Source of the DNA: a virus
Direction: 5' to 3' (one strand)
DNA: 35,424 nucleotides
IMG/VR virus record: IMGVR_UViG_3300042298_000417
Location: 1 to 35,424 of that record
Below the pieces are notes generated by a model. That model worked only from the letters and a program-made list of their open reading frames with translations, was not told the origin of the DNA and searched no databases. Positions 1 through 35,424 of this stretch are shown here, in pieces; the stretch's first letter is position 1; every line of letters begins with the position of its first letter. A program made the position numbers and the translations under genes.

Positions 1-2
1 TA

Positions 3-1796
3 AATTATATTGCTGAAAGAGAGTATTCTTTAAAGGCAATGGAAGGATTTATCAAAGGAGCAAAGGATAATAACCTTATTCTCAACTGGAATGATATTAA
101 GAGCAAGCCTCTTGTCCAGCAGATTAAGGAAGCTAACCTTGCAAGATCTCCGTCTGGTGACAAGTTTGAGACAGAAAGAAGAGTTATCCTAAACCGTCTT
201 AGTGAGACAAATGAGTTTGCTCAAAGATGGAATCAAAGAATGACTCGTATCGGAGAGTACATCTTTGATAAAAGGGGTATTGATGTCATCGATAGAATGA
301 GTATCAGACCTGATGTAGCACTAAGGTCTTTTGCTTTTGACCTAAAACTGGGTCTGTTTAACATTGACCAGTTTGTTGTTCAGGCTTCTTCTGCTTTGAA
401 CATTATGACTATCTCTCCAATGAATGGTTTGAAAGCTGCTGCTTCTTATCTTCCTCTTCGTATTGCAATGGTAAATACAAATCCTGATGTACTAAAAGCT
501 TTGTACAAAAGGTCGAGTGCTTTCATCGGTATGACTGAGAAAGAGTTCCTTGAGTCTGTCAATTACATGCAAAGATCTGGTAGATTTATTGTAAACCAGA
601 ATATTCAGGAACTAAACGGTACTTACGATGTTACTCGTGGTATGATCCAGAAGGTTAGAGAAGCTGGTAGAATCCCATTTAATGAAGGTGATCGTGTTGC
701 TAGACTGATGGCAACTAACGTAGCCTACCGTGAGTTTAGGAAAGCTTATCCAGTCCTCGATGTCAGTACCGATGTCGGGTTCAGGATTATGGATGACTTT
801 ATTACCCAAAGGGCAGATGCTCTGACAATGAATATGACTAGAGCTTCAGCCGCTTGGTGGCAGCAGGGTTTTATGTCTCTCCCGACACAGTGGTTAGGTT
901 ATCAGGCAAAGCTTGTAGAGAACATCTTCTTCGGTAAAAACCTTACTGGTGCAGAAAGAGGTAGGCTTGGCCTATCTCAGGTAATCTTGTTTGGTGGTGC
1001 TGGTGTTCCCCTTGGTACTTGGGCTGTAAACGCTTTTGTTGATGAAAGTTCACAGGGTATTGACAAGGATGCCTATACTCTGCTAAGATATGGTGTACTT
1101 GACTATACTTTATCTAATCTTATTAACGAAGATACTGCAATGTCTGGTAGACTTGGTACTGGTGAAGGTATGTACCAATTGTACCAAAATATTATGGATC
1201 AAAATTTTGTAGAAACACTTGGTGGCCCTGCTACAGCAATTGCTGTTGATACTGGTAGTTCTGCTATGACACTGGTAGGTTCTTTGTTTAATAGTAATAT
1301 TGCTATTACCCAGTATGATTTAACAAAGGTTCTTCGTAATATCTCCAGTATGGATAAGGTAGCTAAAGCTTACTATCTCATGCAGACTGGTGAGTTTATC
1401 GATAAGAAAGGTAGAGCATTGGCCGAGGGTATGAGTCCTTGGAATGCTCTTTGGAACTCTCTTGGTATCCCCTTCCAAGAAGTTCAGTTATACTACGATG
1501 TTCGTCAGGCTCTATACGCTGAGAGTCAGATGGTAAAGTCGGTGACAGATAGGACTAGAGAACTTATCAGATTGCAGAATGATTATATAAAAGAAGGTGA
1601 TTTAAGATCTGCTGAAGGTATTAGGGATGAGATACTATCTCTAATTGAACCTCTTACTTTTGATCAAAGAAGTAAAGTTCTTAGTCAGAGCAGAGAACAA
1701 ATTCGTACACTCAGTGAGTCTGCTATTATTCAAGACAGTAAGACAGCATCACAAGGACTCAGTATTCAAATGCAAAAGCTTAAAGAAGGACAATAA
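3..1796 (+). CDS. Large internal virion protein, 3' part (5' end outside window)
   Basis: The frame is open to the left edge of the window, with in-frame codons upstream of the first ATG at 39, so this is the C-terminal part of a longer gene. About 598 codons are visible. No catalytic motif is seen. There are amphipathic helical stretches, Gly/Ala-rich hydrophobic segments near 320-340 of the ATG-numbered protein (LSQVILFGGAGVPLGTWAVN), and a charged helical C-terminus. A very long helix-rich protein just before another internal virion protein and a virion lysozyme fits the ejected internal core proteins of podoviruses (gp15/gp16 role in T7), which carry DNA across the envelope. The family is inferred from position and character rather than a recognised motif. 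The next gene starts two bases after the stop. Confidence 0.6.
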   Translation, partial: NYIAEREYSLKAMEGFIKGAKDNNLILNWNDIKSKPLVQQIKEANLARSPSGDKFETERRVILNRLSETNEFAQRWNQRMTRIGEYIFDKRGIDVIDRMSIRPDVALRSFAFDLKLGLFNIDQFVVQASSALNIMTISPMNGLKAAASYLPLRIAMVNTNPDVLKALYKRSSAFIGMTEKEFLESVNYMQRSGRFIVNQNIQELNGTYDVTRGMIQKVREAGRIPFNEGDRVARLMATNVAYREFRKAYPVLDVSTDVGFRIMDDFITQRADALTMNMTRASAAWWQQGFMSLPTQWLGYQAKLVENIFFGKNLTGAERGRLGLSQVILFGGAGVPLGTWAVNAFVDESSQGIDKDAYTLLRYGVLDYTLSNLINEDTAMSGRLGTGEGMYQLYQNIMDQNFVETLGGPATAIAVDTGSSAMTLVGSLFNSNIAITQYDLTKVLRNISSMDKVAKAYYLMQTGEFIDKKGRALAEGMSPWNALWNSLGIPFQEVQLYYDVRQALYAESQMVKSVTDRTRELIRLQNDYIKEGDLRSAEGIRDEILSLIEPLTFDQRSKVLSQSREQIRTLSESAIIQDSKTASQGLSIQMQKLKEGQ

Positions 1797-1798
1797 GA

Positions 1799-3727
1799 AT
1801 GGCTCTATTTAATCCCGAGATAAGGACTCTCGATGGTTCTAACGTAGGTACATACTCTCCTCCAACTGTAGATTACTCCAACTTCTTTGCTGGTATCGGT
1901 GCTGCTATTGGTTCTATTGTAGAGACAAAGGGTAGAGGCGGTAGTATTTCAGAAGGAGATAAGAAAGCTCTTGCACTTCGTGATGTAACTTCGAATATCC
2001 AGAGAGCATATGAAATTGAAGACACTACTGTCCGTGCTACTACGCTGAAGATTATGAAGCAAAAAGCTTGGACTGAGTATCCTCAATACCGAGAGGATGT
2101 AAACGCTATCTTTGGTGAATTTACTGGAGAGATTTATACTGCAACTGGCATGTCTCCAGATGATCTTCAACAGGCTAATGCTTACAAGTGGGCTACTGAT
2201 AGTTCAGAAGGCCAATCTGCTGTAGCTCTTGCTAATTTAAAGGCAAAGGGTGATAGTGTACTTGCTGATCAGTTGATTAAAGATGCTTATTATAAAGATC
2301 TTTTGTATAAGAATAAGCTTTCTGCAATTGAAACTGAAACAAAACTTCTTGAAGCTGATGAGAAGAAAAGAAAAATTTTGTTTGAGACTAATGTAAGACC
2401 AACTCTTCAAGCAAAAGTTGATAATAATTTTACACAAGATATGTCTCCTGAAATTATTCAGTCTATTACACAAAAAGCTTTAGCAGATAAAGTAGATGTT
2501 ACGACATATCTTCTTGATAGTTTAACTGCGGCAAGAGCGCAAAGACTTGCAGAAATTACTAACGACATTAACAGGAAAGGTATTGATCCTACAACTGTTA
2601 ATCCAGAGTCTTTTATGAAACTTTATGATGCTGCTATTACTTCTTATACACAGAAAAAAGATGTTTTGTCTAGAGCTTTGAAAGGTAAAACAGACGAAGA
2701 TATCTCACGTATTCTTTCTCAAAATTCAAGTGATCCTTTTGTAATTAATTTTGCTTTAGGAAAAGGAGATGTTTTCTTTTCTGAATATATCACTCAAAAC
2801 CCATCAAAAAAAGAAGACTTAAAAAGAATTGGAGAAGCTAGTATCGGTTCTGCTGGTAATGGCATGACACCAACTGTAGCTAATAGTACTATGTCTTCGG
2901 GTACTGTTGGAGATTCTGCTGTTGCTTTCTCTCAAACGTATAGTGGTGTTGCTCCTGTTGAAGAGTTGCAGAAAATCTTTAAGGCTCCTCCAGAAACTAA
3001 GAGATCTCTCCTTAAAACGGGTATTAACTCTATTTACAATTATAAGTATAATGAAAATCTTCCAGAGAATACCGAAGCAGCAGCTAGAAATATTTCTGGT
3101 ATGTACGTAACAGCTTTGCCTGAGATTGACATTGAAGGTGAGGGTATTAGACTGTCTAATGTAAAGAATCTTTTAGCTAATAGAGCATTCGATACTATTA
3201 ATAGTATTAAAAGTACTAACCCTGAACTGGGAAATACTTTGTTTAATGCAATGAATACTTACACTATTAATGCTGCAAAGAGACTTACAGATAACTTTAA
3301 TACTAATATGGAAGCTATTAAAGATACTGATGCTGTTCCATTTATCCTTGAGATGGATAAGAATGGTAACATTGGTCTTAACATAAACCCTGAAGCTCTA
3401 AAGACAGATATTACTTTGAAGAAGGCTATGGGTTCTTATCGTTATGAAACTGTTAGGCAGGGTGCAAGAGGTTCTAGACAGGTAGAAGTTAGCGTTGCTC
3501 CAACTGAAACAGATCCAATGAAGATCCTTTCTAATTACACCTCGATTCTTAATGCTAATTTGTCTAGACCATTTGGTGAGTATAATAATACAAGAGAGAT
3601 TATAGATAATATCGAAGCTTTGAAAGTTATCGCCATGCAGTCGAAGAATATTCCAATTGAAATTAGGAATAGAGGATATGATCCTATCCAGATTATCAGA
3701 CAGAATGTTACAGTGATTGGTGAATAA
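1799..3727 (+). CDS. Putative internal virion protein (642 aa)
   Basis: A long, mostly helical, Ala/Lys/Glu/Asn-rich protein without recognised enzymatic motifs. It sits between the large internal virion protein and the virion lysozyme. Its start, MALFNPEIRT, resembles the start of the next protein (MGIFAPEIQT), and both have an IG-containing hydrophobic stretch about 25-35 residues in. This suggests a shared docking or assembly segment. The ATG lies two bases after the upstream stop, consistent with translational coupling. By synteny with podoviruses it is probably a component of the internal core ejected with the DNA. The function is inferred from context only. Confidence 0.6.
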   Translation: MALFNPEIRTLDGSNVGTYSPPTVDYSNFFAGIGAAIGSIVETKGRGGSISEGDKKALALRDVTSNIQRAYEIEDTTVRATTLKIMKQKAWTEYPQYREDVNAIFGEFTGEIYTATGMSPDDLQQANAYKWATDSSEGQSAVALANLKAKGDSVLADQLIKDAYYKDLLYKNKLSAIETETKLLEADEKKRKILFETNVRPTLQAKVDNNFTQDMSPEIIQSITQKALADKVDVTTYLLDSLTAARAQRLAEITNDINRKGIDPTTVNPESFMKLYDAAITSYTQKKDVLSRALKGKTDEDISRILSQNSSDPFVINFALGKGDVFFSEYITQNPSKKEDLKRIGEASIGSAGNGMTPTVANSTMSSGTVGDSAVAFSQTYSGVAPVEELQKIFKAPPETKRSLLKTGINSIYNYKYNENLPENTEAAARNISGMYVTALPEIDIEGEGIRLSNVKNLLANRAFDTINSIKSTNPELGNTLFNAMNTYTINAAKRLTDNFNTNMEAIKDTDAVPFILEMDKNGNIGLNINPEALKTDITLKKAMGSYRYETVRQGARGSRQVEVSVAPTETDPMKILSNYTSILNANLSRPFGEYNNTREIIDNIEALKVIAMQSKNIPIEIRNRGYDPIQIIRQNVTVIGE

Positions 3728-3729
3728 AA

Positions 3730-4809
3730 ATGGGTATCTTTGCTCCTGAAATACAGACAACTGGTTCTAATGCAGAAGCAGTAGCTCCTGCTGTAATTAG
3801 TCAGGATCAGTTTGCTAGTATTGGTCAAAGTATTGCTGATATCATTCAGGCTGTAACACCGTCTACTGAAAAAGAAAGTCTTATCAGTACTCAGGAAGAA
3901 GAGGAAAGTTATCCAGAACCTGAGATTACACCAGCAAGACCAATGTCTGGTCTTCCTATCCAGTCTCAAGCATTCCTTGATGCTATTGCTGCTGCTGAAG
4001 GAACTGGTGGTGATTACAATATCATCGTTGGTGGTAAGAAGTTTGAAGGTTACGAGCAGCATCCTAACGTAGTAGGAGTTGTTACACGGGCTGGTCCCAG
4101 TACTGCTGCTGGTAAGTACCAGATTACAAAGCAGACTTGGGATTATCTCCAGAGTAAGTATTCTGATTTGACAGACTTTAGTCCAGAGAATCAAGATAGA
4201 GCTGCTTTTTATCTCGCTACTGAGAGATATAAGACAAATACAAAGGGTAGGGATCTACTCTCTGATTTGACAATGGGTAATACTTCTTATCTTCGAGATG
4301 CTCTTCAGAAGACTTGGACTGGTATTATTGTTGATAAAGACTTTGAAGGTAGGTTGAATAGGAATGTCGAGTCAAGGACAACGACTATCCTTAAACCAGT
4401 TGGGTTTACAACAGTTAAGTATGTAAACGAACAGTCTATTAGAAACAAATCAGTTGCTCCTGAGTTGGAAGTTAAACTCGATGTAGCTATCTCTTCTGTC
4501 CTTGGCCCCGGTCATACAGTAGAGATTTTTTCTGGTGGACAGGAGAAAAAGGGTAAAGGTCAAAAGAGAACTGGTAGCATTCGACATGATGTAGATGATC
4601 TAGGTAGAGGTCTAGCAGCAGACGTAAGAATTTATAATCCTAGTGGTAAGCAAGTTACTGATAAGCAAGTTCTCAATAAGGTTAGAGACTTTTGGTTGAG
4701 TAAAAATTATGGGTCTGTCGGTACTTATATGCCGGGGGCTGGTATTCACTTTGATATCTGGACGAAGGAAAAGCTTCTTCCCGGTATGGCTAACGTATGG
4801 AGTTATTAA
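3730..4809 (+). CDS. Virion-associated peptidoglycan hydrolase: lambda R-like transglycosylase plus M15-like domain
   Basis: Residues 1-40 resemble the N-terminus of the preceding virion protein; about 41-70 is an acidic/Pro linker. Residues 79-200 match the lambda R (GH104) lytic transglycosylase fold: AFLDAIAAAEGTGG with candidate catalytic Glu90, YNIIVGG, AAGKYQ at 127-132 and SPENQDRAA at 151-159. Residues 245-359 form a second domain with GSIRHDVDDLGRGLAADV (His286, Asp298) and GIHFDIW (His340, Asp342). This resembles the zinc-binding His/Asp...His arrangement of M15 D,D-peptidases, with a longer His-Asp spacing than the usual SxHxxGxAxD. A glycan-strand enzyme fused to a putative peptidase, encoded among virion proteins, fits local wall opening at DNA entry. 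The first domain is a confident call; the second is moderate. Confidence 0.75.
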   Translation: MGIFAPEIQTTGSNAEAVAPAVISQDQFASIGQSIADIIQAVTPSTEKESLISTQEEEESYPEPEITPARPMSGLPIQSQAFLDAIAAAEGTGGDYNIIVGGKKFEGYEQHPNVVGVVTRAGPSTAAGKYQITKQTWDYLQSKYSDLTDFSPENQDRAAFYLATERYKTNTKGRDLLSDLTMGNTSYLRDALQKTWTGIIVDKDFEGRLNRNVESRTTTILKPVGFTTVKYVNEQSIRNKSVAPELEVKLDVAISSVLGPGHTVEIFSGGQEKKGKGQKRTGSIRHDVDDLGRGLAADVRIYNPSGKQVTDKQVLNKVRDFWLSKNYGSVGTYMPGAGIHFDIWTKEKLLPGMANVWSY

Positions 4810-4811
4810 TA

Positions 4812-5006
4812 ATGCCACTAACAAGCAAGGGTAAGAAGATTATGGCTGCTTTAAAAAAGCAGTATGGTGAGGATGCAGAGTCTGTCTTCTATGCCATGAA
4901 AGAAAAGCGTAAGATTTCTGGTGTCGAAGAAATCGATAAGGATATGGGAAAGAAGCCCGCTAGGAAAGCTGCTCCTAAAAGTAAGAAGACAACAAGGAGA
5001 AAGTAA
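4812..5006 (+). CDS. Small basic conserved phage protein (64 aa)
   Basis: The chosen start is the ATG at 4812 (MPLTSKGKKIM), three bases after the upstream stop; an in-frame ATG at 4797 would overlap that gene. The N-terminal half has the pattern PLTSKGKKIM...QYGEDAESVFYA, which I recognise as a small protein common near phage virion genes. The C-terminal third is a Lys/Arg/Ala tail (KKPARKAAPKSKKTTRRK) typical of a nucleic-acid-contacting or disordered tail. The stop overlaps the next start by one base (TAATG). The function is unknown. Confidence 0.75.
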   Translation: MPLTSKGKKIMAALKKQYGEDAESVFYAMKEKRKISGVEEIDKDMGKKPARKAAPKSKKTTRRK

Positions 5007-5278
5007 TGGCTATCGAATATAGAGGTGAGAAGTTTGCTGGGTATAACAAGCCGAAGAGGACACCAAATGCCAGTAAGTCTCATGCTGTCCTAGCTAAAGA
5101 AGATAGCACTGTTAAGCTTATCCGCTTTGGTCAGCAGGGTGTCTCCGGTTCTCCGAAGAAAGAAGGGGAGTCTGCTTCCTATCGTAAGCGTAGGGAAAGC
5201 TTTAAGGCTAGACATGCAAAGAACATAAGTAAGGGTAAGATGTCAGCAGCCTATTGGGCGGATAAAGTAAAATGGTAA
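5006..5278 (+). CDS. Conserved phage protein of unknown function (90 aa)
   Basis: Begins MAIEYRGEKFAGYNKPKRTP and contains VKLIRFGQQGVSGSPKK, YRKRRESFKARHAKN and a C-terminal SAAYWADKVKW. This set of motifs looks like a well-conserved, basic phage protein family, probably with a compact beta N-terminal half, but I cannot assign a role. It is coupled to the upstream gene by a TAATG overlap, and its 3' end overlaps the next small gene by seven bases. Expression with the late virion genes makes a structural or DNA-condensing role possible; this is inference only. Confidence 0.8.
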   Translation: MAIEYRGEKFAGYNKPKRTPNASKSHAVLAKEDSTVKLIRFGQQGVSGSPKKEGESASYRKRRESFKARHAKNISKGKMSAAYWADKVKW

Positions 5279-5403
5279 AAGGATTGTATGCTAACATCTG
5301 GGCCAAGCGTAAGGCTGGTAAGAAGATGAGGAAGAAGGGTGAGAAAGGCGCACCCACTGATAAAGCCTTTAGGGAGGCCGCTAAGACAGCGAAGAAAAAG
5401 TAA
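5272..5403 (+). CDS. Small Lys-rich protein (43 aa)
   Basis: A short reading frame starting inside the end of the previous gene: MVKGLYANIWAKRKAGKK, then KGEKGAPTDKAFREAAKTAKKK. The KGLYANI...AKRK and KGAPT..AF..AAKTAKK pattern recurs in tailed phages as a tiny basic protein. About a third of the residues are Lys or Arg, so nucleic-acid binding is plausible but unproven. There is no strong Shine-Dalgarno sequence. Translation is likely coupled to the upstream gene through the seven-base overlap. Confidence 0.7.
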   Translation: MVKGLYANIWAKRKAGKKMRKKGEKGAPTDKAFREAAKTAKKK

Positions 5404-5447
5404 TGATGACAACAAACAATACAGGTAATCTAAGAAGGAGTTCAGTT

Positions 5448-5630
5448 ATGCCCAGTAAAGGTCAATTGTACAAGAAGCCAATGGCTAAGAAGAAGAAGAC
5501 GGTAGATCCGTTTGCAGAAGGTATTGATCCGTCTGCTGGTAGAGGTGTCCCGCTGAGTGCTTATAACCAGCCCGTTCCGAAGCCAAAGCCGAAGCCCAAG
5601 AAGCCCATGATGAAGAAGAAGGTGAAGTAA
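5448..5630 (+). CDS. Small Lys/Pro-rich protein (60 aa)
   Basis: The start at 5448 is preferred because AGAAGGAG lies at 5433-5440, seven bases upstream. An in-frame ATG pair at 5403/5406 overlaps the previous stop but has no such site. The protein is MPSKGQLYKKPMAKKKK, a short linker with VDPFAEGIDPSAGRG, then a Pro-Lys repeat (PVPKPKPKPKKP) and a basic tail. It is probably disordered. The function is unknown. Confidence 0.65.
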   Translation: MPSKGQLYKKPMAKKKKTVDPFAEGIDPSAGRGVPLSAYNQPVPKPKPKPKKPMMKKKVK

Positions 5631-5631
5631 G

Positions 5632-5781
5632 ATGAAGAACAAGAAGCACGGTATGAAGGAAGAGAAAGCCGAGATGAAGGGCGGTAAGTATCGCGGTGGG
5701 TTTAAGGAAGAGATGGCTGAAATGAGGGCTATGAAGAAGTCTTCAAAGAAGAAGCCCGCTAAGAAGAAGGCTAAGAAGTAA
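5632..5781 (+). CDS. Small Lys/Met-rich basic protein (49 aa)
   Basis: Starts one base after the previous stop. The sequence is MKNKKHGMKEEKAEMKGG, then KYRGGFKEEMAEMRAMKK and a SSKKKPAKKKAKK tail. The first part could form a charged amphipathic helix, and the tail is histone-H1-like in composition. The stop is followed directly by the next ATG. The tidy junctions and the GGTAAG/AAGAAG-rich codon usage shared with neighbours support a real gene. The function is unknown. Confidence 0.6.
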   Translation: MKNKKHGMKEEKAEMKGGKYRGGFKEEMAEMRAMKKSSKKKPAKKKAKK

Positions 5782-6747
5782 ATGGTAGCCCCCAGATCTA
5801 GTTCCTCTAATAAGAAAGACACGGAGAGTAAGTCTTCTGGTCCCGGTGGGGGTTCACTAAATGCTCCAGCTAGAACTACTCCATCTACTGGAAGAGTGTC
5901 ATCAAATACTGCACCCTCTGGTAGTAAGTTCGGTCCAAGAGAGAAGTCTACTCCAGTGAGCACTGCTCCTTCTAGTATGGCTAGAGAGAGTACGACAGAT
6001 AGGTTGTCTAGGTCTGGGGGTAAACAGATTACAGATAAGGTTGGTGTTACTAGTCAGAAGCCTAGATCTGGTCCTTCCATTGGTCCTACAGAAGCTGCTA
6101 TTTCTCAGCCAGCAAGACAGAAGACAAGCTTGAATGCTATGAAAGGAAGTCCTGCAAAGGCTTACACTGGTGTTCAAGAGAGGATTGGTCAGGAAAGATT
6201 GTCTCTTACTGGCAATCCACCCTCTTACTATCAAAGACCTATGAGTCAAAAGGATGTTGAGAAGTCATACCAGAGTATGAAGAACCCTACTCAAAGGGCT
6301 TATGATATTAATAACCCTAGCAATCCCGGTTTTGGTGCTCCTCAATATCCAAAGACACAACTTAAACTATCAACTACTGAGACAACAAAGAGTGTTGAGG
6401 CTAGTTCAAAAGCAATAAGAAACCCTACCCAGAGGGCTTACGATAAGAATGATCCTAACTATATGGGTGCTGGTGTTGCTCTTAAACCGGCAGTAAAGCC
6501 CGCTATTACTAGATCTCTAACTGAACAAAAGCCCCCTATACCTAAGCCTAAACCTGATAGAGTAAGTACTGCTCCTATTCCGAAAGCAAAGCCAGCTAAA
6601 CCAGTTGCTGCTGCTAAGAAGACTACTAAGGTAACTGGTAAGTCGAAGAGTAGAGTAGCATTCGAGAAAGAGTTTGCTGCTGCTAAAGCTAGAGGTGAGA
6701 AGGTCTTTATATTTAAAGGTAAAAAATATTCAACGAGGGTAAAATAA
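5782..6747 (+). CDS. Low-complexity Ser/Pro/Lys-rich protein with a short C-terminal motif (321 aa)
   Basis: Most of the protein is Ser/Thr/Pro/Lys-rich and predicted disordered. The segment NPTQRAYD occurs twice (about residues 168-175 and 214-221), each followed by an Asn-Asp/Asn-Pro stretch. The C-terminal 40 residues are different: SRVAFEKEFAAAKARGEK followed by VFIFKGKKYSTRVK. This is a charged helix plus a beta hairpin like the short C-terminal cap seen on several podovirus virion-associated proteins. A disordered linker ending in a small folded anchor would suit a virion accessory or adaptor protein. That role is inference. The stop overlaps the next start by one base. Confidence 0.7.
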   Translation: MVAPRSSSSNKKDTESKSSGPGGGSLNAPARTTPSTGRVSSNTAPSGSKFGPREKSTPVSTAPSSMARESTTDRLSRSGGKQITDKVGVTSQKPRSGPSIGPTEAAISQPARQKTSLNAMKGSPAKAYTGVQERIGQERLSLTGNPPSYYQRPMSQKDVEKSYQSMKNPTQRAYDINNPSNPGFGAPQYPKTQLKLSTTETTKSVEASSKAIRNPTQRAYDKNDPNYMGAGVALKPAVKPAITRSLTEQKPPIPKPKPDRVSTAPIPKAKPAKPVAAAKKTTKVTGKSKSRVAFEKEFAAAKARGEKVFIFKGKKYSTRVK

Positions 6748-7466
6748 TGGCATCGAAAGCAGAATATTTAAAGAAAAGAAAAGTAAGAAAACTGTCTGAT
6801 ATGATTAATCGTAAGTTTGATCCCGGTCAAGGAAACCCAAAGACTGTTAATCCTAATAAGAAGAAGTCAGTAGTCCCTAGAAAACCAGACTATCTTTCTG
6901 AAGCTGTACAGAAACTTGCTTATAAGTTTGGTCTAACAGATCAGCCTAGCGCACAGTCAGTTAGAGAAGAAACTTATAAAGCAAAACCAGAAGCAAAGAT
7001 TTTAGGATCGGTAAAGTCTGTTGATAAACCAACTGGTAAGAAAAGATACTCTTCACCTATTGGACCTCGTAAACCAAAGTATGATTCACCTATTGGACCT
7101 CGTAAACCCGAGGCTACTGCAATTACTGCTGGTCCCGGTAGAATGGGTAGTCAAACGGTAACTGGGCCTAAGAAAAAAGACTTTACTGGTTCTGGTAACG
7201 GTGGAGCAAGAGACTCTGGCCGTGTTGGTGGGGGCTTGAGTGGAAGTGGTGTTACTAGACCTTCTGCTACTGCAACTGCTGGTACTGGGACAAGCACTGG
7301 TGCTGCTGAGAAGATGACTAACTTCGAAAGAATGAAGGCAAGGCAGTATGAAAGAGAAGGCTACGGTGGTAGGGTTATGACCCGTAAGAAAGCTACCGAA
7401 CAAGTTATGAAAGAACGCCAGTACAAGTCACCGCTTGCTGGTCTGTTTAAAAGAAAGGGTAAATAA
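6747..7466 (+). CDS. Low-complexity basic protein with tandem SPIGPRKP motif (239 aa)
   Basis: Lys-rich N-terminus (MASKAEYLKKRKVRKL), a Gly/Ser/Thr-rich centre, and a basic helical C-terminus ending SPLAGLFKRKGK. SPIGPRKP is repeated in tandem (residues about 102-109 and 113-120), and the DNA of the two copies is nearly identical (33-base period near 7052-7108). It has no enzyme motif. Coupled to the preceding gene by TAATG and followed immediately by the next gene, it belongs to the string of disordered basic proteins at the end of the rightward unit. The function is unknown. Confidence 0.65.
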   Translation: MASKAEYLKKRKVRKLSDMINRKFDPGQGNPKTVNPNKKKSVVPRKPDYLSEAVQKLAYKFGLTDQPSAQSVREETYKAKPEAKILGSVKSVDKPTGKKRYSSPIGPRKPKYDSPIGPRKPEATAITAGPGRMGSQTVTGPKKKDFTGSGNGGARDSGRVGGGLSGSGVTRPSATATAGTGTSTGAAEKMTNFERMKARQYEREGYGGRVMTRKKATEQVMKERQYKSPLAGLFKRKGK

Positions 7467-7892
7467 ATGGTTACTGTTTTTGATATTCGTAAAGCTTCAC
7501 AGGATGAGAAGGCGGCTGTTGTAGACGAGAGATACAGTAAGCCTACAACTGATACTTCAGGTACAGCTACAGCTAGTAAAACAAATTCAATAGCAGATAT
7601 TTTTGGTGCTGCTTTTAAAGCTGGTGTTAATCCACTTAATGCTGCAATGGTTGCTATGAGTCCTTCTCGTACTGTTATGAAAGAAGGGGGAGGGACTTAT
7701 AACTATTACGAGCAGCAGTTTAAGAAGGATGTAAGAGCAGGAAAGTACGCTACTCCTACAACCCCTCCTAAGTCTCCGACTAGTACAACAAGTCCCGGTA
7801 TTAATGCTCCTGCACCGGATCAACCTTGGCAACCAAGTTCTATGAGTGGTCTTCAGGCACAGGAAGAAGATCCGTTGAAGAGGAGAAGATAA
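7467..7892 (+). CDS. Hypothetical protein at end of rightward operon (141 aa)
   Basis: Starts directly after the upstream stop (TAAATGG). The N-terminus VTVFDIRKASQDEKAAVVDERY could be a helix. It is followed by an Ala-rich stretch (SIADIFGAAFKAGVNPLNAAMVAM) that may be amphipathic, then a disordered Pro/Ser/Thr tail ending in KRRR. It is the last gene before the convergent leftward operon; its stop is one base from the end of the opposing gene. I do not recognise the family. Confidence 0.6.
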   Translation: MVTVFDIRKASQDEKAAVVDERYSKPTTDTSGTATASKTNSIADIFGAAFKAGVNPLNAAMVAMSPSRTVMKEGGGTYNYYEQQFKKDVRAGKYATPTTPPKSPTSTTSPGINAPAPDQPWQPSSMSGLQAQEEDPLKRRR

Positions 7893-7927
7893 GCTAGAAC
7901 TGGTAAAGCTTATCCATAATTCTAGCC
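7893..7927. repeat. Inverted repeat at convergent gene ends
   Basis: GCTAGAA at 7893-7899 and TTCTAGC at 7921-7927 are perfect 7-base inverted arms with a 21-base loop, exactly where the rightward and leftward operons meet. No U tract follows on either strand, so I do not call it a terminator by itself. It could stabilise a 3' end. Confidence 0.35.
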
Positions 7928-8145
7928 TTTGCTAGTTCAAGCTGGACATACACTTCTTCTGGTGTAAAGCCATCAGTCCAACTGATCTTAAAACTTTCAC
8001 CTCCCCAGCCAACTATGATAAGATCATCGTAGTTATCTTTAGCTAGTTCAAGCAAGTCATTAGGTGTAACCCCCCGGTCTTCTGGGGGGTTATCTTTTTG
8101 TACGAACTTGAATACCTTCTTGCCATCGTCTTTATCTTTAGCCAT
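7894..8145 (-). CDS. Small hypothetical protein, last gene of leftward operon (83 aa)
   Basis: Acidic/basic mixed protein: MAKDKDDGKKVFKFVQKDN, then a Pro-Glu-Asp loop, then LLELAKDNYDDLIIVGWG and a closing helix LELAKARIMDKLYQF. A good ribosome site (AGGAGAA, about six bases upstream of the ATG at 8145 on this strand) supports it. It lies only nine bases after the ribonucleotide reductase stop, so it is co-transcribed. The strong hairpin of the opposing operon's terminator is embedded in this gene and encodes DNPPEDRGVTP. The fold could be a small alpha/beta sensor of unknown role. Confidence 0.7.
   Translation of the reverse strand: MAKDKDDGKKVFKFVQKDNPPEDRGVTPNDLLELAKDNYDDLIIVGWGGESFKISWTDGFTPEEVYVQLELAKARIMDKLYQF
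8068..8097 (+). terminator. Rho-independent terminator of the rightward late operon
   Basis: AACCCCCC (8069-8076), an eight-base loop, GGGGGGTT (8085-8092), then ATCTTTTT. This is a GC-rich 8-bp stem followed by a U tract in the rightward direction. The same stem read leftward is followed by ACACC, so it should act on rightward transcripts only. It lies about 180 bases beyond the last rightward stop, inside the convergent small gene. Confidence 0.8.
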
Positions 8146-8154
8146 CTTATTCTC

Positions 8155-10074
8155 CTACGTAAGATCTACAATTTCACAGAAGCCAGCAGCACAAGCAGCA
8201 GTCTGACTAGCCTTCGTACTATCTTCTTTCTCATACTCTGAGAGCTTGCTCCAGTCAATAGACTCTGGCATCAGTTCTTTCAGTTTGTTGTACTCCTCTT
8301 CAGTGCAGTCCTCATATGGTGCTTGCTTGTAAATGTGATCTGAGTGAGGGAGGAAGGACAGACCAGAAGCAATAGAGAAGTTGTTATACAACCATGCGCC
8401 AACCCGAACCCACTCATCGGGTTTAACTGAGACAGTGATAGAAGGCTTATGCTCGCACCAATGGATGGCGTAGATCTTCCACAGTTCGAGGTGTTCGATA
8501 GCAGACAGATCGTGTCTAGTAAGTCCTCCCTCTGGTGCTTTAACAGGGAAGCTGAAGACCGTAGTATGGTCAGGCTTCATAATGTCAGGCTCATTGGGAA
8601 TACCATTGTCCTTCATAAACTGGGTTATCGGATCTTTGTTATCCCCACGGACACGACGAATGTAGTAAGCATTATGACGGGGATGTATTCCACTAGCAGA
8701 GTCAACAAGCTGGGAGACAGTTCCACTAGGCTTGACACAGGTAATAGCAGCAGACTGCTGGATACCAAGCTTCTCTGCCCAAACCTTGTTAGTATTAATT
8801 GCAATTCTTTTCAGTGTAAAGAGTGTTAATTCAAGATTACCCATTGGATTAGTACCATTAAGAATATCATGGTCCATAATTCCAGTCAGTGATACGCCAA
8901 GCAGACGCTCTTCCTCAGTGTTCTTAGTCCAGATCTTCCTAAGATAGGGGAAGTGTGTATAGGTAGCCTGAATAGTACCAAGGATGGTAGCCAGCTTAAC
9001 CTTCCTCTCAAGGTCAACCATCTTATCCGTAGCACGGACTACAACTTCAGTTAGGTTACAGAACTGGTAGGGACGGAGGATGATCTCTGAGCATGGGTTA
9101 GTACCGAAGTCATAACTAGCATCACGCCTAAGATTGTTAGCCGTATGCTTCTGTGCTGCTACACGGGAGAACATACCACGCTCACCAGTACCAGAGTCTA
9201 CGAGGCTGGCCCACTCATGCAAGAATGTACTAGCATCAGGCTTCTCGGTATAGGCTACGGAGTTGTTAGCAAGTGAACGCTGGGGATTAGTCTCCCAGAA
9301 CTGACCTGTCTTAGCATGACGCATCCTGTCATCTGAGAGGTTAGACAGAGAGATCATAGCTGATCGACGGACACCTCCGACTACGACAACCTCACCAATC
9401 TTACACATAATATCATGGCATTCGAGGCTGTTCAGCTTCCTGCCAGCAGCAGCCTTAAAGATGGAGACAACGAAACGGAACAACTGGTCTAGTGGTTCAG
9501 GACCAGATGCACGGCCACCGAATACCTTCAGTCTCGAACCAGAAGGACGTACCTTGCTCATGTCCCACTTAGCTACTTCACCTGAGTAGAGGAGAGAGAT
9601 AAGCTGACGCAGTGCTTTAGCCCATCCTTCCTTGCTATCGGAGACAACGATAGTCGTACTCGAATCGAACATCTTCTCCGGTACTTCGGGAAGCTTACTG
9701 ACATACTGACGTTCGACTGAGAAGCCTACACCAGTGCCGCACATTAGGATAAACATAGCCTCATCGAAGGACTTCATGTCATCGACAGGTAGGTAGGAAC
9801 AGTTGTACGCACAGGTGTTGTCACGCTCAAGAGCCTTGCCAGCAGTCATCATAGCCCGCATACTGGGCATGATCTCAAGGTTGAGGATAGCATTACGGAT
9901 CTGATCGTAAGTATCCCTATCATTTAAATCAAGTTTCTTGCTGACAACTTCAGTCATAAACCTATCGACTGTTTCTTCCCAAGACTCGCGGCGGTTCTCT
10001 TCTTCAATCCACCGGGAGTAGCGGGAGGTTGCGATAAAGGTCTGGTAGTCAGTCGGAAGATTCTTCATAGTCAT
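8155..10074 (-). CDS. nrdJ: Ribonucleoside-triphosphate reductase, adenosylcobalamin-dependent (class II, monomeric)
   Basis: Converts ribonucleotides to deoxyribonucleotides for phage DNA synthesis, using coenzyme B12 to make the thiyl radical. Matches to the Lactobacillus-type monomeric class II enzyme: MPSMRAMMTAGKAL, Cys92 in YNCSYLPVDD (first of the redox pair), PSGSRLKVFGGRASGPEPL, NNSV at about 270-273, and NPCSEI with Asn326, thiyl Cys328 and Glu330. Cys339 in QFCNLTEV completes the redox pair. The C-terminal shuttle pair CAAGFC (Cys628, Cys633; C-x4-C) is as in the L. leichmannii enzyme. At 639 residues it is about 100 shorter than that enzyme but all catalytic residues are present. 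AAGGA precedes the ATG at 10074. A glutaredoxin encoded upstream in the same direction could be a reductant. Confidence 0.92.
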   Translation of the reverse strand: MTMKNLPTDYQTFIATSRYSRWIEEENRRESWEETVDRFMTEVVSKKLDLNDRDTYDQIRNAILNLEIMPSMRAMMTAGKALERDNTCAYNCSYLPVDDMKSFDEAMFILMCGTGVGFSVERQYVSKLPEVPEKMFDSSTTIVVSDSKEGWAKALRQLISLLYSGEVAKWDMSKVRPSGSRLKVFGGRASGPEPLDQLFRFVVSIFKAAAGRKLNSLECHDIMCKIGEVVVVGGVRRSAMISLSNLSDDRMRHAKTGQFWETNPQRSLANNSVAYTEKPDASTFLHEWASLVDSGTGERGMFSRVAAQKHTANNLRRDASYDFGTNPCSEIILRPYQFCNLTEVVVRATDKMVDLERKVKLATILGTIQATYTHFPYLRKIWTKNTEEERLLGVSLTGIMDHDILNGTNPMGNLELTLFTLKRIAINTNKVWAEKLGIQQSAAITCVKPSGTVSQLVDSASGIHPRHNAYYIRRVRGDNKDPITQFMKDNGIPNEPDIMKPDHTTVFSFPVKAPEGGLTRHDLSAIEHLELWKIYAIHWCEHKPSITVSVKPDEWVRVGAWLYNNFSIASGLSFLPHSDHIYKQAPYEDCTEEEYNKLKELMPESIDWSKLSEYEKEDSTKASQTAACAAGFCEIVDLT

Positions 10075-10222
10075 TAATGTTCCTTACATCTAGTCTCTGG
10101 CGTTTATATTCTTTCTCGGATTCTTTTATTCTCTGTCTGTACTGTCCCTCTTCAAGTTCCCTAGCGTATGGGTTACGATTACTTATCTTCTTCTTCTGAA
10201 AATTTTTCTTTCTCCAGCCCAT
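10049..10222 (-). CDS. Small basic protein (57 aa)
   Basis: Reading frame from ATG at 10222 to TGA at 10049: MGWRKKNFQKKKISNRNPYA, then RELEEGQYRQRIKESEKEYK and a short acidic end. The NPYARELE..QYRQR..E..K.Y pattern resembles small proteins I associate with phage replication or nucleotide-metabolism clusters. It overlaps the previous gene by 44 bases and the ribonucleotide reductase start by 26, which is long but in keeping with the tightly packed operon. The ribosome site is weak (AGAGAT). The function is unknown. Confidence 0.5.
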   Translation of the reverse strand: MGWRKKNFQKKKISNRNPYARELEEGQYRQRIKESEKEYKRQRLDVRNINDYEESSD

Positions 10223-10367
10223 TGTCTATCTCTTTTAACTTGTAGAAGTTCTCAATAATGATATCTTCAAACCTATCATAAAACTCTTCCGGGTCTAAGT
10301 CAAGGATCTCGACTAGTTCAAGAATAGAAAACCTATCTAAAATAATCTGTTTAAATTCGAAACTCAT
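10179..10367 (-). CDS. Small acidic protein (62 aa)
   Basis: Start chosen at the ATG at 10367 (MSFEFKQIILDRFSILELVE); a longer frame to 10403 would need a non-ATG start and more overlap. The protein is helical and acidic, LDLDPEEFYDRFEDIIIENF followed by KLKEIDNGLEKEKFSEEEDK. Its start overlaps the end of the phosphoesterase gene by 17 bases. The family is not recognised. A small acidic helical phage protein could be a host-factor inhibitor, but nothing here shows it. Confidence 0.6.
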   Translation of the reverse strand: MSFEFKQIILDRFSILELVEILDLDPEEFYDRFEDIIIENFYKLKEIDNGLEKEKFSEEEDK

Positions 10368-11103
10368 TCTTAATTCTCTCAAGTGAAATAAATTCAAAGT
10401 CATACTGACCCTGAGACACGTTGCGCTTAATGACTACACCAGGCCACCAGAGTTTGTTTGCCTGTCCTGCATACTCATGATGTCTGTCAATATAGCATCC
10501 TACGACAAGTCCCATAAGTCTCCGTCCATCAGGTCCAGTCCTCTCTGCGAAATCTCTAGTGTGAGTGTGGCCCTGCGTACAGGATACGAACTGTTTGGTG
10601 AGGAGGGTATACGCTTGATGTTCACCGCTTGTAGCTCTACCCATGACGCCCGTTGGGAAATAGTGAGAGTAATATACACCATCGACTTCAACAGGTTCCA
10701 GAAAAGGGTAAGCTTCCCAACCGAAGTCTGTATATTGTAGATCTTGTACGGAGATGGTTCCATCCAAGACAGCATCCTTCTGGATAGCTTTCTCAATCCT
10801 ACCATAGTCATGGTTCCCTGTTGTCATAATGAACCGAGGCAGCTTCTTCTTCGCTTCTTTAATAGGCTTGAACATCAACTCCTGTGCTTCAACAGCAGAG
10901 TCGATATCTTTCTTATACCGTCTTCCTTCGAAGCCTTTCGTACCCTTATCGTATGAGCAGAGAGATGGCATGTCAGCCCAGTCTCCGATGCAGACAACAA
11001 CATCAGGTTTAACAGAAGCAATTAGTTTACCAAGGTAAGTAAACCGTGACAGATCCTCATCTGGTGCAGCATGGGGATCAGGTATGATCAAGTGAGTTTT
11101 CAT
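10351..11103 (-). CDS. Calcineurin-like metallophosphoesterase (250 aa)
   Basis: The metal-binding motifs of the superfamily occur in order: PDPHAAPD (Asp9, His11), GDWAD (Asp41), GNHDYG (Asn97, His98, Asp99), SHYF (His147) and GHTHTRDF (His179, His181). The enzyme should hydrolyse phosphomonoesters or diesters with two bound metals. In phages, members act as nucleases, phosphatases or protein phosphatases, and the substrate cannot be read from the sequence. The ATG directly abuts the stop of the upstream 53-residue gene. Its place between nucleotide reductase and recombination genes suggests a nucleotide or DNA substrate (inference). Confidence 0.88.
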   Translation of the reverse strand: MKTHLIIPDPHAAPDEDLSRFTYLGKLIASVKPDVVVCIGDWADMPSLCSYDKGTKGFEGRRYKKDIDSAVEAQELMFKPIKEAKKKLPRFIMTTGNHDYGRIEKAIQKDAVLDGTISVQDLQYTDFGWEAYPFLEPVEVDGVYYSHYFPTGVMGRATSGEHQAYTLLTKQFVSCTQGHTHTRDFAERTGPDGRRLMGLVVGCYIDRHHEYAGQANKLWWPGVVIKRNVSQGQYDFEFISLERIKNEFRI

Positions 11104-11265
11104 TCATTCCTCTATGTCGAAGAAGCCAATAGCGTTTCGGATGTCTATCTCTATCTCTCGAAGTAGACGTTCCCATTCATCGTCGGAGTACAGTGTACCA
11201 TCATCATCGTAAATCTGAAAGTACAGTTTAAGCAGTGTCTTTAGTTCTTCGTACTCTTCATTCAT
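11104..11265 (-). CDS. Small acidic protein (53 aa)
   Basis: ATG at 11265 with GGAGGGTGAA immediately upstream, one of the best ribosome sites in the operon. The stop at 11104-11106 abuts the phosphoesterase ATG. The protein is [20 protein letters not shown] followed by [20 protein letters not shown] and a short acidic end: two amphipathic acidic helices. Its start overlaps the stop of the RlpA-like gene by four bases (ATGA). The function is unknown. Confidence 0.7.
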
Positions 11266-11618
11266 TTCACCCTCCTAATGATAGTCAGTTTAACTCGGCA
11301 AACACCTTTGCACCCAATCTTCTCCGCGGCGGCTTCTGACAGATCGATAGATCTTCCTTTAATGAACGGTCCACGGTCGTTAATCCTGACGATAACTGAC
11401 TTGCCATTATAAGAAACCCTAACCCTAGTCCCAAAAGGAAGGCTACGATGAGCAGCGGTATAACCGTACTTATTAAAAATCTCACCGTTAGCTGTCCTCT
11501 TGCCATGAAACCCCGGTCCATACCATGATGCTAACTCTGCATTAGCTGGTGTTGATAGAAGTAGTATTAGTGGTGCCCAGTGCAGGAATCGAACCCGCGA
11601 TTGATGATTACAAATCAA
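11262..11618 (-). CDS. Secreted RlpA-like lytic transglycosylase (double-psi beta-barrel)
   Basis: Residues 28-118 are an RlpA double-psi beta-barrel: [32 protein letters not shown] and [11 protein letters not shown]. His41-like and Asp-like catalytic positions of RlpA correspond to the His in TAAH and the Asp in NDRGPF. RlpA cuts peptidoglycan strands lacking stem peptides in the periplasm. There is no SPOR domain. Residues 1-27 are a textbook signal peptide (basic RVRF, hydrophobic APLILLLS, cleavage after PANA). The only usable start is TTG at 11618; an in-frame stop lies three codons upstream. This puts residues 1-15 inside the tRNA-Thr gene. The exonuclease in this operon also uses TTG. 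The domain call is confident; the start is uncertain. Confidence 0.75.
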
Positions 11619-11644
11619 CTGTTATCCCATTTAACTAACCGGGC
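11571..11644 (-). tRNA. tRNA-Thr (anticodon UGU)
   Basis: 74 nt including an encoded CCA (complement of 11571-11573). Acceptor GCCCGGT pairs with ACTGGGC; D stem GTTA/TAAC; anticodon loop UUUGUAA with UGU; T arm GCGGG-TTCGATT-CCTGC. One U-U mismatch is present in the anticodon stem (positions 28-42). Threonine identity elements G1-C72, C2-G71, G35 and U36 are present. It reads ACA, a common Thr codon in the phage's own genes. Its 5' end directly abuts the CCA of tRNA-Arg, and its 3' half overlaps the 5' end of the RlpA-like frame. Confidence 0.88.
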
Positions 11645-11721
11645 TGGCCTACCCTACACGACTCGAACGTGTGACCTAATGCTTAGAAGGCATTTGCTCT
11701 ATCCAACTGAGCTAAGGGTAG
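11645..11721 (-). tRNA. tRNA-Arg (anticodon UCU)
   Basis: 77 nt including CCA. Acceptor CTACCCT/AGGGTAG, D stem GCTC/GAGC, anticodon stem AATGC/GCATT with loop CUUCUAA (anticodon UCU), and T arm ACACG-TTCGAGT-CGTGT. Discriminator G73, A20 in the D loop, and C35/U36 agree with arginine identity. It decodes AGA and AGG, and AGA is the dominant Arg codon in the rightward virion genes. Its 5' base is next to the stop codon of the endonuclease VII-like gene, so it is probably released from the same leftward transcript. Confidence 0.95.
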
Positions 11722-12072
11722 TTACTCTGGAACCTTCCCGTAGTCCCTTTCGATTGATAAATAAATGTAAGCACGTTTAGCCATTTCGACATCATCACGA
11801 AAGATCCTTCCTAACAGTACGTGATTACATCTGTAACATAGTAGCCCTCTGATCCTCCCAGTTTTGTGATTGTGATCGACTGCAAGGTTTCTCCGGGGCG
11901 TAATTTTGTCAGGAGTTCTGTTACAAATAGCGCAACATCCTCCTTGTTTTCTAAATATGTCGAGGTACGAATCTCTGGTAAGTCCGAACTTCTTGAAGAT
12001 TTGTTTCCATCTTGCGGGTGAATCATTTAATTTAGACCTCGACTTCTGGGACTTCCGGTTCTTTTTCGACAT
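11722..12072 (-). CDS. Endonuclease VII-like HNH recombination endonuclease (116 aa)
   Basis: The N-terminal 30 residues are basic. The core follows the Endonuclease_7 pattern: CAIC (Cys47, Cys50), AVDHNHKTGRIRGLLC (Asp66, His67, His69) and CYRCN (Cys79, Cys82), giving a structural zinc site formed by two Cys pairs and a beta-beta-alpha metal nuclease site. In T4 such enzymes resolve branched DNA before packaging. Small HNH versions in podoviruses may do this or nick DNA. The start overlaps the exonuclease gene by 41 bases, and the stop touches the tRNA-Arg gene. Confidence 0.88.
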   Translation of the reverse strand: MSKKNRKSQKSRSKLNDSPARWKQIFKKFGLTRDSYLDIFRKQGGCCAICNRTPDKITPRRNLAVDHNHKTGRIRGLLCYRCNHVLLGRIFRDDVEMAKRAYIYLSIERDYGKVPE

Positions 12073-12862
12073 GAGTCATCCATACAGGACCAGTGGAATA
12101 TATAAACTTTCTTAGTCCAACATCTTTCCAACATTCAGTTTTAAAGGGACAGTAGGAACAACCAGCGGGGAGCTTTAGATTACCAGACTTACCCATCGGT
12201 TCAGGCTGGAAGCACCTCTCTGGAGGATTCTCTTGACTTACTATCTCTTTGATATCTTTGATTCTTTTCTCAATATCAATTCGATCTTCATCTTGCAGGG
12301 GCATGACAGTTATGTTTCCATTCTGCTTGTCCACTGCAACGTATGCACCGTTATCTATCCCTGTCCCCTGCATATACCCGGAGAGTTGTGGGATATAGGC
12401 AAAGGGATCATCATTCCTCAGTGTTCCATCTTTAAACTTCTTAAAAGAATGAGGCGATGTACTCTTAACATCGATTAGAACATTGTCGATAACACCATCA
12501 ATGTGACCAATAATACCATCCACAGTGACCTGTCGTTGTCTATCCGAAACAGAATGACCTGAAACTTCTGCCAGAAAGAGGACAACTTCCTCGATAAGAT
12601 CTCCGTATAGGAACTTGAGATAGGTGGGTCCATTGAACTCTTCCTTCTTTACTGTCGAGTTAACTTCATACCAAAGCATACGATCAGGCTTACCTACGTT
12701 AGACATACGGAGAGTACGCTTCTCTTCCTTCGGCCTAAGTCTATCAGTAAGGAGAGCAGCAAGGTTCTTACCGAATTGCTCACAAGACTTACTGATATCT
12801 TCTGTAGTACCTTCTTCGAGGAGGCAGTAGATGTCCTCAACGAGTGTGTTAATTGACGCCAA
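12032..12862 (-). CDS. PD-(D/E)XK exonuclease, RecB/Cas4-like (276 aa)
   Basis: The nuclease core shows GHIDGVIDNVLIDVKST (Asp122, Asp131, Lys133), an acidic helix at GDLIEE (Glu91/92) and PQLSGYMQ, the motif order of RecB-family nucleases. Cys217, Cys235, Cys238 and Cys244 (RCFQPEP...CSYCPFKTEC) could hold an iron-sulfur or zinc centre as in Cas4/AddB-type enzymes. In phages of this type the protein supplies the 5'-3' exonuclease role of T7 gp6: host DNA breakdown, primer removal and recombination. The start is TTG at 12862 with GGAG seven bases upstream; the next in-frame ATG (residue 53) would delete a conserved-looking region. It overlaps the glutaredoxin gene by 14 bases. Confidence 0.85.
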   Translation of the reverse strand: MASINTLVEDIYCLLEEGTTEDISKSCEQFGKNLAALLTDRLRPKEEKRTLRMSNVGKPDRMLWYEVNSTVKKEEFNGPTYLKFLYGDLIEEVVLFLAEVSGHSVSDRQRQVTVDGIIGHIDGVIDNVLIDVKSTSPHSFKKFKDGTLRNDDPFAYIPQLSGYMQGTGIDNGAYVAVDKQNGNITVMPLQDEDRIDIEKRIKDIKEIVSQENPPERCFQPEPMGKSGNLKLPAGCSYCPFKTECWKDVGLRKFIYSTGPVWMTHVEKEPEVPEVEV

Positions 12863-13073
12863 TATAATTCTCCAGTGCTAGATATCCTCCGACAAGTCTA
12901 CCATTGTGGAAGATCTGCGGTACAGAATTTAGTTTAGATTCTTTTAGAAAAGTATTAGCTGTTATATCAGTAGTTATATCAAACTCGGTGTATTGAATGT
13001 GATGCTGAGTAAGAAGTTCCTTTGCTTTCGTACACCAAGAACAGTCTGGTTTAGAAAAGATAATAAACTTCAT
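12849..13073 (-). CDS. Glutaredoxin (NrdH-like, 74 aa)
   Basis: A compact thioredoxin-fold protein with the active site PDCSWC (Cys11, Cys14), cis-proline motif SVPQIF (Pro52) and GRLVGGY at the glutathione/partner surface. It would cycle disulfides of ribonucleotide reductase or other phage enzymes. A class II reductase is encoded about 3 kb downstream on the same strand, which makes it the likely client. The ATG overlaps the stop of the MazG-like gene (ATGA). Confidence 0.9.
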   Translation of the reverse strand: MKFIIFSKPDCSWCTKAKELLTQHHIQYTEFDITTDITANTFLKESKLNSVPQIFHNGRLVGGYLALENYIGVN

Positions 13074-13423
13074 CGCTTATCCCCATCACCTTGGATCTTA
13101 CCCTCTGCCTTTCTTTTACCCAACTTCTCAAGGTTATGTTGGGCAATAGCAGACAACGGGAACCCATGATAACTAGCTAGACAAGCGAGATACCAGAGGC
13201 AGTCACCGAGTTCACTGAACATCAACTCTTTCAGTAGTGGAGTGTACTCACCAAACAGTACGTCATCTTCCTGACTCCAGTACCTTGTATCATGACGGGC
13301 AGTCTTCTGCATTAATGACATAACCTCACCAACTTCAGCAGCAAGACCATAGGTTAGATGCTGCTCGGTGTTGTACATCAGCGTATTTAAAGCAGTCTTC
13401 TGGTAAGTATCAAGGTCCATCAT
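13070..13423 (-). CDS. MazG-like nucleotide pyrophosphohydrolase (117 aa)
   Basis: The helical metal motif is EVGE (Glu31, Glu34 counted from 13426) followed by ELGD (Glu72, Asp75), the E-x2-E...E-x2-D signature of all-alpha NTP pyrophosphatases. The C-terminus NLEKLGKRKAEGKIQGDG is typical of phage MazG-like proteins. It should hydrolyse non-canonical or signalling nucleotides to monophosphates. Successive TTG-ATG-ATG codons start the frame; I take the ATG at 13423 (13420 is equally possible given GGAG spacing). It overlaps the end of the DUF3310 gene. Confidence 0.85.
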   Translation of the reverse strand: MMDLDTYQKTALNTLMYNTEQHLTYGLAAEVGEVMSLMQKTARHDTRYWSQEDDVLFGEYTPLLKELMFSELGDCLWYLACLASYHGFPLSAIAQHNLEKLGKRKAEGKIQGDGDKR

Positions 13424-13661
13424 CAAGCTCCTGAATAAGACGAGAGAGATACCACTGTGCTTTCTTTAGATCTTCCAGCGGCTTCTTCTTATACCTCCAA
13501 CGGTGAAGATACTTCTTCGTATTCCCTTCGAGGTATCCAATGTAATTATCGAATGGCATATTATCTTTTAGATAAATAATACACTCGATACTTCCGTTGT
13601 TGTAGTGGGAGGGGGACTCCACAGAATCCCCCTTTGGTAGTTCATCGGCAGTGTAGTACAT
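13410..13661 (-). CDS. DUF3310 family protein (83 aa)
   Basis: Contains PSHYNNGSIECIIYL, then GYLEGNTKKYLHRWRYK and PLEDLKKAQWYLSRLI, which is the full DUF3310 pattern found in many phage early regions. The biochemical role is not established; members are often annotated as nucleotide kinase-like, without proof. The ATG at 13661 overlaps the ssDNA-binding protein stop (TGATG), giving translational coupling. A TTG one codon earlier is less likely. Confidence 0.88.
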   Translation of the reverse strand: MYYTADELPKGDSVESPSHYNNGSIECIIYLKDNMPFDNYIGYLEGNTKKYLHRWRYKKKPLEDLKKAQWYLSRLIQELDDGP

Positions 13662-14215
13662 CAAGCTTCAATCTCGAACGTAACCTTCTTGTTCTTCTTA
13701 CTCTGGATAGCCTCTACTGGTGGAGCAGCGGGTGTCTCCTCCATCGCAGCAGCGAACTCATCTTCAGGCTTATCGTAAGCGACAAGTTCAATAACCTTCA
13801 TGGCACCGAACTTCTTCTTCTTATTCTCCTGATCCCAGTCGATCATCTTACCAAGCTTGATGACCTTACCGTACTTCGGTGTATCATACGAGCGCCAGTA
13901 GACAATACACTCTGAGTCATTACCGACGAGAGCCTTCGTCCTCTTACCGTTCTGGTCAATGACAACCATCTCGGATTCGTGTCCCTGAAGATCGACAGCA
14001 GAGTTACGGAGAGTGAGATACTTCCCACCGTTATTGATCCGCTCCTTACCATCCTTAATCTTCTTATCCAGTCGCATATCGATAAGCGTCTTCTCCATCT
14101 CAGGAGTTACCGCAAGGTTAACTTCATAGTTCCCGAACTGGGAAGGTTCCTGAACGTGAGCGAAGTAAACCTTGGTGCGGAACTCACCAGTAATAGTCTT
14201 CGAAGCAGTTGTCAT
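13661..14215 (-). CDS. Putative single-stranded DNA-binding protein (gp2.5-like, 184 aa)
   Basis: The first 150 residues are beta-rich with YFAHVQEPSQFGNYEVNLAV and KYGKVIKLGKMIDWDQ, resembling the OB-fold ssDNA-binding proteins of T7-like phages. An Ala/Pro/Glu linker (EDEFAAAMEETPAAPP) and a short tail ending FEIEA follow. The tail is less acidic than in T7 gp2.5 but ends with an aromatic-acidic stretch. Its place between DNA polymerase and the DUF3310 gene supports a replication role. It is the first gene after a possible promoter at 14244-14271. Assignment is by character and context. Confidence 0.65.
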   Translation of the reverse strand: MTTASKTITGEFRTKVYFAHVQEPSQFGNYEVNLAVTPEMEKTLIDMRLDKKIKDGKERINNGGKYLTLRNSAVDLQGHESEMVVIDQNGKRTKALVGNDSECIVYWRSYDTPKYGKVIKLGKMIDWDQENKKKKFGAMKVIELVAYDKPEDEFAAAMEETPAAPPVEAIQSKKNKKVTFEIEA

Positions 14216-14243
14216 TCTTAGTTCTCCAGTTGATAATAGTAAT

Positions 14244-14271
14244 AGTTTAGTAGATTCTGTTTATTTGTCAA
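14244..14271 (-). promoter_or_regulatory. Candidate sigma70 promoter before the ssb gene
   Basis: On the leftward strand TTGACA (14266-14271) is followed after 16 bases by TAAACT (14244-14249). The -35 is perfect and the -10 matches four of six positions. The -35 overlaps the polymerase stop codon. It would transcribe ssb, mazG, the exonuclease, the tRNAs and possibly the reductase. Confidence 0.4.
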
Positions 14272-15986
14272 TGGGTTTCAGCCCAGTTCTTTCCTATCTT
14301 AAACTCTCCATCAAGAGGACAGTTGAGATTGAAGTATTCCCCTGTGTCTTTAATGGATTGTACTTGTAGTCTTCCAAGATCTTCTGCTCTACTTTCCTCC
14401 ACTTCTGTCTGCCATTCATCATGTACCCATACAACCTGTTTGAATTTGATCTTCTCCTTCTTTGCAGCAGCGTACCAGAGATAGTTAGCCATCCGCATAA
14501 TCACTGTCTCGCCCCCTTGGAGGTAGACAGAGAGGGACTTATGCTCCGACTCTATCTTGATCCGCCGTCCGTCTAGGCTGACGAGGTAGCCCCTCTGTGC
14601 TGCCATACCAGCCTTACGCTTTAGTTCTTTCAGTGCAGGAATAGACCGGAGGAAGTTATCCATTGCATCACCAGCTTGCCTGACAGAGCAGCCAAGTATC
14701 TGTGCTACCTTTGCCTGACCAGCACCAAGCAACCAAGCATAGATGAAAGTCTTCGCAGTCGGTCTGTCCTTACAGTACTCACCAAGTGCCTTCTGATTAA
14801 AGGTATGTATGTCTCCTTCCAATAGTGTCTTCGTATACTCAGGGTCATTCATGTAGTGTGCAAGTACACGAAGTTGTATTCCCGCAGCATCCGTTCCAAC
14901 CAGAGAAGAACCTCTGGGGACAGTCCAAGCTTGTCTGCATTCATACGCATATAAACCAGATAAGCCTCGCTCTGATGAGATAGAGGGGATGTTTGCCATG
15001 TTGGGGTTCTGGTGACTGGCTCGGTGGGTGACAGTGCCGGGGACGATAACTTGTCCGTGGACTCTACCATCTCCGTCCATTCTGTCGATCCAGTCCTTTG
15101 CTGTTTTCCATCTTGTCTCAAGGATCTTCCACTTTTTTAGATCTCTAATACACTCTGGCATAGGGCTACCATCAGGTAGGACATCAGGAATAGTACTAAG
15201 ATTTTCCTGGCATATCTTCCATGACTTGCCCGTCTTCGTAGGCACGGTGGGTTTCCACCCTAGTTCATCCAGTCTCTTTACGATCTGGTTTGGTGAACCG
15301 AGGTTGAAGTATTCGATGTCATCTTTAAGTCGCTTACCTGTTTTTTCTGAGTACCTTTCCGTAACAATTGGCGGGAAGTATTTAACCACTGCGTCCTCAA
15401 TTCGATTAGCCTCTTGCAATGCACCTGAGTAGATCTCCATCGCTACATCTTTATCAAGTAGGAACCCATTACGAATCTGCTCGGAGATAATGTACTGGGT
15501 GGTATGCTCAAGTCGGATAGACTCCTGAGAGAAACCCTTCAGGTTCTTACTCAGTACGGTGTACAACCTTTCTGTAATCTTTACATCCTGTTTGCAATAG
15601 ACCTTCATCTCCTCTGAGTATTCGGTGAACTCTTGAAATTCGATCTTCCTTTCACCAAGGCGATGACCCCATGCTTCGAGTGAGTGCTTATCAAGTGTTG
15701 GCTCCCACAGTCTGGACATGACGAGAGTATCTGATTGTCTCCCGAGAGGGATAGTAATCCCCCACAGACGGGACAAGGCAACCGAGTCGAAGGATATACT
15801 GTTATGTCCGATCCATTCAGCGTCATCGTAGTCGTTATAAAACTCTCTGAACTTCTCGGCATCTCGGAAGATGTAATACCCATCTTGTCCGTAAACTTTC
15901 GCAACGAGGAGGTGAATCTTTTTAGCATCGAGGCCATCAGTCTCTATGTCCCATATTATTCTTAGGCTTCCAGTCTGGGTATTCAT
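14268..15986 (-). CDS. DNA polymerase, family A (T7 gp5-like, 572 aa)
   Basis: The replicative polymerase. The 3'-5' exonuclease domain has WDIETDGL (Asp13, Glu15), GHNSISFD (Asp67) and CKQDVKITERLY (Asp134). The polymerase domain has motif A GTDAAGIQLRVLAHY (Asp366), motif B RPTAKTFIYAWLLGAG (Arg408, Lys412, Tyr416) and motif C VHDE (Asp523). There is no 5' nuclease domain, as in T7 gp5, but at 572 residues it is clearly shorter than T7 gp5 (704). Two positions that normally form the sugar-gate pocket differ: Gln371 where E. coli Pol I has Glu710, and Leu420 where it has Tyr766. The start overlaps a 94-residue gene by 50 bases. Confidence 0.93.
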   Translation of the reverse strand: MNTQTGSLRIIWDIETDGLDAKKIHLLVAKVYGQDGYYIFRDAEKFREFYNDYDDAEWIGHNSISFDSVALSRLWGITIPLGRQSDTLVMSRLWEPTLDKHSLEAWGHRLGERKIEFQEFTEYSEEMKVYCKQDVKITERLYTVLSKNLKGFSQESIRLEHTTQYIISEQIRNGFLLDKDVAMEIYSGALQEANRIEDAVVKYFPPIVTERYSEKTGKRLKDDIEYFNLGSPNQIVKRLDELGWKPTVPTKTGKSWKICQENLSTIPDVLPDGSPMPECIRDLKKWKILETRWKTAKDWIDRMDGDGRVHGQVIVPGTVTHRASHQNPNMANIPSISSERGLSGLYAYECRQAWTVPRGSSLVGTDAAGIQLRVLAHYMNDPEYTKTLLEGDIHTFNQKALGEYCKDRPTAKTFIYAWLLGAGQAKVAQILGCSVRQAGDAMDNFLRSIPALKELKRKAGMAAQRGYLVSLDGRRIKIESEHKSLSVYLQGGETVIMRMANYLWYAAAKKEKIKFKQVVWVHDEWQTEVEESRAEDLGRLQVQSIKDTGEYFNLNCPLDGEFKIGKNWAETH

Positions 15987-16221
15987 TCACTTGCTTTCTG
16001 AGATAGTTGGAGAGGGAGTCAAAGATGAGAGACAGGCGCATGATCTCTTCTCTACCATCATCTCGAATACTAGGTGGATCTGTCGGTACAAGATGGCTGT
16101 CGATAAAGTCATTTACCAGTTTGAAGTATGTAACTGCTTCATCACCAACATCATCAGTGTAAATGTGAACACCCTCCGTACTGATATAAGCATCGATATA
16201 AATATCAATCTTCTTTAGCAT
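15937..16221 (-). CDS. Hypothetical protein between helicase and polymerase (94 aa)
   Basis: Starts at ATG 16221, overlapping the primase-helicase stop by 17 bases, and ends within the first 17 codons of the polymerase gene. The sequence MLKKIDIYIDAYISTEGVHI suggests beta strands, then acidic helices and a basic end (WKPKNNMGHRD). Both overlaps fit the packed operon and suggest coupled translation of the replication genes. The family is not recognised; it could be a replisome accessory (context only). Confidence 0.6.
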   Translation of the reverse strand: MLKKIDIYIDAYISTEGVHIYTDDVGDEAVTYFKLVNDFIDSHLVPTDPPSIRDDGREEIMRLSLIFDSLSNYLRKQVNEYPDWKPKNNMGHRD

Positions 16222-17779
16222 TATCTTCTTCTCCTACTGGTGTATCCGGTTGTTCTTCTATCAATCTACCTGAGTCGGTGTGATACCGGAGGTGAGTAGC
16301 AAGTCCAGTCATACCACTGAACCTGTTCTTCACTACACGTACCCTTACAATGTGCCTCTCAGCAGGATCATCTGCCTGAGTGTTTCTCTCAAGGCCAAGA
16401 ATGATATTGCTAAGTTGCCCAATCCCAGCAGTACCGCGAATGTCAGAGAGACTAACAGCAGCACCCTCTTCATGTGACTGACCATTCGGTTGCCTCCTAA
16501 GATGAGCGGCCATGATAATACAGACTGATAGTTCAACAGTCAATGTCTTCAGTTTAGTTGCTATCTCATCAAGCGCACGGCGCTCATCACCATTGCTCTG
16601 GTCCGATACTACGATAGATATATGATCCAGTATAATATACTTGCAGTCCAGAGCGCGGACAAGATAACGGATAGTGCCGAGAATACGATCAATACTATTA
16701 CTGCCAAAGCTATCATAGAGAAAGATCCTATTCGATCCGAGAGTCGCTTTATAAGCGTCATCAAATTCATCCTTACTGTACTCTGAGTCGGGGAGGAATA
16801 GTCGTTTATTAGCGTGGACTGACATAAGTCCAAGACCAGTGTCACGAATTGGTTCTTCAAGGAAGAGAACACCGATGTTAGCTTTACTAGTGTGGAGTAG
16901 ACCATAGACTAGCTCTCTAAGGAACTGCGTTTTTCCCACGCCTGTTCCAGCAATGACAGTAACAAGCTCTCCAGTTCTGAGTCCATATGTATAGTCATTG
17001 ACTCCATCCCACGGGTAGTTAACAGACTCATATTCAGGCTTTCGGAGGAGTAGATCATAGAGGCTTGACCCGGATACAATACCATCGGGGGTGAATGGCC
17101 CCGCCGTCCTGTGCTGCTCATAGAAATCCTTTATACCGTTGTTGACTAGATAGTCTGACGCATCCTTATGCTGCGACAGTTTCATAATCCTAACTTTCTT
17201 AGGATCGAATAGACCAGCAGCCTTGCTCTGTGCCTCCTGCCCAGCCTTATCATTATCGAATGCGAAGACGATCTTCTTAAAAGAGTTTACCCATTCGTAG
17301 TTTCTTTTTAGATCTGAGACAGCAGTACTCGCAGAGCAGACAGATACGACTGGTTCATTCAGCATCTGGTGGGCAGACAAAGCATCGAGTTCACCCTCTA
17401 CGATAGTGATAGTGTTACCACCAGAGGGGAATAGGTTCTGCCCGAAGAGTTCCACCTGACCGGGAGATCCAGACCAAGGGAAGCCAGCCTTATCAGGCAA
17501 CCGTGTTTTAACAGCGATGAGTTTACCGTCTTTATAATAAGGGTAATAGTGCTTACCATTCTGCTGGAGTACACGGTACAACTCGACAGTCTTCTGGGTA
17601 ATTTTCCTATCCGGTATGCTGGAGACATCTCCCTGCATTAGAACCGGAGTGTTAGACATATTCACCATCTCTTCGTTACCTTTAAAGTGTTTGTTGCAAA
17701 CGAAACAATACTGGTGATCACCGTAATCGTACAGCCCATCACTCGATGTCCCACAGGGGCATGGTTGGTGCTTCTTCAT
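16205..17779 (-). CDS. DNA primase-helicase (T7 gp4-like, 524 aa)
   Basis: A bifunctional replication protein. An N-terminal zinc ribbon is formed by CPC (Cys7, Cys9) and CFVC (Cys25, Cys28). The TOPRIM primase follows with VEGELDALS (Glu128, Glu130) and FAFDNDKAG (Asp175, Asp177). The C-terminal RecA-like DnaB/gp4 helicase has Walker A AGTGVGKT (278-284), Walker B KYIILDHIS and a later AAHLRR segment typical of motif H3. It unwinds the fork and makes primers for the phage polymerase encoded just downstream. Its ATG lies inside the end of the small zinc-finger gene (41-base overlap). Confidence 0.92.
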   Translation of the reverse strand: MKKHQPCPCGTSSDGLYDYGDHQYCFVCNKHFKGNEEMVNMSNTPVLMQGDVSSIPDRKITQKTVELYRVLQQNGKHYYPYYKDGKLIAVKTRLPDKAGFPWSGSPGQVELFGQNLFPSGGNTITIVEGELDALSAHQMLNEPVVSVCSASTAVSDLKRNYEWVNSFKKIVFAFDNDKAGQEAQSKAAGLFDPKKVRIMKLSQHKDASDYLVNNGIKDFYEQHRTAGPFTPDGIVSGSSLYDLLLRKPEYESVNYPWDGVNDYTYGLRTGELVTVIAGTGVGKTQFLRELVYGLLHTSKANIGVLFLEEPIRDTGLGLMSVHANKRLFLPDSEYSKDEFDDAYKATLGSNRIFLYDSFGSNSIDRILGTIRYLVRALDCKYIILDHISIVVSDQSNGDERRALDEIATKLKTLTVELSVCIIMAAHLRRQPNGQSHEEGAAVSLSDIRGTAGIGQLSNIILGLERNTQADDPAERHIVRVRVVKNRFSGMTGLATHLRYHTDSGRLIEEQPDTPVGEEDNAKED

Positions 17780-17918
17780 CTTCTATTTCCTTCATCAGGA
17801 TTGTTCTCTGTATTACATTAGAGCATTCTTTACAAGGGGAGAACGAAAGTTTACCCCTCACCTTTTCCAGTTTGATCTCCCCATCGGGGCAGTCCTTATT
17901 GCAAATGAAACATCTCAT
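17739..17918 (-). CDS. Small Cys-rich zinc-finger-like protein (59 aa)
   Basis: ATG at 17918 immediately follows the stop of the upstream gene. Sequence features are CFICNKDCPDG and SPCKECSN, giving two CxxC-type pairs (Cys3/Cys6 and Cys29/Cys32) with an extra Cys10, consistent with a small zinc ribbon. An acidic tail (IEDEEAPTMPLWDIE) follows. It overlaps the start of the primase-helicase by 41 bases in another frame. The paired cysteines and junctions support a real gene. The role is unknown; DNA or protein contact near the replisome is possible. Confidence 0.65.
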   Translation of the reverse strand: MRCFICNKDCPDGEIKLEKVRGKLSFSPCKECSNVIQRTILMKEIEDEEAPTMPLWDIE

Positions 17919-18161
17919 TTAATCAGTGGTTCCCTCCCCCTCCAGCGCGGCGCGGGCAATGTTGGCACAGGCTATATAGCCACCGTATGAGTAATCATCC
18001 TGAGTTTCGGGAACCCATTCATCATCAAGTCTTATGATTTCCCTCAGAGCCACCCGCAACCGTTCATTCTCTGCACGAAGTGCGGTGATTACCCCATCTT
18101 TCTCCGCAAGTAGCATCTCGTTGTATGATATTTCCCTCGCCATAAATACCTCATTGCTCAT
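17919..18161 (-). CDS. Small coiled-coil phage protein (80 aa)
   Basis: The ALRAENERLRVALREIIRLD segment is a short coiled coil with the ERLR.AL..I pattern common in small phage proteins of unknown role. YIACANIARAAL forms a closing helix. The stop directly abuts the next ATG. The composition near the 3' end is GC-richer (the GGCGCGGCGCGG-type helix codons), suggesting a separate origin from its AT-richer neighbours. It overlaps the upstream gene by 11 bases. Confidence 0.7.
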   Translation of the reverse strand: MSNEVFMAREISYNEMLLAEKDGVITALRAENERLRVALREIIRLDDEWVPETQDDYSYGGYIACANIARAALEGEGTTD

Positions 18162-18444
18162 CTGATATGTTCCTCACTAGCTTGATCCATTGGGCTGGCA
18201 CTGACAACCTCCTGTTCGTATGCAACAGACCATCCTTATCGGATGAGACATCCCCTGCTATAATCACCTGAGTGTCATCCTTCTGGATCAACCATCCGAT
18301 AGACTGGACTAGATCAATCTTGCTATGTCCCTTACCTACTTCCCAACCTGTATCTGTTACAGCGTCTACCCATTCGATGAGTACCAGCTTAGGTGGTGCC
18401 TCTGGTTTAGGTCTTACCCCCTTCTCCTGCTTACGCTTAACCAT
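18151..18444 (-). CDS. Small conserved phage protein (97 aa)
   Basis: Start set at ATG 18444 because AGGAGAT lies just upstream at a good distance; the in-frame ATG at 18468 has no ribosome site. Basic N-terminus (MVKRKQEKGVRPKPEAPP), then LVLIEWVDAVTDTGWEVG, SIGWLIQKDDTQVIIAGDVS and PAQWIKLVRNI. This beta-rich pattern (an acidic strand, then a GW turn, then a late basic strand) occurs in small phage early proteins of unknown function. It is probably the first gene behind the promoter at 18516-18543. Confidence 0.7.
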   Translation of the reverse strand: MVKRKQEKGVRPKPEAPPKLVLIEWVDAVTDTGWEVGKGHSKIDLVQSIGWLIQKDDTQVIIAGDVSSDKDGLLHTNRRLSVPAQWIKLVRNISDEQ

Positions 18445-18515
18445 CAGTCTATCTCCTAGTCTATCCATAAGTTATACCTATAGTTATATATGTACTTCAC
18501 CCGGTTGGGAACTTG

Positions 18516-18543
18516 ATTGTACCCGATTCTACGGATTTGTAAA
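18516..18543 (-). promoter_or_regulatory. Candidate sigma70 promoter, leftward
   Basis: TTTACA (18538-18543) and TACAAT (18516-18521) on the leftward strand, separated by 16 bases: five of six matches in each box. It lies at the end of the 61-residue gene and points into the replication operon. The leader downstream contains AT-rich sequence (TATATAACTATAGGTATAAC). Confidence 0.55.
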
Positions 18544-18714
18544 GCCCTCAAAAAACCTATACAATTCAGATAGTTGGTTGTATTCTACACTCGGTTCTTC
18601 TAAGAACCACTGGTTCTCCTGATCCATTAGATGTAGTCTGCATTCGATAGCATCCATGATTAGCTTGATCTCCTCCATCGTAAGTCCGATTGGATGGACA
18701 AGTTCGTAGGTCAT
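18529..18714 (-). CDS. Small hypothetical protein (61 aa)
   Basis: MTYELVHPIGLTMEEIKLIM, then DAIECRLHLMDQENQWFLEE and YNQLSELYRFFEGF: three predicted helices, acidic overall. The pattern of a helical IMDAIECRL segment followed by Y..L..LY..F resembles small phage proteins of unknown role. The start follows the upstream stop by one base. The 3' end overlaps a candidate promoter. Confidence 0.65.
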   Translation of the reverse strand: MTYELVHPIGLTMEEIKLIMDAIECRLHLMDQENQWFLEEPSVEYNQLSELYRFFEGFTNP

Positions 18715-18715
18715 C

Positions 18716-18979
18716 TCATCTCTCCTTCATCTTGTAAAAGATTGTGTTCTTCAGTCCGGGTACATACGAAACAGTAGGACGTTTGTCCTCTTGATTGTAC
18801 GCTGGTACTTTCTTCCTCTTCTCATAATACTTGTGCCTGTTAATGCAGAGAACATGGCGATAGACCAGACCAAGCACTTGCCCCTTCGTTAGGTTAACCC
18901 TCCTGCCAATCTCGGAGAATGACAGTCCCTTCCTCCGCAGTTTACGGACTGCATTAATAGTATCTTCTGAGTGTACCAT
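18716..18979 (-). CDS. GcrA-like helix-turn-helix DNA-binding protein (87 aa)
   Basis: Residues 6-40 (DTINAVRKLRRKGLSFSEIG and RRVNLTKGQVLGLVYRH) follow the helix-turn-helix layout of the GcrA family (LW..GLS..qIA..L...TRnaVIGK.hR). The remainder is basic and lacks GcrA's sigma-factor-binding C-terminus. GcrA is an alphaproteobacterial cell-cycle regulator that works with host sigma70, and phage versions may redirect transcription or bind phage DNA. Start taken as ATG 18979 with GGGGAG upstream; a TTG two codons earlier is less likely. Family assignment is tentative but the helix-turn-helix pattern is clear. Confidence 0.6.
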   Translation of the reverse strand: MVHSEDTINAVRKLRRKGLSFSEIGRRVNLTKGQVLGLVYRHVLCINRHKYYEKRKKVPAYNQEDKRPTVSYVPGLKNTIFYKMKER

Positions 18980-18981
18980 GA

Positions 18982-19191
18982 TCAATCTCCCCAGTCTTTG
19001 AACTCATCTGATTCGATCTGCTCATTCCATCCTAGAAGATAGAACTTATAGTCCTCAGTATCTTCTTCTATCTTAATCGGTACACCGTTACCCGTACCTA
19101 AAGGCCAGTAGTGAGGACTGAATGGCCTACCATAATAAGCATCTGCACTGCCTCTATCATACGGACCACCATGTTTGAACTTGCTAGTCAT
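18982..19191 (-). CDS. Conserved phage protein with GGPYDRGSADAYYGR motif (69 aa)
   Basis: The N-terminal segment KHGGPYDRGSADAYYGRPF is a strongly conserved signature of a small phage protein of unknown function. The C-terminal half is acidic (IKIEEDTEDYKFYLLGWNEQ). It sits between the GP88-like and GcrA-like genes, two bases from each neighbour. I can recognise the family but no role is known to me. Confidence 0.8.
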   Translation of the reverse strand: MTSKFKHGGPYDRGSADAYYGRPFSPHYWPLGTGNGVPIKIEEDTEDYKFYLLGWNEQIESDEFKDWGD

Positions 19192-19192
19192 C

Positions 19193-19855
19193 TTATGCTA
19201 CCTTCTGTACTCGGTTGACCTGAATGTTAATCTTCTTCTTCGGTGTATGCAATGGATACAATATCATTGATACATTCTTATCCCAACATGCACGACACGG
19301 ACCACACTTACCACCACGAGTATACGCTTCACAAGCAGCGACACCCTGACCAGTAAAAAGATCTGATACATTCTGGACTACACAACTACCATGCTCCTCC
19401 GTATACTGACCAGTAACAGACGGTGATGAGTAACGGACAGTGGCGTTAGGTAAAGTTTTTATTCTATCCAACCAGTACCTAATTTTAGGTATAGTATAGC
19501 TCTTAGTTGGTAGCCAATGCTGACACCACGGTGTACGCCTAATGACTTCGTATATCTTCTGACCTAGTGCAGCAGAGTATACATCACCACTATCGAACCA
19601 CCTGAAATATCGTTCAGTATCAAGGGCTTGCACCATCTCATCCGCCCACTCAGGTCGCTTCCAATCTTTCCGATTGTGTTCTCGTGGACCCTTTACATTA
19701 GGCATATTGTAGAAGCCGGACTTAGCATAACAATCTTTACAGACTGAGATAATTTCCTTAGTTTCTTTATCGATACTACCCGGACAAGTCTCCCCTGCTT
19801 GCAGTGACCATGACTTGCATGGCATCTTGCTTGCTTTGCTAAGTAAGACAGTCAT
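19193..19855 (-). CDS. GP88-like protein, Cys-rich, unknown function (220 aa)
   Basis: Matches the 'gene product 88' type of phage protein: SKASKMPCKSWSLQAGETCP, CKDCYAKSGFYNMPNV, FRWFDSGDVYSAALGQKIYE, PWCQHWLPTKSY and a C-terminal cluster CEAYTRGGKCGPCRACWD. At least ten cysteines in spaced pairs suggest zinc or iron-sulfur binding. The conserved R.fDSGD segment may be part of an active or ligand site. The enzymatic role of the family is not established. It lies in the early-type leftward block of small genes, so it is probably made early. Its spacing to both neighbours is one to three bases. Confidence 0.75.
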   Translation of the reverse strand: MTVLLSKASKMPCKSWSLQAGETCPGSIDKETKEIISVCKDCYAKSGFYNMPNVKGPREHNRKDWKRPEWADEMVQALDTERYFRWFDSGDVYSAALGQKIYEVIRRTPWCQHWLPTKSYTIPKIRYWLDRIKTLPNATVRYSSPSVTGQYTEEHGSCVVQNVSDLFTGQGVAACEAYTRGGKCGPCRACWDKNVSMILYPLHTPKKKINIQVNRVQKVA

Positions 19856-19857
19856 TT

Positions 19858-20121
19858 TTAGAACTCCTCCATTGCGTTATCTGACCAAGGCATAGGCTCT
19901 CTCCAGCATGACCAGAGAATTGTTTCTTCGTGTACAGGATCATTCTCCCAGTCTACATCTACCTGTGTTCGGTAAGAGACATAGATCTTAGTCCATCCTC
20001 CCATATTACCGTGTCTAGTGTACCCCCTTGCCCAGTCTACTGCTTCTTTCTCAGTCCATGCTGAGTGTAATAGACAAGTCTCGTTGAACTTAGGGCAGTG
20101 ACCATAAACTTCGTACTGCAT
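19858..20121 (-). CDS. Hypothetical protein (87 aa)
   Basis: MQYEVYGHCPKFNETCLLHS, then WTEKEAVDWARGYTRHG and a Trp/Glu-rich end (ILWSCWREPMPWSDNAM). Seven tryptophans and scattered cysteines suggest a small beta-rich domain. It is coupled to the upstream gene by a one-base overlap and followed two bases later by the GP88-like gene. The family is not recognised. Confidence 0.65.
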   Translation of the reverse strand: MQYEVYGHCPKFNETCLLHSAWTEKEAVDWARGYTRHGNMGGWTKIYVSYRTQVDVDWENDPVHEETILWSCWREPMPWSDNAMEEF

Positions 20122-20423
20122 TAGTCTACCTCCTCAATTGGCAATGCTGATACCATACAAGTAACCCAGTGATGGAGATCATCGATAGCCTGTGATGCTT
20201 CAGATGTCTTGTACTTCCTGCCTGTGTACTGCGTTGCCATACCCAGCATCTTCTTTATACCCATACCTCTTGTCGGAACCATGCCAGTCTTAGACCAGAG
20301 CCTGATGCTTGCCTTCAACAGGTTAACCCTGAACAATTGAGTGGCATCTGGACCGATGTAACTGGTCGCTTCTTGCCTACTCTTACTGTAGACAATGTAG
20401 CTATCTTCTCTTACCTTTGTCAT
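20121..20423 (-). CDS. Conserved small phage protein (100 aa)
   Basis: Contains SRQEATSYIGPDATQLFRVN, LLKASIRLWSKTGMVPTRGM, KKMLGMATQYTGRKYKTSEA and a helical end DDLHHWVTCMVSALPI. The ATSYIGPDA...PTRG...ML..AT.YTG..YK pattern marks a family I recognise from diverse phage early regions; its function is unknown. It overlaps the upstream gene by one base (TAATG) and the downstream gene by one base. Confidence 0.78.
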   Translation of the reverse strand: MTKVREDSYIVYSKSRQEATSYIGPDATQLFRVNLLKASIRLWSKTGMVPTRGMGIKKMLGMATQYTGRKYKTSEASQAIDDLHHWVTCMVSALPIEEVD

Positions 20424-20596
20424 TATCTTACCCTCACGTCATAAATAAAGTAATACCTATCTTCGTCCTTCATAACTTCTTCGATGTATCCTTTGTATTC
20501 CTCCGCCTTCTTCATAGTTGTATGTACCTCTGAGACATACGTGCTTTTAGTTTTAACGTCATGTCCCATTACAATGTATACTTTACGGTTCTTCAT
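20423..20596 (-). CDS. Small hypothetical protein (57 aa)
   Basis: ATG at 20596 with GGAGAACTATC just upstream, and the stop overlapping the next start (TAATG). The sequence MKNRKVYIVMGHDVKTKSTY, then VSEVHTTMKKAEEYKGYIEE and YYFIYDVRV has an alternating beta-alpha-beta pattern typical of tiny phage early proteins. The good ribosome site and exact junctions support it. The function is unknown. Confidence 0.7.
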   Translation of the reverse strand: MKNRKVYIVMGHDVKTKSTYVSEVHTTMKKAEEYKGYIEEVMKDEDRYYFIYDVRVR

Positions 20597-20607
20597 GATA
20601 GTTCTCC

Positions 20608-20790
20608 TTATTCTTCAGATAGATAGGCGTTGATAGCGGCCCTTTTAGAGGCATAATCATTGCAGTATTCTCTTTTCCCGTTGACCATAAGAAAGACAAG
20701 CCAATGCCCATCCTCCCAACGTTCAACTTCATAGGTATCTCCGCCATGATTGAACTGATAAATGCCAGTGTTTAGACGTTTTACCTTCAT
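20608..20790 (-). CDS. Small hypothetical protein, first gene of leftward block (60 aa)
   Basis: MKVKRLNTGIYQFNHGGDTY, then EVERWEDGHWLVFLMVNGKR and EYCNDYASKRAAINAYLSEE. The beta-hairpin with GIYQF..GG.TYEVER...W.VF and a final helix is a common small phage fold pattern of unknown role. AGAGGT precedes the ATG at 20790. It is the leftmost-transcribed gene nearest the divergent intergenic region, so it is likely among the first expressed. Confidence 0.7.
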   Translation of the reverse strand: MKVKRLNTGIYQFNHGGDTYEVERWEDGHWLVFLMVNGKREYCNDYASKRAAINAYLSEE

Positions 20791-21281
20791 GGTAGACCTC
20801 TAGTTGTAATTAAAAGAGAGATGGCTTACGCCACCTCGCCAGCACAAGCATGTTCCAGCTTGCTTCAGTCCTATTTCCGTTTTGGCATAAACAATCAACC
20901 ACGAAAGCATCATGTTACAACCAGAAGGCTAGTATACCTACACCCACAGTTTGCCGTGTCCAGAACTCACGTTCTAGCTAGGTGGCTTGCGCTAGGTGCC
21001 GCGCTATGTCCGTTGCGTTTGTCCTTCTCGTCTGTGTTCCTCGTTTCCGTCTATGAACAGACAATAGCACATCCCGGAATCGATGGTAGTACCAGATTTC
21101 AAATAGTGTTAGTACCAGATATGTAACTGGATTGGTTACCGATTAATATCAGTAAAGAAGATTGATAAACATTTTCAATAGGATAGAATGCCTAACTGAT
21201 CGGTCTAGTTGTAAGCCATATATTAGCACTCGCTCACTTAACCTCTGGGTGTACATTGATTTTGATTTTTTGAAAACCTGA
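20791..21281. other. Divergent intergenic region, left part, no convincing gene
   Basis: About 490 bases without a credible gene. A 101-codon rightward frame at 20821-21126 has no family resemblance and an odd composition. Features seen: a small hairpin AGAAC-TCAC-GTTCT at about 20962-20975; a direct repeat of TAGTACCAGAT at 21087-21097 and 21110-21120 (23-base spacing); and a degenerate copy of the iteron spacer sequence at about 21236-21258. The leftward early promoter is expected here, but no good match was found. Confidence 0.5.
21087..21120. repeat. Direct repeat TAGTACCAGAT x2
   Basis: Two identical 11-base copies at 21087-21097 and 21110-21120, start-to-start spacing 23 bases (about two helical turns). 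This suits an operator for a dimeric or paired regulator controlling the leftward early genes. The role is inferred. Confidence 0.45.
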
Positions 21282-21449
21282 TGGAATCTTTTCCTACTCT
21301 GGGAATAAATTCCTAGCCCTAACCCTTGGTTGTACATAGGATTATATTCCTACTATGGGAATAAATTCCTAGCCCTAACCCTTGGTTGTCATTAGGAATC
21401 TTTTCCTAGCCCGTGGGAATCTATTCCTAGATTAAAGGGGTGGGTGGGG
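21282..21449. repeat. Three 56-bp tandem repeats with six palindromes (iteron-like array)
   Basis: Palindromes of the type GGAATNNATTCCTA start at 21282, 21301, 21338, 21357, 21394 and 21415. They come in pairs (19, 19 and 21 bases apart), and the pairs repeat every 56 bases. The second palindrome plus spacer (GGGAATAAATTCC, TAGCCCTAACCCTTGGTTGT) is an exact 33-base duplicate at 21301-21333 and 21357-21389. The third unit degenerates after 21430. The array may be binding sites for a replication initiator or a transcription regulator between the divergent operons. Confidence 0.85.
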
Positions 21450-21456
21450 AAGGGGG
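21437..21456 (+). other. G-quadruplex-type G tract
   Basis: Four G runs of 4, 3, 4 and 5 with loops T, T and AA, a strong intramolecular quadruplex pattern on the + strand (C-rich on the other strand). It directly follows the sixth palindrome of the iteron array. Such a tract can stall polymerases or mark an origin or regulatory element; the function here is inferred. Confidence 0.7.
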
Positions 21457-21598
21457 TGTGACTACCTTCCAGTCCCCTAAAACACACAGTGAAATTTTCG
21501 TATAGAAATTCCAGACAATCGGAGGTTGATACTAGTAGGTTAAAGTGTATCATAAATATCACACAAGAGATTTATTTACTTTAAGAGTACATTTATTA

Positions 21599-21626
21599 TT
21601 GACTGGGAGGCGGGGTAAACCATAAT
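21599..21626 (+). promoter_or_regulatory. Candidate sigma70 promoter P1 (rightward)
   Basis: TTGACT at 21599-21604 and CATAAT at 21621-21626 with a 16-base spacer; five of six matches in each box. It lies just upstream of a second, stronger promoter and points at the tail-fibre and late genes. Confidence 0.5.
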
Positions 21627-21630
21627 ACTA

Positions 21631-21659
21631 TTGACTCCCGGTATTCGATATGGTATAAT
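21631..21659 (+). promoter_or_regulatory. Sigma70 promoter P2 (rightward late genes)
   Basis: TTGACT at 21631-21636 and a perfect TATAAT at 21654-21659 with the optimal 17-base spacer. Transcription would begin near 21666 and run into the tail-fibre, lysis, packaging and head genes after a leader of about 190 bases. P1 and P2 share the TTGACT box. Confidence 0.75.
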
Positions 21660-21680
21660 AACCATATGTTAAACCGGGGG

Positions 21681-21751
21681 AATACTTACTGGTTGGAAGT
21701 TAAGTATTAACCTTTGGTAAGAAAATACCTATAAGATAAAAGTAAAGGTAT
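21681..21751 (+). promoter_or_regulatory. Structured 5' leader of the rightward late transcript
   Basis: Downstream of P2, AATACTTA (21681-21688) pairs perfectly with TAAGTATT (21701-21708) around a 12-base loop, and ATACCT (21725-21730) pairs with AGGTAT (21746-21751). Together with the terminator-like hairpin at 21789-21818 this makes an unusually structured, mostly non-coding leader. A regulatory role (attenuation or mRNA stability) is possible; no known riboswitch is recognised. Confidence 0.4.
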
Positions 21752-21788
21752 CTAGACTAAAGGAAGAACTAATAGTATATCTTATAGT

Positions 21789-21818
21789 ATAACCTATAGT
21801 AGGGTTATCTTCTTTTTC
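21789..21818 (+). terminator. Weak terminator-like hairpin in the late leader
   Basis: ATAACC (21789-21794), an eight-base loop, GGTTAT (21803-21808), then CTTCTTTTTC. The six-bp stem is weak, but the GGTTATCTT-U-tract end copies that of the strong terminator at 8068-8097. It sits 36 bases before the first gene, where it could attenuate late transcription. Confidence 0.35.
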
Positions 21819-21853
21819 ATGTCTAACAATATTAAACAGGGTGTCGATAAAGA

Positions 21854-22147
21854 ATGGCAAAGAAGCCGACAGTTATTACAGTAGCTACTGGTTATCAGGC
21901 AACTGATACGATTAATGATAATTTTACTAATGTCCGTAATGCTTTCGACAATACACTATCGCTAGACGGGTCTGTCCCAAATGCAATGGAGGCTGACTTG
22001 GACATGAATGGTAACGATATTATTAACGTCTCTGGTCTATTCATCAACGGTGTTGACTACCTCGCTCTCCTGAATAGAATTACAATTAGCACTGCTTCCC
22101 CTTCTGGTGGGCAAGATGGTGACATCTGGTTTAAAGTTTCAACATAG
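21854..22147 (+). CDS. Small tail-fibre-associated protein (97 aa)
   Basis: The segment VITVATGYQATDTINDNFTN followed by FDNTLSLDGSVPNAMEADLD and MNGNDIINV is the standard opening of many phage tail-fibre or fibre-adaptor proteins, in which fibre parameters are introduced before a repeat domain. Here the protein ends soon after (SPSGGQDGDIWFKVST), so it may be a short fibre, adaptor or a remnant N-terminal module. It is the first gene after the late leader, with AAAGA ahead of the ATG. Structural assignment is likely; its exact place in the virion is unknown. Confidence 0.7.
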   Translation: MAKKPTVITVATGYQATDTINDNFTNVRNAFDNTLSLDGSVPNAMEADLDMNGNDIINVSGLFINGVDYLALLNRITISTASPSGGQDGDIWFKVST

Positions 22148-22174
22148 TTCAACTTAATTAAAAGGATAGAATAA

Positions 22175-22567
22175 ATGGCTGCACTCTCTGATTATGCTGA
22201 GAAGCTCCTCCTCGACTGGATGATGACAACGGGGAGTGCGACTCGTCCTACGACTTGGTATGTCGCCCTGTACACTGCTGCACCGTCTGACTCAGGTGGT
22301 GGTACGGAAGTATCTGGCAATGGTTACGCAAGAAAGTCTGTAACCTTCTCCGCTGCTTCGTCTCCCGGTGGTACGACATCCAACTCAGGTGCTGTTACAT
22401 TTACAGCCTCCGGTGGTAACTGGGGTATCATCTCTCACATCGGTATCTTCGATTCATTGACTACGGGTAATCTCCTCTGGCATGGAAGTATGACAGCGAG
22501 TAAGACGATTAACGATGGAGATACTCTCGAATTTGCTATCGGTAACATTGATCTCACTATTGCCTAA
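22175..22567 (+). CDS. Phage tail fibre protein, Gp80-like (130 aa)
   Basis: AALSDYAEKLLLDWMMTTGS, TTWYVALYTAAPSDSGGGTE, YARKSVTFSAA and a closing beta-rich region (IGIFDSLTTGNLLWHGSM). This is the pattern of a conserved family annotated as tail fibre protein in many phages: N-terminal helix, WYVALYTAAP strand, G.GYAR motif, then a jelly-roll-like set of strands. Length matches complete family members. It lies among tail-fibre genes, with AAAAGGATAGAATAA before the ATG. Confidence 0.75.
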   Translation: MAALSDYAEKLLLDWMMTTGSATRPTTWYVALYTAAPSDSGGGTEVSGNGYARKSVTFSAASSPGGTTSNSGAVTFTASGGNWGIISHIGIFDSLTTGNLLWHGSMTASKTINDGDTLEFAIGNIDLTIA

Positions 22568-22574
22568 TTAGTCT

Positions 22575-22802
22575 ATGTCTATTGAAGTTAATAATGAATT
22601 TATTGTTGAAAAATATACAATGGGTGAAGATCCATTTATATTTTCTGACGCTATCGTTATGTTAAAAACTGAATATGATAAACTTACTATAAATCAAATT
22701 CAAACTATTAAAGAAGAAAGATACCAACAGTGGTTATTTACTATTGAAGAAATGACGAATAACCCATTGCCTCCCCTTCCCTTTCCTGAAGAGAATCTAT
22801 AA
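22575..22802 (+). CDS. Small AT-rich protein between fibre genes (75 aa)
   Basis: MSIEVNNEFIVEKYTMGEDP, a FIFSDAIVMLKTEYDKLTIN strand-helix segment, a Q/E-rich helix and a Pro-rich end (NPLPPLPFPEENL). Codon use (AAT, GAA, TTA) is much more AT-rich than in the genes before it, like the first part of the next gene, so the two may have arrived together. Its position just upstream of a large fibre is where tail-fibre accessory or assembly proteins occur, but there is no motif to prove this. The stop overlaps the next ATG. Confidence 0.6.
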   Translation: MSIEVNNEFIVEKYTMGEDPFIFSDAIVMLKTEYDKLTINQIQTIKEERYQQWLFTIEEMTNNPLPPLPFPEENL

Positions 22803-25800
22803 TGGCTGATAGATATTGGGTTGGAGGAACTGGTACTTGGAATAGCAGTTCTACATCAGTTTGGTCTTCCAGTTCTGGAGGGCCGAGTGGTGCATCAGTT
22901 CCAACTTCTGCTGATAATGTAATATTTGATTCAGCCACAACTTATACTGTTACAGTATCAGGAACTGTCAACTGTTTGAACTTTACTATTTCTGCTGGAA
23001 CTGTTACATTTGGCGCTGGTACTAATACCCCAGTTCTTAATATTAGTGGTAACTTTACTATTACCAGTTCAACAGTCTGGAATATGGCGGGAACTGTAAA
23101 TCTTATTTCTACTGCTTCCGTAACAATAACAACTAACAATGTTTCAATCAATAGTGACTTAAACATTAACGGTATTGGTGGTACATTTACTTTAGGTAGT
23201 GCTTATACTCATTCTAATTCAAAAAATTTTAATTTAGTTGCTGGAACATTTGATACTTCGACAAATAATTATAATCTTACTATTGGTTCCTATATATTTA
23301 TAGACACTGGAACTGATACAAAAGTACTAAAACTTAGAAGCTCTACAGTAACAATTGCGAATGCAAGACAGAATGCCGACTGGGCAGTTACAAATTTTAC
23401 ACTTGATGCGGGAACTTCAAATGTTACTTTTACAGGAAGCGATCAAATAGGGTGGGACGGTCTAACTTGGTACAACGTAACAATAAATGCTGGTACAGGA
23501 GAAAGGCTTACAAGCCCAACAAGATCAACCACATTTAACAATTTAACACGTAGTTCGACAGCTAATTCTGCTTCTTTAACATTCTCTGGTTCGGCAACAA
23601 TAAATGGAACTTTAACTGCAACAAGTACAGATGGGTTTCGAAGAAAATTAATTGTAAGCAATATACCGGGAACAACTAGAACAATAACGGTAGCTGCTTC
23701 GTCTCTAACCAATGTTGACTTTCAAGATATAACTGTAACTGGTGCCGGTGCGCCACTGACTGGAACCAGACTTGGAGATGGTGGAAATAATTCAGGCATA
23801 ACTTTTAGTGCAGCAAAAAATGTGTATCTTGTTTCTACTGGCTCTCCAAGTTTTGCAAGTGCAAATTGGGCTTTAACTTCAAATGGAACAACGTCTGCTA
23901 ATAATTTTCCATCTGCCCACGATATAATCAATATTGATAATAGTAGTGCGGCTACAAGTGGAACAATAAGTACTACGGCTGCTTACATTTTGGGAGAAAT
24001 AACATTTGCAAATAGAACAAATGCAGTTACAATTTCTGTTGCGAGTAATACAAGAATAAATAAAGATATAACACTTGCTTCTTCTGTTACCGTTTCGGGA
24101 AATATTGTTTTATCTCCACCAGTTGGTTCAACTCAAACTATAGCAAATACAAGCACTGTGGCTGGATGGTCTGCTGGAGCAGAAGTAAATTCTGGTGGAA
24201 CTACAAGAATTACCAGCAACTTCACGATGACTAACACTTTTACCTTAACACGTGGTACTTTTGATCTTAACAATTTCAATTTAACTTGTCCAAATTTTGC
24301 TTCAAATAATTCAAACACAAGGACGCTAGCATTTGGTACTGGAAAGATTGTTGCTACGGGAACTGGAATTGTATGGAATGCTACTACATCAACCGGAATG
24401 TCCATAACGGGTACGCCGGTTGTTGATGTAACACATAATGGTTCAACAAATATCTTTGTTAACGCAGGTGCTGCTACTACGGAGTCAAATTGCGTAAGTT
24501 TTAATTTTACCGCTGGCACATATACCCTAAGTCTTTCAGGAAACCAAAAAGATATAAACCTTACTGGTTTTTCTGGTTCTCTTAATAATAACATCAGAAC
24601 AATATATGGAAGTCTAACTGTATCGTCTGGAGCTACATTGACTGCTGGGGCAAATACTCAAACATTCGCGGCAACAAGTGGAAGCAAGACTATAACTTCT
24701 AACGGAAAGACATTTGACTTTCCAGTCACGTTTAATGGAGCTGGGGGTTCATGGATTTTTCAGGATAATCTAACAGTAGGTTCTACAAGAACTGTTACGC
24801 ATACAAACGGAACTGTGGACCTTAATGGCAAGACTTTTAATGTTGGCTCATCTTATACAACCGCCACTGGAACAAAAAACCTTACGTTTAATGGTGGTAC
24901 TTTAGTTTGTGATAATAGTGGGGCAACCGCATTCAACAATGCTCAACCAACCGGATTTACCACTACAGCCGGTACGGGAACTGGCAAGATTAGCATGACA
25001 TCCGCTAGCGCAAAGACTTTCGTTGGAGGCGGTTCGGCGTACAATTGCACCCTTTCAAACGATGGTGCTGGTGCGCTTACAATTACAGGAAGTAATACTT
25101 TTACTACTCTTGCAAATGGTGTCCAACCAACAACATTTACGTTTACGTCTGGTACTACAACCACACTAACAAACTGGAGTATTTCCGGTACTGCTGGTAA
25201 TCTTGTAACAATTGGAAGTGATACGACAGCGCAACACACTTTATCTAAGTCAAGCGGAACAGTTTCTACGGATTATCTTTCTATTAGTTATAGCAATGCT
25301 ACTGGTGGAGCTACTTGGATTCCTGGTGTAAACTCAATAGATGCTGGTAATAATTCTGGGTGGTTTGGGATTACTGCAATAATTGGCGCTGCTGCTCTTT
25401 TAGCTAGTAGTATTTTATCACCTATTGGTACTTTTATTGGATCGGCTAATGCTAATCTTTCTTCCGTTGGTAGTGTACTTTTTGAAGCACAAAGTACTCA
25501 ATATGGTAGACTTGATATAACTGGTATTGGTACTCTTTCAGCTTTAGCTTTTGAAAAGAAAAGTGCTTCGGCAGATCTATCTAGCATTGGGTCTATCTCT
25601 GTAATAGGTGGAAGAAAGACATCTGGTGATAGTTCCTTTAATGGTATAGGGTCTATCGAATCTATCGGTGTTAGAGTCCAGTATGGATTGCTTGATGTTT
25701 CTTCTTCTGGTTCTATCTCTGCTATTCTAGGATATAAGAGAGATGGTATTTCGGATTTACAAGCATCCGGTAGTATCTCATCCATCCCGCAGTATATCGC

Positions 25801-26089
25801 TGGTGGTAAATTTGAATCAGTCTTTCTTCCGTTCCCGAGAGATACAGAAAGTGATGATACTCGAATTACCGAAGCTGGTGATACTCGCGTTACAGAAGAA
25901 GCTAGTGAGAATACGGGTATAGGTTCTATTGTATCTATTGCAGATAAGATACAGTTTAACTCTGAGTTGTATGTAAAATATCTAACCAATTGGGATATTG
26001 GTACTCCGTATGTAAAATACAATGATGAATGGGTTGTCCCAATTAGTACTTATCGATATATGAATAACGCTTGGAAGAGGATTAATTAG
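22802..26089 (+). CDS. Large beta-repeat tail protein, probable receptor-binding fibre/spike (1095 aa)
   Basis: Starts ADRYWVGGTGTWN, a widespread opening of repetitive beta-structured phage and surface proteins. Residues 15-860 are Ser/Thr/Asn/Gly-rich short repeats (alternating V.I...SGT.T.. strands with NLTGG/FNNLT-type turns), suggesting a long beta-helix. Residues from about 860 (ITAIIGAAALLASSILSPIG) change to another repeat, SSIGSISVIGG / GIGSIESIGV / SSGSISAILG, and end in a compact VKYNDEWVVP..TYRYMNNAWKRIN segment. Glycine is mostly GGA and composition AT-rich up to about 25360, then GGT-rich like the rest of the phage, so a swapped receptor-binding module is likely. No enzymatic motif is seen. 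Confidence 0.75.
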   Translation: MADRYWVGGTGTWNSSSTSVWSSSSGGPSGASVPTSADNVIFDSATTYTVTVSGTVNCLNFTISAGTVTFGAGTNTPVLNISGNFTITSSTVWNMAGTVNLISTASVTITTNNVSINSDLNINGIGGTFTLGSAYTHSNSKNFNLVAGTFDTSTNNYNLTIGSYIFIDTGTDTKVLKLRSSTVTIANARQNADWAVTNFTLDAGTSNVTFTGSDQIGWDGLTWYNVTINAGTGERLTSPTRSTTFNNLTRSSTANSASLTFSGSATINGTLTATSTDGFRRKLIVSNIPGTTRTITVAASSLTNVDFQDITVTGAGAPLTGTRLGDGGNNSGITFSAAKNVYLVSTGSPSFASANWALTSNGTTSANNFPSAHDIINIDNSSAATSGTISTTAAYILGEITFANRTNAVTISVASNTRINKDITLASSVTVSGNIVLSPPVGSTQTIANTSTVAGWSAGAEVNSGGTTRITSNFTMTNTFTLTRGTFDLNNFNLTCPNFASNNSNTRTLAFGTGKIVATGTGIVWNATTSTGMSITGTPVVDVTHNGSTNIFVNAGAATTESNCVSFNFTAGTYTLSLSGNQKDINLTGFSGSLNNNIRTIYGSLTVSSGATLTAGANTQTFAATSGSKTITSNGKTFDFPVTFNGAGGSWIFQDNLTVGSTRTVTHTNGTVDLNGKTFNVGSSYTTATGTKNLTFNGGTLVCDNSGATAFNNAQPTGFTTTAGTGTGKISMTSASAKTFVGGGSAYNCTLSNDGAGALTITGSNTFTTLANGVQPTTFTFTSGTTTTLTNWSISGTAGNLVTIGSDTTAQHTLSKSSGTVSTDYLSISYSNATGGATWIPGVNSIDAGNNSGWFGITAIIGAAALLASSILSPIGTFIGSANANLSSVGSVLFEAQSTQYGRLDITGIGTLSALAFEKKSASADLSSIGSISVIGGRKTSGDSSFNGIGSIESIGVRVQYGLLDVSSSGSISAILGYKRDGISDLQASGSISSIPQYIAGGKFESVFLPFPRDTESDDTRITEAGDTRVTEEASENTGIGSIVSIADKIQFNSELYVKYLTNWDIGTPYVKYNDEWVVPISTYRYMNNAWKRIN

Positions 26090-26093
26090 AAGA

Positions 26094-27413
26094 ATGGCGA
26101 ATGTCAAGATATCAGATCTAACCTCTGCTGCTGCGGCTACTGGTACTCAGCAGTTTGAAGTTAACGATGGGTTTGTCAGTAAGAAAGTTACTGGTGCTCA
26201 GATCCTCTCTTACATTGAAGGTGAGATTTCTTCCTCTCCTGTTTTGACTGGACAGGTATCACTAGACGATGGTACTGCTACTGCTCCGTCTCTAACTAAT
26301 ACTGGTGATACAAATACTGGTGTATTCTTCCCCGCTGCTGATACTGTTTCAATTGCAACTGGTGGTACAGAAAGAGTTACTATTGATTCTTCAGGCCGTC
26401 TAGGTATTGGAATAACAAGTCTAAGTGAAAGTTTCCAAGTTGCTGGTCCGGTAGTTACTTCAGGTGAAACTCTTGCTAATAAGACAAGCGCAGCATCTTT
26501 CGACTTTGCGACAGGAAGTAATTCAGCTAGAATTTTAGCTTGGGGATCTTCCGGTAATACAGCAAATATAGGCTTTTGGAGTGGAAGTGGTGCTCTTGGC
26601 GCTTCTGAGCGTATGCGTATTGACAGTTCTGGTAACGTAGGTATTGGAACGACTTCTCCAAGTGCTAGGCTTGATGTTGCTGCCTCTCAGTCTATTGCTA
26701 ACCTGAGAAGCACTGGAGCATCTAATTCAACTTTAAACTTTTATAGTTCTACTTCGACGTTAGAAGCAGCAATTGCATCTGTTAATGGTGGGGCAAGTCT
26801 TGTTTTTAACACCGGAGCGTCAGCAACTGAACGCTTCCGCATTGGTTCATCTGGTCAGCTTGGTATCGGCGGTGCTAATTACGGTACATCCGGTCAGGTT
26901 CTTGTATCAGGTGGATCTGGTGCTGCTCCTTCATGGGGTTCAGCATTAACACGCGCTACTGCAATAACTACAACAAGTGGAACTTCTCACGATTTTACCG
27001 GAATACCTTCGTCTGTTAAAAGAATAACAATTATTATGAATGGCGTAAGTACAAATGGTTCATCTTCTATTTTGTTTAGAATAGGAGATTCTAGTGGCAT
27101 TTCATCAACTGGATATACATCAAATACTTATGGATCAGTTGCAAATTCATCTAGCATGGCAATAAATCCAGAAGACACTGGATTTGGTTTTGGTTATTCA
27201 GATTCGGCGTCTGCCGCTTGGGATGGTGTTTTAACCCTTGTTAATATAACTGGAAATACATGGGTTATTTCTGGTGTATCAACGTCTGCTGTTTACTCAG
27301 GTGTTACAGCGGGTTCTAAAACATTGTCAGGAGTTCTTACTTCAATAAGGCTTACTACTTTTGTCGGAACAAATACTTTTGATGCCGGTACAGTAAACAT
27401 TATGTACGAATAA
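26094..27413 (+). CDS. Tail fibre protein with IDSSGNVGIGT repeats (439 aa)
   Basis: The N-terminus MANVKISDLTSAAAATGTQQ resembles virion-attachment ends of phage fibres. Residues about 98-110 (ERVTIDSSGRLGIGI), 178-190 (ERMRIDSSGNVGIGTTSP) and 254-265 (ERFRIGSSGQLGIGG) are the classic fibre-shaft repeats. The C-terminal 140 residues (SGTSHDFTGIPSSVKRITII... to the end) form a distinct beta domain like those used for receptor contact. The codon composition shifts to AT-rich in that C-terminal part (about 26960-27413), pointing to exchange. A fibre role is well supported; the receptor is unknown. Confidence 0.85.
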   Translation: MANVKISDLTSAAAATGTQQFEVNDGFVSKKVTGAQILSYIEGEISSSPVLTGQVSLDDGTATAPSLTNTGDTNTGVFFPAADTVSIATGGTERVTIDSSGRLGIGITSLSESFQVAGPVVTSGETLANKTSAASFDFATGSNSARILAWGSSGNTANIGFWSGSGALGASERMRIDSSGNVGIGTTSPSARLDVAASQSIANLRSTGASNSTLNFYSSTSTLEAAIASVNGGASLVFNTGASATERFRIGSSGQLGIGGANYGTSGQVLVSGGSGAAPSWGSALTRATAITTTSGTSHDFTGIPSSVKRITIIMNGVSTNGSSSILFRIGDSSGISSTGYTSNTYGSVANSSSMAINPEDTGFGFGYSDSASAAWDGVLTLVNITGNTWVISGVSTSAVYSGVTAGSKTLSGVLTSIRLTTFVGTNTFDAGTVNIMYE

Positions 27414-27431
27414 AATTATTAGTAGGTTTAA

Positions 27432-27674
27432 ATGACTCAGGAAGAGATCAATAAGCTTCTCGATGAAGCAGCAGAGCGCGGTGCAGAAGCAGCCTTGAGA
27501 AAGGTTGGCTTGCATGATGAAGATGCTGGTAATGACATACGAGAAGTTAGATCTCTTTTAGAGACTTGGCGTGATACGAAGAAGACAATTAGTCAGACGA
27601 TTGCTAAAATTATAACAACCAGTATACTTGCTATTCTTGCTATGGGTACATGGCACTACTGGGGTCAGAGATAA
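27432..27674 (+). CDS. DUF6127-like small membrane protein, possible holin accessory (80 aa)
   Basis: EEINKLLDEAAERGAEAALR, then GLHDEDAGNDIREVRSLLET and WRDTKKTI, then one transmembrane helix (IITTSILAILAMGTWHY) and a short tail. The GL.DE.A..DI.E.R.LL..WRD.K pattern matches small membrane proteins (DUF6127 type) frequent in alphaproteobacterial phages, next to endolysins. It likely acts with the holin or anchors a complex at the inner membrane (inference from position). Confidence 0.7.
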   Translation: MTQEEINKLLDEAAERGAEAALRKVGLHDEDAGNDIREVRSLLETWRDTKKTISQTIAKIITTSILAILAMGTWHYWGQR

Positions 27675-27679
27675 TAATA

Positions 27680-28093
27680 ATGGTATTGAACGCATCATCT
27701 ATTAATAAACTGAAGAAGGTACATCCTGATCTAGTAAAGGTTGTACATCGTACTGCCAAACTAATAACTAACGTAAGTAAGGATAAGTCATTCGGTTTCA
27801 TTATTACTTGCGGAGTTAGGACACTAGAAGAGCAGAAGAAACTACTGAAAGCTGGGGCTACTAGAACTCTAAACTCTCGGCATATCCCCGGTAAAGATGG
27901 GTACAGTAAGGCAGTTGACTTTGCTGTCACCCTTGACGGTAAGGTTAGATGGGATTGGCCTCTATACTCAAGACTGGCAGAACTGGTAAAAGAAGCTGCT
28001 AGACTTGAGAATCTTACTGTTGAATGGGGTGGAGACTGGAAGACATTTAAAGATGGTCCTCACTTCCAATTGAATAAAATTAAATATCCATAA
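27680..28093 (+). CDS. Endolysin, M15-family peptidase (137 aa)
   Basis: Start taken at ATG 27680 (MVLNASSINKL), just past the previous stop; an upstream in-frame ATG at 27650 would overlap that gene. The zinc peptidase signature is complete: SRHIPGKDGYSKAVDF (His68, Asp80), VEWGGDWKTFKDGPHFQL (Glu115, His128). This is the L-alanyl-D-glutamate (VanY/Ply500-like) endopeptidase type that cuts the peptide stem of peptidoglycan at the end of infection. There is no signal sequence, so it needs the holin for release. A small holin-like gene follows. Confidence 0.92.
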   Translation: MVLNASSINKLKKVHPDLVKVVHRTAKLITNVSKDKSFGFIITCGVRTLEEQKKLLKAGATRTLNSRHIPGKDGYSKAVDFAVTLDGKVRWDWPLYSRLAELVKEAARLENLTVEWGGDWKTFKDGPHFQLNKIKYP

Positions 28094-28107
28094 ATTAGGA
28101 GATTATA

Positions 28108-28221
28108 ATGCCTAAAGATTCTGTTCGTAAAATCCAAAAACTTCTTAAAACACTCCCTGTTGCTAAAGCAAGTCGTGTAGGTCGAACTCCTGTAGTAAAA
28201 ACTAAATCTCGTGGAAAGTAA
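28108..28221 (+). CDS. Small basic protein in lysis region (37 aa)
   Basis: TAGGAGATTATA precedes the ATG at 28108. The sequence MPKDSVRKIQKLLKTLPVAK then ASRVGRTPVVKTKSRGK is a short amphipathic helix plus basic tail. A strong ribosome site and a location between endolysin and holin argue for a real gene. The function is unknown. Confidence 0.6.
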   Translation: MPKDSVRKIQKLLKTLPVAKASRVGRTPVVKTKSRGK

Positions 28222-28232
28222 GGAGAAATACA

Positions 28233-28397
28233 ATGAATAAGGAAATGATTTGGGGTGTCGCTCGTGCAATTCTTGCTGCTGGTGGTGGCTACCTCGTTGC
28301 TAAGGGCATGATTGATGCGGCTACTCTTGAGACTGTCATTGGTGCCATTGGTACAATCTTCGTTGCTGTCTGGTCGGTTTACGCCAAGAAGGCTTAA
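28233..28397 (+). CDS. Holin (54 aa, two transmembrane segments)
   Basis: AAGGAGAAATACA before the ATG. MNKEMIWGVARAILAAGGGY, LVAKGMIDAATLETVIG and AIGTIFVAVWSVYAKKA show two short hydrophobic helices separated by a turn with Asp-Ala-Ala-Thr, with a Lys-rich end. This closely follows the small holin type (Pam3 gp28-like) that forms inner-membrane holes and times lysis. It is adjacent to the endolysin and overlaps the next gene by one base. Confidence 0.85.
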   Translation: MNKEMIWGVARAILAAGGGYLVAKGMIDAATLETVIGAIGTIFVAVWSVYAKKA

Positions 28398-28624
28398 TGG
28401 ACTACATCAGTATCATACTCTTCCTCTTCGCCATTCTCGGCATTACTGCTGGTGCTTTTATGGTAGCAAGAAGTCCAGTATTCTGGATGGGTATGGGTAA
28501 AGAAATATTTAAAATAATGATTCCTATAATTATTAAAAGGATGCCACTGGAAGAAGAAGAGGCTTGGAGAAGGTGCCAGCTTCGAGGTGGTAGATGGAAT
28601 CATCGGACAAAGAAGTGTGAATAA
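28397..28624 (+). CDS. Small membrane protein of the lysis cassette (75 aa)
   Basis: One N-terminal transmembrane helix (ISIILFLFAILGITAGAFMV), a second partly hydrophobic region (IFKIMIPIIIKRM), then a charged tail EEEEAWRRCQLRGGRWNHRT with two cysteines. The R.P.EEE.AW.RC..RGG.W pattern recurs in small phage proteins near holins. It could be a spanin-like or holin-regulating protein; I see no lipoprotein signal or classic Rz/Rz1 overlap. Coupled by TAATG on both sides. Confidence 0.65.
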   Translation: MDYISIILFLFAILGITAGAFMVARSPVFWMGMGKEIFKIMIPIIIKRMPLEEEEAWRRCQLRGGRWNHRTKKCE

Positions 28625-28764
28625 TGTCGAAGAAGAAGTTTGATAAAGAGAAGCAGGAACTTCTTAAAGAAGTTAGAAACAGAAGGACTAAAGTTAAGCA
28701 TCTCCGTGGTAGGAAGAAGCTTGGACCCAAGTCCGGTATGAAAAACAGTAGGGGTAAATATTAA
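28624..28764 (+). CDS. Small basic protein before terminase (46 aa)
   Basis: MSKKKFDKEKQELLKEVRNR then RTKVKHLRGRKKLGPKSGMK and NSRGKY. It is very basic, with a helical first half. Both ends overlap neighbours by one base (TAATG), which strongly suggests a translated, coupled gene between the membrane protein and the small terminase. DNA-binding in packaging is possible but not shown. Confidence 0.6.
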   Translation: MSKKKFDKEKQELLKEVRNRRTKVKHLRGRKKLGPKSGMKNSRGKY

Positions 28765-29261
28765 TGGGTGCATTCCAGACCAAGGGACTGTTCTTCGAAA
28801 CGACTATCCCAGAAGAAAGAGAAGTATTCGGTACAAAGTGGACTTTGAAAGAAGAAGACCATGAGCATAACGGTAAGCTTTATCCTTCGATGAAGAGGAT
28901 ATACATCGAGATGGAGGATGTTACCGAGTATGAATTTGCAATGGCTACCCTCGGTTCGTATAAGCACTGGGAGAGAGTTCTCGAATCTCCGATTATCAGA
29001 CCTCATGTAGACCAGTGGAGGAAAGAACTAAATTTAAAGTTGAAGGCTAGGGCTATGAAGTCCATCATTAAGTCTGCAACAGAAGATGAGAAGCTTTCCT
29101 TCCAAGCGATGAAGTATCTTGCTGATAATGAGTACCTCGACAAGAAGAATAAGAGAGGTAGACCCAGTAAGGATGAAGTTAAAGCTGAACTTAAACGTGA
29201 AGTTGAGATTAACAAATCCTTTAGGGACGATGCTGAAAGAATTGGGTTGAAGATCCAGTAA
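28764..29261 (+). CDS. terS: Putative small terminase subunit (165 aa)
   Basis: Immediately precedes the large terminase with a one-base overlap. The middle part YEFAMATLGSYKHWERVLES and RPHVDQWRKELNLKLKARAM followed by DEKLSFQAMKYLADNEYLD resembles TerS-type proteins of podoviruses, in which a helical oligomerisation region contacts DNA and TerL. The end is basic (KKNKRGRPSKDEVKAELKRE). A recognisable helix-turn-helix is not obvious, so the call rests on position and this partial similarity. Confidence 0.7.
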   Translation: MGAFQTKGLFFETTIPEEREVFGTKWTLKEEDHEHNGKLYPSMKRIYIEMEDVTEYEFAMATLGSYKHWERVLESPIIRPHVDQWRKELNLKLKARAMKSIIKSATEDEKLSFQAMKYLADNEYLDKKNKRGRPSKDEVKAELKREVEINKSFRDDAERIGLKIQ

Positions 29262-30802
29262 TGCCAAGCATTGACGATATCAGAGAGGCAGCAGAGCAAG
29301 ACCTTGTAACTTTCATCAGGCTTGTTGCCCCTCAAAGAGTCCTCGGATCTGTTCACGAAGAACTCTGCCGATGGTGGAACCGTGAAGATGCGAAGACTCA
29401 TCAGTTGACACTACTGCCACGAGATCATGGTAAGTCGGCTATGGTTGCCTACCGTGTTGCTTGGGAGTTAACGAGAGATCCTACACTTCGAGTATTGTAT
29501 ATCTCGGCTACTTCCAACCTAGCTCAGAAGCAGTTGTCCTTTATTAAGTCTATCTTTACTTCCGATATCCATCGTCGCTATTGGCCCGAGCATATCCACG
29601 ATGACGAAGGTAAACGGGAAAAGTGGACTATGACTGAAATCAGTCTTGACCATCCGAAAAGGAGGGAAGAGGCTGTCCGTGATCCCAGTATCTTTACTGG
29701 TGGTCTAACGACATCTCTTACAGGACTGCACTGCGATATCGCTGTCCTCGATGACGTTGTTGTCTACGAGAATGCCTATACTCAGGAAGGCCGGGATAAG
29801 GTTAAGTCCCAGTACTCCCTCCTTTCGTCCATCGAAGGGGCTAATGCAAGGGAATGGGTAGTCGGTACACGGTATCACCCGAAGGATCTGTACTCTGAAC
29901 TCCTCGGTATGGAGGAGGATATTTATAATAAGAGGGGTGAGATTGTTGCAGCAGAACCTATTTACGAAGTCTTTGAGAGGGCTGTAGAAGACATTGGAGA
30001 TGGTACTGGGCAGTTCCTCTGGCCCCGTCAGGTTAGGCACGATGGTAAGGCTTTCGGCTTTGACATCCAAGTCTTAGCGAAGAAGAGAGCGCAGTATCTC
30101 GATAAGACCCAGTTTAGAGCGCAGTATTACAATGACCCCAGTGATCCTGACAATAGACCAATTGACTATGATAAGTTTCAGTATTACGAAAAAGAACACT
30201 TGACAAATACCCAAGGTTCGTGGTATTATAGGGACAGAAAACTAAACGTATTTGCAGCAGTTGACTTTGCGTACAGTTTAAGAAGGAAGGCTGACTTCAC
30301 TGCAATAGTCGTTATCGGGGTAGATTACCAGAATAACGTATACGTTCTAGATATCGACAGATTTAAGACTGATAAGATTTCTGAATACTTCCAGCATATT
30401 TTAGAACTCCTTAACAGATGGGACTTTAAAAAGCTTAGAGCGGAAGTTACAGCAGCACAGGCTGCAATTGTTCAGGAGTTGAAAGAGAGTTACATTAAGC
30501 CCCACGGGTTGATGCTGAAGATCGAAGAGCATAAACCGACAAGACACTCTGGTTCAAAGGAAGAGAGAATGTCTGCTATCCTCGAACCAAGGTACGACAA
30601 TATGGCTATCTACCATTATAAAGGTGGTAACTGCCAGCTTCTTGAGGAGGAACTTGTAAGTCGTAATCCACCTCACGACGATATTAAAGATGCTTTAGCT
30701 TCCTGTATTGAGACAGCAGTTAAGCCATCTTCAAACTATATGAATAGAAAAGTTTCTAATAACGTAATTTACTCTGAAAGATTTGGTGGAGTGTCTCATT
30801 AA
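29261..30802 (+). CDS. terL: Terminase large subunit (T7-like, 513 aa)
   Basis: The packaging ATPase/nuclease. Walker A-like LLPRDHGKS at 51-59, Walker B CDIAVLDDVV (Asp164, Asp165), and motif III-like VVGTRYHPKD at 200-209. The C-terminal RNase H-like nuclease has FAAVDFAYS (Asp335), ADFTAIVVIGVD (Asp345) and VLDIDRF (Asp365), and a late PPHDDIKDALASC segment supplies the remaining acid. The P-loop with PRDHGKS is the form seen in T7-like terminases. It would cut and translocate concatemeric DNA through the portal encoded next. One-base overlaps join it to both neighbours. Confidence 0.93.
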   Translation: MPSIDDIREAAEQDLVTFIRLVAPQRVLGSVHEELCRWWNREDAKTHQLTLLPRDHGKSAMVAYRVAWELTRDPTLRVLYISATSNLAQKQLSFIKSIFTSDIHRRYWPEHIHDDEGKREKWTMTEISLDHPKRREEAVRDPSIFTGGLTTSLTGLHCDIAVLDDVVVYENAYTQEGRDKVKSQYSLLSSIEGANAREWVVGTRYHPKDLYSELLGMEEDIYNKRGEIVAAEPIYEVFERAVEDIGDGTGQFLWPRQVRHDGKAFGFDIQVLAKKRAQYLDKTQFRAQYYNDPSDPDNRPIDYDKFQYYEKEHLTNTQGSWYYRDRKLNVFAAVDFAYSLRRKADFTAIVVIGVDYQNNVYVLDIDRFKTDKISEYFQHILELLNRWDFKKLRAEVTAAQAAIVQELKESYIKPHGLMLKIEEHKPTRHSGSKEERMSAILEPRYDNMAIYHYKGGNCQLLEEELVSRNPPHDDIKDALASCIETAVKPSSNYMNRKVSNNVIYSERFGGVSH

Positions 30803-32550
30803 TGGCTGGTAACACCCTCGATATGAAACTTATTATCAGCCCTGATAATATTGCTACGGCAATTGCTGATAAGTGGCGTCTCTGGAATCAACAGAGAGTT
30901 GGTAAGCTTGAAGAGTGGAAGGAACTCCGTAACTATCTCTTCGCTACAGATACAAGATCAACGAGTAATAGTAAGCTTCCTTGGAAGAATAGTACGACTG
31001 TTCCGAAGCTAACTCAGATTAGAGACAATCTCCACGCTAATTACATGGCTGCTTTGTTTCCACAGAATAAGTGGATGAAGTGGATGGCTGACGATAAGTC
31101 TAGCAATAATAAGACGAAGCGTGAGACTATCCAAGCTTATATGGAAAATAAAGTTCAGCAGTCTGACTTCGAAATTACGATGTCAAAGCTTATTCTCGAT
31201 TACATCGACTACGGTAACTGCTTTGCTACTGTCGATTATGAGACAAACTACACTGAACTTGAAAATGGTGAGTTTATTCCCAGTTACATCGGTCCAAAGG
31301 TAGTTAGAATCTCTCCATACGACATCGTATTCAACCCTGTTGCTTCTGATTTCAAGAAGACACCGAAGATTATCCGCTCGATTATGACAATGGGCGAAGC
31401 AAAGCGGATGGTTGATGAAGATCCTAATAAAGAATATATGAATAAGATCTTCGACAAGATGGTGGGTAATAGAAACGCCATCCAAGGGTATTCAGATTCC
31501 GATTTGCATAAGAATGATGGCTTCGTTGTTGATGGTTTCGGCAGTATCCGAGAGTATTACAACTCTAATTATGTAGAAATTCTGACATTTTATGGAGACA
31601 TCTACGATCAAATCACTAATACACTACTTAAAAACAGAATTATCAAGGTTGTCGATAGATCTTACATCCTTAATGATATTCCTAACCCTTCTTGGTTGGG
31701 TACATCCCCGATTTTCCACGTTGGTTGGAGAGAAAGACCTGATAACCTTTATGCTATGGGTCCACTTGATAACCTCGTCGGTCTTCAGTACCGAATGGAC
31801 CACCTCGAAAACCTGAAAGCTGACGTTTTCGACCAGATTGCCTTCCCTATCCTGAAGATTAAGGGTGATGTTGAAGACTTTGACTTCCAACCGGGAGCTA
31901 GGATTTACATCGGTGATGAAGGTGATGTTGGTTATCTTGTTCCAGATGCTACTGCACTGAGTGCTGACAACCAGATTGCTATCATTGAGAATAGAATGGA
32001 GCAAATGGCTGGTGCTCCAAGAGAAGCAATGGGTATTAGAACTCCCGGTGAAAAGACAGCATTTGAAATTAGTTCATTGCAGAACGCTGCTGGTAGAATC
32101 TTCCAGAATAAGACGCAGCACTTCGAGCGTATCTTCGTAGAGCCAATCCTTAACGCTATGCTTGAGGCTGGTAGACGGAATATGGATGCCTCTGACATTA
32201 TCCGTATCTTCGATGATGCTCTCGGAATTACAGTCTTCGAGACGATTACGAAGGAAGATATTACAGCGAAGGGTAAGATCATTCCGATGGGTGCTAGACA
32301 CTTTGCTGAAAGAGCGCAGAGAGTTCAGAACCTCCAGCAACTCTGGCAGTTGAAAGCTGCTGATCCTTCTGTCGCTGCTCATATGAGTGGTAAGGAATTT
32401 GCTAGGATTATGGCAGAAGAACTCGGAGAGAAGGCTCTCTTCGGTGAGAATATCTCAGTGTACGAAACTTACGAAACCCAGAAGGTTGCACAGGAAGTTC
32501 AGTTGATGGCTGATGAAGAGAATGCAATCGCTATGGAAGAAGGAATTTAA
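30802..32550 (+). CDS. Portal / head-tail connector protein (582 aa)
   Basis: Begins MAGNTLDMKLIISPDNIATA and includes KWRLWNQQRVGKLEEWKELR, NYLFATDTRST, NSTTVPKLTQIRDNLHANYM, a central stem/clip region and a Glu-rich C-terminal tail (VQLMADEENAIAMEEGI). Length, order (TerL, portal, scaffold, capsid) and the PK..QI.D.L..N.....FP motif fit podovirus portals, twelve copies of which form the packaging and ejection channel. It overlaps TerL and the next small gene by one base each. Confidence 0.88.
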   Translation: MAGNTLDMKLIISPDNIATAIADKWRLWNQQRVGKLEEWKELRNYLFATDTRSTSNSKLPWKNSTTVPKLTQIRDNLHANYMAALFPQNKWMKWMADDKSSNNKTKRETIQAYMENKVQQSDFEITMSKLILDYIDYGNCFATVDYETNYTELENGEFIPSYIGPKVVRISPYDIVFNPVASDFKKTPKIIRSIMTMGEAKRMVDEDPNKEYMNKIFDKMVGNRNAIQGYSDSDLHKNDGFVVDGFGSIREYYNSNYVEILTFYGDIYDQITNTLLKNRIIKVVDRSYILNDIPNPSWLGTSPIFHVGWRERPDNLYAMGPLDNLVGLQYRMDHLENLKADVFDQIAFPILKIKGDVEDFDFQPGARIYIGDEGDVGYLVPDATALSADNQIAIIENRMEQMAGAPREAMGIRTPGEKTAFEISSLQNAAGRIFQNKTQHFERIFVEPILNAMLEAGRRNMDASDIIRIFDDALGITVFETITKEDITAKGKIIPMGARHFAERAQRVQNLQQLWQLKAADPSVAAHMSGKEFARIMAEELGEKALFGENISVYETYETQKVAQEVQLMADEENAIAMEEGI

Positions 32551-32798
32551 TGAAGACAATTTGGTTTATGGACCTTCCTAAAGACGAACAGGAAGGTTTT
32601 AAAAAGGAAGTTAAGTCTGCAAAGAACGTACTTGATAAACTAGAAGATATCGTAAGAAGCAGACTGAAAGATATTGTAGTTACTGAAGACTACGATAGTC
32701 CTAGCTGGGCTTTTAAGCAAGCAGACCGTAACGGTTACAATAGGGCTTTAATGGAAATTATTAATATTCTCAACCTAGACCATGAGGTAAATAAGTAA
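32550..32798 (+). CDS. Small conserved protein between portal and scaffold (82 aa)
   Basis: TIWFMDLPKDEQEGFKKEVK, SAKNVLDKLEDIVRSRLKDI, then SPSWAFKQADRNGYNRALME and IINILNL. The W..KQAD.NGYNRAL motif occurs in small proteins encoded just before the scaffold in many podoviruses. The role is unknown, possibly head assembly. Coupled to the portal by a TAATG overlap, and one base from the scaffold start. Confidence 0.75.
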   Translation: MKTIWFMDLPKDEQEGFKKEVKSAKNVLDKLEDIVRSRLKDIVVTEDYDSPSWAFKQADRNGYNRALMEIINILNLDHEVNK

Positions 32799-33551
32799 AT
32801 GACAGATATTTTTTCTTCCGCGACAACGGAACAGACGGCAACTGAAGGACAGCAGAATCAGACAAACGACTCTTATGTTACCCAGTTGGTAGGAGAAGGC
32901 AAGAAGTTTAAGGATGTTGAATCTCTTGCAAAGGGTAAACTTGAAGCTGATCGGCATATTGGTGAAATCACTAAGACGCTTGATGAACTTCGGGCTGAAC
33001 TCGCAAAGCAGGATTATGCAAAGTCACTCCTTGAACAGATGAACAAGGGTTCTGAAGCTGGTGCAGAACAGCCCTCTCCGGTAACAACCAGTCCCTCTAA
33101 TACTGAGAATACCACTCAGAGCGCGAGTGACATCGAATCCCTTGTAGAAAAAGTTATCACTCAGAAAGAAAGAACTCGAACTGTTTCCCAGAACATCGCC
33201 GCTGTTGGCGAAGAGATGGAAAGACAGTTTGGAGATAAAGCTGGTCAGATTCTTAAAACCAAGAGTACAGAGCTTGGAATGTCTCTCGATAGACTAAAGG
33301 AAATCGCAGCAGAGTCTCCGACAGCTTTCTTTCAGTTGATTGGAGTTTCTGCTCAAAAGAAGGTAACACCCGTGACAGCACCTCAGTCTACAATTCGCAG
33401 TGAAAACTTTAATCCTAATTCTCAGGACCGTGACTTTGATTATTATCAGAAGATGCGTAGAGAGAATAGGAGCATGTACTACTCCCCAAAGGTCCAGAAC
33501 ATGATGCTTCAGGACCGGGAAAGACTTGGGAGTAAATTCTACAAAACTTAA
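32799..33551 (+). CDS. Capsid assembly scaffolding protein (250 aa)
   Basis: Acidic, Gln/Thr-rich N-terminus, SYVTQLVGEGKKFKDVESLA followed by KGKLEADRHIGEITKTLDEL (the VGEGKKF.D...LA.GK.E.D.HI motif of T7-like scaffolds), a coiled-coil middle, a Ser/Thr linker, and a C-terminal helix-rich end (DYYQKMRRENRSMYYSPKVQ). It directs procapsid assembly around the portal and leaves before DNA packaging. Its position directly before the capsid gene agrees. Confidence 0.85.
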   Translation: MTDIFSSATTEQTATEGQQNQTNDSYVTQLVGEGKKFKDVESLAKGKLEADRHIGEITKTLDELRAELAKQDYAKSLLEQMNKGSEAGAEQPSPVTTSPSNTENTTQSASDIESLVEKVITQKERTRTVSQNIAAVGEEMERQFGDKAGQILKTKSTELGMSLDRLKEIAAESPTAFFQLIGVSAQKKVTPVTAPQSTIRSENFNPNSQDRDFDYYQKMRRENRSMYYSPKVQNMMLQDRERLGSKFYKT

Positions 33552-33572
33552 CATTAATAAAGGAGATCAGAT

Positions 33573-34553
33573 ATGTCGGGTATGACAACTGGTAATGTAT
33601 CTCTCCTCACTCGCTCGGAAGTTTGGTCGCGTGAGCTGAAGGAGATTCTTCGTGATGAGCTTATGGCTCAGACATACGTTCGCTGGCTTCAGGAGTTTCC
33701 TGACGGCGATACGTTTAAGATCCCGTCCATCGGTCAGGCGTATGTCGATGACTACTCTGAAGATGAGTCGGTAAAGTATCGTCCTCTGGACACTGGACAG
33801 TTCACCTTCCAGATCACTGAGTACCTCTCTTCGGGTACTTACGTGACGAAGAAGGCTGAACAGGATATGTTCTATATGAACGAGCTTGTCTCGCGGTTTG
33901 TTCCCGAGCAGGAGCGTGCTATTATGGAGCATGTCGAGGAGGCCATCCTTGGTCTTCAGTCTGGTCAGACGGCTGGCAATGCCAACATCATTAACGGTAT
34001 CGCTCACCGTTATGCTGGCTCTGGTTCTGCTTCGGGTACAATGGTTGCCAACGGTATTACGCTGGCCGACTTTGCCCGTGCTAACCTTGCCCTGAACAAG
34101 GCCAATGTGTCAGCTAACAACCGTGTCGCTATCGTCGATCCGTCTGCTGCTTACCTCATTGAGACTCTCTCGAACATCTCGAACGTTTCTAACAACCCGA
34201 TGTTTGAAGGTATTGTGTCTTCGGGTATCGCTACTGGTATGCGCTTCGTCCGTAACATTTACGGCTTCGATGTCTATACCTCGCAGCGTGTTGCTACGAT
34301 TGGTACAGAGTCTGTAAAGATTGGTGATCAGAGCGGTTCTGCGATTAGCTGCGCTGGGTTTAAGGCCAACCTGTTCTTCTCTGCTGATGCTTCGGTTGTT
34401 CCGTTCATCGGTGCTTGGAGACAGATGCCGGAAGTCGATACTGAGTACAACAAGGACTTCCAGCGTACAGAGTTTGTGACAACTGCTCGTTATGGTGTCA
34501 AGCTGTATCGTCCTGAAAACCTTGTCGTTGTTCTTTCGAACTCGGCTGTTTAA
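33573..34553 (+). CDS. Major capsid protein (326 aa)
   Basis: Preceded by a strong ribosome site (AAAGGAGATCAGAT). The sequence has the hallmarks of an HK97-fold capsid protein: extended N-arm, KIPSIGQAYVDDYSEDESVK (E-loop region), MNELVSRFVPEQERAIMEHV spine helix, ANLALNKANVSANNRVAIVD P-domain, and a C-terminal TTARYGVKLYRPENLVVVLS strand set. Codon use is richer in GC and in TCG/CGT than other genes, as expected for a very highly expressed protein. It follows the scaffold gene directly. Confidence 0.92.
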   Translation: MSGMTTGNVSLLTRSEVWSRELKEILRDELMAQTYVRWLQEFPDGDTFKIPSIGQAYVDDYSEDESVKYRPLDTGQFTFQITEYLSSGTYVTKKAEQDMFYMNELVSRFVPEQERAIMEHVEEAILGLQSGQTAGNANIINGIAHRYAGSGSASGTMVANGITLADFARANLALNKANVSANNRVAIVDPSAAYLIETLSNISNVSNNPMFEGIVSSGIATGMRFVRNIYGFDVYTSQRVATIGTESVKIGDQSGSAISCAGFKANLFFSADASVVPFIGAWRQMPEVDTEYNKDFQRTEFVTTARYGVKLYRPENLVVVLSNSAV

Positions 34554-34569
34554 TAGAGGAGGATAGAAT

Positions 34570-35046
34570 ATGGCTGATTGGACAAACTCGGACGGTCTTG
34601 AAGTCCGTTTCGTTAACCCGGAGGCTGGCCCGACTGGTGCTGGTCTTGAGGCTTGCGGCCCGCTGAAGAGCATTGCCGTTGACTTTGACTTTGCGACAGC
34701 TATCACTGCTGCTGCTGATGGTCACGAAGCCTTTATCCCGGCTGGCTCGTACATTGTCAATGCCTACCTTATCGTTACGACTGCTGCTACCTCTGCGGGT
34801 ACAGCTACTTTGACGATTGGTCTGGCTCAGAAGGATGGTACGGTAATTGATGCTGACGGTATTGATGCTACAATCGCTCTTGCTGCTCTTGGCGCTGCCA
34901 AGGTGGTTCGTTGCGATGGTGCTCTTTCTGCTGGTACAGCCTCGGTTGGCTCGGCTAACGCTTACGTCTATACGACACCGACAACTGCTGGCGATGCCTT
35001 TACGGCTGGCCGTGGTAAGCTGGTGATCCAGTATATCGAAGTGTAA
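34570..35046 (+). CDS. Probable head decoration or minor capsid protein (158 aa)
   Basis: Follows the capsid gene by 16 bases with GAGGAGGATAGAAT ahead of the ATG, and shares its optimised codon use. It is an Ala/Gly/Thr-rich beta protein: VDFDFATAITAAADGHEAFI, PAGSYIVNAYLIVTTAATSA, LTIGLAQKDGTVIDADGIDA and a closing AGRGKLVIQYIEV. The fold looks like an all-beta decoration domain that binds the capsid surface. The gene is followed by a hairpin and a new promoter, so it ends the head operon. Confidence 0.7.
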   Translation: MADWTNSDGLEVRFVNPEAGPTGAGLEACGPLKSIAVDFDFATAITAAADGHEAFIPAGSYIVNAYLIVTTAATSAGTATLTIGLAQKDGTVIDADGIDATIALAALGAAKVVRCDGALSAGTASVGSANAYVYTTPTTAGDAFTAGRGKLVIQYIEV

Positions 35047-35059
35047 TAACTCTGGTCTT

Positions 35060-35083
35060 GGGGGAGTCCTTCGGGATTCCCCC
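35060..35083 (+). terminator. Hairpin terminator after head genes
   Basis: GGGGGAGTCC, a TTCG tetraloop, and GGATTCCCCC: a 10-bp stem with one G-T pair. It is followed only by TT before the next -35 box, so the U tract is minimal and termination may be partial. It separates the capsid/decoration unit from the next transcription unit. Confidence 0.65.
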
Positions 35084-35111
35084 TTGACAATCTAAAAAGA
35101 AGCGATATAAT
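35084..35111 (+). promoter_or_regulatory. Consensus sigma70 promoter downstream of head genes
   Basis: Perfect TTGACA (35084-35089) and perfect TATAAT (35106-35111) with a 16-base spacer, directly after the hairpin stem. It drives the gene starting at 35150 and probably the tail and internal virion genes beyond the window. It is the best promoter match in the window. Confidence 0.85.
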
Positions 35112-35149
35112 AATACTATTAGTCCACCCGGTTGATATAGGATAGATTA

Positions 35150-35424
35150 ATGCCAAATGTTCAACACTCAAGTCTGACAGATCCCAATCTCCATGAACCA
35201 AAGGGGATTGCTGCTGCATCTGCTAACCAGTTGTATCTTTCTAATGGTAGTGGTTCTGGTACGTGGACTAACGCTAATAGGTTTCCCGGTACAGGCTGGG
35301 CTAAATATACGAATACGACATACGTAAGTACTACAGCCCTAGCGGTTAGTACTACTGAAGTACTTCTTCCATTTACAACTGATGATACAGTTACTCAACT
35401 TCCGATTACTCTTACTGGTACAAC
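35150..35424 (+). CDS. Structural protein, 5' part (cut by window end)
   Basis: The frame is open from ATG 35150 to the end (about 91 codons). MPNVQHSSLTDPNLHEPKGI then AAASANQLYLSNGSGSGTWT contains the DPNLHEPKG...A......Y.S.G.GSG.W motif I recognise at the N-terminus of phage head- or tail-associated structural proteins. The rest (TTEVLLPFTTDDTVTQLPIT) is beta-like. AGGATAG is near the start codon. The consensus promoter just upstream suggests strong expression. The full length and role are outside the window. Confidence 0.7.
   Translation, partial: MPNVQHSSLTDPNLHEPKGIAAASANQLYLSNGSGSGTWTNANRFPGTGWAKYTNTTYVSTTALAVSTTEVLLPFTTDDTVTQLPITLTGT

Follow-up and report, generated by a model that had tools for sequence, protein, structure and literature searches.

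A putative virion lysin joining a GH104-like transglycosylase domain to an unnamed MepK-like domain

Phi29 gp13 is a virion protein that combines a glycan cutter with a zinc endopeptidase, namely a lysozyme with an M23-like peptidase. The endolysin R of phage lambda (GH104 lytic transglycosylase, 1am7/3d3d), which has sequence and a catalytic Glu in common with the lysin described here, is a single-domain lysis enzyme, whereas the present protein is a peptidase fusion and is encoded with virion proteins. A wall-cutting enzyme among internal virion proteins is found in T7 gp16 and other internal-protein lysins (PMC5380687), although the T7 transglycosylase is part of gp16 and the present one belongs to a separate protein of 359 aa with a predicted peptidase added. 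The cellular enzyme to which the second half of this protein bears most resemblance is E. coli MepK (YcbK, DUF882), an LD-specific endopeptidase according to PMC12729407, for which PMC9249393 gives a preference for 3-3 links.

The window, a stretch of 35,424 nt of viral DNA, encodes the two-domain lysin on the + strand at 3730..4809 as an intact frame from ATG to TAA. Full-length relatives were present in 9/9 IMG/VR loci and are 58-72% identical to it. On the same strand, an internal virion protein D-like frame (39..1796; C-terminal part, open at the window edge; phrog_12003, 4.9e-41) is followed by an internal virion protein of 642 aa (1799..3727) and then by the lysin, which starts 2 bases after the preceding stop and is thus, as the earlier note had stated, encoded among internal virion proteins. 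The position of the lysin behind an internal virion protein gene is conserved in the loci read. Directly behind the lysin lies a small ORF (4812-5006, beginning MPLTSKGKKIMAALKKQYG) that falls under the 80-aa listing limit, and at 5782-7892 on the late strand three ORFs in series are rich in Lys, Ser, Pro and Gly, for which no convincing family match was obtained. Comparison of window positions 1-24000 with the phage collection at the DNA level led to a single match, the ribonucleotide reductase of Lentibacter phage ICBM2 (Zobellviridae; 73% identity), and the likeness to a cobavirus at the DNA level consists of this one long match only. The phage appears to be of marine type and to carry the enzyme inside its particle; the carrier would be a podovirus whose ribonucleotide reductase is cobavirus-like.

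The first domain (residues ~78-200, 3961..4329, + strand) bore out the GH104 pattern that had been read from it before. Residues 78-166 matched lambda lysozyme (3d3d, E = 6.9e-11; 1am7, 7.4e-11) with Glu90 (3997..3999, + strand) aligned to the lambda Glu19, and the endolysin family phrog_90 matched the lysin at 5.2e-22, while a Pfam search with all 359 aa gave no hit. Glu90 lies in an SEGT-like motif and is invariant in 10/10 full-length sequences (the window protein and nine relatives). From this homology, cleavage of glycan strands by the lytic-transglycosylase mechanism of lambda R would be expected. A GH104-like match was also observed in Bordetella phage BB8 (L013 7001-7381), at the start of a gene for a gp16-like internal protein D.

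The lysin begins with a module (residues 1-43, 3730..3858, + strand) with a counterpart at the N-terminus of the internal virion protein encoded just before it (1799-1927, + strand). When an HMM of lysin N-termini was run against 524 ORFs (from the window, contigs G005 and G009 and part of ICBM2), three upstream proteins came next at 4.8e-9, 1.9e-8 and 0.0084, with the following ORF at 0.55; in the opposite direction the lysins were recovered at 4.7e-5, 0.0016 and 0.2, of which the third did not pass the threshold, and hhalign aligned the module of lysin and upstream proteins with a probability of 98.1%. The first ~43 residues are plausibly a shared assembly address and hence a candidate for virion packaging, which would probably place the lysin in the particle. 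No wall-cutting domain of its own was found by sequence in the internal virion protein D of contig G005. Lysis genes are located elsewhere, in a cassette at 27432-28624 with a DUF6127 protein that has a C-terminal hydrophobic stretch, an M15C-type endolysin of 147 aa (27650..28093, + strand; phrog_465, 2.9e-48; PF13539, 1.5e-8; 23ri, ChiX and LysECD7 at about 1e-25), a PF23987 holin (28233..28397, + strand; 3.1e-17) and further small membrane proteins. The same M15C endolysin was detected in contigs G005 and G006, which is 2/13 records searched, most of them fragments. Contig G009, in which the two-domain lysin is kept, has a GH19-like protein in the place of the lysis endolysin (L078 7076-7741; PF00182, 1.3e-4, below the curated cut-off), again beside a PF23987 holin. 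As a separate lysis endolysin is present, the two-domain lysin is probably not the enzyme responsible for lysis. A role as the lysis endolysin, acting via a holin and merely adjoining virion genes, might be proposed because cobavirus genes called endolysins adjoin internal virion protein genes (PMC6775973; ICBM2 map), but we consider it quite improbable given the complete holin/M15C endolysin cassette at 27.4-28.6 kb, the occurrence of the N-terminal module in a virion protein, and the fact that no holin-like gene was seen at 4.8-7.9 kb on the + strand. The corresponding position in ICBM2 is taken by gp34 (L072 6093-7355; 'endolysin, amidase domain'), which adjoins internal virion proteins and encodes an amidase, not a GH104 enzyme; it is annotated as lysis endolysin and has spanin- and holin-like genes beside it, and the role of this slot may therefore differ between genera. 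For the two-domain lysin, the best reading of sequence and gene context is a virion-associated enzyme that would act at entry.

The second domain (residues 229-359, 4414..4806, + strand) is predicted to be a MepK-like zinc peptidase. HDVDDLGRGLAADV begins at residue 286 and GIHFD at residue 338, and the motifs and residue numbers of the earlier note (E90, H286, D298, H340) could be confirmed. The predicted zinc ligands, all on the + strand, are His286 (4585..4587), Asp298 (4621..4623) and His340 (4747..4749). R285, H286, D298, H340 and D342 are invariant in 10/10 full-length sequences (window and nine relatives). In a larger set of 40 distinct domain sequences, from which one truncated row was dropped, both His and the Asp of the triad are kept in 39/39, and the motif is therefore not due to chance; the same 39/39 holds for the Gln of SGGQ and for the Arg that precedes the first His. 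The signature common to the 40 sequences comprises an Arg-Asn start, V[ED]x[FY]SGGQ, RTG-RH, GxAAD, GxG..YM and HxD/G...W, with HxD changed to HxG in 11/39. The family lacks the Asp/Glu that M15C enzymes have three residues before the last His, and a WGGDW + DxxH block present in seven aligned M15C sequences is absent from the domain.

AlphaFold modelling of the domain with 34 sequences led to a pLDDT of 95 and a pTM of 0.89, whereas the model of the full-length lysin (10 sequences; pLDDT 49) was too weak to use. Ply500, VanX, MepA and LysECD7 filled ranks 1-6 of a Foldseek search against the PDB (best E 8.1e-3, none below 0.001). VIA-align returned 50 rows, the first 34 of which were all hedgehog domains or M15/M74 peptidases, with the first unrelated entry at rank 35 and a maximum Z of 7.7. 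The three best hits in a viral structure library (query TM 0.86-0.89) were large, unnamed phage proteins; the name peptidase M15 appeared in several rows further down. The 34-member profile found Ply500 (0.0019) and LysB4 (0.019) in the PDB; superantigen rows obtained with a nine-sequence profile (E 0.024 and worse) were due to chance and gone with 34 sequences. The nearest solved structures are thus hedgehog/LAS folds, and the model predicts, with modest scores, a hedgehog/LAS (M15-type) fold, which agrees with the M15-like character claimed previously. No family of Pfam, NCBIfam or PHROGs covers residues 229-359. Searched alone against PHROGs, the domain gave no hit in 34/34 members, and none of the Pfam M15 models (VanY, M15_3, M15_4, DUF882) reached its curated cut-off for the window domain, VanY giving 0.011 at best, in 4/34 members, and DUF882 no hit. 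Judged by these searches, the domain family is unnamed in the libraries searched and would be an addition for annotation libraries.

The earlier note had also pointed to a His-Asp spacing longer than in M15 peptidases and had suggested that it marks an undescribed M15-related subfamily. The longer spacing is real (12 versus the usual 7) and reflects a five-residue insertion, VDDLG, at residues 288-292 (4591..4605, + strand). Among the 40 distinct domain sequences, the distance is 7 in 28, 11 in one and 12 in 11, the last being confined to the close relatives of the window protein, but a distance of 7 is found in homologues that carry the signature as well. The one relative with 11 (L059 517-1437, RHDVWNGYGWAAD) apparently represents an independent loop expansion. 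Canonical M15C endolysins themselves vary from 7 to 12 (spacing 12 in 4/7 and 7 in 3/7 of the aligned sequences), and the lysis endolysin of the window reads SRHIPGKDGYSKAVD, again with a spacing of 12, where its solved relatives are five residues shorter. Since both families vary in the length of this loop, it is no family mark; we ruled out the spacing as a marker and regard a separate subfamily defined by it as very improbable. What stands of the proposal is a domain that is unnamed in the libraries; its spacing as the marker does not, with 28/40 relatives at 7.

Alignment of the 34-member domain profile to E. coli MepK by hhalign led to a score of 34.3 (pairwise E 6.4e-5), with MepK H133, D140 and H173 opposite H286, D298 and H340, and only three lysins of the family itself ranked above MepK among 215 targets. 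The best sampled ORF without the domain scored 21.8 and the best of 60 MepK shuffles 18.2. A profile of eight MepK/DUF882 sequences gave a higher score of 50.5 (probability 94%, pairwise E 9.6e-8; ligands aligned), compared with 24.4 against seven M15C sequences; 60 column-shuffled versions of each profile (120 decoys) gave maxima of 20.6 (MepK/DUF882) and 20.5 (M15C). The M15C endolysin of the window alone gave no signal against the domain profile (score 18.0). Besides this whole-domain alignment, MepK and the phage domain share a GxG-Y...HxD...W ending; they differ in that MepK is an exported cellular enzyme with SGYR and SxH, where the phage domain has SGGQ and RH. MepK as a PDB query led mostly to leucine-rich-repeat chance rows and to no peptidase. 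At the level of sequence profiles, the domain resembles MepK (DUF882) far more than the M15C endolysins of phages. Neither kinship with MepK nor the fold fixes the substrate.

Hedgehog domains are zinc-containing non-peptidases, and they are the highest-Z matches of the domain model. As, in addition, no acidic residue (Asp/Glu) is conserved three positions before the last His, the domain might be a pseudo-enzyme that contains zinc, binds peptidoglycan and thereby anchors the transglycosylase, with no peptidase activity. We regard such a binding function as unlikely: the zinc triad is kept in 39/39, and MepK, which published work describes as an active endopeptidase, shares the GxG-Y-HxD-W end and equally lacks an Asp/Glu three residues before its last His. 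The C-terminal half is better read as a zinc endopeptidase which, with His286, Asp298 and His340 as ligands, would open peptide cross-links near the cut glycans.

Relatives of the domain were found in 58 IMG/VR loci and 15 named Rhizobium phage records. In the Rhizobium phages the domain comes after a PF18013 tail lysozyme in tail proteins, and in Agrobacterium phage OLIVR1 it is part of a structural protein adjoining the virion RNA polymerase. A Pfam scan of 20 IMG/VR proteins gave PF10145 and PF18013 or PF18013 alone in some, Gp5_OB or weak base-V matches in others, and no domain above cut-off in the remainder. The occurrence of the domain in tape-measure plus tail-lysozyme, Gp5_OB and base-V-like proteins, and in the OLIVR1 structural protein, speaks for the virion role. 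Six member queries against 50,697 phage records hit 15 Rhizobium and four Agrobacterium records only, counts in which some phages stand in two records and hosts are those of the named phage records; a control query with the M15C endolysin hit 798 records from many hosts. Three weak Rhizobium hits (RHph_I3_11, N3_19 and N3_13) were not counted, the one that was read being without the RH[DN] motif. Scans of genome collections with short peptide patterns of the domain, which are narrow, yielded no cellular relative. No description of the domain or of its fusion to GH104 was found in the literature, with subscription papers mostly outside the search.

The likeness to MepK raises the question of which cross-links would be opened. 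A study of 2024 showed LD cross-links to be inhibitors of lytic transglycosylases, the loss amounting to 50% in vitro for the lambda endolysin; with LdtE overproduced, E. coli was protected against lambda and P2, though not against P1, T4 or T5 (PMC11390936). In Agrobacterium walls LD cross-links make up roughly 30%, compared with 1-5% in E. coli (PMC11527210). As LD links inhibit lambda-type transglycosylases and the fused domain is MepK-like, the fusion would remove its own inhibitor. The peptidase half may accordingly be imagined as a MepK-like L,D-endopeptidase that removes LD (3-3) cross-links so that the transglycosylase can cut, a proposal that we put forward only tentatively and hold to be rather doubtful; the tail lysozyme that is its partner in Rhizobium phages may be insensitive to LD links, which speaks against it. 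If true, the fusion would let a phage counter a defence that lies in the wall, and the domain would be a widespread virion module in phages of LD-rich Alphaproteobacteria, attached to whichever glycan cutter the virion has. With a lambda-type enzyme and a domain whose nearest match is MepK joined in one small protein, it becomes testable how phages of naturally LD-rich bacteria pass the wall.

From the gene context, the N-terminal module, the lambda-R-like domain and the profile alignments, the lysin is likely a virion-borne bifunctional wall-entry enzyme with a GH104 and a MepK-like peptidase domain, and lysis at the end of infection would be left to a different enzyme, that encoded at 27650-28093. 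A similar arrangement is that of Microcystis phage Ma-LMM01 gp095 (lysozyme/metalloendopeptidase), in which a GH104-like domain is followed by a zinc peptidase and the gene adjoins a baseplate gene; its peptidase part, however, reads as M23/LytM (motif by eye), with a fold unlike that of the window domain. The tail proteins of Rhizobium phages RHEph12 and RHph_TM21B are virion proteins with the same C-terminal domain family (38-41% identity), but their glycan cutter is a PF18013 tail lysozyme and their spacing 7, compared with GH104 and 12 in the window lysin. Two-domain virion lysins are thus already known, and what is new here is the unnamed MepK-like domain together with a probable virion address.
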